Assembly: GCF_025822765.1 (NCBI RefSeq)
Contig: NZ_JACKUK010000033.1
Coordinates: 1 to 64,000 of the forward strand
DNA from: Mycobacterium barrassiae
GTDB lineage: Bacteria; Actinomycetota; Actinomycetes; Mycobacteriales; Mycobacteriaceae
DNA: 64,000 nt
Direction: 5' to 3'
This document shows positions 1 to 64,000 of the stretch, piece after piece (position 1 is the first letter of the stretch; each line of letters begins with the position of its first letter). Made by a program: the position numbers and the translations under genes. Under the pieces are notes generated by a model. It searched no databases and had not been told where the DNA came from. It was given only the letters and a program-made list of their open reading frames with translations.

Positions 1-81
1 GACGCCAGGCTCCCGCCCCTCAACACACGCACGCCAACTGCTACAACATCCAAACGCCCCCGCACGGGACGTAGACCCCCT

Positions 82-261
82 ATGGCCGCTGAAACACTTG
101 ACTCGACCTACAGCCAGCTAGTTCCTGATCTCGCCTGGACGTACGAGACGCCGCTGCCCGCGGTCGCGCCGATCGCCAATCTCATCGCGTTCTACAACGA
201 GAAGGTCGACATCACCGTCGATGGGGTGGAACTGGCCCGGCCCAGCACACATTTCAGCTAG
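82..261 (+). pseudogene. C-terminal fragment of a DUF427 family protein
   Basis: The reading frame ends in a DUF427-like stretch (LAWTYETPLP...LIAFYNEKVDITVDG). That is the usual C-terminal third of this small mycobacterial beta-fold family, whose function is unknown. An ATG at 82 gives only 59 residues, about half a normal family member. The frame stays open back to base 1, but bases 1-81 encode nothing resembling the family and are unusually C/A-rich and G-poor. The gene is therefore either 5'-truncated by a rearrangement or cut by a break at the window edge. It converges on and overlaps the PadR gene by 8 bases. Family assignment is by recognition of the sequence pattern. Confidence 0.5.
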
Positions 262-784
262 TGCCGGCGCGGCGGTCCATGGCATTGATGACCCAGCTCG
301 CCCATTCCGCCTTGCCCTTGCTCCAGCGCAACCCGTTCTCCAGCACGGCGTTGGCGAAGAAGTCGTCGTCACTGTCGGTCCACTCGTGGGAATCGCGGAT
401 CTGTTCGTAGTGTGCGAGGTCGCGCTCGGCGGTTTCCCGCATCCGCTCCATGTACTCGCGCTGTTGGCTGGGGGTGAGCTCGCCGAGCATCAGCACGCGG
501 AGCAGGGCCGCGTTGCGGATCGGCGGGTCCTCTTGCGGGGAGAGCATCCAGCGCTGCAACTCGGCACGCCCCTCGTCGGTGATCGCGTACTCCTTGCGAC
601 CCCGCGGTCCCAGGTTGGACACCTTGATGAGTCCTTCGGAGGCCATCTTGTTGAGTTCGCCGTAGAGCTGACTCTGAGTGGCCGGCCAGACCATGTCCAT
701 CGATAGCTGGAAGAGTTTCAGCAGGTCATAGCCGCTGGCGGGCTGTTCGGCGAGTAGTCCCAGCGCAGCGTGTCGCAAGCTCAT
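254..784 (-). CDS. PadR family transcriptional regulator
   Basis: This 176-residue protein has the PadR winged-helix domain at residues 1-75 (LRHAALGLLAEQPASGYDL, then the QLYGELNKMASEGL recognition region and the wing GRKEYAITDEG). A helical Vir-alpha-C-like dimerisation region follows at about 90-170. PadR proteins are usually repressors that respond to small ligands and control an adjacent gene. It is divergent from the membrane protein at 875, with 90 bases between the starts. That gap carries four 14-base-spaced GACATGTC-like repeats, which points to control of both genes. ATG 784 is the natural start because the HTH begins directly after it. Confidence 0.9.
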   Translation of the reverse strand: MSLRHAALGLLAEQPASGYDLLKLFQLSMDMVWPATQSQLYGELNKMASEGLIKVSNLGPRGRKEYAITDEGRAELQRWMLSPQEDPPIRNAALLRVLMLGELTPSQQREYMERMRETAERDLAHYEQIRDSHEWTDSDDDFFANAVLENGLRWSKGKAEWASWVINAMDRRAGTS

Positions 785-808
785 CCTCCGATCATAACCT
801 CCACCATT

Positions 809-858
809 GACATGTCGCTAACGACGTGTCATTCTCGACATGTCAAATATGGAGTGTC
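809..858. promoter_or_regulatory. 14-bp-period operator array in the PadR/membrane-protein divergent promoter
   Basis: Four octamers start at 809, 823, 837 and 851: GACATGTC, GACGTGTC, GACATGTC and GGAGTGTC, each exactly 14 bases apart. The first and third are perfect palindromes. The first two also form an inverted repeat, TGACATGTCG-N4-CGACGTGTCA. The array lies between the two divergent start codons and is a likely PadR operator; the regulator assignment is inferred from position. Confidence 0.65.
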
Positions 859-874
859 ATAGAAGGAACCTGTC

Positions 875-1702
875 ATGAACCAAGAAGTCCGCGACCTGCC
901 GCCCACTCGCCGTGGCCCCATGGGCGCCATCGACTCATTCCTCAAATCGCCATTCGCCGGCATCGCGCCGTGGGCGTTGTTGGCGGTCCTGTCCGGGCCG
1001 GGCCATTTCGCCCAGGCCGTGCTCGCTGCTGTCGGCCTCTCGGTGGCGGTACTACTGATCAGCCTGGGCCGCGGCATCAAGGTTCACGCGCTTGAAGTGT
1101 TCGGCCTGGTCTTCTTCGCCGGGCTGGCCGCGGTTGGAGTGTTCGCCAACGACAACGTGATTCGCTTTCTCGAGGTGTGGGCGGGGGAGCTGACCAATAT
1201 CTCGCTGGCCTGCTTCGCCTGGCTCACCCTGCTGGTCCGCAGACCGTTCACCATCGGCTACGCGAAAGACACCACGCCGCAGGAATACTGGGACAGCCCG
1301 CTGTTCAAGCGGACCAACAACGTGATCACGGCGGTCTGGGCGGGCGCCTTCACCTTCGCCGCGGCCGCTGGATTCGTCGGTGACTTCTTCCTCCATGACG
1401 CGGGGAATTTCTGGACCGGATGGATCCTGCAGCTGGTTGCGATCTTCTTCGCGATCTCCTTCAGCGAGTTCTACCCGGAATACGCCGCCGCCCGATTCGA
1501 TATTGCCAACGGGGAAGCTGCGCAACTGCCGTCGATACTGAAGGCCGTCGAGTGGTTGCCCACCTTTGTGACCGTCACAGGCATCGCGGGATTGATCACG
1601 GGTGCAATCGATTTCGGCGTCGGGATCGCTGTGATAGTGGCAGGCAGCGTGGCATCAGCCATGTTGGCCAAGGCCAACAGTTCGGCCCGGCAACAGGGGT
1701 GA
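875..1702 (+). CDS. Polytopic membrane protein of unknown function
   Basis: This 275-residue protein has about seven hydrophobic segments, for example APWALLAVLSGPGHF, AVGLSVAVLLISLG, VFGLVFFAGLAAVGVF and ISLACFAWLTLLV, with two more near the C-terminus. The central loop GYAKDTTPQEYWDSPLFKRTNNVITAVWAG faces a compartment and is the most distinctive soluble stretch. I do not recognise a named family. GAAGGA upstream of ATG 875 is a good ribosome site. It is divergent from the PadR gene, and the shared operator array suggests that it is the PadR target, perhaps a transporter or an envelope protein induced by a ligand. Confidence 0.75.
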   Translation: MNQEVRDLPPTRRGPMGAIDSFLKSPFAGIAPWALLAVLSGPGHFAQAVLAAVGLSVAVLLISLGRGIKVHALEVFGLVFFAGLAAVGVFANDNVIRFLEVWAGELTNISLACFAWLTLLVRRPFTIGYAKDTTPQEYWDSPLFKRTNNVITAVWAGAFTFAAAAGFVGDFFLHDAGNFWTGWILQLVAIFFAISFSEFYPEYAAARFDIANGEAAQLPSILKAVEWLPTFVTVTGIAGLITGAIDFGVGIAVIVAGSVASAMLAKANSSARQQG

Positions 1703-1714
1703 CGCATGACGGCT

Positions 1715-2158
1715 TCAGCCGATCTTCTGCAGCTGGAATGGGCTCTGGGTCACGACTCCGCCTGCGCACCCGTAGTTGGAGTCAGACGACAACACGCCGG
1801 CCAGCGTCGTCGGGTCGACCGCCATCGACACCACCGCAGGCTCGTAGTGCCCGTCTTCACAAGTGAGCCCGCCGGGCTTCGAGACGGTGAAGACCCAGCG
1901 CCCGCCGGACAGCGTGGTCGGAACCTGCCAGCCCTGGTTACTCGTGACTGTGCCGGTGCAACCGGCGGCGCCACACTTCGTCGCGAAGGTCCAGATGTTG
2001 TAGGGGTCCCCGTCGGCTGAGCCGTAGGTGCCGTTGAGCAGCGGTGGGTCGGCGACCGCGGGGGCTGCGAGCGCGAGTCCCGCGATCGCCGGCGCGGCGA
2101 CCGCAGTAGCCAGTGTGAGCAGGACGTTTGTCATAGTGATCCGAAATTTAACGGTCAT
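1715..2158 (-). CDS. Small secreted protein with Sec signal peptide
   Basis: The protein of about 147 residues begins MTVKFRITMTNVLLTLATA, followed by a hydrophobic core and the cleavage-like site AVA-DPP at about residue 38. A shorter start at 2134 (MTNVLL...) is equally possible. The mature part (NGTYGSADGDPYNIWTFATKCGAAGCTGTVTS...) has two cysteines in CGAAGC, followed by further cysteines at LTCEDG and YGCAGG, consistent with disulfides outside the cell. This resembles the many small mycobacterial secreted proteins of unknown function. It converges with the membrane gene upstream and is divergent from the serine hydrolase at 2307. Confidence 0.75.
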   Translation of the reverse strand: MTVKFRITMTNVLLTLATAVAAPAIAGLALAAPAVADPPLLNGTYGSADGDPYNIWTFATKCGAAGCTGTVTSNQGWQVPTTLSGGRWVFTVSKPGGLTCEDGHYEPAVVSMAVDPTTLAGVLSSDSNYGCAGGVVTQSPFQLQKIG

Positions 2159-2306
2159 GTCAGGCTGGCCCGCTTCGGCGAGACACGCGAATTCCGGTTT
2201 GTGTCCATCACGTCGCCGAATCGATATCTGCGGCTCGATCAATGCGGCACGCCGTGCGGATTTTGGGTTCACCACGCCCACGGTGGATCCGCTATATCGT
2301 GCGCGG

Positions 2307-3764
2307 ATGGTGCTTTCGGAGCCCCCCGCCGCCATTCCGGTCGGCGAGCACAGAGCGACCGATCTCGGTGCAGCGTTCGACGAACTCGACGCCAAGATCG
2401 AAGCGGGTATGAAGGCCTACGGAATACCGGGTGTCGCCGCCGCTGTCTGGGTGGGGGGCCGGGAACACGTAAAGGGCTACGGAGTCACCAATATCGACCA
2501 TCCGACCCCGGTGGACGGCGACACCGTCTTCCGGATCGGATCCACCACCAAGACGTTCACCGGAACAGTGCTGATGCGGTTGGTGGAGCAGGGCAAGGTT
2601 GACTTGGACGCACCTGTGCGCCGCTATCTTCCGGACTTCTCGGTCGCCGACCCTGCCGTCAGCGCCGCCGTCACCGTCCGCCAGCTGCTCAATCACACGT
2701 CGGGCTGGATGGGCGATGACGTCCAGGACTTCGGGCGGGGTGAGGACGCGGTCGCCCGCTACGTAGCGTCGATGACGCAGCTGCCGCAGGTGAGCGCGCC
2801 GGGATCCGTCTTCGCCTACAACAATGCAGCTCTGGTGGTGGCCGGCCGGATCATCGAGGTCGTCACAGACATGGCCTACGAAACCGCGGTGCAGAACCTG
2901 CTCCTCGATCCGCTGCAACTGAGCTCAAGCCGCTACTTCACCGACCAGATAATCGGATTGAACGTGGCGGCTGCGCACGATGTCGTTGACGGCAAACCGG
3001 TGGTCGATACCAGTTTCTGGGGCTTCCCGCGTAGCTGCAATCCCACCGGTGGACTGCTCTCGACCGCACGGGACCAGTTGCGCTACGCGCGGTTTCACCT
3101 CGACGACGGCACGGCCGATGACGGTTCCCGCGTGCTGACCCCAGAATCGTTGGTGGCCATGCGGTCCGGTCCGGGCGCCGGCGGAACGCTGCTCGTCGAA
3201 CTCACCGGCATGGGGGTGACCTGGATGCTGCGCCCCTCCGCAGAGGACGTGACGATCGTCCAACACGGTGGGTCCTGGGCGGGTCAGCACTCGGGGTTCC
3301 TCATGGTGCCCGAGCGCGACTTCGCCATGACCGTCCTCACCAACTCCCAGGGCGGAACCCATTTGCACAGTGACCTTTTCGCCGATGACTGGGCGCTGCG
3401 CCTTTTCCTCGGGATTTCGAACACACCCGCCGTACCCCAGCAGCTGGACGAGAGGGATCTGCAGGCTTACGCGGGGCGTTACGCCGTCGAGGACATCGCG
3501 GTATCGGGAGTCCGCGGGCGGACGATCATCGACTTCCGGGCCGGTGACGGCCAGCTCGACGGCACTGTGGTCACCGTCGATACCGACGGCCGTCCGGACG
3601 AGAAGTCCCGCACCCGAATCGGTCTCGTCTTCTACCGGCACGATTACGGCATCGATCTCGGGCCCGACGCCAAGCCCCTGAACACGCGCTCCGATTTCGT
3701 CCGCGGCCCAGACGGTGCGATCGCGTGGTTCCGCAGCCACGGCCGCCTGTTCCGGCGCTTGTAG
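2307..3764 (+). CDS. Serine beta-lactamase-like hydrolase (class C/esterase type)
   Basis: The 485-residue protein carries all three penicillin-binding/class C motifs: S79-T-T-K82, Y171-N-N173 and H320-G-G322. These place it in the serine beta-lactamase-related superfamily, whose members act as esterases, D-peptidases or lactamases. A C-terminal beta-rich domain follows from about residue 380, as in many mycobacterial relatives. No signal peptide is visible with the ATG at 2307, so it is probably cytoplasmic. The frame stays open upstream to 2028, but that stretch is antisense to the secreted protein and looks non-coding. It ends 10 bases before a strong bidirectional terminator. The substrate cannot be told from sequence. 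Confidence 0.88.
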   Translation: MVLSEPPAAIPVGEHRATDLGAAFDELDAKIEAGMKAYGIPGVAAAVWVGGREHVKGYGVTNIDHPTPVDGDTVFRIGSTTKTFTGTVLMRLVEQGKVDLDAPVRRYLPDFSVADPAVSAAVTVRQLLNHTSGWMGDDVQDFGRGEDAVARYVASMTQLPQVSAPGSVFAYNNAALVVAGRIIEVVTDMAYETAVQNLLLDPLQLSSSRYFTDQIIGLNVAAAHDVVDGKPVVDTSFWGFPRSCNPTGGLLSTARDQLRYARFHLDDGTADDGSRVLTPESLVAMRSGPGAGGTLLVELTGMGVTWMLRPSAEDVTIVQHGGSWAGQHSGFLMVPERDFAMTVLTNSQGGTHLHSDLFADDWALRLFLGISNTPAVPQQLDERDLQAYAGRYAVEDIAVSGVRGRTIIDFRAGDGQLDGTVVTVDTDGRPDEKSRTRIGLVFYRHDYGIDLGPDAKPLNTRSDFVRGPDGAIAWFRSHGRLFRRL

Positions 3765-3774
3765 AAGCAAAGGA

Positions 3775-3804
3775 CCAGCCCGATCGACGGATCGATCGGG
3801 CTGG
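3775..3804. terminator. Bidirectional hairpin terminator (copy 1)
   Basis: CCAGCCCGATC pairs perfectly with GATCGGGCTGG across an 8-base loop (GACGGATC). It sits between the convergent hydrolase and secreted His-rich gene. The same stem-loop recurs at 9896-9927. Confidence 0.8.
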
Positions 3805-3830
3805 GGCTCTTCGGCCGGAGCGCCGCTCGG

Positions 3831-4232
3831 TCAGCGCCTCCCGTGGCTGCGACCGCGGATGGGCTGGGGGACGAAGACGTTGGCGTCGGGGCGGTGGGCG
3901 TGGGGCAGTTCGTTGGAGCCCTTGTGTCCCTGGCCGTTGTGCTCACTGTGCGGGGCGGCACTGTATGGGAACGTGACGTGCAATTGAGTGGCCGCACTGC
4001 CCGGGGCGCGCACCCGCGCCACGTCTGGGCCCCTGGTCGCGGCCGCCAGCTCCTCGGCGACCGCGCGGGCGTCGTCGACGGCTTGGCCGGCGGTGCCTGC
4101 CATCGCGGTGCCGTCCACCGTGGTGCTGGCGTCGGCGTTGGCCGGTGTGGCGATGGCGATGAGGATTCCGCTGAGGGCGGCCAGGGCGAAGGTGATCAGG
4201 GCTGCGGTGGTGGCGATGCGGGTCTTGATCAT
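3831..4232 (-). CDS. Secreted His-rich protein, paralogue A
   Basis: This 133-residue protein has a signal peptide MIKTRIATTAALITFALAAL... ending at about NADA-STTVDG near residue 35. The mature part has an Ala-rich helical half (GTAGQAVDDARAVAEELAAA) and a His/Gly-rich end (HSEHNGQGHKGSNELPHAHRP). The clustered histidines suggest metal binding, but no family is recognised. It is about 6.1 kb from paralogue B, with an identical leader peptide and ribosome site (AAGGAACTCCG ahead of ATG 4232), so both are likely expressed in the same way. The 3' end abuts a strong terminator shared with the convergent hydrolase. Confidence 0.8.
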   Translation of the reverse strand: MIKTRIATTAALITFALAALSGILIAIATPANADASTTVDGTAMAGTAGQAVDDARAVAEELAAATRGPDVARVRAPGSAATQLHVTFPYSAAPHSEHNGQGHKGSNELPHAHRPDANVFVPQPIRGRSHGRR

Positions 4233-4383
4233 CGGAGTTCCTTTTCTCGTATAGAACCTCAATGCGCCGATGACGGCCTCAGGCCGGCCCCGGCACGGCT
4301 GGACAGGTACGACCGGAACCGACTGTCGGACAACCACTTGCGGCGTCGCCCGTGGGTTGCGGCTTTTCGCGACATCGCCATAA

Positions 4384-4410
4384 TTAGCACTTGATGGGTG
4401 AGAGTGCTAA
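4384..4410. promoter_or_regulatory. CIRCE element (HrcA operator)
   Basis: TTAGCACTT-N9-GAGTGCTAA matches the CIRCE consensus TTAGCACTC-N9-GAGTGCTAA at 17 of 18 positions with the correct 9-base spacer. It lies 30 bases before the GTG start of the glycosyltransferase. HrcA bound here would block the promoter, making the glycosyltransferase/debranching operon heat-inducible. Confidence 0.85.
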
Positions 4411-4439
4411 CGCTGCTTGCTTGGTGGGAAGGAGAGACT

Positions 4440-5636
4440 GTGAGCGGCACCGATTACGTGAAGAACGCCGGTTACGTAACGAATTCAGAGCTGGAACCCC
4501 TGCGCATCGCCCTCGTTGCGCCCCCGTATTTCGATGTGCCGCCCCTGGGATACGGCGGGACGGAAGCCGTCGTCGCTGATCTGGCCGACGCCCTGGTCGC
4601 CCGAGGCCACCGAGTGACCCTGATCGCTGCAGGTAAGCCGGGCACCGCCGCCCACTTCGTCCCGGTCTGGGACGACATCATGAGCGACCGCCTCGGTCAG
4701 CCCTATCCCGAGGTCATGCACGCGCTGAAGACGCGCCGGGCGATCGAAGACCTCGCGAACACCGACGGCCTCGACATCGTCCACGAACACACCATGGCCG
4801 GACCCCTCAATGCCGCGATCTACGCCGAACTCGGTCTGCCCACGGTCGTCACAGTGCACGGCCCGCTCGACGATGACCTGCTGCCCTTCTACCAGGCGCT
4901 CGGCAGCGATGCCGGACTGATCGCGATCAGTGACCGCCAGCGTGAACTGGCCCCCGACCTCAACTGGGTCGGCCGGGTGCACAACGCCCTGCGAATCGAG
5001 GACTGGCCGTTCCAGCAGGAGAAGCAGGACTATGCGCTGTTCCTCGGCCGCTATGCCCCCTACAAAGGAGCGCACCTTGCGTTGGAAGCGGCCCACCGCG
5101 CCGGCGTGCCGCTGGTGTTGGCGGGCAAGTGTGACGAACCGGCCGAGAAGGCCTACTTCGAGCAACAGGTCGCACCGCTGCTGACCGACTCCGACACGGT
5201 CTTCGGCGAAGCCGACGCCACCAGCAAGCGCCGCCTGCTGGCCAACGCCCGCTGCGTGCTGTTCCCCGTGCAGTGGGAGGAGCCGTTCGGAATGGTGATG
5301 ATCGAGGCCATGGCCTGTGGCACTCCGGTGGTCGCCCTGCGCGGCGGCGCCGTGCCGGAGGTGATCGACGACGGCGTCACCGGCATCATCTGCGACCATC
5401 CCGACGAACTGCCCGCCGCAACCGAAGCGTCCAGCGCCATCGATCCGGCCGCATGCCGGCACCACGTCGCATCGAATTTCACTGTGGCGCAGTTCGGTTC
5501 GGGGTATGAGCAGATCTACTACGAGGTGGCCGGTCGCCATCCGGCCCGCCGGTCCGCCTCCTGGTTGCGCCGCCGCACCGCCCCGGCGTCACCTGCCATC
5601 ACGAAGCCCGTCACGCGTTCGAAGGCGTCGGCATGA
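4440..5636 (+). CDS. GT4-type glycosyltransferase
   Basis: The 398-residue protein has the GT-B fold of family 4: an N-terminal Rossmann domain starting RIALVAPPYFDVPPLGYGGTE and a C-terminal domain with the nucleotide-sugar site EPFGMVMIEAMACGTPVVA at about residues 280-297. It would transfer a sugar from a nucleotide donor in the cytoplasm. GTG 4440 is chosen because AAGGAGAGACT lies just before it; an ATG 42 bases upstream falls within the CIRCE element. Its stop overlaps the start of the debranching-type hydrolase, so the two are translationally coupled and likely act on the same alpha-glucan or trehalose-related glycan. The acceptor is unknown. Confidence 0.88.
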   Translation: MSGTDYVKNAGYVTNSELEPLRIALVAPPYFDVPPLGYGGTEAVVADLADALVARGHRVTLIAAGKPGTAAHFVPVWDDIMSDRLGQPYPEVMHALKTRRAIEDLANTDGLDIVHEHTMAGPLNAAIYAELGLPTVVTVHGPLDDDLLPFYQALGSDAGLIAISDRQRELAPDLNWVGRVHNALRIEDWPFQQEKQDYALFLGRYAPYKGAHLALEAAHRAGVPLVLAGKCDEPAEKAYFEQQVAPLLTDSDTVFGEADATSKRRLLANARCVLFPVQWEEPFGMVMIEAMACGTPVVALRGGAVPEVIDDGVTGIICDHPDELPAATEASSAIDPAACRHHVASNFTVAQFGSGYEQIYYEVAGRHPARRSASWLRRRTAPASPAITKPVTRSKASA

Positions 5637-7753
5637 TCCCTGGCTCGGGTGTGCTCAACGCCGGCGAGCCGGCGCATGCGGCGGCGGGTGACACCGTCAC
5701 GCTGGTCGAGGGCGGCACGTTCTGCCTCTCCGACCGGCACGGGGACATCACCCCGGCTCGCTCCCATGGCCTGTTCTTCCGGGATGCGCGGATACTGTCG
5801 CGCTGGGAGCTGACCGTCGACGGTGTCACACCCGAGCCGCTGTCCGCGCAGACACCGGAAGCCTTTACCGGGCAGTTCGTCTCACGACGAGCTCCAGGAG
5901 CGGGCCGCGCCGACAGCACGCTGCTGCTGACCCGCGAGCGGTTGGTCGCCGACGGAATGCGGGAGATCGTCACCCTGCACAACCTGGACCGGGAGTCGAC
6001 CGTCGTCACCCTGGTGCTGCACGTCGACGGCGACTTCGCCGACTTGTTCGCCGTCAAGGAGGGCAGGGCCGTGGCCAGCAATGCCGAAATCGCGGTGATC
6101 GAAGGTGAATTGGTGCTGCGTGAGCGCAGCGAGTCGGTCCGCGGTGTGACGATCTCCGCGTCCGGCGACCCCATCGTCGCGGCGGGTGCTCTGACATGGC
6201 GGGTGGTCATCGAACCCCGTCAGCAGTGGCAGACGGAGATCGTCGCACAGCCGACATGGGGTAATCGCAAGCTGTCCACGCGCTTTCAGCGTGGGCAGCG
6301 CCCCGAGAGCAGCGGTCCCGGCCGCAAGATCGCGCGGTGGCGCAAGAGCTCGACCAACATCGACACCGACCTGCCCGCGCTCACCGCGGTGCTACGGCAG
6401 ACCGAAAGCGATATCGGTGCGCTGCTGATGCACGACGAGCGTCGGTCGGGACGCTCCTTCGTCGCAGCTGGTGCGCCGTGGTTCATGACATTGTTCGGCC
6501 GCGACAGCCTGCTCACCGCGTGGATGGCGTTGCCGTTGGAGGTCGCGCTGTCGCTGGGCACCCTTCAGCAGCTGGCGGAGACACAGGGCAGACGCGTCGA
6601 CCCGATCACCGAAGAGCAACCCGGCCGCATCATGCACGAGATCCGGCGCGGCCCCGACAGCGGCGATGTCCTCGGCGGCAACGTCTATTACGGCTCAATC
6701 GACGCCACGCCGCTGTTCGTCATGCTGCTTGCCGAGAGCTGGCGGTGGGGCGCCCCGAAGGACAAGATCGTTGCGCTGCTGCCGGCTGCCGACGCCGCGC
6801 TGCAGTGGGCGCGCGAGTACGGCGACCGCGACGGCGACGGCTTCATCGAGTACCAGCGGGCCACTGACCGAGGTCTGGTCAACCAGGGCTGGAAGGACAG
6901 CTTCGACGGCATCAACGATACTGCGGGCCGACTCGCCGGCCCGCCCATTGCGCTGTGCGAGGTGCAGGCGTATCACTACGCCGCGCTTCGGGCGCGCGCA
7001 GATCTCGCCGAGGGGTTCGGCGACAGCGCCACCGCAGGGCGACTTCGCGAGGAGTCAGAGTCCTTCCGCGACAGGTTCAGCCAGCGGTTCTGGCTGCCCG
7101 ACCGCGGCTACTACGCCGTCGCCCTCGACGGCGACAAGCGGGTCGTGGACGCGCTCACCAGCAACGTGGGGCACTGTCTGTGGGCCGGCATCGCCACCGA
7201 CGAACATGCCGCGTCGATCATCGAGCGCCTCGCCGACTCGACGATGGACACCGGCTTCGGGCTGCGAACGCTGGCCAGCGACATGGGTGCCTACAACCCG
7301 ATGAGCTACCACAACGGATCGGTCTGGCCGCACGACACCGCGATCGCGGTCGCGGGCCTGCTGCGGTACCGGCACCTGCCCGGCGCGGTGGAGCTCGCCG
7401 AACGCCTGGCCAACGGAATCATCGACGCCGCGGCCGCTTTCGGTGGTCGGCTGCCCGAGCTGTATTGCGGCTTTCCGCGCACACAGTTCGGTACTCCGCT
7501 GCCGTACCCGACGTCGTGTTCACCGCAGGCGTGGGCGAGCGCGGCGCCCCTGCTGTTGGTGCGTAGTTTCCTGGGATTGCAACTGGATGTACCGCATCGG
7601 CGGCTCAGCGTTTCACCGCGTCTGCCCAGTAACTGGGGGCGGATCACGTTGACCGACTTGACCTTCGGCGATACCACCGTCTGTATCGACGCAGAAGGTG
7701 AGTCCGCCAAGGTGACGGGTCTACCCGATACGTGGTCGTTGACCGTGGACTGA
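5633..7753 (+). CDS. Amylo-alpha-1,6-glucosidase / glycogen debranching-type enzyme
   Basis: The 706-residue protein has an N-terminal beta-rich debranching-enzyme domain (about 1-210) and a C-terminal (alpha/alpha)6 barrel. Barrel features include APWFMTLFGRDSLLTAW, GDRDGDGFIEY, NQGWKDSFDG and MSYHNGSVWPHDTA, typical of the GDE_C/glucoamylase-like family. Acidic residues in the NQGWKDS and PHDTA regions are the likely catalytic region. It should cleave alpha-glucosidic branch linkages in a cytoplasmic glucan. ATG 5633 overlaps the preceding TGA by 4 bases, so it shares the CIRCE-controlled transcript. Family is clear; substrate is inferred. Confidence 0.88.
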   Translation: MIPGSGVLNAGEPAHAAAGDTVTLVEGGTFCLSDRHGDITPARSHGLFFRDARILSRWELTVDGVTPEPLSAQTPEAFTGQFVSRRAPGAGRADSTLLLTRERLVADGMREIVTLHNLDRESTVVTLVLHVDGDFADLFAVKEGRAVASNAEIAVIEGELVLRERSESVRGVTISASGDPIVAAGALTWRVVIEPRQQWQTEIVAQPTWGNRKLSTRFQRGQRPESSGPGRKIARWRKSSTNIDTDLPALTAVLRQTESDIGALLMHDERRSGRSFVAAGAPWFMTLFGRDSLLTAWMALPLEVALSLGTLQQLAETQGRRVDPITEEQPGRIMHEIRRGPDSGDVLGGNVYYGSIDATPLFVMLLAESWRWGAPKDKIVALLPAADAALQWAREYGDRDGDGFIEYQRATDRGLVNQGWKDSFDGINDTAGRLAGPPIALCEVQAYHYAALRARADLAEGFGDSATAGRLREESESFRDRFSQRFWLPDRGYYAVALDGDKRVVDALTSNVGHCLWAGIATDEHAASIIERLADSTMDTGFGLRTLASDMGAYNPMSYHNGSVWPHDTAIAVAGLLRYRHLPGAVELAERLANGIIDAAAAFGGRLPELYCGFPRTQFGTPLPYPTSCSPQAWASAAPLLLVRSFLGLQLDVPHRRLSVSPRLPSNWGRITLTDLTFGDTTVCIDAEGESAKVTGLPDTWSLTVD

Positions 7754-7768
7754 CAGCGATTTCGGCGT

Positions 7769-8785
7769 TCAGGCGACCGCGTCGGCAAGCGCGTGCTTCA
7801 CCTCGACGCTTCGCGGTGTGAACCGCAGGAACAACTTTGCGACGAACGGCGCGGCGAACAGCATCAGCACCACCCGGACCACCTGCGACGTCATGACGAA
7901 CGCGACGTTGGACTCGGAGCCGAGCGTCGTGCCGAGCACCGCGTAGATGCCGCCGGGGCTGGTCGCGAGGTATCCGTCGAGCTGGCTGAGGCCGGCTGCA
8001 TTGGCCAGCAGCACACCGAAGCCCGCCACGACGAGGTTGAGCACCACGATCAACGTCAACGCGGTGGGCAGGATCCGGCGGATCGCGCGGATCGATTCAC
8101 GATTGAGGTCCAGCACGGTCTGCCACACGATCAGCAGCGCGGCGGCCTGGACCAACAGCACCGGGACGTCGAGACCCGCCAGCAGTCCGCTCAATTCCAG
8201 GGCGACGGTGATCGCCATGGGGCCCAGCAGCCCCGCTGCGGGCAGCCGCACCGCGTGGCCGAGCACCGCGCCGGCGACGACGATCACCGCGATCAACGGC
8301 AGACCGAAGAACAACGGCGGGGAGGTAGCAGCGTCGGGGGATGGGTCGGCGGCGGTGCCGCCGTAGACGACCGCGACGACGAAGGGCATGGCCGCGGTGA
8401 TGAGGGCTACACGCAGATACTGCACGGCCGCGACGACACGATCGTCGCCACCGAGCTCACGGGCGATGGACACCACCCCTGAGGATCCACCTGCGACCAG
8501 TGACAGCGCTCCCGTCAGCGGGCTGATGCCGCGGTGCATGCTCAGCAGCGCGCCGCCGGCAACGCAGATGGCCAGTGTGCCCACGGCGACCGCGAGGACC
8601 GCCGCCCAGTCCGATGCGTCGAGCGCGGACGACGAGATTTCGCGGACCAGCAGTCCGGTGGCCACGCCGAGCACACCCTGGGCGGCGAGGGTCGACGCAC
8701 GTACCGCCCTCGGTGCGTGACGCGCCAGGCTCCAGGCCAGGATGCCGCTGGCCAGGGCTACTGCGACCAGCTCGATGGTGTTCAT
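7769..8785 (-). CDS. AbrB family membrane protein (putative permease)
   Basis: The 338-residue protein has about ten transmembrane helices arranged as two repeats, each with a Gly/Ser-rich segment (SLVAGGSSGVVSIARELGGDDRVVAAVQYLRV and YLATSPGGIYAVLGTTLGSESNVAFVMTSQVVRV). Such repeats are typical of the AbrB/ammonia monooxygenase-related family (PF05145). The family is membrane-bound with poorly defined function, possibly transport. ATG 8785 starts directly at the first hydrophobic helix (MNTIELVAVALASG); a longer open frame upstream is dominated by intergenic sequence. It converges with the debranching enzyme with only 15 bases between the stops. Confidence 0.85.
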   Translation of the reverse strand: MNTIELVAVALASGILAWSLARHAPRAVRASTLAAQGVLGVATGLLVREISSSALDASDWAAVLAVAVGTLAICVAGGALLSMHRGISPLTGALSLVAGGSSGVVSIARELGGDDRVVAAVQYLRVALITAAMPFVVAVVYGGTAADPSPDAATSPPLFFGLPLIAVIVVAGAVLGHAVRLPAAGLLGPMAITVALELSGLLAGLDVPVLLVQAAALLIVWQTVLDLNRESIRAIRRILPTALTLIVVLNLVVAGFGVLLANAAGLSQLDGYLATSPGGIYAVLGTTLGSESNVAFVMTSQVVRVVLMLFAAPFVAKLFLRFTPRSVEVKHALADAVA

Positions 8786-8915
8786 GGCGCCTAGGGTGCG
8801 ACATCGTTCTTGGCGATTCCTAAAAGCCGCCGTGTCGTCGGCTCCAAGAAAGTTCAAAGAATCGGTCGCCAATCTCATGTCACGCATCACGGCGACACGA
8901 GAAAGGAGACCGCAG

Positions 8916-9890
8916 ATGCCGACGTTGACGACAACACAAGAGATCCGTACGCGCCGGCCCATGACCGGACCCCAGGTATGGAACCGCGCCGCCCTCGGCG
9001 GCGCGTACTACCTGACCACGATTGCCCCGCATCAGGCCGACGCCTTCCTGCGAATCCGCGCGGACCTGCGACGACGTGGTAAGCGGATCGACACCGTCGA
9101 GGCAGCCGACTTCATCGACCCCGCGCTGGCCGAGGTGGCCGACGCCATCAGCGCGCAGGTGCACTCCGGCCTCGGGTTCATCGTGCTGCGCGGGCTGCCG
9201 TTCGACGGCTGGACCGATGAGGAAGCCTCGATGCTGTACTGGGGTCTCGGTACCTATCTGGGCCGGCCGCTGCCGCAGAACCGCGCCGGGGAACGCGTCT
9301 ATCTGGTTCAGGACACCGGCGCGACTCTGATGGAGGCCCGTGGGTCGAAGACCAACCTCGGAATGATCTACCACACCGACTCGGCGGCGGCCTTCGTCGG
9401 CAGCCGTCCCGACATCCTCGCCCTGATGTGCCTACGCAAGGCGGTGTCCGGTGGTGAGTCGTTGATGGTCAGCGGCCACACCGCCTACAACACCCTGCTG
9501 GCCACTCGGCCGGATCTGGTGGAGGTGCTCTACGGAGAGTTCCTCTTCGACCGGTCGAAGGACACGGCCGAAGGGGAGGATCCGGTGTCGCGCGGTGCGG
9601 TGTTCACCGACAGCGCAGCAGGCGTGCACATCCGCTACAACCGCCTGCATATTGAACTGGGCCACCATCTTTCGGGCAATCCGATGACGACTCTGCAGCG
9701 CGAGGCGCTCGATGCATTCGACGCGATCCTCAACGATCCGACGAACTCGATCGACTTCACGATGGAGCCCGGCGATGTGTTCTTCGCCGACAACGCCACC
9801 ATGCTCCACAACCGGAATGCGTTCACCGACGCACACGAGGTCGAGAAGCGGCGTTGCCTGGTGCGGCTCTGGCTCGCAACCGATCGCTAG
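8916..9890 (+). CDS. TauD/TfdA-like Fe(II)/2-oxoglutarate dioxygenase
   Basis: The 324-residue protein has the jelly-roll dioxygenase iron motif H153-x-D155 (YHTDSA) and distal H298 (MLHNRNAFTD), followed by a basic RR/R segment that would bind 2-oxoglutarate. It should hydroxylate or oxidatively cleave a small organic substrate in the cytoplasm; the substrate cannot be inferred. AAAGGAG precedes ATG 8916 at good spacing. It is divergent from the AbrB-type permease with 130 bases between starts, so the two might share regulation or a substrate. It ends 5 bases before the second copy of the duplicated terminator module. Confidence 0.88.
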   Translation: MPTLTTTQEIRTRRPMTGPQVWNRAALGGAYYLTTIAPHQADAFLRIRADLRRRGKRIDTVEAADFIDPALAEVADAISAQVHSGLGFIVLRGLPFDGWTDEEASMLYWGLGTYLGRPLPQNRAGERVYLVQDTGATLMEARGSKTNLGMIYHTDSAAAFVGSRPDILALMCLRKAVSGGESLMVSGHTAYNTLLATRPDLVEVLYGEFLFDRSKDTAEGEDPVSRGAVFTDSAAGVHIRYNRLHIELGHHLSGNPMTTLQREALDAFDAILNDPTNSIDFTMEPGDVFFADNATMLHNRNAFTDAHEVEKRRCLVRLWLATDR

Positions 9891-9895
9891 ACGTT

Positions 9896-9927
9896 CCCAG
9901 CCCGATCGACGGATCGATCGGGCTGGG
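9896..9927. terminator. Bidirectional hairpin terminator (copy 2)
   Basis: CCCAGCCCGATC pairs perfectly with GATCGGGCTGGG across the loop GACGGATC. It is identical in core and loop to the structure at 3775-3804 and again separates a plus-strand enzyme gene from a minus-strand His-rich gene. Confidence 0.8.
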
Positions 9928-9949
9928 CCTTCGGTCGGTGTGGGCTTGG

Positions 9950-10342
9950 TCAGCGGTGGCCGCGCTTGCCGCGGATGGGGGCGGGGACAGGGACGCTGGC
10001 GTGGGGGCGATGGGCGTGGGGCTGGTCGTTGCTGCCCTTGTGGCCGTGGCCTGCGTGGGTGTTGGGCAGTGGGGAGTAGCGGAACGCGGTGTGGTTACCG
10101 GTGGAGGTGCTGCCGGGGGCGGCGACGGAATGGACGGTGCCGCGGATGGCGGCCGCGATCTCGGCGGGGATCTCGCGGGCGTCGTTGACGGCTTGGCCGG
10201 CGGTCTCGGTCATGGCGGTGCCGTCGACGGTAATGGTGGCGTCGGCGTTGGCCGGTGTGGCGATGGCGATGAGGATTCCGCTGAGGGCGGCCAGGGCGAA
10301 GGTGATCAGGGCTGCGGTGGTGGCGATGCGGGTCTTGATCAT
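9950..10342 (-). CDS. Secreted His-rich protein, paralogue B
   Basis: This 130-residue paralogue of the protein at 3831 has the same signal peptide (MIKTRIATTAALITF...PANADA) and the same His-rich C-terminal plan (HAGHGHKGSNDQPHAHRPHASVPVPAPIRG). The middle differs by many substitutions while keeping length and the pattern GTAM...AGQAV.DAR. Such divergence with an untouched leader suggests either recent gene conversion of the 5' end or strong constraint there. Export and metal binding are inferred; no named family is recognised. It converges on the dioxygenase gene through the shared terminator. Confidence 0.8.
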   Translation of the reverse strand: MIKTRIATTAALITFALAALSGILIAIATPANADATITVDGTAMTETAGQAVNDAREIPAEIAAAIRGTVHSVAAPGSTSTGNHTAFRYSPLPNTHAGHGHKGSNDQPHAHRPHASVPVPAPIRGKRGHR

Positions 10343-10409
10343 CGGAGTTCCTTTTCTCGTAGCCGGGTCCTCAATAGAACCTCAATGCCGAATATGCGCT
10401 GCTAACCGG

Positions 10410-11555
10410 TTACGGGGCGGGCGGAATCTCGAACGTGAACTGGTAGCCGGCGATGGAGATGACATCCCCGTCAGTGAGTGTCGTGCTGCCGCGAATGCGC
10501 TGACCGGCCACCTTCACGCCGTTGGCCGAGCGCAGGTCGTTGATCACGAAGTTGGCGCCGGTGTCGATGATCGTGGCGTGGTACCGGCTCACCTTGGGGT
10601 CATCGATCACCACGCCGTTGTCTTCGCGGCGACCGATGCCGGTGGTCACCGTCTCCAGTGGGTAGCAGCGGCCAGCGGCGTCGCGCAGCTGTGCTCGGCT
10701 CGCGCCTGCCGCGGTGAAACTCATCGTGTGCTGCGTGAGCATGGTGACGATGCCGGTCGCGTCGTTCTGCGCGATCTGCTGGACGTCCAACCGCTCTTGG
10801 CGCAGGATCCGTTGTTCGAGTGTGCGTAGTGTCGGCCCGGGGTCGATGCCCAGCTCGTCGGACAGCACGGATCTCACCCGTCGGAATGCGTCCAACGCGT
10901 CGGTCTGCCGATCGGCCACGTAGTACGCGGTGATCAACTGGGCCCATAGGGGCTCTCGATAGGGGTGCTCGCCGACGAGTTTCTCCAGCTCGCCGATCAC
11001 TGAATCGCCACGGCCGCAGGCGATTTCAGACTCCGCACGCACCACGTGGGCCATCACTTTGTCCTCGATGAGCGCCGTGGCGAACGATTCGACGAAGCGG
11101 AACTCGCGCAGGTCCTCGAGAATCGGGGCGCGCCATTGCGCGAGGGCGGCAGCGAGTCGGTCGCTGGCTTGTTTGAACCGGCCGGCGGCAGCCGCCTGGA
11201 CTCCGGCGGCCTTTTCCGCGGCGAACCGTCCGAGGTCACAGGCGGCGTCGGGAACGTTGAGCTGGTAGCCGGGCCTGGCACTGGCCAGAACCGTTTTCGG
11301 GTCGACTCCGGCAGAGCCGAGAATTTTTCGGAGGTTCGCGATGTAGACGTGCAGGTTGTGGATCGCGTCTGCTTCCGGGGAATCCTCGTCCCATATTGCG
11401 GTGATGATCGAGTCTCGCGGAACGGGACGGTTACGGTTGATCAGCAGCAGCGCCAACACTGCGCATTGCTTCGGAGTGCCCAAGGGCACCGGCTGGCCGT
11501 TCACGGCGACCTGTAGCGGACCGAGCACGCCGAAATCCAGACCCTGCAGGACCAC
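10410..11555 (-). CDS. EmbR-like regulator (SARP/BTAD with FHA domain)
   Basis: The 381-residue protein has an OmpR-type winged helix at about 1-100 (FGVLGPLQVAVNGQPVPLGTPKQCAVLALLL), a BTAD helical domain at about 105-255 and a C-terminal FHA domain at about 285-375 (IGRREDNGVVIDDPKVSRYHATI...NDLRSANGVKV). This is the layout of mycobacterial EmbR, a transcription factor whose FHA domain binds phosphothreonine on a partner Ser/Thr kinase. GTG 11555 follows AGGGGCGAA. It lies 7 bases downstream of the kinase gene, the expected partner, but that kinase is broken here. Targets may be cell-wall genes as for EmbR, by analogy only. Confidence 0.88.
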   Translation of the reverse strand: MVLQGLDFGVLGPLQVAVNGQPVPLGTPKQCAVLALLLINRNRPVPRDSIITAIWDEDSPEADAIHNLHVYIANLRKILGSAGVDPKTVLASARPGYQLNVPDAACDLGRFAAEKAAGVQAAAAGRFKQASDRLAAALAQWRAPILEDLREFRFVESFATALIEDKVMAHVVRAESEIACGRGDSVIGELEKLVGEHPYREPLWAQLITAYYVADRQTDALDAFRRVRSVLSDELGIDPGPTLRTLEQRILRQERLDVQQIAQNDATGIVTMLTQHTMSFTAAGASRAQLRDAAGRCYPLETVTTGIGRREDNGVVIDDPKVSRYHATIIDTGANFVINDLRSANGVKVAGQRIRGSTTLTDGDVISIAGYQFTFEIPPAP

Positions 11556-11562
11556 TTCGCCC

Positions 11563-13559
11563 CTAGTCGACTCGGAGTTTCACGACCGGCGTGACCCCGG
11601 CATCGGTGACGTACACGTCGCCCGTCGCGTCGACGGCCACACCCTGCGGATCGTTGAGCCCGGTGAAGGGCAGCGGTATCGCCGCTGTCGCACCCGACCG
11701 CAACTGAAGCACGCTGGCGTTACCCCGGTCGGTGATGTAGATGTGGTGGTCCGCGTCAACCGCGATCCCATGGGGATCGTTGAGTCCGGTGACAGGTAGC
11801 TCGGTCGCGGCAGGTGCACCGACCTCCAGCTTGAGCACCCGGTCGTTGTACCCGTCGGTGATGAAGACGTCACCGTGTGGGTCGACGGCCACGCCTCGGG
11901 GATCGTTGAGACCGGTCAATGGGACCGGCGTCGCCGCAGGTGCGCCCACCGGGAGGTGAAGCACTCGATCGTTGCCGCGGTCGATGACGTACACGTCGCC
12001 TGCTGCTCCGACGCCCACCCCGCGTGGATCGTTGAGACCGCTGAACGGCAGCGGGATCGCTGCGGGGGCGCCCGCAGGCAGCCGCAGCACCCGATCGTTA
12101 CCCGAGTCGGCGACGTACACGTCACCCTTGGCGTCGACCGCCACATCTCGGGGGTTCTTCAGGCCGCTGAAGGGCAACGTGGTCGGGGTATCCCCGCCCG
12201 CAGGCAGAACCAGCACCTGATCGGTACCGATGTCGGTGACGTACGTGTTGCCTGCGGCATCCACCGCAACCCCGGTGGCGAGTCGCACATCTGGGAACGG
12301 CAGCGGAATCTGGTTTGAGTAGCCTTGCCCCCCGGCGACGGAGCCACTGTCATCTTCCGATGACTGCCGCCCGATGATCACGACTGCCGCTACGGCGACT
12401 ACCACCATTGCGACCACTGCGGTAGTCACACCGATAGCCGTCCGCGACAACCGAACTCGTTTGCCACGACGGGCTACTGCGATTTCGGCGGTGGGATCCG
12501 TCGGATTCCCCAACGCAGCGCGGGCCGCCACGGCCAGCTCCTGAACGCTCGAGTAGCGATCGTCGGGATTCTTCGCCATACCTTTGGCGATGACCGCATC
12601 GAACGCCACCGGAACATTGGCCTCGCTGGCGCTGGGTTGTGGCGGCGGGGTGTGTAGGTGGTGGGCGATCAAACCCTGCACGCCCATGTCACTGCTGAAC
12701 GGTGGCGTACCGGTAAGGCACTCGTACAGCACGCATGCCAGCGCGTATACGTCCACGCGCGAATGAGTTTTCACGGCGGCGCCGATCGCTTCCGGAGCCA
12801 TGTAGGCCGCGGTGCCAATGGTTTCACCGGCCTTGGTCAGCGTGGCATCTCCGGACGCATGGGCGATGCCGAAGTCGATCAGATAGGCGAAGTCGTTGGC
12901 GCACACCAGGATGTTGGAGGGCTTGACATCGCGATGCACCAGGCCGACATCGTGGGCCGCCTGCAGCGCGCCGGCCACCTGGGTGATGATCGCCACCGCA
13001 CGCCCCGGCGACAGCGCACCTTCCTGTTTGATCAGCGAGCGCAGGTCCGTGCCGTCGACCAGTCGCATGTTGTTACCGCAAAAATTCTGATCTTGGCCGC
13101 TAATGTTCGCGCATGCGCACATGGGTGGCCGCCGTGGCGGCCGTCGTCCTGCTCGTGGCCGGCTGCGGAGGTGGCGCCAAAAAACAGCCGGCCGTCCACG
13201 TCGCCGAAGTCGTGGATGGGAATGATGTGCGGTTCGGTCAGCTGTGCCACCGCTTCGCACTCCCGCCGGAACCGTTCGCGCGACTCGTCGTCGTCGGCGG
13301 AGTGTTCGGGCAGCACCTTCAGCGCGACCACCCGATTGGTCTGCGAGTCGCGTGCCCGCCATACCTGACCCATGCCACCGGCGCCCAGCATTGAGAGCAG
13401 CCCATAGCGTCCGAAGGTCTTTTCCGGCTGTTGGCCCTCCGTGGCGTCCCCACCGTCTCCGCCTGATGCTGAGCCGTCGGCGTCCTCGCCGTCGATGACC
13501 GTGTCATCCATGCTGCTGATAGCCCTGTCGCTGAGTGGCTGACGCCAATTTGCATTCAT
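11563..13559 (-). pseudogene. PknD-like Ser/Thr kinase with NHL-repeat sensor domain, disrupted by an insertion
   Basis: The upstream part (from 13559) encodes the kinase N-lobe with the Gly loop LGAGGMGQVWRA and VALKVL, reaching HDFGDVDGRLF. In a different frame, the downstream part resumes at MRLVDGTDLRSL and gives the catalytic loop HRDVKPSN, the DFG motif (IDFGIAHASG), a transmembrane helix (IGVTTAVVAMVVVAVAAVVII) and about six NHL blades (GVAVDAAGNTYVTD...). This is the architecture of PknD, whose propeller senses signals outside the cell. About 116 bases at 13069-13184 separate the halves and shift frame, so no complete kinase can be made. Neither piece alone has a full active site. Confidence 0.85.
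13069..13184. other. Foreign insert within the kinase gene, carrying a lipoprotein gene start
   Basis: The segment replaces the two or three codons expected between the kinase motifs GRLF and MRLVDG. Read on the plus strand it contains a -10-like TAATGT, then ATG 13113 and a lipoprotein signal peptide MRTWVAAVAAVVLLVAGC with lipobox LVAGC, running into antisense kinase sequence. The local A/T-rich run (caaaaattctgatc) differs from its surroundings. Confidence 0.65.
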
Positions 13560-13753
13560 TCAACCAGGCGATACGTCAATTGGCCGGAGGGGGCGTCGAC
13601 GTCGCGGTGTGGGGCCGCCGTGGTGCTGGTCATCGAGAAAGCTAGGGCTGGGGCGTGGGATTTGCATCCTGCGAACGGTGCATCTTCGTGAGTGCATCTG
13701 GTGCAAAAGATGTAGACAGCCCTGGCTCGGGCTGACAGGACGGTCCTAAACCG

Positions 13754-14296
13754 TCAGTGCGTCGCGGGGGACAAACCGTATCGCCGCGCAACATCGTCGA
13801 GCCAGTCGGGCGTTCCGTAGGTCAGGCCGTACTTATTCGCCAGCTCGGTGAATTCAACCGAGTCATGGAGTGGTGCATCGGGTTTCGTCACTGCTGATCC
13901 GGACATCAGGAGCTCGCCCAGCTCGCGGAAGTAGTTCTCGAAGCCGTTGCCGGGAGCGATGATCTCGATGATCCGCCCCGGCTCGGTCCCTGCGTTCCAC
14001 ATGGCGTGCATCTGGCCGCGGGGTTTGGTGATGTAGCCGCCGGGCCCCAGCACCACCTCGCTGTCGTCGGACCGGAAGCCGATTTCGCCGGCGAGCACAT
14101 ACGAGTGCTCGTCCTCGTGGGTATGGCGATGCGCCGCGGTGAGCGTGCCGACGGGGAACGGATGCTCGACGATCGACACCAGGCCGCCGGTGGTTCGGCT
14201 GATGAGCTTGAACACCGCACCAAACCCCGGGATGGTGATGACGTCGCCTTCGCCGGGCTGCACCACGGTCAACTCCGCACCGTTTGTCACGGACAT
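13754..14296 (-). CDS. Cupin-domain protein
   Basis: The 180-residue protein has a single cupin barrel: the metal-binding motif 1 appears as AHRHTHEDEHSYVLAGEIGFRSDD, and motif 2 as PRGQMHAMWNAGTEPGRIIEI. Such proteins bind a divalent metal and act as small dioxygenases, isomerases or sensors. The C-terminal 50 residues (ELANKYGLTYGTPDWLDDVARRYGL) form a helical tail seen in a mycobacterial/streptomycete subgroup. AAAGAGGAGACCACC precedes ATG 14296. It is 21 bases downstream of the HD-domain gene and probably in one operon with it, divergent from the AraC-type regulator. Substrate unknown. Confidence 0.85.
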   Translation of the reverse strand: MSVTNGAELTVVQPGEGDVITIPGFGAVFKLISRTTGGLVSIVEHPFPVGTLTAAHRHTHEDEHSYVLAGEIGFRSDDSEVVLGPGGYITKPRGQMHAMWNAGTEPGRIIEIIAPGNGFENYFRELGELLMSGSAVTKPDAPLHDSVEFTELANKYGLTYGTPDWLDDVARRYGLSPATH

Positions 14297-14317
14297 GGTG
14301 GTCTCCTCTTTATCCCG

Positions 14318-14968
14318 CTACTCGGGCCAGGTGTTGTTCAGGATGAGGTCGACGAAGTCGTGTCGCCGAAACGTCGGGTCGAAGTGGGCCAGCACGTCGT
14401 CGTTCATGGTTCCGAAGGTGCTGTCCGGCCGGTGCTTCATACCGTCGTTGAACGCCGCGAGTATGCGGTTCTTGAAATCGGGTCGAGGGTGCGCGGCGGT
14501 CACCGCGTCGACGGCTTCCGGGGAGAGCGCGTCACGACCGATACCCAGCACGTCGGTCTCGACGCCGGCGATGACCAGAGCGGTCTCGGGTTCGAGGAAC
14601 TGCGGCACACCGGGCGTGGTGTGCAATGCGATGCCCAGCCACACCTTTCGCGCGTCGGCGGCATCGACGCCGCGCTCCAGCAGGAAGTCCTGCGCCGCAT
14701 TGGCGCCGTCGACCTCGAAGCGCAGGTTCGAGGTGCGGTAGCGCTCGGTGAGTCCCAAATCGTGGAACATCGCAGCGACATAGAGCAGTTCGAGATCCGG
14801 CTGCAGTCCAACGCGGCGACCCTGCAGCGCGGCGAACAGAAACACCCTGCGTGAATGGTCGAAGAGCAGGTCGTCTTCGGCCTCGCGAATGAAATCGGTC
14901 GTCTCGCGCACCAATGCGGTGTCGGGGATGGTGATGCCGGCGATCGATTGAAGCGACTGCGTTCCCAT
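14318..14968 (-). CDS. HD-domain hydrolase (cyanamide hydratase-like group)
   Basis: The 216-residue protein has an HD metal-binding fold with FDHSRRVFLFAAL, the core pair HD in VAAMFHDLGLTERY and a later H at IALHTTPGVP. This resembles the cyanamide hydratase/uncharacterised HD family. These enzymes hydrate or hydrolyse small substrates with a bound metal. AGGAGAAGACC lies directly before ATG 14968. It is first in a two-gene operon with the cupin and faces the GlxA-type regulator across about 86 bases, which suggests a small inducible pathway. Confidence 0.85.
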   Translation of the reverse strand: MGTQSLQSIAGITIPDTALVRETTDFIREAEDDLLFDHSRRVFLFAALQGRRVGLQPDLELLYVAAMFHDLGLTERYRTSNLRFEVDGANAAQDFLLERGVDAADARKVWLGIALHTTPGVPQFLEPETALVIAGVETDVLGIGRDALSPEAVDAVTAAHPRPDFKNRILAAFNDGMKHRPDSTFGTMNDDVLAHFDPTFRRHDFVDLILNNTWPE

Positions 14969-15054
14969 GGTCTTCTCCTTCGTTGGCTTACTAATCGAGT
15001 CAACGCAGGCGATGGGCCGTTCACATACGGCCTTTGAGCCGTTCGTCGCACAGA

Positions 15055-16047
15055 ATGCGACACAATGGCGCGGTGGTGGCAGCGAGTGCTCGCTCCCGGG
15101 TGGTGGTGATCGTCGTCTTCGATGACGTGACGACGCTGGATGTCGCCGGGGCGGGCGAGGTCTTCGCCGAGGCCAACCGATTCGGCGGCGACTATCAGAT
15201 CAAGATCGCCTCGGTGGACGGGCGCGACGTGACCACCTCGATCGGAATCCGCCTGGGAGTGACCGACAGCGTCGCGTCCATCGAATCCGCCGATACCGTC
15301 CTGGTCGCCGGCAGCGACAACATTCCGGCGCGGCCGATTGACCCCGCACTCGTCGAGGCCGTGAAGTCGGTGGCGGGTCGCACTCGCCGGCTGGGGTCCA
15401 TCTGCACCGGGTCGTTCATACTCGCGCAGGCAGGCCTGCTCGGCGGTCGGCGCGCGACCACGCACTGGCACAACATCCGATCCTTCGCCCGCGCCTTTCC
15501 CGACGTCACCGTGGAGCCTGACGCGATCTTCGTCCGTGACGGCGACGTCTTCACGTCAGCCGGGGTGTCGGCGGGCATCGACCTCGCGCTCGCGCTGGTC
15601 GAGCAGGACTACGGTGCCGACCTCGTCCGCGACGTGGCCCGCTGGTTGGTCGTCTATCTCAAGCGCGCAGGCGGGCAGTCACAATTCTCATCGCTGATCG
15701 AAGCGAACCCACCACCGCAGTCCGCCCTGCGCGTGGTGACCGACGCGATTGCCGCAGAGCCGGATGCGGACCACAGCGTGAAAACCCTTGCGGCGCGCGC
15801 CTCCCTGAGCACGCGACAGCTCACCCGGTTGTTCCGATCCGAACTCGGGACGACTCCGGCCGACTACGTGGAGATGGTCCGAGTCGACGTCGCCCGCGCC
15901 GCCCTCGATGCCGGCCGCACCGTGACCGACACCGCGCGCCTGGCGGGTTTCGGTAGCACGGAAACGCTCCGGCGTGCATTCGCCGAACACTTAGGCGTCT
16001 CACCGAAGGCCTATCGAGACAGGTTCCGCACGGCGATCCGCGGCTGA
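15055..16047 (+). CDS. GlxA-type AraC family regulator with DJ-1/PfpI domain
   Basis: The protein of about 330 residues has an N-terminal class I amidotransferase-like domain ([26 protein letters not shown]) with the nucleophile-elbow-like [15 protein letters not shown], at about 15-185. A C-terminal AraC double HTH follows ([41 protein letters not shown]...[29 protein letters not shown]). Such proteins sense small nitrogenous or aldehyde compounds and activate neighbouring genes. ATG 15055 or GTG 15073 could be the start; an upstream TTG at 15034 is less likely. It is divergent from the HD/cupin pair, its likely target. Confidence 0.88.
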
Positions 16048-16102
16048 GGTCGGCACCGATGACATATTCGAAGAAATGACGACCCTGCTGAAGGAGAAGA
16101 CG

Positions 16103-17323
16103 ATGCGCGTCCTGGCCATGTTCCGCGTGCACAACGGCGAGGACGTGCTGCCCCGGGTGCTGGAATCCCTCGCCGGCTGGTGTGACGACATCTACGCGAT
16201 CGACGACCGCAGCACAGACGGTAGCGCGAAGATCCTGCAGGAGCACCCCGCGATCACCAATGTCGTGCGCGCCCGCTCCGATCTCCCGCAAACGCCGTGG
16301 CTGATACCCGAACCGCCGGGCCTCGAATTGCTGTATCGCATGGCGGATTTCTGCCGCCCCGACTGGATTTTCATGATCGACTCCGATCAGGTGGTCGAGT
16401 CCGACGTCGACATCCGCGAAATGCTCGCCGGAGTCCCCGACGATGTTGCGGCGCTGATGTGTCCGATGATCCCGCACTGGGACGATCCGCAATACCCCGA
16501 GATGATCCCCGTCATGGGCACCGCCGAATCGATGCGAGGGCCGTTCTGGCGGTGGAGCCCCGGTCTGCGTGCCGGGACACGCGAAATCCACAACCCGCAC
16601 TGGCCGGCGAACATCACCGAACGCGGACGCATCGGCGTGGTCAACGACGTCCGGTTGTTGCACACCGGGTGGTCGACCCTGGCTGAACGGATCGGCAAAG
16701 TCGAGCACTACCGGAAGCTCGACCCCGACTCCGAGTTGAACTACGGCGTGCCTTACGACCGTGCGCTGCTGTTCGGATACGCCTACGAGGAGATCGACCT
16801 ACTCCAGTCGGATTACGAGCGGCGCGTGCGCGGCGACTTCGAACCCGCCGAGCCGGGCACCCGGCTACCCGTCGACCGCGATCGGCTCGCGCTCGCATCC
16901 GGCTACGGCCAACGGGCCACCGGGTTCCACCCCGGCGTCGACTTCGCCGCCGCGCCCGGAACCCCCGTCTACGCCGTGAACTCCGGGATCGTCAGCCACG
17001 TCGATGACCTGGACGACGACGGTCTTCGATCGGTGACGATCGCGGGAGCCAACGGCGAAACCGTCTACGTCTTCCGACCGGGTGACGGCCGCCAGATCGA
17101 CATCGACGCCCGAGTCGACGCGGGCGCCGAGCTCGGAGTCCTGCGGGTGCAGAGCGGATCTGCCGACGGCTTCGTGCATTTCGAGGTGCGCGTCGACGGC
17201 GAGCACATCAACCCCGTGCGCTACCTCGCCAACATGGGCCTGAAGCCGTGGCCCCCGGCAGGACGGCCACGTCCGGTATCGGGTACCTACCCGCCGTCAT
17301 CGCCGTGCACGATCATCGTCTGA
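16103..17323 (+). CDS. GT2-like glycosyltransferase fused to a degenerate M23 peptidase domain
   Basis: The N-terminal half (about 1-240 of 406) is a family 2-like glycosyltransferase: [14 protein letters not shown] and the metal-binding FMIDSDQ, with [12 protein letters not shown] further on. The C-terminal part (about 265-385) is an M23/LytM-like fold. H276-x3-D280 (HPGVD) is kept, but the usual HxH is F357-V358-H359 (FVHFEVR), so one zinc ligand is missing and peptidase activity is doubtful. The domain may instead bind glycan or peptide. No signal peptide or transmembrane segment is evident. ATG 16103 follows AAGGAGAAGACG; an ATG 27 bases upstream lacks a site. Confidence 0.8.
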
Positions 17324-18344
17324 GCTGATCCTCCAGCGCCCGCGCAGAACGGATCGTGGAGCGCACCTCCTGCAGCAATTTGGCCGGATGCTGTTGATCC
17401 AGAGTGCTCAGCCGGTTGTACCTCTCTACGCCGAAACCCGCTGACTCCAACCGTATCTCGTATGGCAGCGCCAGCGTCCGCAGCGCCTCGAAGTGCAGGT
17501 ACGGCACCAACGGCTGACCCGTCACCATGAGACACGACGAACCGTGCATGTTCGCGTTCCTCGCCGCGAACGTATAGGTATCCGCGGAATTGGCCCGACG
17601 GCGTTCCGGGTCAGGCGATGGTGTCTCGAGCAACATGATGGGCAATCCCAATTCATTGCTGTCAGGTGGGAAACGCCAAACCGTCTCGTTGCGCTGCACC
17701 TGATCGACGCGGCGCGTCACATGTTCGACGACCTCGCCGACGTCGATCCCGAACACGTCGCGGGCGGCGGCGATCATCAACTCGAACTCGGTGTTGGCGC
17801 CCGGTGCACACACGGCGACGGCGTCCTGTTCGGACTCCAGCAACCGGCGAGACGCCGCCGCCAGGACGACATTGCCGATCCGACGACCGGTAGCCATCTC
17901 GCGCGCGTAGCGGGTTCGAAGCAGGTTTGTGTAGCGCCCGCCACCGATGACCACGACATGATCGAAATCACCTGCAATCGGGCGTAATTCGTCGATCAGC
18001 CCCAGTTCACCCGCCAAGTGCTCGATCCGTTCGAGCTGCGCGACAGCCAGGTCGAGACGTCGGATGAGCCACCTGACCGCCCCGCCCGCGTCCTGATTGG
18101 TGAGCCGACCGGCACTTTGCTCTCGCGCCTTGCCGCGGTAATCCCACACCTCGCTGAACTCGTCCAGGAAACTCAGTCGATCACTCAGCGTGAGCCCCGG
18201 CGGGATGCTGCCGCCGAACATGCCGACCAGTTCGGCGAGGGCGGGATGGGTGCACCACGCCTCGATCTGGCCGAGATAGTCAGCGGCGATGCCGCTTTCG
18301 ATTCGGTGGACTGCGGGCCGACCACCGCCGGGCACAACACTCAT
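17313..18344 (-). CDS. Conserved hypothetical protein, Rossmann-like
   Basis: I do not recognise a named family with confidence. The 343-residue product has a helical N-terminal half ([27 protein letters not shown]). Its second half looks like an alpha/beta nucleotide-type fold: [59 protein letters not shown] and a final [38 protein letters not shown]. These patterns recall DUF218-type proteins, which are linked to envelope glycan metabolism. GAGGAATGGCGC precedes ATG 18344. It overlaps the 3' end of the GT2/M23 gene by 11 bases and is divergent from a sugar epimerase, so a role in glycan synthesis is possible but unproven. Confidence 0.6.
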
Positions 18345-18464
18345 GCGCCATTCCTCTGTCTGGACCGCTCGAAAACCATTCGATGACACGCTTTCGTGTA
18401 CTGCCAGCCGCAATAGGTGGTAATCATATTGCTGCAAATGTCGTAGGACGGGAGCACTTTTGCG

Positions 18465-19415
18465 GTGAGGATTCTCGTTACCGGCGGCGCCGGCTTTCAA
18501 GGGAGCCACCTGTGCGAGGCTCTTCTCGCCAGAGGGCACCACGTGACGGCCCTCAACACTTTCTCGCTCGCCTGCAAGCAGAACCTGTCAGAAGTCATCG
18601 GTAACAACCGAGCCGACATCGTGTTCGGTTCGGTCACCGACTGGGAATGCGTCAGCAAGACGGTGCGCGATCACAGCGTGATCTTCCATCTGGCGGCGAA
18701 CGTCAATGTCGACAAATCGCTACACGATCCGAGGAGCTTCGTCGACACCAACGTGGTGGGCACTCAAAACGTGCTCGAGGCCGCGCGCGAGCACGGGGTG
18801 CGGGTGATTCTCGCGTCGACCTGTGAGGTGTACGGCGACGGACATCGCCTCAGTGGGGCAATGCTTCTGGATGAAACGGCCGAACTGAGACCCAACAGCC
18901 CGTATGCCGCGTCGAAGGCTGCCGCCGATCGTCTCGCGTACTCCTACTACCGGTCCTATGGCATGGACATCACAATCGTCCGTCCGTTCAACATCTTCGG
19001 TGAGCGCCAGAAGAGTGGCGCGTACGGTGCCCTCATCCCGATCCTCGTCCGCAAGGCCCTGAAAGGTGAGGATCTCGTCGTGTTCGGCGACGGGAGCGCC
19101 ACCCGGGACTATCTCCACGTCAGCGATGTTGTGGACGCGTACGGACTGGTGCTGGATACGCCCGATCTCGCGGGCCAGGCCATCAATTTCGCCAGCGGCA
19201 CGAACACCCGCGTGCGCGATATCGCCGACTACATAGCGGACAAACTCGGCACAAAAGTGGTGAACGGATCCCCGCGGCCAGGGGAGGTGACCCGCTTCCC
19301 GGCATCCATCGAGCGCGCGCGAAGTATCGGATTCGAACCGAAGGTGAAGATTTGGGAAGGGATCGATCGCTACATCGAGTGGGCGCGACGGCAGCCCCTC
19401 GAACCACCTCAGTGA
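18465..19415 (+). CDS. NAD-dependent sugar epimerase/dehydratase (extended SDR)
   Basis: The 316-residue protein has the extended SDR layout: NAD-binding TGGAGFQGSHLCEALLARGH, HLAANVNV, STCEVYGDG and the catalytic YAASK. The C-terminal region (RPFNIFGERQ, FGDGSATRDYLHVSDVVDA) is typical of nucleotide-sugar 4-epimerases and 4,6-dehydratases. It would convert an NDP-hexose in the cytoplasm for envelope glycan synthesis. The glycine motif has GGAGFQG where GGAGFIG is usual. GTG 18465 is the start, since the Rossmann strand begins there. It neighbours two glycan-related genes. Confidence 0.88.
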   Translation: MRILVTGGAGFQGSHLCEALLARGHHVTALNTFSLACKQNLSEVIGNNRADIVFGSVTDWECVSKTVRDHSVIFHLAANVNVDKSLHDPRSFVDTNVVGTQNVLEAAREHGVRVILASTCEVYGDGHRLSGAMLLDETAELRPNSPYAASKAAADRLAYSYYRSYGMDITIVRPFNIFGERQKSGAYGALIPILVRKALKGEDLVVFGDGSATRDYLHVSDVVDAYGLVLDTPDLAGQAINFASGTNTRVRDIADYIADKLGTKVVNGSPRPGEVTRFPASIERARSIGFEPKVKIWEGIDRYIEWARRQPLEPPQ

Positions 19416-19425
19416 GGTGAGCTCC

Positions 19426-20199
19426 TCAGCCCCGCAACGGTTTGCGGGCCTCGACCAGGACGCGCGTGGGATAGGTCACGAACCGTCCCTCCTCCTCGAT
19501 CTGCTCGTGGATCGCGCGCAGCCGCGTGAGAAAGGGCTCCGCCGTGAAATCCGGTACATCCCAGATCAACTTGCGCAGAAAGTAGACGACTGCACCGATG
19601 TCGAAGTACTCCGCGGCGAGCTTCTCGATGCGGATATCCAGTACCTGCAACCCGGCAGCCTGAGCCTGCGCCTCCTGAACCGACGGCTCCATGTGCGCGC
19701 CCAGGTCTGGCATGGGTCCCAAGACCGCTTCGATCAGCTCGATCGCGGTCGCCGGGCCGGGATGCTGGGCGAGATAGGTGCCCCCTGGCCGCAGAACCCG
19801 CGCGATCTCACTCCACCACACCGCAATGGGGTGCCGGCTGGTGACAAGGTCGAACGCTTCGTCGGCGAACGGCAGCGGGGGTTCGTTGCGGATCAGTAGG
19901 ACGGCGACGCCGCGGGGATTGAGCCGGTGCGCCGCCCGGGCCGCATTGGGTGGCCATGACTCGGTGGCCGCCATGGTCGGCGGGAACTTCTCCACGCCGG
20001 AGAGCACCTCTCCGCCGCCGGTCTGCAGGTCCAGCGCGGCTGACACGCCGGCCAACCGTCGGCTCATCATTCGCTGAAAACCCCACGACGGCCGCTCTTC
20101 CGTGGCGCGCCCGTCGAGCCAGGAGAAGTCCCAGCCGTCGACAGGAGCGGCCACCGCCTCCGCGAGCAATTGCTCGAACGTCCCGCCCACCGAGATCAC
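19426..20199 (-). CDS. SAM-dependent methyltransferase
   Basis: The 257-residue protein has the class I methyltransferase fold: motif I AALDLQTGGGEVLSGV, the acidic/hydrophobic motif FADEAFDLVTSRHPIAVWWSEIARVLRPGGTYLAQ, and later VYFLRKLIWDVPDF. It would methylate a small molecule or cofactor using S-adenosylmethionine. GTG 20199 overlaps the TGA of the MFS gene (GTGA), so the two are translationally coupled. A much longer open frame reaching upstream is antisense-like Arg-rich sequence and is not used. A transporter plus methyltransferase pair is compatible with modification and export of a compound. Confidence 0.85.
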   Translation of the reverse strand: MISVGGTFEQLLAEAVAAPVDGWDFSWLDGRATEERPSWGFQRMMSRRLAGVSAALDLQTGGGEVLSGVEKFPPTMAATESWPPNAARAAHRLNPRGVAVLLIRNEPPLPFADEAFDLVTSRHPIAVWWSEIARVLRPGGTYLAQHPGPATAIELIEAVLGPMPDLGAHMEPSVQEAQAQAAGLQVLDIRIEKLAAEYFDIGAVVYFLRKLIWDVPDFTAEPFLTRLRAIHEQIEEEGRFVTYPTRVLVEARKPLRG

Positions 20200-21422
20200 C
20201 CAGCCACCGGTGTCCGGCCGGGCGCGCGCGCTGCCACGAGGGCGGCCAGTGCGCAGAGCACCAGGATGATGAGCACCGGCCAGATCGCGGTGACGAGGGC
20301 GAGCTGTCCGAAGACCGCGCCCAGGATCCCGGTGGCCACGGCGACGAGCGTAGCGGCGAAGCTGATCAATACCGCACGTTCTTCCTCGGCGGCGTAGGCG
20401 CTGATCCACGAAACCATCCCGGCCGCAACGGCGGCGTTGGCCAGCACGACGAGGAAGAAGACGACACCGTACGCCCAAAGGCGTGGTTCGGTCGTGACGA
20501 GTTCGTTGGCCGCGCAGACCACGGTTGCGACACCCCCGACGATCGCACTCGACATGAGTATGCCGCGGACTCCGAACCTGCCGAACACCCTGCGCCACAC
20601 GAACGAGCCGGCGACCAGACCCGCCGCCGAACTGATCACGATCAGGTGCAGGCTCTCCGCCGTGTCGACGTGGGCGAGCGCGGTGCGAAGCGAGAAGAAC
20701 GTCTCGCTCACGAGGATCGGCACGAAGACGAGCTGGGCCGCCAGGAACACCCGGTACCAACGGGTTTCGCGGACCACGGCGATACCTTCGCGAAAGTCCT
20801 CGATCATCCGACGCGTTACGCCGACAGTCGGTGACGTTGACGGCCCGACCATCATCGCGGCCACGAAGGCGATCCCCATCGCTGCGGCGCTGAGCCAGAG
20901 GACATCGAGGTGTCCGTCCGCGGCGTCGCGGTGGGGCAGCAGCGGTATGAGCCCCAGCGTCCCGATGACGGTCAGGATGGCACCCAACGCCTGCTGGTTG
21001 AGCACCAAGTCGTTGCGTCGCGTTTCGGTCAGCGCGCGCGAGATGATGCCGGCGTAGGCATTGTTGGCCACGCCCATGGCGCCGCCGATGAGCACCGACG
21101 ACGACAGGAAGGCGAATACAACCAGCGTGTTGTACAGCGCCGCCACAGCGACGAAGACGGTCAGGACGGCGATGGTGGCCGAGGCGACGGCGATGATCAT
21201 GTTCTGGTGGCGCCCTGACCACTTCACCGCCAGCGGAGACAGCGCGTTTCCGACGACGAAGCCGACACTGAAGCTCGGGACGACGAGACCGGCCGCCCGA
21301 CTCATGCCCTCGGATGCCATGAGAAACGGCAGGACGGCGAGCACGCTGCCCAACTGGGCGCCCATGAAATAGAAGGCGCCAAACCCCATCAGCGCCTGAT
21401 ACCGGCTCTCGGCGATGGCCAC
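20196..21422 (-). CDS. Major facilitator superfamily transporter
   Basis: The 408-residue protein has about 12 transmembrane helices and the arrangement of the MFS, with a loop around SPLAVKWSGRHQNMIIAVA after helix 2 and a longer cytoplasmic linker near TRRMIEDFREGIAVVRETRWYRVFLAAQ between the halves. It would export or import a small molecule by proton coupling. It lacks clear signatures of a known substrate class. GTG 21422 opens with MAIAESRYQALMGFGAFYF. It is coupled to the downstream methyltransferase; the 186-base gap upstream holds no other gene. Confidence 0.88.
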   Translation of the reverse strand: MAIAESRYQALMGFGAFYFMGAQLGSVLAVLPFLMASEGMSRAAGLVVPSFSVGFVVGNALSPLAVKWSGRHQNMIIAVASATIAVLTVFVAVAALYNTLVVFAFLSSSVLIGGAMGVANNAYAGIISRALTETRRNDLVLNQQALGAILTVIGTLGLIPLLPHRDAADGHLDVLWLSAAAMGIAFVAAMMVGPSTSPTVGVTRRMIEDFREGIAVVRETRWYRVFLAAQLVFVPILVSETFFSLRTALAHVDTAESLHLIVISSAAGLVAGSFVWRRVFGRFGVRGILMSSAIVGGVATVVCAANELVTTEPRLWAYGVVFFLVVLANAAVAAGMVSWISAYAAEEERAVLISFAATLVAVATGILGAVFGQLALVTAIWPVLIILVLCALAALVAARAPGRTPVAG

Positions 21423-21608
21423 CGCGTGCCCGTCTCCTCCCGGTGTCGATCGACGCGATGGCGTCGCCCTGACCGTCGATGGTGTCAGGTCGAAAGAGAA
21501 CGTGCTGATGATTCAGGGTGTTAACCGCCGACCGGTATTCGTGCGCCGGTGAGAGGAGCCGAAACCCCCGCCTTGTCGGCTTGAAAGTGGGTCGGACCGT
21601 GTCGGTGA

Positions 21609-22670
21609 CTATCGCGTGGGCATGTTCGCGAGTTCGACGGCCCGACTTAGCGTCTCACGATCGACGATGTCGGCAGCATTCATCGGTTCGGTGAGGACGC
21701 CCGACTCGGTCGCGATGTCGATCATGAATTTCACGCTCTCCTCTGAAAGACCGCCGTCGTCCGTCCAGAACGGATATCGCAGGATGAGGTCGAACAGCTC
21801 TCTGAGGGATTCTTCGGACGGCGGGGATTCGACGTAATCGTGGACCGCGGTTCGGAATAGGGCGAAGTCCGTCTTGAGTGCTTTCATGGCGCGTAGCGTG
21901 GTGGCGCAGTACCTGGCGGCGAGTTCGCGGTTCTGTGCGAGCCAATCCGCTCGGGCGGCCTGCGCTACCTTGATGAATCCGGGGGCGTTCTCGTACAGGG
22001 TCGCGATCAGCACCGGTCTGTTCACCGTTGCTTTGGCGCCGTCGTATTGCGTGTCGTGAATCACCGTGGCATCGAGCTCGCCAGCGGCCCACGCGGCCGT
22101 TCGAGCGTTTGCGGTTTCGATGATCTGCTCATTCGGAATTTCGTGGATGTCGCGGGGCTCGCCGATACCGCTCAGCAGGGCGTTGAGCACGATGGCTCCA
22201 GCGCCGCCCGGGCTGTCGATACCCACCCGGGTCGACGGATCGAACAGCTGGCTGGCGGTGTTCACACCGTTGGCGCCTGCCAGGACGAAGTCGTCCATGC
22301 TGACGTAGGGGCAGAACATCTTGACGTTCTCGCCGTGCTCGCGTGCATCCAAGATTGCGGAGACCGACGTCGCCAAGACCTCCGTCTTTCCGTCGAGCAA
22401 GGTCTGTACCGCGTTGGTGTGGTCATCGAATTTCGTGACGTTCTGCTCGACGCTCATCGTCAACCCGAAGTCGCCACCGTAATTGGCGATGCCGAAGACC
22501 AGCGGGATCTGCGACGCCTGTGGTTGCGAACCCAGCACGACGCGCAGCGAATCCCCGCCTGGCTCGGCCGGTTGGGCTGAGACGGAGCCGCAACCTGCGA
22601 GCGTGAGCGCGGCGACAATGCTGACGGTCGTCAAGCAGGCCGCTCGCGTTCGATGACTCTTTGTTGACAC
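21609..22670 (-). CDS. ABC-type substrate-binding lipoprotein (SsuA/NMT1-like)
   Basis: The 353-residue protein starts with a lipoprotein signal peptide (TTVSIVAALTLAGC, lipobox LAGC at about residue 26). The body is a two-lobed periplasmic-binding fold of the SsuA/ThiY/NMT1 class (LRVVLGSQPQASQIPLVFGIANYGGDFGL..., DGKTEVLATSVSAI, VGIDSPGGAGAIVLNALLSGIGE). It would bind an aliphatic sulfonate, pyrimidine precursor or similar ligand outside the membrane. GTG 22670 follows AGGGAGAGCC. No permease or ATPase gene lies within the window, so it either uses a transporter elsewhere or acts in sensing. Confidence 0.85.
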   Translation of the reverse strand: MSTKSHRTRAACLTTVSIVAALTLAGCGSVSAQPAEPGGDSLRVVLGSQPQASQIPLVFGIANYGGDFGLTMSVEQNVTKFDDHTNAVQTLLDGKTEVLATSVSAILDAREHGENVKMFCPYVSMDDFVLAGANGVNTASQLFDPSTRVGIDSPGGAGAIVLNALLSGIGEPRDIHEIPNEQIIETANARTAAWAAGELDATVIHDTQYDGAKATVNRPVLIATLYENAPGFIKVAQAARADWLAQNRELAARYCATTLRAMKALKTDFALFRTAVHDYVESPPSEESLRELFDLILRYPFWTDDGGLSEESVKFMIDIATESGVLTEPMNAADIVDRETLSRAVELANMPTR

Positions 22671-22807
22671 GGCTCTCCCTGATTCTCATTCGTCGTCGGC
22701 TTGTCGAGCACGCGGCAGAGCGACAAACGACTCGCTGCGTGTAGTGCGATTGCGATCAGTCGACGGAGCCCGACGTGAGCGCTACGGGATGAACTTCCGA
22801 TTCTCGG

Positions 22808-22878
22808 AGCCGGTGACGGGAATCGAACCCGCGTTCTCAGCTTGGGAAGCTGATGTTCTGCCATTGAACTACACCGGC
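22808..22878 (-). tRNA. tRNA-Gly (anticodon CCC)
   Basis: On the minus strand, acceptor strand GCCGGTG pairs with CACCGGC, followed by discriminator U. The anticodon stem TCAGC/GCTGA encloses the loop TTCCCAA, giving anticodon CCC for GGG codons. The T arm CGGG-TTCGATT-CCCG is intact, and CCA is not encoded. It lies just upstream of dcd, the same neighbourhood as in other mycobacteria. Confidence 0.95.
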
Positions 22879-22936
22879 ACGCCTGGCATGAGCCAGTGAT
22901 CAGGAAGGCTAACACCCGAGCGGCTACGCTCGTCGC

Positions 22937-23509
22937 GTGCTGCTCTCCGATCGCGACATCAGGTCCGAAATCGCCGCCGGTCGGTTGGGCATCGACCCGT
23001 TCGAAGAATCACTGATCCAGCCGTCGAGCGTCGACGTGCGGCTGGACAACCTGTTCCGGGTGTTCAACAACACCCGCTACACCCACATCGACCCGGCACT
23101 GCGCCAGGACGACCTCACCACGCTGGTCGAGCCCAAGGAGGGCGAGCCGTTCGTCCTTCACCCCGGCGAGTTCGTCCTCGGCTCGACGCTGGAACGGTGC
23201 TCGCTGCCCAACGACCTCGCCGGCCGGCTCGAAGGCAAGTCGTCGCTCGGCAGGCTCGGCCTGCTGACCCACTCCACCGCGGGCTTCATCGACCCGGGTT
23301 TCAGCGGGCACATCACGCTGGAACTGTCCAACGTCGCGAATCTGCCGATCACGCTGTGGCCGGGCATGAAGATCGGTCAGCTGTGCCTGCTGCGGCTGAC
23401 CAGCCCCGCCGAACATCCTTATGGCAGTTCGCAGGCGGGCTCCAAGTACCAGGGCCAGCGCGGGCCCACGCCCTCGCGCTCGTATCTGAACTTCGTCAAG
23501 TCCAGCTGA
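22937..23509 (+). CDS. dcd: dCTP deaminase
   Basis: The 190-residue protein matches dCTP deaminase: N-terminal [22 protein letters not shown], the active-site stretch [32 protein letters not shown] and the closing C-terminus [20 protein letters not shown]. It forms dUTP (or dUMP, in the bifunctional actinobacterial type) from dCTP for thymidylate synthesis, as a cytoplasmic homotrimer. GTG 22937 gives the standard length. Its place next to tRNA-Gly and upstream of udgA matches the mycobacterial core order, except that amt and a proline-rich protein gene lie between dcd and udgA here. Confidence 0.97.
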
Positions 23510-23539
23510 GCTCGCTCGGCAGAAGACTGTGAGGTTTCG

Positions 23540-23573
23540 GTAATCGCGCCGAAACACGAAACATGCCGGAAAC
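23540..23573 (+). promoter_or_regulatory. Tandem GlnR-like boxes upstream of amt
   Basis: GTAAT-N6-GAAAC (23540-23555) and GAAAC-N6-GAAAC (23558-23573) resemble the actinobacterial GlnR consensus gTnAC-N6-GaAAC. They sit 67 bases before the amt start, matching nitrogen-limitation control of ammonium transporters. Confidence 0.6.
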
Positions 23574-23639
23574 ATCGCCGCCGCGTGGCTGAAACCTACG
23601 GTCGAAATGCTTCGTCGGAACTTCGCCGAAGGAGCCGAC

Positions 23640-24956
<1,317 letters not shown>

Positions 24957-25203
24957 ACGCGGCTACCGGCGGAATTTGAACGGCCTGAGGCGTTCGGCCG
25001 TTGACCCGAGTAGGGTCGAGGTACCGGCGTCGTCGGGGCGCCGGAGCTGCCCAATGTCGGATCGGACTTGATCGGCTGCAGCAAATGCGTTCGGGATGTA
25101 ACGCCCATGCTGAGCAAGTCGATTAAGTACTAGTTGTCGGCCGGTGCGGAGTGCGAGGCCCATCAGCGAACTTGATAGCGTAGCAAACTTTTTGGAGGGG
25201 TCA

Positions 25204-26844
25204 GTGGACATCGTGCTGGGTGTGTCGACCACACCTACGACGGTCCGCATGGTGCTGGTCGAGGGGGAGATGGCCGACGGGGTGACCGTCGATCACGACT
25301 CGTTCGACGTCACCACGAACGAAGGCTCGGCAAACTCGGCAGCGGAGCAGGTCGTCGAGGCCATCCTGGGCACCCAGGAGAGCGCCGCCGCGGGTGGCCA
25401 TCACCTGAGGTCGGTCGGCATCACCTGGAGTGATCATTCCCAGGGCGCGGCACTGCGTGACGCCCTCGCGGCCAGGGGCCTGGACGACGTGATGCTGGTG
25501 TCCGCGGGCCACGCCGCCGCGGAGCTTGCCCAGGCCGCGGGTCGCGCGGTCGGGTACGACACCACCGCACTGTTGTTCGTCGATCGCGACACAGCGACCC
25601 TTTCGGTCGTGCAGTCCGACGACGGGTCGGTGGTCAAGGTGCTCAGCCGCAGTCTGCACGGCGGCGATGCGATGGGGATCCTGACCGAGATGGCGGCCGC
25701 CGTCGACGCGCAGGATTCGCCGCCGCAGGGCATGTTCGTCGTCGGCTCGGGCGTCGACGTGTCGTCGGTGAGGGAACACCTTCAGCATCTGGTCAGCCTC
25801 CCTGTCAGCGCGCCCGATGAACCCGAACTGGCACTGGCTCGCGGCGCCGCATTGGCCGCCGCCAACGCGCCGGCGCTGGAGTCGTCCACCGTGGGGCTCG
25901 CCTATTCGCAGGATCCCGACGGCCCGACCGCGGGTTCGGCTCTCGCGGGCCTGGCCGGCGCCGAGACGCAGCTGGCTGCGGTCGGCTCCGATGGGGCATC
26001 CCTCGACGACTACGACCCCCAGACCGAACTGCAGCTGTCTGACGGGGAGCGTAAGCCGTTCCTGCTCGTGGGTAGTGCGCTGACGTCCATCTTCGTCGTC
26101 GGCGTTGTGGCGCTGGTCATTTCGTTGGCGGTGAGTATCCGCCCGACGGCCGACCAACGGCCCAGCCCCGGCCAGAACGCGCTCGTTCCGACCGTCGTGC
26201 CGGCGGCCCCGGCGCCGGCGCCGGCTCCGGAAGCGAAGCCGGCCGAGGTGCCGCCGCCTGCGCCGCCACCGGCCGCACAGACCATCAAGCCGCCGGTACC
26301 CGTTGCGCAGCAGGTTCCGCAGGCGCCGCCTCGGACCGTGTACGTGGAGGCTCCGCCGCCCGCGGCGCCGCCGCCCGCCGCCCCGGCGCCCGCACCTGCC
26401 GCGCCGCCGCCTGCCCCGGCGCCGGTGCCGGTGTACATCCCGCCGCCCGTGTACAACCCGCCGCCGATCTACCGGCCGTGGAACCCGCCGTGGCGGCCGC
26501 CGTATCTGAATCCGAAGCCGTGGAATCCGCCGAAGTGGAATCCACCGTGGGACGACGAACCGGAGGAGCAGCCGGAGCTGCCACAGACTCCGCAGCTCCC
26601 GCAGGTCCCGCAGCAGCCGCAGCAGCCGCAGGTCCCGCAGCAACCCCAGGTTCCGCAGCAACCCCAGGTTCCGCAGGTGCCGCAGTCGCCGTCCCAGGGC
26701 TCAGGGGGCTCGGGCTCCGGGTCTAACGGCTCCGGCTCAAGTCGTAGCCCCTACAACCCGGGTTCGCAATACCCCGGAGCGGGATCCTCGCGCCGTGGTG
26801 GTGGCGGAGGCGGGTGCTTCCTGATCTTCTGCAGCGGAGGCTGA
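25204..26844 (+). CDS. Membrane protein with actin/Hsp70-like N-domain and proline-rich exterior tail
   Basis: The 546-residue product has three parts. Residues 1-260 look like an actin/Hsp70-type fold (DIVLGVSTTPTTVRMVLVEG, TTALLFVDRDTATLSVV, FVVGSGVDVSSVREHL, ELALARGAALAAANAP), the kind annotated as DUF7159 in mycobacteria. A single transmembrane helix follows (FLLVGSALTSIFVVGVVALVISL, about 285-308). The rest is a Pro/Ala- then Pro/Gln-rich tail (repeated PQQPQVPQQPQ) ending in a glycine-rich GGGGCFLIFCSGG with two cysteines. GTG 25204 follows GGAGGGG. Topology suggests a cytoplasmic sensor head and a wall-spanning tail. Function unknown. Confidence 0.8.
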   Translation: MDIVLGVSTTPTTVRMVLVEGEMADGVTVDHDSFDVTTNEGSANSAAEQVVEAILGTQESAAAGGHHLRSVGITWSDHSQGAALRDALAARGLDDVMLVSAGHAAAELAQAAGRAVGYDTTALLFVDRDTATLSVVQSDDGSVVKVLSRSLHGGDAMGILTEMAAAVDAQDSPPQGMFVVGSGVDVSSVREHLQHLVSLPVSAPDEPELALARGAALAAANAPALESSTVGLAYSQDPDGPTAGSALAGLAGAETQLAAVGSDGASLDDYDPQTELQLSDGERKPFLLVGSALTSIFVVGVVALVISLAVSIRPTADQRPSPGQNALVPTVVPAAPAPAPAPEAKPAEVPPPAPPPAAQTIKPPVPVAQQVPQAPPRTVYVEAPPPAAPPPAAPAPAPAAPPPAPAPVPVYIPPPVYNPPPIYRPWNPPWRPPYLNPKPWNPPKWNPPWDDEPEEQPELPQTPQLPQVPQQPQQPQVPQQPQVPQQPQVPQVPQSPSQGSGGSGSGSNGSGSSRSPYNPGSQYPGAGSSRRGGGGGGCFLIFCSGG

Positions 26845-26942
26845 GCCCGCCGGGGCTAGCCGCGTTCATTCGTAACCCACCGTTGGTGTGCTGCTAAGTG
26901 TCGCGTAGCGATGCGCTCATCGCGGCTGCCTAGAGAGGTGGT

Positions 26943-28292
26943 ATGCGATGCTCTGTTTTCGGCACGGGTTATCTCGGTGCGACGCACGCCGCCGGAATGG
27001 CCGAACTCGGGCACGAGGTAATAGGGGTCGACATCGACCCTGGGAAGGTCGCCAAGCTCGCCTCCGGCGACATCCCGTTCTACGAACCTGGTCTACGGAA
27101 GATGTTGAGCGACAACATCGCTGCGGGCCGGCTGAGCTTCACCACCGACTACGACGCGGCGGCCGAATTCGCCGATGTGCACTTCCTCGGGGTCGGAACT
27201 CCACAGAAGAAGGGCGAATACGGCGCGGATCTCCGCCATGTGCACGCCGTCATCGACAGATTGGTGCCGCTGCTCACCCGGGCGGCGGTCATCGTCGGCA
27301 AGTCCACGGTCCCCGTCGGGACCGCAGCCGAACTCGGCGAGCGGGCGCGGGCGTTGGCAGCAGGCGGCATCGACGTCGAGGTGGCGTGGAACCCCGAATT
27401 CCTGCGTGAGGGCTTCGCCGTGCACGACACGCTGCATCCGGACCGGATCGTGCTTGGCGTACCGGGGAATTCGGTGTCAGCCGAAGCGGCGGTCCGCGAG
27501 CTGTACGCACCGCTTCTCGCCGAAGGCGTGCCCTTCCTCGTTACCGACCTGCAGACCGCCGAGCTCGTCAAGGTGTCCGCCAACGCGTTTCTCGCCACGA
27601 AGATCTCGTTCATCAACGCGATCTCGGAGGTGTGTGAGGCGGTCGATGCCGACGTCACGATGCTCGCCGACGCGCTGGGGCATGACCCACGCATCGGGCG
27701 GCGATTCCTCAACGCGGGCCTCGGATTCGGCGGCGGCTGCCTGCCCAAGGACATCCGTGCATTCATGGCCCGTGCCGGCGAGCTCGGTGCCAACCACGCG
27801 CTGACGTTTCTTCGCGAGGTGGACAGCATCAACATGCGCCGTCGCACCCGAATGGTGGAGTTGGCCACAACCGCTTGCGGCGGCTCACTTCTCGGCGCGA
27901 ACATCGCGGTTCTCGGCGCGGCGTTCAAACCCGAGTCCGACGACGTGCGTGACTCACCCGCACTCAACGTCGCGGGCATGCTGCAGCTCAACGGCGCCAC
28001 CGTCAACGTGTACGATCCCAAGGCGATCGAGAACTCGCAGCGGCTCTTCCCCACGCTGAACTACTCGACATCGGCGGTGGAGGCCTGCGAACGTGCCGAT
28101 GCGGTGCTGGTGCTGACCGAGTGGCGCGAGTTCGTCGAACTCGAACCCGGCGATCTCGCCGAGACCGTACGCGCCAAAGTCGTTGTGGACGGCCGTAACT
28201 GCCTCGATGCCGACCGCTGGTTCAACGCGGGCTGGCGGGTGTACTGCCTGGGCAAGAGCCCGCGTGGGGTCAGTCCGCCGTCGCTTGTCTGA
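26943..28292 (+). CDS. udgA: UDP-glucose 6-dehydrogenase
   Basis: The 449-residue protein starts with a Rossmann NAD site (VFGTGYLGATHAAGMAELGHEVIGVDID) and has the family hallmark GFGGGCLPKDIRAF with catalytic C266. The central dimer helix and C-terminal UDP-binding domain (AAFKPESDDVRDSPALNVAGML) follow. It oxidises UDP-glucose twice with NAD to UDP-glucuronate, a precursor for envelope polysaccharides. Length and motifs match the udgA of mycobacteria. A ribosome site AGAGAGGTGGT precedes ATG 26943. The 3' end overlaps the convergent TetR gene by 23 bases. Confidence 0.95.
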   Translation: MRCSVFGTGYLGATHAAGMAELGHEVIGVDIDPGKVAKLASGDIPFYEPGLRKMLSDNIAAGRLSFTTDYDAAAEFADVHFLGVGTPQKKGEYGADLRHVHAVIDRLVPLLTRAAVIVGKSTVPVGTAAELGERARALAAGGIDVEVAWNPEFLREGFAVHDTLHPDRIVLGVPGNSVSAEAAVRELYAPLLAEGVPFLVTDLQTAELVKVSANAFLATKISFINAISEVCEAVDADVTMLADALGHDPRIGRRFLNAGLGFGGGCLPKDIRAFMARAGELGANHALTFLREVDSINMRRRTRMVELATTACGGSLLGANIAVLGAAFKPESDDVRDSPALNVAGMLQLNGATVNVYDPKAIENSQRLFPTLNYSTSAVEACERADAVLVLTEWREFVELEPGDLAETVRAKVVVDGRNCLDADRWFNAGWRVYCLGKSPRGVSPPSLV

Positions 28293-28890
28293 GCATCCCG
28301 TCGAAGCCCTGCCACAACAGCCTGACGACGAGTTCGACGACACGTTCCCGCGGCGCGTCGCGGTTCTCATACCACCATCGGGCCACGCCGTCGGCCGCCG
28401 ATTGGGTTGCGCGGGCGAGGATCCACGCGGCCTCGTCGAGGGTGATGCCGTTCAGCTGGGTCCGATCTCCGGCGCCGAACCGGATCAGATCGGCGATGCT
28501 GGCGGTCCCGCGATCGGCGATCTCCCGACACGCCGCGGCGATCTCCGGATCGGCGTGCATGTCCTGGTGCAGCACGCGCCAGAAGAACGGGTCCTCCTCG
28601 ATGAACGCGAAGTAGCTCGAAATGCTGGCACGGACCATCTCCTCGACCGAACCTCCCTCGAGGCGGCGCAGTGAACGCTCCCGCAACTGTTCGGAGTGCG
28701 CTTCGAGAAGCGTGATGTGTAGTTCGCGCTTGGAGCCGAAGTGGTCGTAGAGAACCGAGGGGACGACTCCGGCGCGGGCGGCGATGTCGGCCATCTTGGT
28801 GGCGGTGTACCCGTGCTCGGCAAACACCTCCACGGCCGCATCGAGGATGCGGACCCGGCGCTCCTCGGCGGACATCCGCTTCCTTGCCAT
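28270..28890 (-). CDS. TetR family transcriptional regulator
   Basis: The 206-residue protein has the TetR HTH at about 10-60 (RRVRILDAAVEVFAEHGYTATKMADIAARAGVVPSVLYDHFGSKRELH) and an all-helical ligand domain after it. It is divergent from the cytochrome P450 gene with 87 bases between starts, and two near-identical 18-base palindromes lie in that gap, one touching its own start codon. It is probably an autoregulated repressor of the P450, released by the P450 substrate. ATG 28890 is used because upstream sequence runs through the operators. Confidence 0.9.
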   Translation of the reverse strand: MARKRMSAEERRVRILDAAVEVFAEHGYTATKMADIAARAGVVPSVLYDHFGSKRELHITLLEAHSEQLRERSLRRLEGGSVEEMVRASISSYFAFIEEDPFFWRVLHQDMHADPEIAAACREIADRGTASIADLIRFGAGDRTQLNGITLDEAAWILARATQSAADGVARWWYENRDAPRERVVELVVRLLWQGFDGMLRQATAD

Positions 28891-28942
28891 ACCGAATGAT
28901 AATTCGGTAAGCTCGTATCCCATAACCGAATTACAATTCGGT
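28891..28942. promoter_or_regulatory. Paired TetR operators between regulator and P450
   Basis: ACCGAATGATAATTCGGT (28891-28908) and ACCGAATTACAATTCGGT (28925-28942) are palindromes differing only in the centre, with midpoints 34 bases apart. They flank both promoters. Confidence 0.85.
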
Positions 28943-28977
28943 TGATGGCGCAGGCACCGTTTCAGGGCGGGAGGGGC

Positions 28978-30300
28978 ATGACTCAAGGCCCGATCAAGCA
29001 GCGGATTCACTGGCTTGCCGTGCACGGCGGAATCCGCGGATTCTCCAAGTTCGTCGCCCGTAAGGGCGATCCGCAGGGCCGCCTGCTCGCCGACCCCGCC
29101 GTGCGGGCGAACCCCGTCGCATTCATCGAGGAAGTGCGGGCGATGGGTCCGATCGTCAGGTGTCGTGCGGCGTACCTGACCGTCGACTACAAGGTCGCCA
29201 ACGACCTACTGCGTGCCGATGACTTCGAGGTCTTCGGGATGGGTTCCAATCTGCCGAAACCGGTGCAGTGGGTGGCCGACCGCACCCGGTCCGATCTGAT
29301 GCACCCGATTCGACCGCCGTCGATGTTGTCCGTGGAGCCGCCGCAGCACACGCGCTACCGCAAGCTGGTGTCGTCGGTGTTCACGCCGCGTGCGGTCGCC
29401 GCACTGCGTGACCGCGTCCAGGAGTCGGCCAACGCGCTTCTCGACGGGCTAACAGACGCCCGTACCACAGATATTGTCGACCGGTACTGCTCACAACTTC
29501 CCGTCACGGTCATCGGCGACATCCTCGGGGTGCCGGAGGACGCGCGGCCGCGCATCCTCGAGTTCGGTGAACTCGGGGCACCGAGCCTCGACATCGGATT
29601 GACGTGGCGGCAGTACCAGACGGTCAACCGAGGTATCGAGGGTTTCAGCGGCTGGCTGACGAACCACCTGCGGGCCCTGCGCCGCAATCCCGGTGATGAC
29701 CTGATGAGCCAGATCATCGTGGCCTCGGAAGGGGCCGAAGGGGGTCCGCTGACGGAGCGGGAGCTGCTGGCGACCGCGGGGCTGGTGCTGGCGGCCGGGT
29801 TCGAGACGACGGTCAACCTGCTTGGCAACGGAATTCGGATGCTGCTGGAGACCTCTGAGCATCTCGGCACCCTGGCGTCCCGTCCCGAGCTGTGGCCCAC
29901 CGCGGTCGAGGAGATCCTGCGGCTGGACTCGCCGGTGCAACTCAGTGCGCGCATCGCGACCAAGGACAGTGACGTGGCCGGCATGACGGTGCCGCGCAAC
30001 AAGGCCGTGATCATCTATCTCGCGGGCGCCAACCGCGATCCCAAGGTCTTCGACGATCCGCACCGGTTCGACATCGAACGCCCCAATGCGGGCAAGCATC
30101 TGTCGTTCTCCGGCGGCAGGCACTTCTGTCTCGGCGCGGCGCTGGCGCGCGCCGAAGGTGAAGTCGGGCTGCGCACGTTCTTCGAGCGCTTCCCGGACGC
30201 ACGGCTCGCCGGTGAGGGCAGCCGTCGCCAAACGCGGGTGCTGCGTGGCTGGTCGTCGCTTCCGATCACGCTCGGAAAGGCCCGCGCCGCTGTAGGTTAG
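28978..30300 (+). CDS. Cytochrome P450
   Basis: The 440-residue protein has the P450 signatures in order: I-helix LVLAAGFETTVNLLGNG, ExxR in EEILRLDSPVQ and heme motif FSGGRHFCLGAALARAEG with axial C384. It is a soluble class I monooxygenase that would need ferredoxin and a reductase; neither is adjacent. The substrate is unknown; mycobacterial P450s of this kind act on lipids, sterols or xenobiotics. ATG 28978 follows GGGAGGGGC, and a second upstream ATG lies within the operator. Control is by the divergent TetR gene. Confidence 0.93.
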   Translation: MTQGPIKQRIHWLAVHGGIRGFSKFVARKGDPQGRLLADPAVRANPVAFIEEVRAMGPIVRCRAAYLTVDYKVANDLLRADDFEVFGMGSNLPKPVQWVADRTRSDLMHPIRPPSMLSVEPPQHTRYRKLVSSVFTPRAVAALRDRVQESANALLDGLTDARTTDIVDRYCSQLPVTVIGDILGVPEDARPRILEFGELGAPSLDIGLTWRQYQTVNRGIEGFSGWLTNHLRALRRNPGDDLMSQIIVASEGAEGGPLTERELLATAGLVLAAGFETTVNLLGNGIRMLLETSEHLGTLASRPELWPTAVEEILRLDSPVQLSARIATKDSDVAGMTVPRNKAVIIYLAGANRDPKVFDDPHRFDIERPNAGKHLSFSGGRHFCLGAALARAEGEVGLRTFFERFPDARLAGEGSRRQTRVLRGWSSLPITLGKARAAVG

Positions 30301-30304
30301 TGAT

Positions 30305-31057
30305 GTGGACTTGCGAGCGGCGCTGCTCGACCAAACCCAGGCATTCGGCGAATTGGTCCGCGGCGCAGACCCTTTGACGCCGATCCCGACCTGCCCCGAC
30401 TGGACGCTCAAGCAGTTGTTCCGCCATGTCGGCCGGGGCACCCGGTGGGCCGCGCAGATCATCTCCGAGCGCCGCAACGAGCCGGTCAACCCGCGCGAAG
30501 TGCGCAACGGCAAGCCGCCGGATGATCTCGACGCCGCGATCGACTGGCTCAACGCCGGGCCCCATGCAGTGATCACTGCAATAGATCAGGTCGGCTCCGA
30601 CGCCCGGGTCTGGACCGCTGCGGGCATGCGGCCCGCGGGATGGTGGATCCGCAGGCTCCTGCACGAGGTGGCGGTGCACCGCGCCGACGCGGCCTTAGCG
30701 CTCGGCGCCGACTACGACGTGTCGCCGGACCTGGCGGCCGACGCTATCAGCGAGTGGATCGAGCTGATGGTGCTCCAGGCGACTCGACAGACCACCCCGC
30801 CGCTGGAGCGCGGCCGCACACTGCACCTCCACGCGACCGACGCCGGGCTCGGACCGACCGGCGAGTGGACCATCGCGCACGACGATGGAGGCCTGTCCTG
30901 GACTCACGATCACGGCAAGGGAGACGTCGCGCTGCGCGGACCGGCCAAAGATCTGCTGCTCGCGGTCGTGCGCAGACGCCCGGTGACCGAGCTCGATATC
31001 GAGGTCTTCGGTGACTCCGACGTGTGGGACGGGTGGCTCGAGCGCACCCCGTTCTGA
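30305..31057 (+). CDS. Maleylpyruvate isomerase-like mycothiol-dependent protein
   Basis: The 250-residue protein has a DinB/MDMPI N-terminal helical bundle (PTCPDWTLKQLFRHVGRGTRWAAQII) with metal-binding His candidates, including RRLLHEVAVHRADAALALG. A smaller C-terminal domain follows. Actinobacterial members of this family use mycothiol as a cofactor; this one corresponds to the Rv0332 group, a reading from memory. GTG 30305 starts 4 bases after the P450 stop, so the two may be co-transcribed, although in other mycobacteria the P450 is not always there. Substrate unknown. Confidence 0.82.
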   Translation: MDLRAALLDQTQAFGELVRGADPLTPIPTCPDWTLKQLFRHVGRGTRWAAQIISERRNEPVNPREVRNGKPPDDLDAAIDWLNAGPHAVITAIDQVGSDARVWTAAGMRPAGWWIRRLLHEVAVHRADAALALGADYDVSPDLAADAISEWIELMVLQATRQTTPPLERGRTLHLHATDAGLGPTGEWTIAHDDGGLSWTHDHGKGDVALRGPAKDLLLAVVRRRPVTELDIEVFGDSDVWDGWLERTPF

Positions 31058-31092
31058 TCGGCACCTGCGCGGCAGTTGGTACCTTCACGACC

Positions 31093-31440
31093 ATGACCAC
31101 ATCGGAGATCGCGACCGTGCTGGCGTGGCATGACGCGCTCAAAGACCAGGACCTCGACACCCTGATCCAGGTCTCCAGCGATGACATCGAGTTCGGCGAG
31201 GCCGGCGGCGCAGGCCAGGGACACGCCGCCCTGCGCGAGTGGGCCACAACGGTGGCCCCCGCAGCGGCGATACCGGGGCGGATGTATGTGCGCGACGGCG
31301 TGGTGGTCGCGGAGGAGGAGGACGGCAAGGCGTCGGCGTTCCGGGTGGTCCGCGATCACGTCACATCGGTGTTCCGCCACGACGACCTGGCATCGGCCTT
31401 GGCCGCCACCGAGATGTCCGAGAAAGATCTGGTGAGCTGA
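31093..31440 (+). CDS. SnoaL/NTF2-like protein (Rv0333 type)
   Basis: This 115-residue protein has the cone-shaped NTF2-like fold: an N-terminal helix pair ([31 protein letters not shown]), then [14 protein letters not shown] and a curved sheet ([37 protein letters not shown]). Such proteins bind small hydrophobic ligands or act as isomerases. It sits between the mycothiol-type protein and rmlA; its TGA overlaps the ATG of rmlA by one base, so the two are translated together. That coupling suggests a link to rhamnose metabolism, but no activity can be named. Confidence 0.8.
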
Positions 31441-32303
31441 TGAAGGGGATCATTCTCGCCGGCGGATCGGGAACCCGGCTCTATCCGATCACCATGGGCG
31501 TCAGCAAGCAGCTGGTGCCGGTCTTCGACAAGCCGATGATCTACTACCCGCTGTCCACTCTGATCATGGCGGGCATCCGCGACATCCAGGTGATCACCAC
31601 CGCGGAGGACGCGCCCGCGTTCCACCGGTTGCTGGGCGACGGCTCGCATTTCGGGATCAACCTCACCTACGCCGTACAGGACAGGCCGGACGGTCTGGCG
31701 CAGGCGTTCATCATCGGCGCCGACCACATCGGCAATGACTCAGTGGCATTGGTGCTGGGCGACAACATCTTCTACGGCCCGAGCCTGGGCACCAGCCTGA
31801 CGCGGTTCCAAAATATCGATGGCGGTGCGATTTTCGCGTACTGGGTGGCCAACCCGTCCGCCTACGGTGTGGTGGAGTTCAGCGATGACGGTATCGCGCT
31901 GTCCTTGGAGGAGAAGCCCGCAACCCCGAAGTCGCACTACGCGGTTCCCGGCCTGTACTTCTACGACAACGACGTCATCGAGATCGCGCGCTCGATAGAG
32001 CCCTCATCGCGAGGCGAATACGAGATCACCGACATCAACCGGATCTACCTGAACCAGGGCCGCCTTGCGGTCGAGGTGCTGGCGCGCGGAACCGCGTGGC
32101 TGGACACCGGAACATTCGACTCGCTGCTGGACGCCAGCGATTACGTGCGCACCATCGAACGCCGGCAGGGCCTGAAGATCGGTGCTCCCGAGGAAGTGGC
32201 CTGGCGGGCCGGTTTCATCGATGACGACCAATTGGCCGCGCGCGCAAAGGAATTGCTCAAGTCCGGCTACGGTGCGTATCTGCTGGGGTTACTGGAGCGG
32301 TAG
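31440..32303 (+). CDS. rmlA: Glucose-1-phosphate thymidylyltransferase
   Basis: The 287-residue protein has the nucleotidyltransferase signature [41 protein letters not shown], the metal-binding [10 protein letters not shown] and the [10 protein letters not shown] motif of RmlA. It makes dTDP-glucose from dTTP and glucose-1-phosphate, the first step to dTDP-rhamnose, which links arabinogalactan to peptidoglycan in mycobacteria and is essential there. ATG 31440 overlaps the upstream stop. rmlB, C and D are elsewhere, as in other mycobacteria. The 3' end overlaps the convergent YibE/F-like gene by 47 bases. Confidence 0.96.
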
Positions 32304-33513
32304 GCGTCGCGAGCATTGCGGCGATCGCCGTCGTCAACGGCACCGACAGCGCCAGCGCGATCCCGCCGACCGCTGAGCGCGCAATTTCGATTGCCACACT
32401 CTCACTGGTCAGGACGTCACCCAGCGACCGGTTGGCGACGCTGAACAACAACAGCAGCGGTAACGCGCTGCCCGCGTACGCGAGCACCAGCGTGTAGACG
32501 GTGCTGGCGATATGGTCGCGGCCCACCCGCATCGCGCCGACGAACACCGCCCGGCGGGAGGCGCCCTCCATCCCGGCCAGCTCGAACGCCGTCGACGCCT
32601 GCGTGACGGTGACGTCGTTGAGCACACCGAGCGAGCCGACGATGAACCCGGCCAGCAGCAGGCCGGTGATCGACACATTGCCCAAATACGTTGCGACGGC
32701 GTTGTTCTCTTCCTCAGAGAGGCCGGTCAAGTGGGTCAACTCGATTGCAGCCCAGGACAATAGGGCCGCCAACAACAAAGAGGCCAGCGTGCCGAGCAAC
32801 GCCGCGCTGGTGCGCAGGCTCACGCCGTGTGCCAGGTAGATGACCGCGTAGAGGATCATCGACGACGCCACCAACGCGACGGGGATGGCTGCGGCGCCGT
32901 CACGCAGGGCAGGCAGCATGAACACGACCAGCACCACGAACGCGACGACGATGCCGATCAGCGCCCGGAATCCGCGCCACCGAGCCACCGCGACGACCAC
33001 TACCGCGAACACCACGGCCAGCCCGATCAACGGCCACGCCCGCTCGTAGTCGTAGAACGAGTACGTGGTGGTGCCGGTCGGATCGACCTGACGGGTTATT
33101 CGGATCTGGTCACCGACCGCGAGCTGAGGCTGCCCGGCTCCGCCGCTGAATTCCAGCAGCGTGTTCGCGCCCTCGTTCGGGCCGGAGTCGATGGCGACGA
33201 ACGCCTGCACACAGTTGGGGTCACCCTGCGCGGGCGCCGGAGGGGCGGTCAGCACCGCACCCACCGACTGGTACCCGCACGGCGCGGCACTGGTCGACAC
33301 CACATGGCCCGCCTCAGTGGTGACCGCACCACCCGCCGCGTTCTGGAACGGCAGCGGGATGTCGACCTTCTGCTTACTCGGCCACAGCCAGGCGGCGCCG
33401 GCCAGCGTCACCACACCAATGGCGATCAACAGGCCGACGACAACCTTGGCGGCGAGCGGTCCGAAGGGCGTTGGACCCTGGAGGGAATGCGAATGCGCGT
33501 GCGAGTGCGTCAC
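32257..33513 (-). CDS. YibE/F family membrane protein
   Basis: The protein of about 418 residues has an N-terminal transmembrane anchor ([22 protein letters not shown]), an extracytoplasmic domain of about 110 residues with paired cysteines (PCGYQSV, DPNCVQA), and a C-terminal bundle of about seven helices ([35 protein letters not shown], then [21 protein letters not shown]). This matches the YibE/F family, function unknown. A His-rich N-terminus (THSHAHSHS) is notable. GTG 33513 is preferred over a TTG two codons upstream. Confidence 0.85.
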
Positions 33514-33534
33514 CCGCAACAGGGTAGAGGTTGT

Positions 33535-34029
33535 TTATCGGGGTCCAGGGCGACCGGGATCGACACTGGTGCCGACTGGCCTGTCGGTGACACCGCGGGT
33601 ACGGCCCAATGCGGCGCCGAGGGCGACCATCCCGACTCCGAGCACGAGATGCAGCCAGTTGTCGGCCTCGTTGACAGGCACGAAGTTCGCCGCGCTGTGG
33701 TGATCGATCACGAGCCCGTAGACGAAGAGCACCAGGTACACGATGCCGCCGCCGATGAGGAACATGCGCGCGCCGTTGAAGGTGCGGGCCAGGACAACAC
33801 CGGCGATGCCGAATGCCAAGTGCACCAAGTTGTGCAGCACCGACACGTTGAAGATTCCGAGCAGTGCCGCTTCCGAGTGATGGCCCGCGAAGCTGAGCTG
33901 GTCGTAGTTCGTCGTGATGCCCGGGATGAAACCGAGTACGCCGACGGCCAGGAAGACCACGCCGACAACAAGGGCGGCCTTCTGCACTGGTGTCGCGAAG
34001 GTGGTGCGGGCTGGATGAGATGTAGTCAT
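33535..34029 (-). CDS. DUF4383 membrane protein
   Basis: The 164-residue protein has four transmembrane helices and the DUF4383 pattern: AALVVGVVFLAVGVLGFIPG, NVSVLHNLVHLAFGIAGVVLA, RMFLIGGGIVYLVLFVYG and NWLHLVLGVGMVALGAALG. The conserved HNLVHL and WLHL histidines may bind heme or a metal, but this is speculation. Function is not known. ATG 34029 follows AGTGAGGCG. It lies 21 bases upstream of the YibE/F-like gene on the same strand, so the two are probably co-transcribed. Confidence 0.85.
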   Translation of the reverse strand: MTTSHPARTTFATPVQKAALVVGVVFLAVGVLGFIPGITTNYDQLSFAGHHSEAALLGIFNVSVLHNLVHLAFGIAGVVLARTFNGARMFLIGGGIVYLVLFVYGLVIDHHSAANFVPVNEADNWLHLVLGVGMVALGAALGRTRGVTDRPVGTSVDPGRPGPR

Positions 34030-34192
34030 ATAAATCGCCTCACTTAGTGGTTACCGGTACGGACTCCCTCGGCTGGAAGCGAACGCCCCCGTGAGATACC
34101 CGGGCATCTCCGCGGCAAACGCCTTGCGGAGGTTCGTTGTCAGCTAGGTGTCGAAGTGTTTGGACGCGCGTCAGATCGGGGAACGATGCGGC

Positions 34193-35134
34193 ATGGACGA
34201 TGTCTGGGAGTGTGTCGTCGTCGGTGCCGGCGCAGCCGGCTTGAGCGCCGCACTCGTACTCGGCCGCGCACGTCGTCGTACCTTGGTTGTCGACGTGGGG
34301 CTGCCGAGCAACGCGGCGGCCGCCGCCATCGGCGGACTGCTGGGCCATGATCAACGCCCGCCTGCCGAGTTGTATGCGAAGGGCCGTCAGGAACTGGCGG
34401 CCTATCCCACTGTCGAGTACCGCCACGCCGAAATCGTCGACGGCTCCGTCGTCGATGCCGGCGATCAGATTTTGCGACTGGTGCTCGACAGCGATGCGGA
34501 GATAACCGCCCGCCGCGTACTACTGGCCTCCGGGATGCAGTACTGCCCACCGAAGATCATGGGAATCGACGAGCTTTGGGGCAGAACGGTTTTCCAGTGC
34601 CCGTTCTGCCACGGCTGGGAGATGCGCGACAAGCGACTGGCGACACTGGCCACCGGTGAGGACGCCGTGCACTCGGCGTTGATGCTGCGCGGGTGGAGCG
34701 ACGATGTCGTGCTACTCACCGACGGTCCATCGGATCTCGACGCCGGTGGACGACGACTATTGGAAGCCGCCAACGTCGGAATCGTCGAACGGAGCATCGT
34801 GCGCCTCGTGGGTCATGACGCCCAACTGTGCGCCATCGTCTTCGACAACGGCCGCCGCCTTGAACGTGACGGGCTGCTCGTCGAGGCGCCCCTGCGGCAG
34901 CGGTCCCGGCTCGCGGAGCGGCTGGGCGCGACCTGTGCGCCCGGACCGCTCGCCGCCGACTCCGTCGAAGTGGATTCGCTGCACAGGACCAGTGTTCCCA
35001 CCGTTTTCGCAGCCGGGGACATCTGTACCGAGCATTCCGATGTCGCCGGTGCCATCGCGGGCGGCGCGCAGGCTGCCATGATCATCGTGCAGAGCCTGCT
35101 GGCCGACGAGTTCGGCCTGCCCTACCCGCCCTGA
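34193..35134 (+). CDS. Thioredoxin reductase-like NAD(P)/FAD oxidoreductase
   Basis: The 313-residue protein has the FAD-binding ECVVVGAGAAGLSAALVLGRAR, a redox-active-type C136-P-F-C139 in FQCPFCHGWE, a weak NAD(P) domain, and the second FAD motif TSVPTVFAAGDICTEHSDVAGAIAGGAQAAM. Spacing and the CxxC place it among thioredoxin reductase homologues. The region after CPFC reads LATLATGEDAVHSALMLRGW, without the usual GxGxxA, so NADPH binding may be altered. Such variants serve in natural-product disulfide formation or as ferredoxin-type flavoproteins. ATG 34193 is the likely start. It is divergent from the DUF4383 gene. Confidence 0.85.
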   Translation: MDDVWECVVVGAGAAGLSAALVLGRARRRTLVVDVGLPSNAAAAAIGGLLGHDQRPPAELYAKGRQELAAYPTVEYRHAEIVDGSVVDAGDQILRLVLDSDAEITARRVLLASGMQYCPPKIMGIDELWGRTVFQCPFCHGWEMRDKRLATLATGEDAVHSALMLRGWSDDVVLLTDGPSDLDAGGRRLLEAANVGIVERSIVRLVGHDAQLCAIVFDNGRRLERDGLLVEAPLRQRSRLAERLGATCAPGPLAADSVEVDSLHRTSVPTVFAAGDICTEHSDVAGAIAGGAQAAMIIVQSLLADEFGLPYPP

Positions 35135-35796
35135 GGCGAGGTCTGACGCTTGCGCTTCTCGGCGTCGGCCAGGTCCTCGATCTGATCGGCCTGCGCGCGC
35201 TTGGCATCGGCTTCTGCGCGTTCCTCTGCCGCATCCTCGAGCTTCGATGCCGCAGCCTTGGCGGCCGCCTGCTCGTCGGCGCGAATTTTGGCGTGCTCCT
35301 CGCGCTTTGCCGCTTCCGCTGCCTTGGTGCGCTGTGCCGCCACTACGTCGGCCTGCCGCTTCGCGGCTGTCGTGCGTTGTGCGCTCGCCACTGACGCCTC
35401 GCGCTTCTGCTCATTGGCCGAGGCGCGCGCATCGTCGATCTTGCCCTGCGCCGCGGAGCGTGCGTCTTGTTGCTCTTTGACGGCCTTGTTGCTCTTGGCT
35501 TTCAGGTCGGCCCGTGACTGCTGCTGTGCCTTTTCGGCCGCCGCATCCAGTCGGGCTGCTCTGCCCAGCGCATCGCTACGCTTGGCGAGCGCAGTGCCGC
35601 TCTCCGCAAGTTCCTTGTCGCCCAATGCATTCCCGACTGTGGCATCAAGCATGCCCAGCGACCGTTCGTAAAGCAACCGAGCGGGTGCCTCCGAGTCCAT
35701 GCGGCTGACGACGCGCTGCTCGATCAACTCGAGCGGGAATCGCGCGATTCGGTATTGAAGGCGCAAGACGGCCAGTGGGGCCTCGACGATTTTCAT
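35122..35796 (-). CDS. Coiled-coil protein of unknown function (IF2-like helical)
   Basis: The 224-residue protein is predicted almost wholly helical. Residues 80-224 are Ala/Lys/Glu/Gln-rich heptad-like repeats (AAEKAQQQSRADLKAKSNKAVKEQQDARSAAQ...AEKRKRQ). The N-terminal 60 residues (MKIVEAPLAVLRLQYRIARFPLELIEQRVV...LLYERSLGMLDATVGNALG) are more ordered and amphipathic, and may touch a membrane. Similar proteins are annotated in mycobacteria only as hypothetical. AGAGGAGTTCCA precedes ATG 35796. It follows the CsbD-like gene by 26 bases on the same strand; both are rich in coiled coil and may be partners in a stress response. It overlaps the convergent oxidoreductase by 13 bases. Confidence 0.7.
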   Translation of the reverse strand: MKIVEAPLAVLRLQYRIARFPLELIEQRVVSRMDSEAPARLLYERSLGMLDATVGNALGDKELAESGTALAKRSDALGRAARLDAAAEKAQQQSRADLKAKSNKAVKEQQDARSAAQGKIDDARASANEQKREASVASAQRTTAAKRQADVVAAQRTKAAEAAKREEHAKIRADEQAAAKAAASKLEDAAEERAEADAKRAQADQIEDLADAEKRKRQTSPQGG

Positions 35797-35822
35797 TGGA
35801 ACTCCTCTAGGTGTGCCGGTGC

Positions 35823-36380
35823 TCAGGGCAGGTCGGCTTGGTTGGTCATCTGGTCCGCTTGCCGTCTGATGCGGTCGGCCTCGGCCTTCGCGGTGGACGC
35901 GGCTCGCGTCGTAGAGAGATGGTCATCGACTGCGTCGGCCACTTCTTCAGCGGCGGATTCGACGTGCGCACGCTCCTCTGCTTTGGCCTGCGCGATGTTG
36001 GCCTGCGCATCGAGCTCGGCCTGAGTCTTCTCGCGGGCAGCCCGCTGCTGCTCGGACTTCTCCGCTGCGCGTTTCAGGCTCTCCTGCTGGTCGCGCGCCG
36101 ACTTCTGCGCCGCAGCGGTTTCCGCGTTCACCGCGACTCTCTCCTGTGCGCCTTCGGCCCTGGCTTCAGCTGCTTGTTCACGGGCCTTCGCGGCCTCGGC
36201 GTCCGCGACAGCCTCGACATTGTTGGCCTCTTTACGCTCCTTGGCCTGCGCCTGTTCAAGCTGGCCCTCCGCGGTCAACGAATCGTTGCCGGTCACAGCG
36301 CCGGCGACCTCCTTGACCTTTCCCTTGACGGAGTCGAGCAGCCCCTTGCGGGCTTCGTCGGCCTTCTTGTGCTCAGTCAT
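35823..36380 (-). CDS. CsbD-like protein with long helical extension
   Basis: The first 45 residues (EARKGLLDSVKGKVKEVAGAVTGNDSLTAEGQLEQAQAKERKEAN) match the CsbD stress-protein pattern, usually a stand-alone domain of about 60 residues. The remaining 140 residues are a charged Ala/Glu/Arg coiled coil. CsbD proteins are induced by general stress (sigma-B type), but their action is unknown. GGAAAGGGCCAG lies before ATG 36380. It precedes the helical protein gene in a likely two-gene operon. Both differ from their GC-rich enzyme neighbours by strong Ala/Glu bias, which reflects coiled-coil content rather than clear transfer. Confidence 0.75.
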   Translation of the reverse strand: MTEHKKADEARKGLLDSVKGKVKEVAGAVTGNDSLTAEGQLEQAQAKERKEANNVEAVADAEAAKAREQAAEARAEGAQERVAVNAETAAAQKSARDQQESLKRAAEKSEQQRAAREKTQAELDAQANIAQAKAEERAHVESAAEEVADAVDDHLSTTRAASTAKAEADRIRRQADQMTNQADLP

Positions 36381-36568
36381 CTGGCCCTTTCCTGGCGGGT
36401 CGACGCCGAATAAACGGCGGTTGCGCAGTAATCCGCGCCATGTATTTCGTGATTTGGACTGCGCTCCAACGAATCGGAATCAATGCATTCCGACCGTGAA
36501 TTCGCGGACCGGGTGCTCCGTCCGCAGGGCAGTGGTTACCCGACGCTGGTGGCGATAAACCTGAGCGG

Positions 36569-37843
36569 CTACTGCCGGTAGCTGGCCAAGAAGTTGCCCA
36601 GCCGCTCGATCGCGCTGGCCAGATCACGGGCCCACGGCAGCGTCACGATGCGTAGATGATCGGGTGTCGGCCAGTTGAAGCCGGTGCCCTGGGTGACCAG
36701 GATCTTCTCCTGCAGCAGCAGGTCGAGAACCAGCTGTTCATCGTCGACGATGTCGTACACCTCGGGGTCCAGCCGAGGGAAGGCATAAAGGGCGCCTTGG
36801 GGTTTCACACACGAGACCCCGGGGATCTCGTTGAGCTTCGACCATGCGACGTCGCGCTGTTCGAGCAGGCGCCCGCCCGGCAGCACGAGGTCTTCGATGC
36901 TCTGATGTCCGCCCAGCGCAACCTGAATGGCGTACTGCGCCGGCACATTCGGGCACAGACGCATGTTGGCCAGCAGGCTGATGCCCTCCAGGAAACTGGC
37001 CGCATGCTCCTTGGGGCCGGTGATCACCAGCCAGCCCGAGCGGTATCCGGCCACGCGATAGGCCTTGGACAAACCGTTGAACGTCAGTGTGAGCAGATCC
37101 GGCGCCAGCGTCGCCAGGCTGATGTGCTGGGCGTCGTCGTAGAGAATCTTGTCATAGATCTCGTCGGCGAGCAGCAGCAGTTGATGCTTGCGCGCCAATT
37201 CGACCATCTGCTCGAGGATTTCGGCGCTGTACACGGCGCCGGTGGGGTTGTTCGGGTTGATCACCACCAATGCCTTGGTGCGGTCGGTGATCTTGGCTTC
37301 CAGGTCGGCGATATCGGGCTGCCAACCCTGGGTCTCGTCGCACAGGTAGTGCACCGGCGTCCCGCCGGCCAGCGAGGTCGACGCGGTCCAGAGGGGATAG
37401 TCCGGCGCTGGGATGAGCACTTGGTCGCCGTTGTCCAGCAGCGCCTGCAGTGTCATCGTGATCAGTTCGGAGACGCCGTTGCCGAGGTAGACGTCGTCGA
37501 TGTCGAACTTCGGAAAGCCCTCGATCAGTTCGTAGCGGGTGAAGACCGCGCGCCGGGCGGGCTGGATGCCCTTCGAGTCCGAATAGCCCTGTGCGTACGG
37601 GAGCGCCTGGATCATGTCGCGCATGATGACGTCGGGCGCCTCGAAGCCGAACGGGGCGGGATTGCCGATGTTCAGCTTGAGGATGCGGTGACCTTCGGCC
37701 TCCAGTCGTGACGCATGCTCGTGTACCGGTCCGCGGATCTCGTACAGGACGTCCTGCAGCTTGGACGACTGCGTGAACGTGCGCTGGCGCGGATGATGTC
37801 CCGCGGTATGCAGGTTCACGTGGTGCGTGGTCACGCCCACCAT
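36569..37843 (-). CDS. aspC: Aminotransferase (AspC/AlaA-like), PLP-dependent
   Basis: The protein of about 424 residues is a fold-type I aminotransferase: NPNNPTGAVYS, the DEIYDKI strand, the PLP-binding lysine in FNGLSKAYRVAGYRSGW and the C-terminal substrate Arg in HLRIVTLP. It transfers amino groups between glutamate and a keto acid, aspartate- or alanine-type; this gene position corresponds to aspC (Rv0337c) in M. tuberculosis. ATG 37843 is preferred over an upstream TTG at 37864. It is 39 bases downstream of the Fe-S reductase gene on the same strand, an arrangement shared across mycobacteria, so they are likely co-transcribed from the operator-controlled promoter. Confidence 0.9.
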   Translation of the reverse strand: MVGVTTHHVNLHTAGHHPRQRTFTQSSKLQDVLYEIRGPVHEHASRLEAEGHRILKLNIGNPAPFGFEAPDVIMRDMIQALPYAQGYSDSKGIQPARRAVFTRYELIEGFPKFDIDDVYLGNGVSELITMTLQALLDNGDQVLIPAPDYPLWTASTSLAGGTPVHYLCDETQGWQPDIADLEAKITDRTKALVVINPNNPTGAVYSAEILEQMVELARKHQLLLLADEIYDKILYDDAQHISLATLAPDLLTLTFNGLSKAYRVAGYRSGWLVITGPKEHAASFLEGISLLANMRLCPNVPAQYAIQVALGGHQSIEDLVLPGGRLLEQRDVAWSKLNEIPGVSCVKPQGALYAFPRLDPEVYDIVDDEQLVLDLLLQEKILVTQGTGFNWPTPDHLRIVTLPWARDLASAIERLGNFLASYRQ

Positions 37844-37882
37844 CGTCTCATTACCGTCCAGCAAATATCGAAAAACGCCGGT

Positions 37883-40864
37883 TCAGCGTTTGCCGGGCGG
37901 CCGGGCACCCTTGGCGATACCTAGGCCTTTGACCGGTGGCGCCGCTGTTTCGCCGTTGCTGTCGCCGGCCGGCTCGGGCTCGGGTTGGGCTGCCGCAGGC
38001 TCCGGTGCCGATTTGGGTGCCGCCGCAGGTGCCGCCTTCTTGGCTCCTGGCCGCCGCGCGCCGGGGGCGATCCCCAGGCCCTTGACCTCGGGTTCAGGCG
38101 TCGCGGGCGCTTCAGCCGCGGGCGCTTCAGCTTCGGGTTTGGCCTCCGGTTCAGCCGCCGGTGCCGCAGCGGCAGGCGCTGCCTTCTTGGCTCCGGGCCG
38201 CCGTGCACCCGCCGCAATGCCGAGGCCCTTGACCTCGGGCTCGGGCTTCGCGGGCGCTTCGGGCTCGGCCTTGGCCTCGGGCGCGGCTGCGGCGGCCTGC
38301 GGGGCTGCCTTCTTGGCACCGGGACGCTTGGCGCCTGTGGCGATGCCGAGGCCCTTGACCTCGGGCTCCGCTTTCGCCGGAGCTTCGGCGGCAGGAGCGG
38401 CGGACGCGGCTGGTGCCTTCTTCGCGCCCGGACGCTTCGCCCCGCCTGCGATTCCCAGGCCCGTGACGGGCTTGGTGTCGGCGGTGGCTGCGGAAACAGC
38501 TGGGGCAGCCGGTTCCGGCTTGGCCTCCTCGGCCTCTGCCGGTGCCGCTTCTTCGGTGGGTGCCGCCGCCGCGATGCTTGCAGCGCGCTCCTCGGCCTCC
38601 TTGGCCGCGGTTCCCTTTTCGGGCAGCTTCACGCCGGTCGTGTCGAGCGACTCGAGAAGCAGCTGCGCCACGTCCTTCACTTCGGCCTTCGGCACATCCT
38701 TGGCCGCGGCGACGTCGTCGACGCCGTCGGTGATCATCACGCGGCAGAACGGGCAGCCGGTGGCGATCGTCGACGCTGTGTCCATCGCCTCCTCGGTGCG
38801 CTCCACGTTGACGCGCTTGCCGATGTGCTCTTCCATCCACATGCGGGCGCCGCCTGCGCCACAGCACAGACCGCGATCGGCGTGACGCGGCATCTCGGTG
38901 AGCTTCGCGCCGGATGCCCCGATGAGCTCACGCGGCGCCTCGTAGACCTTGTTGTGCCGGCCGAGGTAGCACGGATCGTGGTAGGTGACATCGACCCCAC
39001 CGTCGGCAGGCTTCACCGGCACCAGCTTCTTGTCGCGGATCAGCCGGTTCAGCAGCTGGGTGTGGTGCAGCACGGTGTAGTTGCCGCCCACCTGCGGATA
39101 CTCCCGGCCGAGCGTGTTGAAGCAGTGCGGGCAGGTGACGACAACCTTGCGGTCCACGCGTTCGACGCCCTCGAAGAGCTCGTTGAGCGTCTCGACGTTC
39201 TGGGCGGCCAGCTGCTGGAAAAGGAACTCGTTACCCGAGCGGCGGGCCGAGTCGCCGTTGCAGGTCTCACCCTCGCCGAGCACCAGATACTTCACGCCCG
39301 CGGTCGCCAGCAGTTCGGCGACGGCCTTGGTGGTCTTCTTGGCCCGGTCCTCGTAGGCGCCCGCGCACCCGACCCAGAACAGGTACTCGTACCCGTCGAA
39401 CGACTCGACGTCCTTGCCGTAGACCGGCACGTCGAAGTCGACCTCGTCGATCCAGTTGGTGCGGTCCTTGGCGTTCTGTCCCCACGGATTGCCCTTGGCC
39501 TCAAGGTTTTTGAACAGCACGCCGAGTTCGCCGGGGAACTCCGACTCCATCATCACCTGGTAGCGGCGCATGTCGACGATGTGGTCGATGTGCTCGATGT
39601 CGACCGGGCACTGCTCGACGCACGCACCGCATGTCGTGCACGACCACAGCACGTCGGGGTCGATGACGCCGCCCTGCTCTTCGGTGCCGACCAGCGGCCT
39701 GGTCGCCTGTGCGGGGCCCGAGCCCAGAATCCGTTCGAAACCGGATTCGGGGACGTGCTCGTGGGAATGCTTCTCCGACTGCTTCTCGCCGCGCAGTTCC
39801 TCGCCGAGGCCACCCTCAGGGGTGTTCTCCAGCGGGCTCTCTTTGTCGCCGAGGATGTAGGGCGCCTTCGCGAACAGGTGATCGCGAAGGTTCATGATCA
39901 CGAGCTTGGGAGACAGCGGCTTACCGGTGTTCCACGCGGGGCACTGCGACTGGCACCGGCCGCATTCGGTGCACGTGGTCATGTCGAGGTAGGCCTTCCA
40001 CGTGAAGTCCTCGATCTTGCCGCGGCCCAGGATCGCGTCCTCCGGCGGATCCTCGAAGTCGATGCGCTCCCCGTTGTACTCGACGGGCAGCAGCGGACCC
40101 AGCGCGTTGGGCATGCGCTTGAACGTGACGTTGACCGGCGCCAGACCGATGTGCAGGTGCTTGGAGTGCAACACGATCAGCAGGAAGATCAGCATGACTG
40201 CGATGTGCCCGATCAGTGCCAGCGTCTCGATCCACTCGTTGGCCGTCTCGCCGAAGGGCTCCAGCGCCTTGCCCATGATTTGAGAGAAGAACGCCCCGTT
40301 GCCGTAGGGCAGGGCGTGGGTGTTGGCGCCGGCGCCACGGACCAGGGCGTAGGTCCAGATGACGTTGAAGATCATGAAGAGGATCAGCCAGGCGCCGCCG
40401 GTGTGGGAGCCGTAGAAGCGGGAGTCGCGGCCGTGCTTCTTGGGCTCGCGGACGATGCGGATGATCGCGAACGTGATGATGCCGAGCAGCACGGCGACGG
40501 CGAAGAAGTCCTGGAGGAAGCCGAGGGCGTCCCAGCGACCGATCAACGGGATGTGGAAGTCGTGGTCGACGACCTGACCGAACGCCTCGAGATAGACGGT
40601 GGCGAGGATGAAGAAGCCCCACATCGTGAAGAAGTGGGCGATGCCGGGGATCGACCAGCGAAGCAGTCGGGTTTGCCCGAAGACCTCCTCGATCTGCGTG
40701 GTGATGCGCTTGCCGAGATTGTCCTTGCGGTTGTTCTCGACGCTGGTCTTCGCGCCGGAGCGGATGAGGTTCGTGAGGAACAGGACGCGCTTCAGGGCGA
40801 AGACACCGACGATCGCGACCATCAGGGCCACCACGACGATCCTGATCAGCATCTGGGTTTCCAT
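37883..40864 (-). CDS. Membrane iron-sulfur oxidoreductase with heterodisulfide-reductase-like CCG domains (Rv0338c type)
   Basis: The 993-residue protein begins with a NarI-like membrane domain of about six helices (residues 1-240). Next come two 4Fe-4S clusters (CTECGRCQSQCPAW and CTTCGACVEQCPVDIEH) and then two cysteine-rich CCG domains: GCAGAYEDR...CNGDSARR...CPHCFNTLG, and DPCYLGRHNKVY...GLCCGAGGARMW...GCPFCRVM. This layout fits electron transfer between the quinone pool and soluble carriers such as electron-transfer flavoprotein in fatty-acid oxidation. The last 230 residues are an Ala/Pro-rich tail with five copies of a GLGIAxGAxRPGAKK-type motif. GGGAGGCGTGCG precedes ATG 40864. Confidence 0.9.
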   Translation of the reverse strand: METQMLIRIVVVALMVAIVGVFALKRVLFLTNLIRSGAKTSVENNRKDNLGKRITTQIEEVFGQTRLLRWSIPGIAHFFTMWGFFILATVYLEAFGQVVDHDFHIPLIGRWDALGFLQDFFAVAVLLGIITFAIIRIVREPKKHGRDSRFYGSHTGGAWLILFMIFNVIWTYALVRGAGANTHALPYGNGAFFSQIMGKALEPFGETANEWIETLALIGHIAVMLIFLLIVLHSKHLHIGLAPVNVTFKRMPNALGPLLPVEYNGERIDFEDPPEDAILGRGKIEDFTWKAYLDMTTCTECGRCQSQCPAWNTGKPLSPKLVIMNLRDHLFAKAPYILGDKESPLENTPEGGLGEELRGEKQSEKHSHEHVPESGFERILGSGPAQATRPLVGTEEQGGVIDPDVLWSCTTCGACVEQCPVDIEHIDHIVDMRRYQVMMESEFPGELGVLFKNLEAKGNPWGQNAKDRTNWIDEVDFDVPVYGKDVESFDGYEYLFWVGCAGAYEDRAKKTTKAVAELLATAGVKYLVLGEGETCNGDSARRSGNEFLFQQLAAQNVETLNELFEGVERVDRKVVVTCPHCFNTLGREYPQVGGNYTVLHHTQLLNRLIRDKKLVPVKPADGGVDVTYHDPCYLGRHNKVYEAPRELIGASGAKLTEMPRHADRGLCCGAGGARMWMEEHIGKRVNVERTEEAMDTASTIATGCPFCRVMITDGVDDVAAAKDVPKAEVKDVAQLLLESLDTTGVKLPEKGTAAKEAEERAASIAAAAPTEEAAPAEAEEAKPEPAAPAVSAATADTKPVTGLGIAGGAKRPGAKKAPAASAAPAAEAPAKAEPEVKGLGIATGAKRPGAKKAAPQAAAAAPEAKAEPEAPAKPEPEVKGLGIAAGARRPGAKKAAPAAAAPAAEPEAKPEAEAPAAEAPATPEPEVKGLGIAPGARRPGAKKAAPAAAPKSAPEPAAAQPEPEPAGDSNGETAAPPVKGLGIAKGARPPGKR

Positions 40865-40882
40865 CGCACGCCTCCCGTTCCA

Positions 40883-40925
40883 AGTTACTCAAGGGTAACT
40901 TAATGAATGTTACCCACCAGTAACT
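40883..40925. promoter_or_regulatory. Tandem palindromic operators upstream of the Fe-S reductase
   Basis: AGTTACTCAAGGGTAACT (40883-40900) and TGTTACCCACCAGTAACT (40908-40925) each fit GTTAC-N6-GTAAC. The whole 43-base block is also a perfect dyad about 40904. It lies 19 to 61 bases ahead of the start codon. The regulator, probably TetR-type by shape, is not adjacent. Confidence 0.75.
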
Positions 40926-41012
40926 TTCGCACTGTGCCTGTTCAGCCCGGGCTCATAGTTGCACCCCAGGACGAAACGGCGCTACGCAGGCTTACCTAAC
41001 TAGCCCTGGGCG

Positions 41013-43556
41013 TCAGTTCTGGGGGCCGATCATCGCGCGCAGCATCGACAACATCTCCGACCGTGATTCGGCGCCCAACCGCCGGCGAATCCGCGCGACG
41101 TGATGCTCGACGGTCTTTGCCGAGATGAACAGTTGCGTGCCGATATCGCGGTACGGCATGCCGAGCAACAGCAGTTCGGCGACCTCGCGCTCACGATCGG
41201 ACAATCGTGTCGAGACAGGGCGGGTGGCACCCGGATGCGGCGCCTCGTTGGCCGTGGACGCGTCGACGTCCGGCGCGGCATCGAGCGCGCTGGTCTGCTT
41301 GAGGTCGCGAGCGAGTTGAAGCATCGCGCCGGAGACGCGTCCGTCGGGTGTGTGCAGTGCGGCCTGGCTGGCCAGCCGGGTGGCATCCCATGTCAGGCCG
41401 AACTGCGACAGCGCGCGGGCCGCGGCGCTGACCTCTTCTGTGTCGACATGGTTGGCGAGCACCCGCAACCACGTCCGGCCGGCCTGCGCCAGTGCCTTCG
41501 CGAACGCGCTCTTGGCGGCCGCTGCGGTCAGCGCCTGACCATGGGGCGCCACCGCCTCCGGAGAATTGGCCAGGATCCCCGCGTGCACACCGGACCAGTG
41601 CAGCGGCACCGACCACAGCAGCGGGTTGCCCAGCGACTCCAGCAGGGTGAACGCCTCATCGATGGTGTGCTGCAGTCGATCGACCTGCCGCATGCGGGCC
41701 GCGGCCACCCACAACTCGCCCAGCGGTAGCAGTGAGAAGAGGTCCATCGAATACTCGGCGAGCACCTCCATCGCCGTATACCAATGCTTCTGCACCGCGC
41801 CGCTGTCGCCGCTGCGGCGGGCGATCGCGGTCTGCAACGCCGCCGCCCACAGCGCGTCGCGCCGATGCAGCGGGGTTTCGGCATGGGCGGTCGCGGCCAT
41901 CACGTCGGCAGTCGCCGCGGTCAGCTGGCCGTCGAGCATCCTCACCCAGCCGAGCAGCAGCCGGTGCCTGCGTGCGACGAACGTCATGCTTTCCGGGTCA
42001 TCCTGGGGTGCCGTGCGTACGGCGCGGCTGATCACACTGCGAGCGCGGACCGGGTCGCCGCCGTGCAACGCGGCCAATGTGACGAGCGCGGCGGGTGTAT
42101 CGGGCGCCACCACGGTCGGCTGCGGTTCGGCGACGATCGACTGTCCCAGCCGTGCAACCGCTGAGGGATACGGCGCCTCGAGGGACAACAGCAGACCCTC
42201 GGCGAGACTGCGGGCGGCGCGCGACGTCGACGTCGGCGGTCCTGCGTTCTCGGCACTGAGCGCCGCGCGCGCCGTGGGCAGATCCCCGACGGCGAGCGAC
42301 GCGATGGCACCCGCCGCGCTGACGAACGCGTCGGGATAGGGCCCGAGCCAACGGAAAAGGTCGGCGGCCTGGGCGGAACTTCCGTCGTGCGCGGCGATGC
42401 TCGCCGCGATGCGGACCGCCGCCGCGCGTTCGGCCGGATCATCGGAGCCCAGCAGATCGTCGGCGATTCGGCCGGCGGCCGTGCAGTCCCCGGTCAGTGC
42501 CAGGGCATCCGCCAGTTGCGAGTTCAGCTTCGTCGCCCCCGCATTCGTGGCTGCCCGGTAGAGCCGCGCGGCCCGTGCGGGTCGGCCGTGGTTCTCCGAG
42601 GCGAGCTCTGCCAAGGCGTTGGCCAGCCGGTCGTCACGCAGCCCGTGCTCGGCCAGCCGCAGAGCGAGATCAGTTGACAGTGTTGATGATTCGATCTGCG
42701 AGACGAGCAACGCGGTCTCGATGTCGTGATGCCGTGCCGCACCGATGATCTGCGCGATACAGCTGTGCACCGAACGTAGGAACGTATCGCTGTACGACGG
42801 CTCGAGCAGTCCGCTGGCGCGGGCGCGGTCCACCAGAGACTGGGCATGGTGAGCCTCGATCCGCAGCGTCGCCGCGACGTCGTCCGGACCGAGGTCGGGG
42901 CTCAGCGACATCACCAGCACGGTGTCCAGTACCGGTTCCTCCAGTCGGCGCAGTCGTTCGATCAGTGCGAAGCTGGCGGCATCTGCGAGCGTCGCGGCCG
43001 GTGCTTCCGCTTCGCGGGACGACGCGGCGGCGATCGCCGGTTGCACCAGAAAGGGCAACCCGGCCGTCGCCGCCATGAGTGCCCGGACGAACTCGGATGT
43101 CGGTGGGGCGTCGAAGGTTTCGGTGCAGATACGGGTGACGTCGGCGGGGCTCAACGCGCCGACCGAGACGGCGGGGTTCTCGCGTTCGATTGCGGTCGCC
43201 AGGGCGCGGAGAGCCGGGCGGTGTACGAGGGGTTCGGTCGCGACGACGACGGTGGAGGCGGGATCGGCGACGAGGTCGACGAGTTGTGCGAGTTCGCCGT
43301 CGTCGAGCAGATGCGCGTCGTCGATCACCACCGCGGCGTTGCGATCGTCACCGCTGCGGGGTGGCCGGGTGAGCACCGGCACGCCCGCGGTCCGTAGCGC
43401 GGCACGCACCGCGGCGAGTACGGAACTCTTACCGCTACCGATGCCGCCGGACACCAGGATCTTCACCGGGTCGCCCGGCGCAGCCGTCAGCGCGGCGACG
43501 GCGTCACGCGCGGGCGGCGGGATCTCGGCCGCTTGCTCGGGCGCCGGCTTCGGCAT
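41013..43556 (-). CDS. iniR: LuxR-type ATPase regulator of the ini operon (IniR-like)
   Basis: The 847-residue protein has an N-terminal P-loop (ILVSGGIGSGKSS, about 33-45), Walker B AAVVIDDAHLLDDGE, a long helical TPR-like middle, and a C-terminal LuxR HTH (TRLSDREREVAELLLLGMPYRDIGTQLFISAKTVEHHVARIRRRLGAES). This is the STAND/LAL regulator class; the gene at this place is Rv0339c (IniR), reported to control iniBAC, recalled not checked. ATG 43556 lies 3 bases after the stop of the Hsp70-like gene, so the two are co-transcribed. It faces away from the iniB cluster. Confidence 0.88.
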   Translation of the reverse strand: MPKPAPEQAAEIPPPARDAVAALTAAPGDPVKILVSGGIGSGKSSVLAAVRAALRTAGVPVLTRPPRSGDDRNAAVVIDDAHLLDDGELAQLVDLVADPASTVVVATEPLVHRPALRALATAIERENPAVSVGALSPADVTRICTETFDAPPTSEFVRALMAATAGLPFLVQPAIAAASSREAEAPAATLADAASFALIERLRRLEEPVLDTVLVMSLSPDLGPDDVAATLRIEAHHAQSLVDRARASGLLEPSYSDTFLRSVHSCIAQIIGAARHHDIETALLVSQIESSTLSTDLALRLAEHGLRDDRLANALAELASENHGRPARAARLYRAATNAGATKLNSQLADALALTGDCTAAGRIADDLLGSDDPAERAAAVRIAASIAAHDGSSAQAADLFRWLGPYPDAFVSAAGAIASLAVGDLPTARAALSAENAGPPTSTSRAARSLAEGLLLSLEAPYPSAVARLGQSIVAEPQPTVVAPDTPAALVTLAALHGGDPVRARSVISRAVRTAPQDDPESMTFVARRHRLLLGWVRMLDGQLTAATADVMAATAHAETPLHRRDALWAAALQTAIARRSGDSGAVQKHWYTAMEVLAEYSMDLFSLLPLGELWVAAARMRQVDRLQHTIDEAFTLLESLGNPLLWSVPLHWSGVHAGILANSPEAVAPHGQALTAAAAKSAFAKALAQAGRTWLRVLANHVDTEEVSAAARALSQFGLTWDATRLASQAALHTPDGRVSGAMLQLARDLKQTSALDAAPDVDASTANEAPHPGATRPVSTRLSDREREVAELLLLGMPYRDIGTQLFISAKTVEHHVARIRRRLGAESRSEMLSMLRAMIGPQN

Positions 43557-43559
43557 GGA

Positions 43560-45353
43560 TCACGAACCGTCGTCAGGAATCACCACGTCAGGTGTGGTGG
43601 TGATCGGCTCTTCGGTTGTCGTCGGCTCTTCGGTGGTGGGTTGTGTGGTGGTGGGCTGAGTGGTCGTGGGTTGCGTCGTCGTCGTAGTTGTCGGTGTGGT
43701 CGTCGTTGTCGTGGTGGTGGTTGTCGTTGTCGTGGTGGTTGTCGTACTCGAGGTCGTCGACGGCGTGGTGGTCGTCGTCGTGGTCGTCGACGGAGGCGGC
43801 ACCACCGTGGTGCTCGGGCGACCGTCGGATCCCGTGACGGTGATGGTCTCGGACGTAGCGGGCGGACCCGCGGGCGACGGACCGGTCTCGACGGTCGTCG
43901 CCGTCTCGGTCACCGGCCCCGTACTGCCCGTCGTGCTCGTCAGCGTGACTGCGAGGCCGCCGATGGCCAACAGCACCGCTGCGGCCGCCGCGCCGAAGAG
44001 GATGGTCGGCCGCTTGTACCAGGGCAGCGGCCCGGGTTCCGGGGTGAAGCCTTCCTCTTCATGGCTGAACTCCATCGGCGGGCGGGCCGCGCCGGTGGTC
44101 GACGGATCGAACGTGTAGTCCTCGCCGGTGTAGGGCACCGGCTCGCCCGCGGGGGCGTCGTCCTGCGACCACGCGAGCGCGCGGAACGTCGACGACGCCG
44201 GGGCGTCGGAAGCCGCATCGGCGGCTGCTGCACCCGCTGCTGCCGCACCGGCCCACCCCATGGTCGGGGCCAGTCCCGTTGGGGCGTCGGCAGCGGTCGC
44301 CATTCCGGTTGCGGCGTCGGCACCGGCGGCCAGCACCGCCGCGCCCGCCGCCACATTCAGTTGAGATTGCGGCGTCGTGATGACGGGAGCGCGGAACCGG
44401 GTCGACAGCTGCTGGGTGACGAGCGGGATGTTCGCTCCTCCGCCGACGGTGGCGACCGCCGAGATATCCGAGATCCCAACGTTGTTGCGCTGCAACGTTT
44501 CTTCGACCGTGTCGAGCAGACCGTTCAGGGGTCCGGCGATCAGCTGTTCCAGCTCGGTGCGTGTCACGCGGACGTCGGAAGCGAATCCGGGCAATTCGGC
44601 GTGCACGGCTGCGGCCGTCTCGGCGGACAGCCGCTCCTTGGCCACCCGGCAGTCGTTGCGCAACCGGGCCAACGAGCCGACCGCCGCCGTACTCGCAGGA
44701 TCGGAGGCGTTGGCCTCCGCGATGCCGGTCAGCACATGATTGAGCAGCGCCTGGTCGATCTGGTCACCGGAGAAGTCCGGGTAACGGACCGTCTCGCCGA
44801 TGGTGTCGAAGTTGGCGCCCGCATTGGCCAGCGTGATGCTGGTGCCGCTGCCACCGAAGTCGCACAGCACCACGACACCACTGGACGGCAGCCCTGGCGC
44901 CGATTGCAGTGCCGAGAGTGCGGCGACGGAATCGGGGACCAGCGCGGGAATCACTCCGTCGGGTGCCAGGCTGGGCCTGCCGCGCAACGCATTGCGCAGC
45001 GCACCCACGGTGGCGGCGCTCCAGTGCGCGGGCACCGCGATCGCGATGGGTGCCCCACCTCCGACCGTGCGGGCCATCGCATCGAGGGCTTCGACCAGCA
45101 CCTGCTCCCCGCGGTGCGCCGAACCGTCGGCCGCCACCAGCGGCACCGGGTCGCCGACTCGCTCGACGAACCCGGTCAGCACCATGCCCTGCTGGGGCAC
45201 GGACGGGTCCGCCGCGAATTCCGACGGCAGGCCCACTTCCGGCGGGCGATCGTCGAACACGGTGAGCACTGATCGCCGCATGACTGGGGGCCGGCCCATG
45301 CGAGCCGCCACTAGATTGGTCATCCCAATCGACAACCCGAGAGAGTCGCTCAT
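43560..45353 (-). CDS. Membrane-anchored Hsp70-like protein with threonine-rich tail
   Basis: The 597-residue protein has an Hsp70/actin-type ATPase-like head (about 1-360: SLGLSIGMTNLVAARMG, VVVLCDFGGSGTSITLA, AVATVGGGANIPLVTQQLS). A linker and a single transmembrane helix follow (about 447-470, ILFGAAAAAVLLAIGGLAVTL), after the juxtamembrane motif GPLPWYKRP. The exterior tail of about 125 residues is dominated by Thr runs with Pro, a plausible O-mannosylation substrate. It resembles mycobacterial Pro/Thr-rich Hsp70-like proteins such as Rv0312, recalled. ATG 45353 with AAGGAAAAG is preferred to 45404. Coupled to iniR, it is a candidate envelope sensor. Confidence 0.82.
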   Translation of the reverse strand: MSDSLGLSIGMTNLVAARMGRPPVMRRSVLTVFDDRPPEVGLPSEFAADPSVPQQGMVLTGFVERVGDPVPLVAADGSAHRGEQVLVEALDAMARTVGGGAPIAIAVPAHWSAATVGALRNALRGRPSLAPDGVIPALVPDSVAALSALQSAPGLPSSGVVVLCDFGGSGTSITLANAGANFDTIGETVRYPDFSGDQIDQALLNHVLTGIAEANASDPASTAAVGSLARLRNDCRVAKERLSAETAAAVHAELPGFASDVRVTRTELEQLIAGPLNGLLDTVEETLQRNNVGISDISAVATVGGGANIPLVTQQLSTRFRAPVITTPQSQLNVAAGAAVLAAGADAATGMATAADAPTGLAPTMGWAGAAAAGAAAADAASDAPASSTFRALAWSQDDAPAGEPVPYTGEDYTFDPSTTGAARPPMEFSHEEEGFTPEPGPLPWYKRPTILFGAAAAAVLLAIGGLAVTLTSTTGSTGPVTETATTVETGPSPAGPPATSETITVTGSDGRPSTTVVPPPSTTTTTTTTPSTTSSTTTTTTTTTTTTTTTTTPTTTTTTQPTTTQPTTTQPTTEEPTTTEEPITTTPDVVIPDDGS

Positions 45354-45416
45354 CTTTTCCTTCGCGTTTCGGCCGAACCTCACGATAGCGGCTCGGTGCG
45401 CCAATCCACGGCATTC

Positions 45417-45455
45417 CCCCTATGCCGCAAAAACCCCTAACGCCGGGCCCCCTAA
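45417..45455 (+). promoter_or_regulatory. CCCCTAA repeat cluster upstream of the IniB-like gene
   Basis: CCCCTAT (45417), CCCCTAA (45434) and CCCCTAA (45449) are spaced 17 and 15 bases, in the promoter region shared by the Hsp70-like/iniR and IniB-like transcripts. The same heptamer recurs three times before iniB. Confidence 0.45.
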
Positions 45456-45584
45456 TACTCCGGCTCTAGAGGTGGGTTTCACACCGATCTCTGCGGCATC
45501 GGCCGTCGATAGCATCGTTCTCAAGCCATCCGGCTCGCATATCTGTACTGCCGCATATATCTCAATCGGGAGGGAGGGTGTTTC

Positions 45585-46106
45585 ATGGCCAACGAGTTGC
45601 TCGACTTCGTGCTGTCTCTGGTGCGCGATCCGGACGCCGCGGCGCGATTCGCCGAAAACCCGGACCAGGCCATCCTCGACGCCAACCTCACCAACGTGAC
45701 CAGTGCCGACGTCAACAATCTGATCCCGGTCGTCACTGAGTCGTTGGGGGCAGCCGTGCCGGCCGTAGGGGCTGAGGGCGTCACCGACGTCACAGAAAAC
45801 ATCTGGGCCAGCGGTGCCGCCACGGCCGCTTTCGACGCATTCGACGATCAAGTGCCAGTTCAGGCCGTCGACGGCGGGCACGCGGCGATCGTCGACTACG
45901 TCGATACGCCCGACCAGCTGCTGGACGCGCTCGACGACTCCGGCGTACCTGGCGTCGTCGGCTCCGAGGACGGCGGGCTGCAGTTCGATCAGCCCACGCT
46001 CGATGATCTGCCGGAAGTCGACCTGCCGACCGGCGGCGATGTGAGCGCCACCGTCATCGAGGTCGCCGACATGGATTCCGACCCGTCCGGATTCGACATC
46101 TTCTAA
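45585..46106 (+). CDS. IniB-like protein (Rv0340 type)
   Basis: The 173-residue protein shares its first 50 residues with the neighbouring IniB: MANELLDFVLSLVRDPDAAARFAENPDQAILDANLTNVTSADV parallels MTNIIDWILDLFRDP...DPSRSMAAANLSNVSAAQM. So it carries the same N-terminal domain but a different acidic, Asp/Val-rich C-terminus (DYVDTPDQLLDALDDSGV). No signal peptide is visible. GGGAGGG precedes ATG 45585. It is followed by a strong terminator, so it is transcribed separately from iniB. A function in envelope stress is inferred from place. Confidence 0.85.
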   Translation: MANELLDFVLSLVRDPDAAARFAENPDQAILDANLTNVTSADVNNLIPVVTESLGAAVPAVGAEGVTDVTENIWASGAATAAFDAFDDQVPVQAVDGGHAAIVDYVDTPDQLLDALDDSGVPGVVGSEDGGLQFDQPTLDDLPEVDLPTGGDVSATVIEVADMDSDPSGFDIF

Positions 46107-46124
46107 CGACCCAGCACCACCACG

Positions 46125-46161
46125 ACTGCGCGGCCCCGAAAAGGGCCGCGCAGTTTCGTTT
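46125..46161 (+). terminator. Rho-independent terminator after the IniB-like gene
   Basis: ACTGCGCGGCCC (46125-46136) pairs perfectly with GGGCCGCGCAGT (46143-46154) over a six-base loop, followed by TTCGTTTA. It separates this transcript from iniB. Confidence 0.9.
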
Positions 46162-46182
46162 ATTGCGCCCTTTGACGACCAT

Positions 46183-46208
46183 CCCCTAACAACCCCCTAA
46201 TCCCCTAA
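46183..46208 (+). promoter_or_regulatory. CCCCTAA repeat cluster upstream of iniB
   Basis: CCCCTAA occurs at 46183, 46194 and 46202 (spacing 11 and 8). The cluster lies about 150 bases before the iniB start and uses the same heptamer as the cluster at 45417-45455. Confidence 0.45.
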
Positions 46209-46355
46209 CGCAAGCGCGATCGCAACCCGAGTTGTACCGCCCAATCGAGGGGATTCGGCCCCGTTTCCGGGGGGTCGTGGCGTCCATAACGTGGTCTTCA
46301 GTTCGCCGGACAGCCGGTGACCAGCTCCCGACAAACACGACCAAAGGACAGAGAA

Positions 46356-47342
46356 ATGACGAACATCATCGACTGGATCCTGGACCTCTTCCGTGACCCG
46401 GTGCGCGCCCAGGAGTTCATCACCGACCCGAGCCGCTCCATGGCCGCGGCCAACCTCTCCAATGTGAGTGCGGCCCAGATGCAGGCTGTCGCAGCCACGG
46501 TGGCACCCGCCGCGGTCCTGCACGGCGGCGGCGACCCGGTCGTCGGGCTCCAGCAGGCGGTGGCGCAGACCCACGGCATCGCGTTTGCGCCGCAGCGTCA
46601 GACCGAGGCGCTGTCGAACAACGACACGCTGAGCCACAACGACACTCGCTTCATGAGCCCCGAGACCCACGTCGCCAACACGGCGGGTGAGGATCAGCAG
46701 CAGGGTGTCGGCAACTTCAGCCTGGACTTCGGCGACATCACCTTCGGCGACAAGACCACCAACACCGCCAACAACGGCGGTGTCGTGAACACCGGTACCG
46801 CAGGCGATATCGATGCGACCAACGTCGACGGTGACGGAAACGTGGTCGGCGACGACAACGAGAACGTCAACACCGGCGACATCGACGACTCCAACGTCAA
46901 CATCGGTGAGGACAACGAGATCGACGACAGCGGGGACCAGACCGCGGGCGGCGACATCATCTCCGACAACGACGGTCCCGTCATCAACGACGTCGACATG
47001 AGCGGCGGCGACGGCGGCGGCGCTGTTGGCGGAGACGGCGGTGGTGGGCTGATCGGCATCGGCAACGACGGTGGCAACGCCTCCGGCGGTGCGGGCGGAT
47101 CGGGCGGCGGGATCGTCATCAACGACACCACCACTGTCGGCGGGAACCAGACCACGGTCAGCGACGTCGACGCCGACGTGCTGGGTGGTGTCTCTGGCGG
47201 CGTCAGCTCCGGGGACAGCTCGGTGGACAACTCCATCGATGACTCGGTGGACAACTCCGGCCAGGACCTGTCGGTCGACAACTCGAATCAGGTCACCACG
47301 GTCGTCGACGTCGACAACACGGTCGACGCCGGCCTGTTCTGA
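46356..47342 (+). CDS. iniB: IniB, isoniazid-inducible protein
   Basis: The 328-residue protein has the conserved N-terminal helical domain (MTNIIDWILDLFRDP...ANLSNVSAAQMQAVAATVAP). A long Asp/Asn/Gly/Ser/Thr-rich region from about residue 100 to the end follows (NTGDIDDSNVNIGEDNEIDDSGD, GGGDGGGAVGGDGGGGL, SVDNSIDDSVDNSGQD). The repetitive part is likely an elongated beta-helix or a calcium-binding surface. IniB is strongly induced by cell-wall inhibitors together with the dynamin-like IniA and IniC. ATG 46356 follows AAAGGACAGAGA. The Mtb homologue is longer (about 479 residues), the difference being in the Gly-rich part. Confidence 0.9.
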   Translation: MTNIIDWILDLFRDPVRAQEFITDPSRSMAAANLSNVSAAQMQAVAATVAPAAVLHGGGDPVVGLQQAVAQTHGIAFAPQRQTEALSNNDTLSHNDTRFMSPETHVANTAGEDQQQGVGNFSLDFGDITFGDKTTNTANNGGVVNTGTAGDIDATNVDGDGNVVGDDNENVNTGDIDDSNVNIGEDNEIDDSGDQTAGGDIISDNDGPVINDVDMSGGDGGGAVGGDGGGGLIGIGNDGGNASGGAGGSGGGIVINDTTTVGGNQTTVSDVDADVLGGVSGGVSSGDSSVDNSIDDSVDNSGQDLSVDNSNQVTTVVDVDNTVDAGLF

Positions 47343-47362
47343 GCCGCAGCACGAAAAACGCC

Positions 47363-47395
47363 ACTGGCGGGGATCGAAAAGCGATCCCCGCCAGT
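47363..47395 (+). terminator. Strong hairpin between iniB and iniA
   Basis: ACTGGCGGGGATCG (47363-47376) pairs perfectly with CGATCCCCGCCAGT (47382-47395) around a five-base loop. No U-tract follows, so it may act as a partial terminator or an RNA-stabilising 3' end that leaves iniB mRNA in excess over iniA-iniC. Confidence 0.75.
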
Positions 47396-47452
47396 CGGCA
47401 CATCTACCGTTGGTACGAAGCGTCTCGCGGCGCCGCCGACAAGAGGGACTTC

Positions 47453-49315
47453 ATGACGCAACCGAGCGAGGGCACGGCCGGCGGGCCGGCCAGACCCGTA
47501 AAGGTCATCGTCGAGCTGATCGACCACACCAGCAAGATCGCCGAGGCGAACGAGCGCGGTGATCTGGTCGACCGGCTGGCCAGGGCCAAGTCCCGGATCA
47601 CCGATCCGCAGATCCGGGTGGTGATCGCCGGACAACTCAAGCAGGGCAAGAGCCAACTGCTCAATTCGCTGCTGAATGTGCCGGTCTCGCGCGTGGGCGA
47701 CGACGAGAGCACCGTGCTGCCGACGGTGGTGTCCTACGGCGAAACCGCCACGGCCAAGCTGATCGTCGCGCGGCCGGACGGTGCCGAGCCGGAGGTCGTC
47801 GACATCGCGATGGACGACATCAAGAGCGATCTGCGCCGTGCGCCGCAGGCCGGTGGGCGCGAGGTGCTGCGGGTCGAGGTCACCGCCGCCAGTCCACTGC
47901 TCAAGAACGGCTTGACATTCGTGGACACGCCGGGGGTCGGTGGTCACGGCCAGCCGCACCTGTCGGCGACGCTGGGCCTGTTGCCCGACGCGGCCGCGGT
48001 GTTGATGTGCAGTGATACCAGCCAGGAGTTCACCGAACCGGAGCTGACCTTCATGCGGCAGGCATTCGAAATCTGCCCGGTCGCAACGGTCGTCGCCACC
48101 AAGACCGATCTGTACCCGCACTGGCGCAAGATCGTCGAGACGAACAAGGGCCACCTGGACCGGGCGGGCCTGTCGATACCGGTCATCCCGTCGTCGGCGC
48201 TGCTGCGCAGTCACGCGATCCAGCTCAACGACAAGGAACTCAACGAGGAGTCCAACTTCCCGGCGATCGTCAAGTTCCTCAGCGAGCAGGTACTGTCGCG
48301 ACAGAACGACCATATTCGTGATCAGGTTGTTGCCGAGATCCGTTCTGCGGCTGAGCATCTGGCGATGAAGGTGAACACCGAGCTGGCGGCGCTGAACGAT
48401 CCGGACGTCCGCGACCGGCTGCAGGACGACCTCGAACGGCGGAAAAGGGAGGCGGCCGACGCGCTGGAGCAGACCGCACTGTGGCAGCAGGTCCTCAACG
48501 ACGGAATCGCTGATCTCACAGCGGATGTCGACCATGACCTGCGTGGCCGCTTCCGCGTCATCGGTCAGCACATCGAGAAGGAGATCGACTCCTGCGACCC
48601 GACACAGCACTGGGCCGAGATCGGCACCGAGCTGGAGAACGCGATCGCCACCGCGGTCGGGGACAACTTCGTGTGGGCGTACCAGCGTGCCCAGGCGCTC
48701 GCCGAGGAGGTGGCCCGCACGTTCAGGGAGGCCGGGCTCGAGGCGGTCAAGATGCCGCGGATCGACGCCCGTGAGATGGGCGCCAGCCTCGGCGAGATCA
48801 AGTCGCTGTCCAACCTGGAGGCCAAGCCGGTCGGTAAGGGGCGCAAGGTCACCATGGGTATGCAGGGGTCCTACGGCGGCGTGCTGATGTTCGGGATGAT
48901 GACGTCGTTCGCCGGCCTCGGCATGTTCAATCCGCTGTCGATCGGGGCGGGCCTGTTGATGGGGCGCAGCGCTTACCGGGAGAACATGGACAACCGGATG
49001 ATGCGGGTCCGCAACGAGGCGAAGCTGAATGTCCGCCGCTTCATCGACGACGTGTCGTTCGTCGTGAACAAGGAATCCCGCGATCGGCTCAAGGGTATTC
49101 AGCGGCAACTGCGCGACCATTACCGCGCCATCGCCAACCAGACGACCCGTTCGCTCAACGAATCGCTGCAGGCGACGATCGCCGCGGCGAAACTCGAGGA
49201 GAACGAACGCAATACCCGCGTCAAGGAGCTCGAACGTCAGCTCAACATTCTCAACCAGGTGCTCGATCACGCAGGCAAGCTGGCGGGCGAGGCACACCCT
49301 TCGGGGGCCACCTGA
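47453..49315 (+). CDS. iniA: IniA, dynamin-like GTPase
   Basis: The 620-residue protein has the dynamin-family G domain: P-loop G60-QLKQGKS67, D158-TPG switch (FVDTPGVGGHGQ) and VATKTDLYPHW base recognition. A long helical stalk follows, with a hydrophobic, Gly/Met-rich paddle (GSYGGVLMFGMMTSFAGLGMFNPLSIGAGLLMG, about residues 470-505) that would insert into membranes. IniA is induced by isoniazid and ethambutol and is thought to remodel or repair the plasma membrane with IniC. AAGAGGGACTTC precedes ATG 47453. It lies 27 bases before iniC. Confidence 0.95.
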   Translation: MTQPSEGTAGGPARPVKVIVELIDHTSKIAEANERGDLVDRLARAKSRITDPQIRVVIAGQLKQGKSQLLNSLLNVPVSRVGDDESTVLPTVVSYGETATAKLIVARPDGAEPEVVDIAMDDIKSDLRRAPQAGGREVLRVEVTAASPLLKNGLTFVDTPGVGGHGQPHLSATLGLLPDAAAVLMCSDTSQEFTEPELTFMRQAFEICPVATVVATKTDLYPHWRKIVETNKGHLDRAGLSIPVIPSSALLRSHAIQLNDKELNEESNFPAIVKFLSEQVLSRQNDHIRDQVVAEIRSAAEHLAMKVNTELAALNDPDVRDRLQDDLERRKREAADALEQTALWQQVLNDGIADLTADVDHDLRGRFRVIGQHIEKEIDSCDPTQHWAEIGTELENAIATAVGDNFVWAYQRAQALAEEVARTFREAGLEAVKMPRIDAREMGASLGEIKSLSNLEAKPVGKGRKVTMGMQGSYGGVLMFGMMTSFAGLGMFNPLSIGAGLLMGRSAYRENMDNRMMRVRNEAKLNVRRFIDDVSFVVNKESRDRLKGIQRQLRDHYRAIANQTTRSLNESLQATIAAAKLEENERNTRVKELERQLNILNQVLDHAGKLAGEAHPSGAT

Positions 49316-49342
49316 CGTCGAGGTGCCTAAGCTGGACTGTCG

Positions 49343-50836
49343 ATGAGCACAAGTGATCAGGTGCGCGCGATCCTGGACGGAACCATCCAGGCGTACCGAT
49401 CCGACCCCGCTTACGCGCAACGGCCCGATGTCCACAACGAACTGGACCGGATTGGCCGCCGACTCAACCAGCCGATCCGCATCGCGCTGGCGGGCACACT
49501 CAAGGCCGGCAAGTCGACGCTGGTGAATGCCCTTGTGGGAGAGGACATTGCACCGACGGATGCCACTGAAGCCACTCGGATCGTGACCTGGTTCCGGCAC
49601 GGGCCGACGCCCAAGGTGACCGCAAACCACAGGGGCGGCAGGCGATCCAACGTGCCGATCGGTCGCGACCCCGTCGGGGGCGGGCTCACGTTCGACTTCG
49701 CCGCGCTCGATCCCGAGGATGTCGTCGACCTGGACGTGGAGTGGCCCGCCGCGGAACTGATCGACACGACGATCGTCGACACCCCCGGTACGTCGTCGTT
49801 GTCCCGGGACGTCTCCCAGCGCACGTTGCAGCTGCTGGTACCGGAGGACGGCGTCCCCAGGGTCGACGCCGTGGTGTTCCTGCTGCGCACCCTGAACGCC
49901 GCTGATATCGCGCTGCTCAAGCAGATCGGCGAGTTGGTGGGGGGATCCACCGGAGCGCTCGGCGTGATCGGGGTCGCCTCCCGGGCCGACGAGATCGGCG
50001 CGGGCCGCATCGATGCGATGCTGTCGGCCAAGGATGTTGCGGCCCGGTTCACCACCGAGTTGGAGCGCACCGGAATCTGCCAGGCGGTGGTGCCGGTCTC
50101 GGGGCTGCTCGCGCTCACGGCGCGCACCCTGAGGCAGAGCGAGTTCGTCGCGCTGGAGAAGTTGGCCGGGGTCGACGCGGCGGAGTTGACGAAGGCGATG
50201 CTGTCGGTGGACCGATTCGTCCGCGAGGACAGCCAACTGCCCGTCGACGCCGCCACCCGGGCCGCATTGCTCGATCGGTTCGGCATGTTCGGGATCAGGA
50301 TCTCGATCGCCGTGCTGCGCGCCGGAGTCAGCGATTCCCTCGCCCTCGCCGACGAGCTGCTGGAACGTAGCGGCCTGGTTGCGCTGCGCGACGTGATCGA
50401 TCAGCAGTTCGCGCAGCGCTCGGACCTTCTCAAGGCGCACACCGCACTGATGTCACTGCGACGATTCGTGCAGAACAACCCCATCTACGCAAGCAACTAC
50501 ATCATCGCCGACATCGACCCGTTGCTCGCCGACACCCATGCGTTCGAGGAGCTCCGGCTGCTCAGTCAATTGCGTTCTCGTCCAACGACATTGAACGACG
50601 ACGAGATCGCTTCACTGCGGCGCATCATCGGCGGCTCCGGCACCGACGCCGCCAGCAGGCTCGGGCTGCAACCCGATGCCCCGTACGACGGTCCGCGCGC
50701 CGCGTTCGCCGCCGCCCAGCGGTGGCGTCGACGCGCCGAACACCCGCTCAACGATCCGTTCACGACGCGCGCGTGCCGGGCCGCGGTGCGGAGCGCGGAG
50801 GCGCTGGTGGCGCAGTACGCGGCTCAGGGCCGCTGA
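49343..50836 (+). CDS. iniC: IniC, dynamin-like GTPase
   Basis: The 497-residue protein has a dynamin-type G domain: P-loop AGTLKAGKSTLVNAL with GKS at 56-58, and D146-TPG in IVDTPGTSSLS, followed by a helical stalk region. It lacks the long hydrophobic paddle of IniA, so it probably works as its partner. It is smaller than IniA, as in M. tuberculosis (493). ATG 49343 follows closely on iniA, one operon. Its 3' end converges on the gene for the first small Thr-tailed membrane protein with only 27 bases between. Confidence 0.93.
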   Translation: MSTSDQVRAILDGTIQAYRSDPAYAQRPDVHNELDRIGRRLNQPIRIALAGTLKAGKSTLVNALVGEDIAPTDATEATRIVTWFRHGPTPKVTANHRGGRRSNVPIGRDPVGGGLTFDFAALDPEDVVDLDVEWPAAELIDTTIVDTPGTSSLSRDVSQRTLQLLVPEDGVPRVDAVVFLLRTLNAADIALLKQIGELVGGSTGALGVIGVASRADEIGAGRIDAMLSAKDVAARFTTELERTGICQAVVPVSGLLALTARTLRQSEFVALEKLAGVDAAELTKAMLSVDRFVREDSQLPVDAATRAALLDRFGMFGIRISIAVLRAGVSDSLALADELLERSGLVALRDVIDQQFAQRSDLLKAHTALMSLRRFVQNNPIYASNYIIADIDPLLADTHAFEELRLLSQLRSRPTTLNDDEIASLRRIIGGSGTDAASRLGLQPDAPYDGPRAAFAAAQRWRRRAEHPLNDPFTTRACRAAVRSAEALVAQYAAQGR

Positions 50837-50863
50837 GCGGCCAATTCAGCCGGGGCCGTTAGC

Positions 50864-51343
50864 TCAAGGGGCGGGCTCGGTCACCGTTTCGGTTTCGGTG
50901 ACGGTGCTGGTCTCCGTGCTCGTACTCACACTCGGCGACGTCGTGGTGGTAGTGGTGGTCGTCGTCGGGGGCGTTGTGGTTGTGGTTGTTGTCGTCGTGG
51001 TCGGCTCGGTGGTCGTCGGAGTGTAGGTCTCCGTGACGGTCTGGGGCGCCGACGTCGTCGTCGTGGTCGGCACCACCGACCTGGAAGTCGTGGTGAGCGG
51101 AGTCAACGGGGTCTGTTCGGCGGGCTCGTCGCCGCCGGTGATGAGTTTGGCGAGCCCGAAGACGATGAGCGCGAACACCACTGCGCCGAGGGCGCCGAAT
51201 CCGACCAGCGCGGCGGGCCGGCGGTACCACGGTCCGGGATCGCCGGGCGGCTGACCCGGCGGCTGGTTGTAGTTCGCGTAGACGGTCGGGTCGTCGTCGG
51301 GGTAGTTAGGGTCGTCGGGAGATCCGTATCGCGCCACGGGCAC
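50864..51343 (-). CDS. Single-pass membrane protein with Thr-rich tail, paralogue 1
   Basis: The 159-residue protein has an N-terminal Pro/Asp-rich cytoplasmic part, then GPWYRRP at about 38-43, one transmembrane helix (about 44-68), and a tail of about 80 residues dominated by Thr with Val/Pro, ending TVTETETVTEPAP. The layout matches the neighbour at 51357 and the end of the Hsp70-like protein, so the three form a family around iniBAC. The start region is identical over 20 bases to paralogue 2, with a TACTAT -10 box two bases before the first GTG. A leaderless start at the second GTG (51337) is likely. Function unknown. Confidence 0.75.
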   Translation of the reverse strand: MPVARYGSPDDPNYPDDDPTVYANYNQPPGQPPGDPGPWYRRPAALVGFGALGAVVFALIVFGLAKLITGGDEPAEQTPLTPLTTTSRSVVPTTTTTSAPQTVTETYTPTTTEPTTTTTTTTTTPPTTTTTTTTTSPSVSTSTETSTVTETETVTEPAP

Positions 51344-51356
51344 CGATAGTAGGCGC

Positions 51357-51794
51357 TCAGGGGTAGGGATTGAGCGTGCGCGTCACATTGGTGCGCGGTC
51401 GTTGCCGTGTTGTTCTCGTGGGTTCCTCTTCGCGGGTTGCGGTTCGGGCGGTCGTCGGTTCGGTCGACGGCGTACTACTCGATGTGGTCGACGTTGACTC
51501 GCTCCCCGATGTGGTCGATGAGGGATTGATGTCGGTGGTCTCCGGGGGACTGGTACTCGTGATCGTCTGAGTGGTGGTGGCCGCCGACTCCGACGCGGTC
51601 GCGGAGAACGTCGGTTCGACGAAGTCGATGGGGGCTTGGTCGGGTTGACCGAACTGACGGGACAACGTCATCGCCGCAACGATCAGGATGCCGACCACCA
51701 CGAGAGCCAGAAAGCTAGCCCCGACCACCGCCGGGGTGCGGTTGTGCCAGGGCTGTCCGTTTTCATCCTCGTCAAACCGGCCGGCCACGGGCAC
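51357..51794 (-). CDS. Single-pass membrane protein with Thr-rich tail, paralogue 2
   Basis: The 145-residue protein has GQPWHNRTP at about 13-21, one transmembrane helix (about 22-44, PAVVGASFLALVVVGILIVAAM), and a Ser/Thr-rich exterior tail rich in acidic residues (FVEPTFSATASESAATTTQTITSTSPPE...), ending in a basic Arg/Thr stretch. It is the tandem paralogue of the gene at 50864, 13 bases away on the same strand. Its start shares 20 identical bases (CTACTATCGGTGCCCGTGGC), including a TACTAT -10, so a leaderless start at GTG 51788 (MAGRFDEDENG) is likely. The unusually Thr-rich surface suggests glycosylation in the cell wall. Confidence 0.72.
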   Translation of the reverse strand: MPVAGRFDEDENGQPWHNRTPAVVGASFLALVVVGILIVAAMTLSRQFGQPDQAPIDFVEPTFSATASESAATTTQTITSTSPPETTDINPSSTTSGSESTSTTSSSTPSTEPTTARTATREEEPTRTTRQRPRTNVTRTLNPYP

Positions 51795-51828
51795 CGATAG
51801 TAGCCGCGACCTGCATCTCCACGCCTGT

Positions 51829-52773
51829 TCAAGTGAGCTGGGGGAGCACCTCTGCGGCGAAGAAATCCAGGTGGTCGAGGTCGGACATGTCCAGTAGCTG
51901 CAGGTAGACCCGCTGCACACCGATCTCCAGGTAGGGGCCGAGCTTGTCGACGATCTCCGTGGGCGTCCCCACCAGCGGGGAGTTGCCGCGCATCTCGTCG
52001 ACCTCGCGACCGATCGCCGCGGCCCGCCGCGCGATCTCCTGCTCGTCGCGCCCAGCGCACACCACGAAGGCCGCGGAGTACGTCAGCGAGTCCGCCGCGC
52101 GTCCCGCGTCCGCCAGCGCCGAGGCGACCCGTCCGTACTGGGTCTTGGCCACGTCGACCGGTGCGAACGGAATGTTGAACTCGGAGGCGAATGCCGCGGT
52201 CAGCGCCGGCGTGCGCTTGGCACCCCCACCCCCGATGATGATCGGCGGATGGGGCTCCTGAACAGGTTTGGGCAGGGCGGGGGAGTCCGCAACCGTGTAG
52301 TGGGTCCCCGAGAAGTCGAACGTCTCACCCGGCGGGGTGGTCCAGAGTCCCGTGATGATGCTGAGTTGCTCAGTCAACCGGTCGAACCGCTCACCCAACG
52401 ACGGGAACGGGATGGCATACGCCTTGTGCTCGGCCTCGAACCAGCCGGCGCCCAGACCCAATTCGACGCGGCCGCGACTCATCTCGTCGACCTGTGCGAC
52501 GGCGATCGCCAATGGGCCCGGATAGCGGAACGTGGCCGAGGTGACCAGCGTGCCGAGGCGGATCGAGGCTGTCTCCCGCGCGATCGCACCCAGCGTGACC
52601 CAGGAGTCGGTCGGCCCGGGCAGGCCGTCGCCGCTCATCGCGGTGTAGTGGTCAGAGCGGAAGAACGCCGAGTATCCGGCGGCCTCGGCCGCACGCGCGA
52701 CCGCCAGTTGGTCGCCATAGGTGGCGCCTTGCTGCGGTTCGACGAAGACCCTGAAGTCGAGTGGCGAATTCAT
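51829..52773 (-). CDS. LLM-class F420-dependent oxidoreductase
   Basis: The 314-residue protein has the luciferase-like monooxygenase TIM barrel: N-terminal DFRVFVEPQQGATYGDQLAVARAAEAAGYSAFFRSDHY, the hallmark RGRVELGLGAGWFEAEHKAYAIPFPS, and HPPIIIGGGGAKRTPAL. Mycobacterial members of this kind bind coenzyme F420 and reduce small organic substrates. ATG 52773 is the start. It follows lpqJ by 30 bases in the opposite reading direction of iniC and lies on the same strand as the Thr-tailed genes, 35 bases upstream of paralogue 2. Substrate unknown. Confidence 0.88.
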   Translation of the reverse strand: MNSPLDFRVFVEPQQGATYGDQLAVARAAEAAGYSAFFRSDHYTAMSGDGLPGPTDSWVTLGAIARETASIRLGTLVTSATFRYPGPLAIAVAQVDEMSRGRVELGLGAGWFEAEHKAYAIPFPSLGERFDRLTEQLSIITGLWTTPPGETFDFSGTHYTVADSPALPKPVQEPHPPIIIGGGGAKRTPALTAAFASEFNIPFAPVDVAKTQYGRVASALADAGRAADSLTYSAAFVVCAGRDEQEIARRAAAIGREVDEMRGNSPLVGTPTEIVDKLGPYLEIGVQRVYLQLLDMSDLDHLDFFAAEVLPQLT

Positions 52774-52802
52774 GGGGGCCAGCGTAGGCGTCCCGCCTTG
52801 GC

Positions 52803-53342
52803 TCAGAAGACCTCGACTCCTGAGGTGTTGATGAACATGCCGTGGCCGGTGCTGTCGTTGGTGAACCGGGTGCCGTCGCTGCTCGCCTCGATCGTCCAGC
52901 CGAGCGCGTGATAGATCTGGTAGTCCAGCGTGACGGCGGGGATGTTGCCCAGATTGCCCACCACCCAGCGCATGCCGCCGTCGGCGGTGACGCTCACCCC
53001 GTTGGCGGGCATGCCGTTCACCTCGATCGCATTGTTGAAGTCCGATTCGCAGCCGACCTCCTCCCGGGAGATCTGGCAGCGCGTCTTGCCGGACTTCGTT
53101 TCGATGAACACATAGCCGGACTCGTCGGGCGGCAGCGTCTGTCCGCCGGTCGGCGGTGCGGACGGCGTTGTGCCGGTCGGTGGGGGCGTTCTGGTCGGTC
53201 GTGTGGTCGGGAAGCTGGGCTCGCTCGCCGAGGTGTCGGATGCGACCGGATTGCCGTCGATGGTCGTGGAGCAGCCGGCGGCCGTCAGGGTGAGGGACAG
53301 CAGAAGCCCAACGGCGAGGCCGACTTTCGCCCGGTGCGACAT
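52803..53342 (-). CDS. lpqJ: Lipoprotein LpqJ-like
   Basis: This 179-residue lipoprotein has a signal peptide with lipobox TAAGC (residues 20-24), then a Pro/Thr-rich spacer (SFPTTRPTRTPPPTGTTPSAPP). A globular C-terminal domain with two cysteines follows (KTRCQISREEVGCESDF, then GHGMFINTSGVEVF). It is anchored to the outer face of the plasma membrane; no enzymatic motif is evident. Position between ini and dnaK matches lpqJ (Rv0344c). ATG 53342 is the start. It is on the same strand as, and 30 bases upstream of, the LLM oxidoreductase. Confidence 0.85.
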   Translation of the reverse strand: MSHRAKVGLAVGLLLSLTLTAAGCSTTIDGNPVASDTSASEPSFPTTRPTRTPPPTGTTPSAPPTGGQTLPPDESGYVFIETKSGKTRCQISREEVGCESDFNNAIEVNGMPANGVSVTADGGMRWVVGNLGNIPAVTLDYQIYHALGWTIEASSDGTRFTNDSTGHGMFINTSGVEVF

Positions 53343-53365
53343 GGGGTCAGGCTACGCGCCCGACG

Positions 53366-53986
53366 TCACAAACCCCGGCGCGCAGCGCGGACGGCCTGCG
53401 CAACCTGCGCGTCGGAGAAGGTCAATCGGGCTTCATCGCGGCCCGCGACGAACATGGTGAGCTCCCCGATGTCGCCGGTGACCGTGAGCTCGGGACCACG
53501 TCCGACCGTCGCCACCGTCTGACCGTCGGGCGTGGACAGGGTTACGCGGGCAGGCACCTTGCCCATCGTCAGCCGCGACATCACGGCAAGCGGACGTCGC
53601 AGTGCGGCGATCGTGTCGGCATCGAGAGCGCGTGGCTCCCAGCCGGTTTGGGCCCGACGCACATCCTCGTGGTGGATGAACATTTCATCCATGTTCGCGA
53701 CGGCGTCGACGAGTTTGAACGGCGACAGCAGCGGCGGACCCGATGCGATCTTGTCCACCAACTCATCCCAACCCGTGGATGCGGCGGTCTGACGCTGCAC
53801 CCGGTCGGTGTAGCCGGCGAGAAACGGGATCGCGATGCCGGGCGCGGCGTCGAGCCTGCGCTCGCGCACGACGAGATGGGCCGCGAGATCTCGGGTGGTC
53901 CATCCCTCGCACAAGGTCGGCAAGTCGGGTCCGATCTCGCTCATCGTCGCCACCAGGGCCGCGCGCTCGCGCTGGGCTGCAGTCAT
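53366..53986 (-). CDS. DinB-like metal-binding protein (TIGR03085/mycothiol-dependent type)
   Basis: The 206-residue protein has the DinB-type N-terminal bundle (ERAALVATMSEIGPDLPTLCEGWTTRDLAAHLVVRERRLDAAPG) with the metal-binding His pattern H36 and HHEDVRR (about 105), typical of the TIGR03083/03085 group. It probably acts in a mycothiol-dependent reaction. ATG 53986 is the start. It lies 23 bases upstream of lpqJ on the same strand. Exact reaction unknown. Confidence 0.85.
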   Translation of the reverse strand: MTAAQRERAALVATMSEIGPDLPTLCEGWTTRDLAAHLVVRERRLDAAPGIAIPFLAGYTDRVQRQTAASTGWDELVDKIASGPPLLSPFKLVDAVANMDEMFIHHEDVRRAQTGWEPRALDADTIAALRRPLAVMSRLTMGKVPARVTLSTPDGQTVATVGRGPELTVTGDIGELTMFVAGRDEARLTFSDAQVAQAVRAARRGL

Positions 53987-54029
53987 GCCTCACCCTAGGC
54001 ATGTCCCAGCGGGGCGTACATACCTGCAG

Positions 54030-54347
54030 CTACGGCGTGGGCGTTGGAGCCGGCGGGTTGGGCGCCCGTGAGGTTGGACCCATCGGCCCATGTGGCCAGG
54101 GGCTGTTCGGCCCCATCATGCCGGAGCCAGGTTCCCCAGGTCCCCCGTGGTGCCGGCCCGGAAAGTCGGCACCATCGGTGCTGCGGCCGATGAAGAATCC
54201 CGAAAAGAACACCACCGCAACGATGAACACGGTCGCGGCGGCGATTCCCGCCCAAACCAGGAGCTGGACCGCGGTGCTGCCCTCGCGGCGTGCGGGGACA
54301 GGCGTCAGCGGCGACTCCACTCGATCAGCCGTTGTTTGATCAGTCAT
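54030..54347 (-). CDS. Small single-pass membrane protein
   Basis: The 105-residue protein has an acidic N-terminus (MTDQTTADRVESPLTPVPARREGST), one transmembrane helix (VQLLVWAGIAAATVFIVAVVFFSGFFIG, about 28-55) and a Gly/Pro/His-rich tail (FPGRHHGGPGEPGSGMMGPNSPWPHGPMGP...PAPTPTP). It is similar in plan to the Thr-tailed proteins but without Thr runs or the PWYxRP motif. AAGGAGG precedes ATG 54347 with good spacing. It is divergent from dnaK; the 277-base gap between them holds the dnaK control sites. Function unknown. Confidence 0.72.
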   Translation of the reverse strand: MTDQTTADRVESPLTPVPARREGSTAVQLLVWAGIAAATVFIVAVVFFSGFFIGRSTDGADFPGRHHGGPGEPGSGMMGPNSPWPHGPMGPTSRAPNPPAPTPTP

Positions 54348-54516
54348 CGTGCGGCCTCCTTCACGAGCCGAACAGCGGCCCAGGTCGAGGATGCGCTTCG
54401 GAAACCTCGCCGAGTAGGGCCGATGGTCCACGGCGCGAGGTTCCAAAGCCCGTTCCGGACAAAGTTGTGCGCACTCGGGAACAAACCGGGTGAACCTGCC
54501 GTTGTCCCGTCTGACA

Positions 54517-54537
54517 GTTGAGCGCACAAGACTCAAG
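54517..54537. promoter_or_regulatory. HAIR element 1 (HspR operator)
   Basis: GTTGAGC-N7-ACTCAAG matches the HAIR consensus CTTGAGT-N7-ACTCAAG at 12 of 14 positions. It lies 88 to 108 bases ahead of dnaK, just before a TTGACA -35-like sequence at 54544. Confidence 0.85.
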
Positions 54538-54571
54538 TCTGGGTTGACAGGATAAGGTCGACCGGAGCAGT

Positions 54572-54592
54572 CTTGAGTGCGGTGCACTCAGA
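54572..54592. promoter_or_regulatory. HAIR element 2 (HspR operator)
   Basis: CTTGAGT-N7-ACTCAGA matches the HAIR consensus at 12 of 14 positions. It lies 33 to 53 bases ahead of dnaK, about 55 bases centre to centre from element 1, so HspR can bracket the promoter. Confidence 0.88.
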
Positions 54593-54624
54593 TCCATCGC
54601 AGGACTAATTCAGGAGGAAAAACC

Positions 54625-56483
<1,859 letters not shown>

Positions 56484-56487
<4 letters not shown>

Positions 56488-57089
56488 GCCAGAACGATTC
56501 GCACGAGCCGGTGACTGTCACCGACAAACGGCGCATCGATCCGGACACCGGCGAACTCCGTGAGCCCGCGACCGGGCCGGCCCCAAGCGGGTCGGCGCCG
56601 GCCGCGGGCCCGGAAAACAACGAAGAGGTCGATGAGCTGAAGGCCACCCTGCAGCGGGTGAAGGCGGAGTACGACAACTACCGCAGGCGCGCGCTGCGCG
56701 ATCAGCAACTCATCGCTGACCGCACGAAGGCCACCGTGGTCACCCAGTTGCTTCCGGTGCTCGACGATCTCGACCGGGCCCGCAGCCACGGTGACCTGGA
56801 GTCCGGGCCGCTGAAGTCGGTGGCCGACAAACTGGCGACCGTCCTTGAGGGCCTCGGTCTTTCGGCCTTCGGTGATGAGGGTGACGACTTCGACCCCGAA
56901 CTGCACGAAGCCGTGCAGCACGAGGGCGACGGCACGCACCCGGTCATCGGGACCGTCATGCGCCGCGGCTACAAGGTCGGCGATCAGGTGGTGCGTCACG
57001 CCCTGGTCGGCGTGGTCGACACGGTGCCCGATGCCGCCGATAACACCGGCTCCGACGCGCAAGAGACCGCAGAATCAGAAGACAATTAG
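56484..57089 (+). CDS. grpE: Nucleotide exchange factor GrpE
   Basis: The 201-residue protein has the long N-terminal helix ([33 protein letters not shown]) and C-terminal beta domain ([40 protein letters not shown]) of GrpE. It releases ADP from DnaK and acts as a thermosensor. GTG 56484 overlaps the dnaK stop (GTGA), so translation is coupled. The disordered N-terminal 50 residues ([23 protein letters not shown]) and acidic C-terminus are usual in mycobacteria. It is second in the HspR operon. Confidence 0.97.
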
Positions 57090-57115
57090 AGACTCAGGTA
57101 AGGAGGTGACGCGGT

Positions 57116-58294
57116 ATGGCCCAGCGTGAATGGGTCGAAAAGGACTTCTACAAGGAGCTCGGCGTCTCCTCCGACGCCAGCGAGCAGGAGATCAAGCGGG
57201 CCGCCCGAAAGCTGCTCGCGGAGAACCATCCCGACCGCAATCCCGGAAATCAGGCGGCCGAAGAGCGGTACAAAGCCGTGTCGGAGGCCAAGGAAGTACT
57301 GTCGGATCCCGCCAAGCGCAAGGAATACGACGAAACGCGAAGGCTTTTCGCCAACGGCGGGTTCGGTCGTGGTCGCTTCGGCGGCGGAGGCGGCAACTTC
57401 GGTGGATTCGGTGGCGACGGCGTCGAATTCAACCTGAACGATCTGTTCGACGCCGCCGGCCAGACCGGCGGCGCCAACATCGGCGATCTGTTCGGCGGCC
57501 TCTTCGGGCGTGGAGCCCAGCAGCCACGGCCGTCTCGGCCGCGGCGGGGCAACGACCTCGAGACCGAGACCGAGTTGTCCTTCCTCGAGGCCACCAAGGG
57601 CGTGATGATGCCGCTGCGGCTCACCAGCCCCGCTCCGTGCACGAACTGTCACGGCAGCGGCGCCCGGCCCGGTACCAGTCCGAAGGTGTGCCCGAATTGC
57701 AACGGCTCCGGTGTGATCAACCGCAATCAAGGGGCCTTCGGGTTCTCCGAACCGTGCACCGAGTGCCGGGGCAGCGGTTCGATCATCGAGAACCCGTGCG
57801 AGGAATGTAAGGGCACGGGCGTGACCACCAGGACACGCACCATCAACGTGCGGATCCCGCCCGGCGTCGAGGACGGTCAGCGTATCCGGCTGCCCGGTCA
57901 GGGTGAGGCCGGGCTACGTGGTGCCCCGTCGGGTGATCTGTACGTGACCGTGCATGTCAAGCCGGACAAGGTGTTCGGGCGCAGCGGTGATGACCTCACG
58001 GTCACCGTTCCGGTCAGCTTCCACGAGTTGGCGCTCGGCACAACGCTTTCGGTGCCCACCCTGGAGGGAAAGGTCGGAGTTCGGGTGCCCAAGGGCACCT
58101 CCGACGGCCGGATCCTGCGCGTGCGTGGCCGAGGTGTGCCGAAGCGGTCGGGCGGACACGGCGACCTGCTCGTCACCGTCAAGGTGGCGGTGCCGCCGAA
58201 CCTGGAGGGTGAGGCCGCAGAAGCGCTGGAGGCCTACGCGAAAGCCGAACGGGCCAGCGGGTTCGACCCGCGGGCGAATTGGGCAGGAGCGTGA
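57116..58294 (+). CDS. dnaJ1: Co-chaperone DnaJ1
   Basis: The 392-residue protein has the complete DnaJ layout: J domain with HPD (ENHPDRN), Gly/Phe-rich linker (FGRGRFGGGGGNFGGFGG), a zinc finger with four CxxCxGxG repeats (CTNCHGSGA, CPNCNGSGV, CTECRGSGS, CEECKGTGV) and the C-terminal substrate domain. It delivers clients to DnaK and stimulates its ATPase. AAGGAGGTGACGCGGT precedes ATG 57116. It lies 26 bases after grpE and 6 bases before hspR. Confidence 0.98.
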   Translation: MAQREWVEKDFYKELGVSSDASEQEIKRAARKLLAENHPDRNPGNQAAEERYKAVSEAKEVLSDPAKRKEYDETRRLFANGGFGRGRFGGGGGNFGGFGGDGVEFNLNDLFDAAGQTGGANIGDLFGGLFGRGAQQPRPSRPRRGNDLETETELSFLEATKGVMMPLRLTSPAPCTNCHGSGARPGTSPKVCPNCNGSGVINRNQGAFGFSEPCTECRGSGSIIENPCEECKGTGVTTRTRTINVRIPPGVEDGQRIRLPGQGEAGLRGAPSGDLYVTVHVKPDKVFGRSGDDLTVTVPVSFHELALGTTLSVPTLEGKVGVRVPKGTSDGRILRVRGRGVPKRSGGHGDLLVTVKVAVPPNLEGEAAEALEAYAKAERASGFDPRANWAGA

Positions 58295-58300
58295 TGAGCT

Positions 58301-58684
58301 ATGGCCAAGCGATCCAACAACGACGCGCGTACCTTACTGATCTCGGTCGCTGCTGAGCTGGCCGGGATGCATGCGCAGACGCTGCGCACGTACGACCGGC
58401 TCGGTCTGGTCAGCCCGCAGCGGACCTCCGGCGGGGGCAGGCGCTACTCGCAGCACGATGTCGAACTGCTTCGCGAGGTCCAGCGGCTGTCGCAAGACGA
58501 AGGTGTCAACCTCGCGGGCATCAAGCGGATCATCGAGCTGACCAATCAGGTTGAGGCGCTGCAGAACCGTGTCCAGGAATTGACGCGCGAGATCGAAGAG
58601 TTGCGGTCGGCGCCGAGGTCCAAGAGCACCGCGTTGGTGGTCTGGCAGCCCGGTGCCGCCCGGCGGCGGCGTCAGGCCGAGTAA
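58301..58684 (+). CDS. hspR: Heat-shock repressor HspR
   Basis: The 127-residue MerR-family protein has the winged HTH (LLISVAAELAGMHAQTLRTYDRLGLVSPQRTSGGGRRYSQHDVELLREV) and a dimer helix. It binds HAIR sites upstream of dnaK with the help of DnaK, and this operon feeds back on itself. ATG 58301 follows GGAGCGTGATGAGCT, and its stop is 5 bases from the convergent aldose epimerase. The C-terminus is short and basic (RRRRQAE), with no separate ligand domain, as expected. Confidence 0.97.
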   Translation: MAKRSNNDARTLLISVAAELAGMHAQTLRTYDRLGLVSPQRTSGGGRRYSQHDVELLREVQRLSQDEGVNLAGIKRIIELTNQVEALQNRVQELTREIEELRSAPRSKSTALVVWQPGAARRRRQAE

Positions 58685-58689
58685 CCGGC

Positions 58690-59592
58690 CTAGGTCACGG
58701 TGATCGAGAACCGTGCGGTCGCCGGCCGCCCGGGAACCGCACTGCGATAGTCACCGCGGCGCAGCGAGTCCGTCGGCGCGGCCATGGGCTCGATCGCGAT
58801 GATGTCGTCAGAGTCCGGAGCGAAGAGTTGCGCTGCGGGATAACCCGTTTCGAACGTTACGTCGATACGACGGTCGCCACCGGCGAGGGTGAACAATGCC
58901 CCGTCGGGAACGTCGTCGAAGCCGTCGTCGTAGGTTACCGATGCCAGCGGCTCGCTGGTCCCGGGCCACGGCTCATGCTCTCCGGTCGGGATGCCCCGGC
59001 CGTCCAGCGAAAGATGCCGCATCGCGGGGGTGGTGAGCCGCCACTGGTCGCGCGGTACGCCGGGGATCGTGAAGTACGGGTGATAGCCGAAGCACAACGG
59101 CACCGGGCTTTCGGCCGTCGGTGTCACGGTGGTCTCGATGGTGAGCGTGCGCGCATTGAGCGCGACGCTCTGAGTGAGCACATGGGGGAACGGAAACGAC
59201 GCGAGCAGCGCTGGTGCCGCCCCGAAGTCCAGTGTGGCGGTGAGGGTGTTCTCGGAGCGCGCCGCCACCTGCCAGCCCGGGTAGGCGGCCAGCACGCCGT
59301 GGATGGGTAACCCGTTCTCGTCCGTGCGGACTCCACGTGTTCCGGAAGTCAACGTGACCACGGTGCCATTGCTCTCGTACTCGCTGGCGCTCAACCGGTT
59401 TGCCCACGGATACAGGATCGGGATGCCCATCGTCTTGCCATTGGTCACATACGCGTCCAGTCCGCGGCGCTGGCCGAGGAACTCGTCATCACCGTCCGCC
59501 AGCGACGTGCCGATCATCCCGGCGGACGGGACGAACGTCGCCGTCAGTGAGGACAACGGATCCACGAGGGTGACGCTTTCGAAGTCAACCAT
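58690..59592 (-). CDS. Aldose 1-epimerase family protein
   Basis: The 300-residue protein is a galactose mutarotase-like beta sandwich: VPSAGMIGTSLADGDDEFLG, GIPILYPWANRLSA, ENGLPIHGVLAAYPGWQV, PVPLCFGYHPYFTIP and an acidic residue near FTLAGGDRRIDVTFETGYPAAQLFAP. The usual His pair is present in the IHG and GYHPYF stretches. It interconverts alpha and beta anomers of an aldose. ATG 59592 (MVDFESVTLVD) is the start; a longer open frame upstream is antisense to the next gene. It converges on hspR. Confidence 0.88.
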   Translation of the reverse strand: MVDFESVTLVDPLSSLTATFVPSAGMIGTSLADGDDEFLGQRRGLDAYVTNGKTMGIPILYPWANRLSASEYESNGTVVTLTSGTRGVRTDENGLPIHGVLAAYPGWQVAARSENTLTATLDFGAAPALLASFPFPHVLTQSVALNARTLTIETTVTPTAESPVPLCFGYHPYFTIPGVPRDQWRLTTPAMRHLSLDGRGIPTGEHEPWPGTSEPLASVTYDDGFDDVPDGALFTLAGGDRRIDVTFETGYPAAQLFAPDSDDIIAIEPMAAPTDSLRRGDYRSAVPGRPATARFSITVT

Positions 59593-59631
59593 GTCTATCG
59601 ATCCTGCCACCGCTGCGATTAGATGAAGCCC

Positions 59632-60069
59632 ATGACGGCATCTTCGGGGCAGTACAACGACATCGAGGCGCGAAATCTCGAGACTGTTCGCGCGGGATTC
59701 GACGCCTGGGTCAACGGGACCGGAAGCCCGCTGGAAGCGATCGCAGACGACGTCACGTGGGAGATCACAGGGAACTCGGTGGCGGCCCGGGTGTACACCA
59801 GCAAGGAAGACTTCATGAGCAACGTCATCCGGGCCTTCAACGCGCGGATGACCGTTCCTCTGAAGCCGACGATCCGTGAGATCTACGCTGACGGCGACAC
59901 GGTGATCGTGTTCTTCGACGGCGAAGCGACGGCCCGCGACGGGGTGCCCTATCGCAACACGTATTCGTGGTTCCTGACGTTCTCCGGGGACCGAATCGTC
60001 AAGGGGACAGCGTTTTTCGACAGCATCGCATTCGACGATCTCTGGCAGCGGGTTTCCGCTCAGGCGTAG
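59632..60069 (+). CDS. SnoaL/NTF2-like protein
   Basis: The 145-residue protein has the SnoaL-like fold: helix NLETVRAGFDAWVNGTGSPLEAIADDVTWEITGN, then KEDFMSNVIRAFNARM and a sheet ending VIVFFDGEATARDGVPYRNTYSWFLTFSGDRIVKGTAFFDS. It likely binds or isomerises a small hydrophobic ligand. ATG 59632 is chosen over 59623 (three residues longer). It is divergent from the aldose epimerase by 39 bases and converges on the alcohol dehydrogenase gene, overlapping it by 10 bases. Confidence 0.82.
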   Translation: MTASSGQYNDIEARNLETVRAGFDAWVNGTGSPLEAIADDVTWEITGNSVAARVYTSKEDFMSNVIRAFNARMTVPLKPTIREIYADGDTVIVFFDGEATARDGVPYRNTYSWFLTFSGDRIVKGTAFFDSIAFDDLWQRVSAQA

Positions 60070-61121
60070 ACGATCACCGCGCGTCCGACGAAGTCGCCAC
60101 GGCCGAGCGCATCGATGTGGTCGTTGACGTCCTCGAAGTTGACCTGCGTCACCGAGTCCTTGATCTTGCCTGCCTCGGCCAGTGCGACCACCTCGGTGAG
60201 GTCGTTGTAGTTGCCCCAGAACGACCCGAACAGGGTGTACTCGCGGCTCACCAACGGAAACAGGGAGATGTCCACCCGGTTTCCGACGAGGCCGACCGAG
60301 GCGACAGCGCCTTCGGTCGCCAGCAGTGAGAAGGCCAGGCGGATGCTTTCCTCGGCGCCCGCGCATTCGATCACGGCGTCGAACTCGCGTCGGCCAGTCG
60401 CCTCCTCTAGCGCATCGCGGACCTCGTCGTCGCTCTTGTTTCCGATGTTGATGGTGTGGTCGGCGCCGTTTTCGGTTGCCAGCGCCAGCTTTTCGGGGTT
60501 CCGGGCCAGCGCCACCACGGTCGCCCCGCCACCGAGCAACTTGGCGTATTGCACGCCGTACGCGCCGAGGCCGCCGATGCCCATCACCGCGAGCGTCGTT
60601 CCCGGGCCCAGCGCCCCGGCGGCCTGCAGCTTCTTCAGCCCGCGGTACGGGGTGAGGCCCGCATCGGTCAGCGGTGCCAGCGAAAGCGGCGACAGGTTTC
60701 CGCTGACCTTGATCAGCTGTTGGTAGGCGACGGGGACGTACTCCTGATAGCCACCGTGCGGACCGAAGCCGATCCAGTGTCCCTGGTTGCAGATGTGTTC
60801 GTTGCCGCGGTGGCATTGCCGGCATGAGCCGTCGCCGAGTGGTCCGAATACCACCACCGGATCCCCTTCGGACAGACCCGCCGCGGCGGGAACGCCCGCA
60901 CCGATCCTGTCGATGGTCCCGGCGATCTCATGTCCGGGTGTGGCCGGTAGCGGCATATCGGTGCCGAAGTAGCCGTCGATGAGTTGAAAGTCCGTGCGGC
61001 ACATGCCCGCGCCGCCGACCTTCACCAACGCCTCGGTGGGTCCGATATCGGGGATCGGCACCTCTTCGAGTCTCAGCGGCTGCTTGTAGGCATGCATGCG
61101 TGCGGCGCGCATCGTCGACAT
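60060..61121 (-). CDS. Zinc-dependent alcohol dehydrogenase
   Basis: The 353-residue medium-chain dehydrogenase has catalytic-zinc C40 in GAGMCRTDFQL, GHE (PGHEIAGTIDRIG) and a Rossmann motif GIGGLGAYGVQYAKLLG. The structural-zinc loop reads GDGSCRQCHRGNEHIC, with three of the usual four cysteines (the first is Asp), so the structural zinc may be altered. It should oxidise a primary or aromatic alcohol, or reduce an aldehyde, with NAD(H). ATG 61121 is the start. It lies 50 bases downstream of the flavohaemoglobin gene, probably in one transcription unit. Confidence 0.9.
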   Translation of the reverse strand: MSTMRAARMHAYKQPLRLEEVPIPDIGPTEALVKVGGAGMCRTDFQLIDGYFGTDMPLPATPGHEIAGTIDRIGAGVPAAAGLSEGDPVVVFGPLGDGSCRQCHRGNEHICNQGHWIGFGPHGGYQEYVPVAYQQLIKVSGNLSPLSLAPLTDAGLTPYRGLKKLQAAGALGPGTTLAVMGIGGLGAYGVQYAKLLGGGATVVALARNPEKLALATENGADHTINIGNKSDDEVRDALEEATGRREFDAVIECAGAEESIRLAFSLLATEGAVASVGLVGNRVDISLFPLVSREYTLFGSFWGNYNDLTEVVALAEAGKIKDSVTQVNFEDVNDHIDALGRGDFVGRAVIVYA

Positions 61122-61171
61122 GGCGGCTCCTCGCCGGAGGGAATGATCTTGATGAGTCTAGGGCGAGAACC

Positions 61172-62338
61172 TCAGCCCGTCAGTGGATCATGCTGAATCC
61201 GTTCGGCCGGAGCACCTTTCGTGAGCAACGCCGCTTTGGTGGCCTCGACCATTTTCGGCCCGCCGCAGATCAGAATCTGGCGGTCACCCCAGTTGCCGTA
61301 ACTTGTCACGACATCGGCGAGTATCCCGGTCTGACGGACGTGCAGACCACGCGGCGGTGACACGTCGGGGTAGTCGGCGGCCCACGGCGGATCGGTGTTG
61401 AATTCCGATACCGGCGTCACCGACAGCCATGGGTTCTGCGAGGCGATCTGCCACAGGGTGCGCAGATCGTAGAGCTCACACGGATAACGTGCCCCGAAGA
61501 ACAGGTGCACCCGGGGGTTGACGGCTTTTCGGGTGAGATCCATGATCAGCGTCCGCAGCGGAGCCAGGCCGGTGCTGCCTGCGACCATCAGCACGTCGCC
61601 GCCGTCACGGTCGACGTGCATGCCGCCGTGCGGATTGGACACCCGCCACCTGTCGCCCAATTTCGTCTCGGCGACGATGGCCGGGCTCACCATGCCGCCG
61701 GGCACCGAACGGACGTGGAACTCGATGCCCCCACCGCGCTCGGCGGGGATCGACGGGCTCAGGTAGCGCCACCGCCGCGGCCACTGCGGCACCTGGACGG
61801 TGACGTACTGACCGGGGTGGTAGAACAGCGGACGGTCGAGCTGCAGTCGGATTACCGAGACGTCGCGGGTGGCGCGGATGTGTTCGATCACCGTGCCGTC
61901 GCAGTAGGGCGGCCCCTTCTCCGCGTCCGCGGCGCCGCGCATCACCCCGACCAGCAGGGCAACCGCGTCATGGGCCGCCTCCGCGAGCCGGTCGTCCCAT
62001 CGTTCGATCAGCTGCGAGCGCAAGGTGGTCAGCAGCGCATCCTGCATGCTGTCGTAATGTCGTTGCGTCACACCGTATTTGCGATGGTCACGACCGAGCT
62101 GCGCGAGGAAGGCCACCGGCTCCTGCGCCCGTTGATCGGCGAGTTGACCGAACAGCCAGGTCACGGCCTGCGCGAATGCGTGCCGCTGCGCAGCCATCTC
62201 CGGCGGGAACAGATCGCGGACCGACATATCGATGGCAAACCATCGGGTGTAGAACCGCCGGATCAGTTCGTCGGAACCGCGCGCGGGATCGACGGTGTCG
62301 CGCAGTATGCGCAGCGCCTCACTGTCGTCGAGTCCCAC
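61172..62338 (-). CDS. Flavohaemoglobin-type globin-FAD/NAD oxidoreductase (Rv0385 type)
   Basis: The 388-residue protein has an N-terminal globin domain of about 130 residues (DELIRRFYTRWFAIDMSVRDLFPPE...RDHRKYGVTQRHYDSM). A ferredoxin-reductase domain follows (RPLFYHPGQYVTVQVPQ with the FAD motif RYLSPSIPAE, then VLMVAGSTGLAPLRTLIMDL and ILICGGPKMVEATKAAL). This is the layout of the mycobacterial type II flavohaemoglobin. Type I members detoxify nitric oxide; type II has been linked to D-lactate oxidation, recalled from the literature. GTG 62338 starts 16 bases after the stop of the ABC-2-like gene, so they are likely co-transcribed. Confidence 0.88.
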   Translation of the reverse strand: MGLDDSEALRILRDTVDPARGSDELIRRFYTRWFAIDMSVRDLFPPEMAAQRHAFAQAVTWLFGQLADQRAQEPVAFLAQLGRDHRKYGVTQRHYDSMQDALLTTLRSQLIERWDDRLAEAAHDAVALLVGVMRGAADAEKGPPYCDGTVIEHIRATRDVSVIRLQLDRPLFYHPGQYVTVQVPQWPRRWRYLSPSIPAERGGGIEFHVRSVPGGMVSPAIVAETKLGDRWRVSNPHGGMHVDRDGGDVLMVAGSTGLAPLRTLIMDLTRKAVNPRVHLFFGARYPCELYDLRTLWQIASQNPWLSVTPVSEFNTDPPWAADYPDVSPPRGLHVRQTGILADVVTSYGNWGDRQILICGGPKMVEATKAALLTKGAPAERIQHDPLTG

Positions 62339-62354
62339 GCCGTTCGATGGTAAG

Positions 62355-63362
62355 TCACCCGGCTGAGAGCCTTCGCTGCCGCAGCGCCGCCGTGACGATC
62401 AGCGCTACGCCGAGCAGCGACCAGCAGGTCAGCACCGCAATCGGCATCATTCCGCCGGCGCCGTCGAAGAACGCCGTCGAGCGGAGCAGCGTGGCGGTCG
62501 CGCCCTGCGGCAGCCACTGCCCGAATTGACCCCAGCCGGCGGGCAACATCTCTGGAGCGCTGGTCAATCCCGACAGCGGATTGCCGATCAACAGCGCGGC
62601 GGCCGCGCCCAATGCCAGGCCGACGCGGCCGAACAGCGAACCGAGACCCAGCATGGTCAGTCCGGCGGCCAGTACGCCCAGCGTCAGACCGCCCGTGACG
62701 CCCCAGAAGTTGCTCTCGATCGACCCGAGGACGAAGCGCATCAGCGCGGCGATGGACACGCCCGTCACGCCGGCGAACACGACCACCGCGGTGAAGCGGG
62801 TCCAGACTTCGCGCTTGAGCGCGAACACCAGGATGATTGCCGGCAACAGTCCGGCCAGCGTGATCGGCAGCGCGGATGCGGCCAGCCCGGCGCCGCGCGG
62901 GTCATGCGTGGTGGGTGGGGCGAGGTCCTCGATGTCGAGCGGCGTGCCTGTCCGCTCGGCGATACCGTTTCCGATCTGCGTGAGCATCTGCGCCACCATC
63001 GGGCTTGCGCCTGTGGCGATCAGCAGCCGGGGCCCGTTGGGGCCAAATGCAATTCCGCCGTAGACCTCCCGGTTGAGGATCGCATCGCGCAGCGCGGGCT
63101 CGGCCGGGTAGTAGGTGATCGCGAACGCGCCCGGCGCCTGTTTCTCCAGGGTCTCGGCCACCTGACCGCTGGCCGACTGTGGACCCGCCGCGCCGATCGG
63201 TACGTCGTGCGGTGCGCTGCGCGACGCGGGGAGCGCGAACGCGATCGCGACCAGGGCCAGCACGACGGTGAGGATGGCGACGATCCCGGTCGCCTTTACC
63301 GCCGCAGGGGGCTCGTGCACGGGTGTGGAGTGGGTGTGCCGCGGCACTGTGTCCGTGACCAT
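62355..63362 (-). CDS. ABC-2-type/YhgE-like membrane protein
   Basis: The 335-residue protein has a first transmembrane helix (VAILTVVLALVAIAFALPA), an exterior domain of about 130 residues (APHDVPIGAAGPQSASGQVAETLEKQAPGAFAITYYPAEPALRDAILNREVYGGIAF), and about five C-terminal helices (GLLPAIILVFALK, RFTAVVVFAGVTGVSIAALM, GGLTLGVLAAGLTMLGLGSLFGR, AAAALLIGNPLSGL). This matches ABC-2 permease-like/DUF3533-type proteins; no ATPase is adjacent. GAAAAGAGGCCGAC precedes ATG 63362. It is divergent from the TetR gene, with TetR-type operators at both promoters. Confidence 0.82.
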   Translation of the reverse strand: MVTDTVPRHTHSTPVHEPPAAVKATGIVAILTVVLALVAIAFALPASRSAPHDVPIGAAGPQSASGQVAETLEKQAPGAFAITYYPAEPALRDAILNREVYGGIAFGPNGPRLLIATGASPMVAQMLTQIGNGIAERTGTPLDIEDLAPPTTHDPRGAGLAASALPITLAGLLPAIILVFALKREVWTRFTAVVVFAGVTGVSIAALMRFVLGSIESNFWGVTGGLTLGVLAAGLTMLGLGSLFGRVGLALGAAAALLIGNPLSGLTSAPEMLPAGWGQFGQWLPQGATATLLRSTAFFDGAGGMMPIAVLTCWSLLGVALIVTAALRQRRLSAG

Positions 63363-63372
63363 GTCGGCCTCT

Positions 63373-63446
63373 TTTCATTCATCGTTGAATTAATCGGCAG
63401 CCCGAGCGTATCGCTGTGCCGGATAAATTTCAACAACCATTGAAAT
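63373..63446. promoter_or_regulatory. Two TetR-type operators in the divergent promoter
   Basis: TTTCAT-N6-TTGAAT (63373-63390) and ATTTCAA-N6-TTGAAAT (63427-63446) share the pattern TTTCAA-N6-TTGAA. The second is a perfect palindrome 15 bases ahead of the first ATG of the TetR gene. They would serve the divergent membrane-protein operon and the regulator. Confidence 0.75.
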
Positions 63447-63460
63447 GCTACTGTCGATAG

Positions 63461-64000
63461 ATGCCTTCACCAGCGAAGACATCGAAGCGACGGGGTTGAC
63501 GGCAGGGCGACCCGGTGTCGCGGGATGCCGTACTGGCCGCGGCCAAGGCCCGGTTCGCCACGGAGGGCTACGAGAGGACGACGCTGCGCGCGATCGCCGA
63601 CGACGCACATGTCGATCCGTCGATGGTGCTGTATCTCTTCGGGTCGAAGGCCGATCTGTTCCGCGAGGCACTGCGTCTGATCGTCGATCCTGACGTTCTT
63701 ATCGGCGCTATGGCGGGTGGACCGGACGAGGAGCCCGATATCGGCATCCGCTTGGTCCGGACGTATCTGCGGATCTGGGATTCTCCGGAGACCGGTCACA
63801 GCATGGTGGCGATGCTGCAGTCGGCGACGTCCAACTCCGACGCCCACGAAGCGTTCCGCACCTTCATGCAGGACTACGTGTTGACCGCAGTGTCCGGGGT
63901 TCTGGGTGGAGGGGAACAGGCCAAGTTGCGGGCGATGCTCGCCGCGAGCCAGCTCGTCGGGGTGGCCATGCTGCGCTTCGTGATGAAGATTCCGCCGCTG
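63461..64000 (+). CDS. TetR family regulator, partial, with in-frame TGA near the 5' end
   Basis: From ATG 63461 the frame reads MPSPAKTSKRRG, meets TGA at 63497-63499, then continues in the same frame as RQGDPVSRDAVLAAAKARFATEGYERTTLRAIADDAHVDPSMVLYLFGSKADLFREAL, a complete TetR HTH. A CGA-to-TGA change would restore a common basic N-terminus. GTG 63515 (VSRDAV...) can still start a protein with an intact HTH, so it may be functional with a shorter arm. The gene runs off the window. It is divergent from the ABC-2-like gene and flanked by matching operators. Confidence 0.8.

Follow-up and report, generated by a model that had tools for sequence, protein, structure and literature searches.

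The gene directly ahead of iniR in the window (the whole 64,000-nt stretch of DNA analyzed here) encodes what is probably a membrane-anchored, inactive Hsp70-like protein, a pseudo-Hsp70. Judged from sequence, this gene (hsp) belongs with iniR and iniBAC by operon structure, by a predicted shared operator, and by synteny across genera. We give slightly less than an even chance to the idea that the anchored protein works with IniR, and infer that it would either relay a signal to IniR or restrain it. The iniBAC genes form the classic response to isoniazid and ethambutol.

Features of the hsp–iniR–iniBAC locus (window coordinates)
Feature	Position	Strand	Remarks
iniR	41013..43556	-	Second gene of the hsp-iniR operon; begins 3 nt past the hsp stop
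hsp, membrane-anchored Hsp70-like (probable)	43560..45353	-	ATG start placed by alignment; layout: cytoplasmic Hsp70-type ATPase fold, linker, PWYKRP, single helix, Thr-rich outer tail
Juxtamembrane motif PWYKRP of hsp	44007..44024	-	
Hsp70 nucleotide-binding-domain-like part of hsp	44310..45353	-	
Predicted IniR operator, divergent hsp/Rv0340 promoter region	45417..45455	+	CCCCTAT, CCCCTAA, CCCCTAA
Rv0340-family IniB-related protein	45585..46106	+	Divergent from hsp; NF038176, 201 bits (cut-off 100)
Second predicted IniR operator, 5' of iniB	46183..46208	+	Three CCCCTAA boxes
iniB	46356..47342	+	NF038175, IniB N-terminal domain
iniA, dynamin-like	47453..49315	+	Dynamin_N; 80 named relatives
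iniC, dynamin-like	49343..50836	+	Dynamin_N
M50, small N-in single-span protein	50864..51337	-	GTG start most likely; PWYRRP, helix, Thr-rich tail
Predicted -10 box of M50	51346..51351	-	TACTAT, leaderless-type
M51, small N-in single-span protein	51357..51788	-	GTG start most likely; PWHNRT, helix, Thr/Ser tail
Predicted -10 box of M51	51797..51802	-	TACTAT, leaderless-type

The hsp product has an Hsp70 fold and a lost active site

An earlier note on this DNA had described three single-span proteins with a motif before the helix and Thr-rich tails, and all three (the products of hsp, M50, and M51) were found where it places them, on the minus strand. Start codons were corrected to ATG 45353 for hsp and, most likely, GTG 51337 for M50 and GTG 51788 for M51.

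The hsp product contains the Hsp70 nucleotide-binding domain fold and is, at the level of fold, a member of the Hsp70 superfamily. A DnaK-type active site has a catalytic Lys and Mg-binding Asp residues. Across 25 aligned rows of hsp products these key residues are replaced, as not expected of a DnaK-type chaperone: the catalytic Lys position holds Val or Ala in every row, the first Asp position holds Ser in mycobacterial rows and Ser, Arg, Thr, or Lys in other genera, and the second Asp is retained only in loci L147 and L152. Past the ATPase domain, where such a chaperone has its substrate-binding domain, there was no Pfam or NCBIfam match; the region consists of a linker, a helix, and a low-complexity tail, in the order GPLPWYKRP, helix, Thr-rich tail. 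Compared with Hsp70/DnaK nucleotide-binding domains (DnaK 4ani_C, Hsc70, Ssb1), hsp has the catalytic Lys and metal-binding Asp replaced, has no recognizable substrate-binding domain, and has gained a membrane helix and an outer tail.

The protein is conserved among the named loci (64 of 69 ORFs, the remaining five being truncated or incomplete; L094 was left out of the hsp alignment and L030 out of that of iniA, as these stretches contained a stop). The linker motif ALAWS[QE]D is present in just 46 of 61, the tail and motif are not conserved between genera, and tail composition differs among paralogues and genera (Thr, Pro/Glu, or Ala/Gly).

hsp is coupled to iniR and stays close to iniA

The iniR product of the window scored 1447.7 bits against the NCBIfam equivalog NF038181 (cut-off 750) and is a member of the IniR family. 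Within the hsp-iniR operon, hsp stands closest to the promoter, with the Rv0340-family gene divergent from it. Of 55 loci, 54 have a gap of between -15 and +19 nt from hsp to iniR; in L098 the two genes were not adjacent by the measure used. Our simple gene caller did not call both genes in L142, L144, L145, L148, and L151.

Adjacency was counted on the best-scoring matches listed per genome. On these matches, hsp lies near iniA in 27 of the 28 iniA-bearing genomes of the genus, divergent upstream in 22 and beyond iniC in 5, and the best hsp match of the 28th is on a different contig; in other genera it lies near iniA in 33 of 35 listed genomes. The genus also has 12 genomes with no iniA match, and among the matches listed Hsp70-like genes occur in these as well, so the family must have some role apart from IniR; we count this against a relay to IniR. 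In addition, 35 named loci have a second Hsp70-like gene downstream of iniC, and 25 of these 35 genes contain W[YFH][RKN][RK].

This neighborhood bears on another role for the protein, which we consider rather unlikely: the pseudo-Hsp70 would be an effector rather than a relay, forming a scaffold at the membrane and recruiting or gating the dynamins IniA and IniC in membrane repair or vesicle release, and this joint action would be the reason why hsp belongs to the IniR regulon. The proximity to iniA within and beyond the genus and the second Hsp70-like gene past iniC are consistent with such a role, as are the reports, in the available text of each source, that IniA cuts membranes in vitro (PMC6715688) and, according to a review, that vesicle release is lower in M. 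tuberculosis without IniA/IniC (PMC11077946). However, the tightest link of hsp is its close coupling to iniR rather than to iniA or iniC, and the gene persists in the 12 genomes without a listed iniA match.

A predicted CCCCTAA operator is common to hsp and iniB

The hsp promoter carries a predicted CCCCTAA-N8-CCCCTAA site in common with iniB, and direct-repeat pairs of CCCCTAA occur genome-wide at these two sites only; the reversed pair pattern, which served as a control, has a single occurrence in the same genome. The pair pattern is by itself not very rare, with 94 occurrences in 64 of 98 genomes vs 31 in 25 of 98 for the backwards control. CCCCTAA boxes were found upstream of hsp in all 67 of 67 loci. 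The exact pair is missing at hsp/Rv0340 in 17 of 80 named loci: 12 of these have less than 2.4 kb of contig before iniA, and L058, L070, L093, L096, and L101 have no exact pair although the stretch is present. In other genera, the pair was found in just 2 of the 11 loci examined. We found no description of the CCCCTAA site in the open-licence literature. We predict hsp to be a member of the IniR regulon.

The juxtamembrane motif is mostly a membrane-edge feature

The three proteins had been proposed to share a motif that marks a family and a docking site. The motifs of hsp and M50 (PWYKRP and PWYRRP) are indeed alike, whereas that of M51 orthologues is W-H-[NHE]-[RS]-T, unlike WYxRP. The sharing exceeds chance: a codon pattern for PW[YH], two polar or basic residues, and then P/T/S/A, run over the whole genome, gave 23 matches vs 11 in the backwards-read control. 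Of the 23, 20 were read, and the remaining three (L018, L025, and L026) are identical to L012 in their 17 letters. Five matches stand in frame directly before a hydrophobic helix. Three of these belong to hsp, M50, and M51; the other two belong to a second Hsp70-like protein (contig C35) and to a Ser/Thr kinase (C44). A looser rule picked out four of the window's 55 genes, three of them hsp, M50, and M51, and five proteins, none with a Thr-rich tail, in a 1.02-Mb genome sample (51 stretches of contigs C9, C23, and C25; 971 genes by the simple caller, 281 with one to three hydrophobic segments).

We reject a family defined by the shared motif: it precedes helices of a Ser/Thr kinase, FtsQ, an EmbC-type arabinosyltransferase, and SSF symporters. 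A docking mark is likewise not supported: Hsp70-like proteins of other genera keep their neighborhood without the motif, and no motif-bearing gene was called in the loci examined there. Alternatively, PWYxRP might be nothing but an aromatic-belt and positive-inside signature of a generic anchor, with the Thr tails as unspecific wall spacers and location alone shared. The range of unrelated proteins bearing the motif and the variable make-up of the tails point that way, but the motif is rare in the genome, is not accompanied by a Thr tail in the 1.02-Mb sample, and is close to fixed in orthologues, and the end of the M51 tail is conserved; we regard this explanation as unlikely. The motif itself is read as mostly a feature of the membrane edge.

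M50 and M51 are neighbors with predicted promoters of their own

M50 (GPWYRRP, helix, Thr-rich tail) was recovered from 50 of 62 matches in the named loci, the others being 11 cross-hits to the neighbor and one broken gene. M51 (GQPWHNRTP, helix, Thr/Ser tail) was recovered with W[YHF][NHE][RS][TP] from 53 of 61 matches, besides four cross-hits, three variants, and one truncated gene; its tail ends in the conserved RPRTNVTRTLNPYP, with N.TRT[LI] in 49 of 53. Both genes are predicted to have leaderless promoters of their own: 50 of 50 M50 and 50 of 53 M51 orthologues have an in-frame start with a TANNNT box 6-8 nt ahead of it, several starts per gene being allowed in this count, vs a background of 0.5% of all ATG/GTG. 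No single CCCCTAA box, the predicted operator, was found within 300 nt upstream of M50 (0/50) or M51 (0/53).

Strong M51 matches (E <= 1e-19) were confined to 17 of 351 genomes; all 17 belong to this genus, and each match lies within 8 kb of iniA. At E <= 1e-3 the number rose to 71 genomes, with most of the matches partial and weak and some of them in genomes without iniA. Among the matches listed, M50-like proteins occurred in every one of the 12 genomes of the genus that had no iniA match. The stretch around the M51 helix resembles Rv0361-family membrane proteins (NF051431) with a weak local score, and assignment to that family was rejected (14.9 bits, cut-off 37). Four Rv0361-family members above the cut-off are encoded elsewhere in the genome. 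A match of M50 to NCBIfam gliding_GltJ (18.4 bits, cut-off 450) was taken as a low-complexity artefact.

The earlier note had taken the three proteins as one coherent envelope-stress module, in which the tails would sense the wall and the Trp-Tyr motif would mark a docking site that all three share. Part of this stands: the genes are clustered and conserved, three of the five motif-before-helix cases lie here, strong M51 matches keep close to iniA, and hsp is tied to iniR-iniBAC. However, M50 and M51 have no predicted operator box, the M50 family persists without iniA, the motif occurs in unrelated proteins, and in the loci examined from other genera hsp stays next to iniR and no motif-bearing gene was called. 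We consider a single module highly unlikely; M50 and M51 are neighbors that probably act with the wider pseudo-Hsp70 family, not with iniBAC.

A possible relay from the cell wall to IniR

MalT is held at the membrane by MalK, and its target sites are direct repeats. IniR has been compared with MalT, and the same source, in its available text, locates sensing on the outer side of the membrane and describes IniR as a DNA-binding regulator (PMC5760070). The likeness would extend to a membrane-bound partner that may hold the regulator and to direct-repeat target sites; MalK, however, is an ABC ATPase, whereas the partner proposed for IniR is a pseudo-Hsp70.

By analogy with MalK-MalT, the cytoplasmic domain of the hsp product would bind IniR and hold it inactive or near the membrane. 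A change outside, such as free trehalose or lost wall contact, would free IniR, which would assemble on the CCCCTAA repeats and switch on iniBAC, Rv0340, and its own operon, hsp-iniR. The tail may serve as a wall-embedded anchor or spacer, and PWYxRP as an interfacial anchor with aromatic residues and positive charge on the inner side. That a non-hydrolysing, membrane-spanning Hsp70 is in this way the missing link between a periplasmic wall-damage signal and IniR, with the CCCCTAA direct repeats serving IniR as operator and the hsp-iniR operon under feedback control, is a tentative and on balance doubtful proposal. In M. smegmatis, overexpressed IniR alone activates a reporter, according to the part of the paper available (PMC5760070); a titrated inhibitor would allow this result, which is no proof of one.

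The earlier note knew of no prior description, and this was nearly right: for the Hsp70-like membrane protein and its tails, the open-licence literature gave just one sentence, according to which M. smegmatis has a dnaK-like gene adjacent to iniR (PMC5760070). Place and kind of gene match hsp; a membrane anchor, a lost active site, an operon, an operator, and a tail are absent from the description in the available text. There, M. marinum is the species behind the periplasmic inference, and the gene beside iniR is reported as a difference of M. smegmatis (PMC5760070); given this and the position of hsp beyond iniC in 5 of 28 genomes, a relay next to iniR would not be a general arrangement.

The hsp-iniR operon and its predicted operator provide a named candidate for the gap between sensing outside the membrane and IniR. 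If this is true, an Hsp70 domain would have been turned into a membrane signalling part, which would be unusual.

An Hsp70-like gene paired with iniR

The genome (5.9 Mb) is akin to those of Mycobacterium neglectum and Mycolicibacterium species, and over the best segment its IniA shares 88% identity with the M. neglectum protein. Most of the genes tabulated below had tblastn relatives in the 80 named loci (iniA relatives from other genomes), wherever the contig extends. Minus-strand matches up- or downstream of iniA in these loci numbered 69 for hsp, which encodes a membrane-anchored Hsp70-like protein, and 62 and 61 for the small proteins M50 and M51, the latter two counts including some cross-hits.

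Genes in their order along the window, and predicted sites
Feature	Position	Strand
Reductase, presumably IspQ-like
iniR	41013..43556	-
hsp	43560..45353	-
Region with conserved blocks CACCGATC, GATAGCATC and CACNNTAG	45370-45520
Third box of the predicted operator at hsp/Rv0340, CCCCTAT	45417
Predicted operator at hsp/Rv0340, pair	45434-45455
Rv0340-family gene		+
Predicted operator upstream of iniB	46183-46208
iniB		+
iniA		+
iniC		+
M50	50864..51337	-
M51	51357..51788	-
C-terminal end of M51	51360-51407	-
F420-dependent oxidoreductase
Probable lipoprotein

hsp shares an operon with iniR: in the window its stop codon ends 3 nt ahead of the iniR ATG. Both gene ends could be located in 55 named loci, and in 54 of them the gap fell between -15 and +19 nt. 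Of 351 genomes, 200 had an iniA match at E <= 1e-30, and 214 had Hsp70-like genes at E <= 1e-20. Within the genus, 28 of 40 genomes carried iniA; by the best-scoring match listed, 22 of these had hsp upstream of iniA in divergent orientation and on one contig with it, five had it beyond iniC and one had it on another contig, and Hsp70-like genes were present in all 12 genus genomes without iniA. Among the matches listed for 35 genomes of other genera, 33 had a divergent hsp some 2-6 kb ahead of iniA; the genes were on different contigs in one exception, and iniA coordinates were unlisted in the other. The main result of this analysis is the pairing of hsp with iniR, together with the operator predicted for it.

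A second Hsp70-like gene was present on the plus strand downstream of iniC in 35 named loci (about 1.6 kb past the iniA end in L039, L042, L045, L049, L074 and others) and was missing there in the window species. The tails of its products were mostly Pro/Glu/Ser-rich, some ending in a Cys pair. In a FastTree tree of Hsp70-like proteins, those encoded downstream of iniC formed a clade of their own (support 0.98), and those of L135-L141, from iniA-less genomes and genomes with hsp beyond iniC, formed one group among the iniR-linked ones (support 0.93). Genuine dnaK lay about 5-8 kb past the iniA end in L030, L033, L034 and L038, so that true DnaK and pseudo-Hsp70 are close neighbours there.

Four Rv0361-family membrane proteins exceeded the cut-off in the window genome, three on the window's contig (C33:73245, 97951 and 112240) and one at C41:17764. 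The letters CCATGGCATCAGCGCCC came up again 24 bases from the starts of three contigs (C2, C20 and C46) and at C16:376549 and C16:376673; they probably belong to a repeat at which the assembly was interrupted.

A predicted operator at hsp and iniB

Repeated CCCCTAA boxes emerged when the DNA between hsp and Rv0340 was aligned for the window and 18 named loci. The pair CCCCTAA-N5-14-CCCCTAA occurred twice in the whole genome, and the pattern read in reverse, as a control, once. Within 300 nt upstream of hsp, a box was present in 67 of 67 named loci and a pair in 61. Over all pairs of the named loci, 8 nt was the commonest spacing (63 of 92). In four named loci a further pair stood just ahead of another Hsp70-like gene behind iniR. 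No box lay within 300 nt upstream of M50 or M51 (0/50 and 0/53). Across 98 genus genomes, the pair was found in 64 (94 matches) versus 25 (31 matches) for the reversed pattern; it occurred in all ten of those known to have iniA, with 16 matches at hsp, iniR, iniB or a second Hsp70-like gene, and in none of the five known to lack iniA. In other genera, two of 11 fetched loci (L146, L150) had the pair at hsp. M. tuberculosis IniR binds directly upstream of iniBAC, according to the accessible text of PMC5760070; we found no published IniR site in the open-licence literature.

The divergent hsp/Rv0340 region holds further conserved blocks: CACCGATC and GATAGCATC are a possible -35/-10 of Rv0340, and CACNNTAG, near hsp, may be a minus-strand -10.

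The small proteins M50 and M51

M50 and M51 share an identical start context, TACTATCGGTGCCCGTGGC, whose first 11 letters were found nowhere else in the genome. A TANNNT box stood 6-8 nt ahead of an in-frame start in 50 of 50 (M50) and 50 of 53 (M51) cases; TANNNT is given as the usual -10 of M. tuberculosis in the available part of PMC3898074, and both starts are therefore likely leaderless, judging from sequence. M51 ended in an RPRxNxTRTLYP-like stretch in 49 of 53 cases, possibly a wall-binding or recognition tail. M51 matches at E <= 1e-19 came from 17 genomes; each of these belongs to this genus, and in each the match lay no more than 8 kb from iniA. M50-like proteins occurred in 40 of 40 genus genomes, including the 12 without iniA; five iniA-less loci were fetched, and in four of these an M50-like gene adjoined an Hsp70-like gene that likewise had PWYKRT, with the IspQ-like gene alongside and no iniR. 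An M51-like stretch with one internal TGA, at C29:77916-78206 of the window genome, is possibly a decayed M51 copy.

The juxtamembrane motif

An earlier note had joined hsp, M50 and M51 into one envelope-stress module with the shared PW(Y/H)x(R) motif as its docking site. PWYKRP, PWYRRP and PWHNRT immediately precede the helix in the three proteins, and Thr made up 49%, 46% and 27% of their respective tails. A genome-wide codon pattern for the motif gave 23 matches versus 11 in the control; five of the 23 were in-frame before a helix, three of them in the window, one in a Ser/Thr kinase and one in a second Hsp70-like protein. None of the 971 genes called by our own simple gene caller in 1.02 Mb of other sequence combined the motif with a helix and a Thr tail. 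A third Hsp70-like protein, encoded on C29 of this genome, had a Thr tail but only a TWQRVP variant. The observation of three such proteins was sound by this check, and the motif is real and rare in the window genome.

The motif did not hold up as a family mark. We read 20 hand-picked match places of a profile built from the M50 juxtamembrane part, which matched unrelated proteins of related genera at the motif-plus-helix columns: sodium:solute symporters ending with NPWYRRP or NPWFKRP, FtsQ with RPWYRRP ahead of its helix, and an EmbC-type arabinosyltransferase, a member of the ethambutol target family, with RPWYRR ahead of a helix (L232, G250 C2, 981617). The 20 also included true M50 relatives and motif-less places. 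In Hsp70-like proteins of other genera (L143, L146-L152), basic residues, not PWY, stood ahead of the helix and the tails were Ala/Pro/Gly- or Asp/Gly-rich; the motif was absent from every called gene of L142-L152. Because it also precedes the helix of symporters, FtsQ, the arabinosyltransferase and the kinase of the window genome, the motif fits a membrane-edge anchor rather than a family mark, and it is a side issue here.

A possible relay from the wall to IniR

What the sequence shows for hsp is the layout of its operon, a predicted operator, its fold, the loss of active-site residues and its conservation. The outer tail of the hsp product would embed in the wall and its inner domain would hold IniR, which wall damage would release. 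Counting against such a relay, M. smegmatis is the only species for which the accessible text of PMC5760070 reports a dnaK-like neighbour of iniR, and hsp lies elsewhere in five iniA-bearing genomes of the genus. In the main rival reading, hsp would serve IniA and IniC as a scaffold; the available parts of PMC6715688 and PMC11077946 describe roles of these two proteins in membrane fission and the release of vesicles. Overexpressed IniR alone was enough to turn on a reporter in M. smegmatis (PMC5760070, accessible text), a result compatible with a titrated inhibitor as well as with the absence of any. On the basis of a M. marinum sugA mutant, the same text holds that passage of trehalose through the membrane is probably not required and judges the sensing system periplasmic; it names no transmembrane partner. 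Where it stands beside iniR, hsp is a fitting candidate for such a partner.
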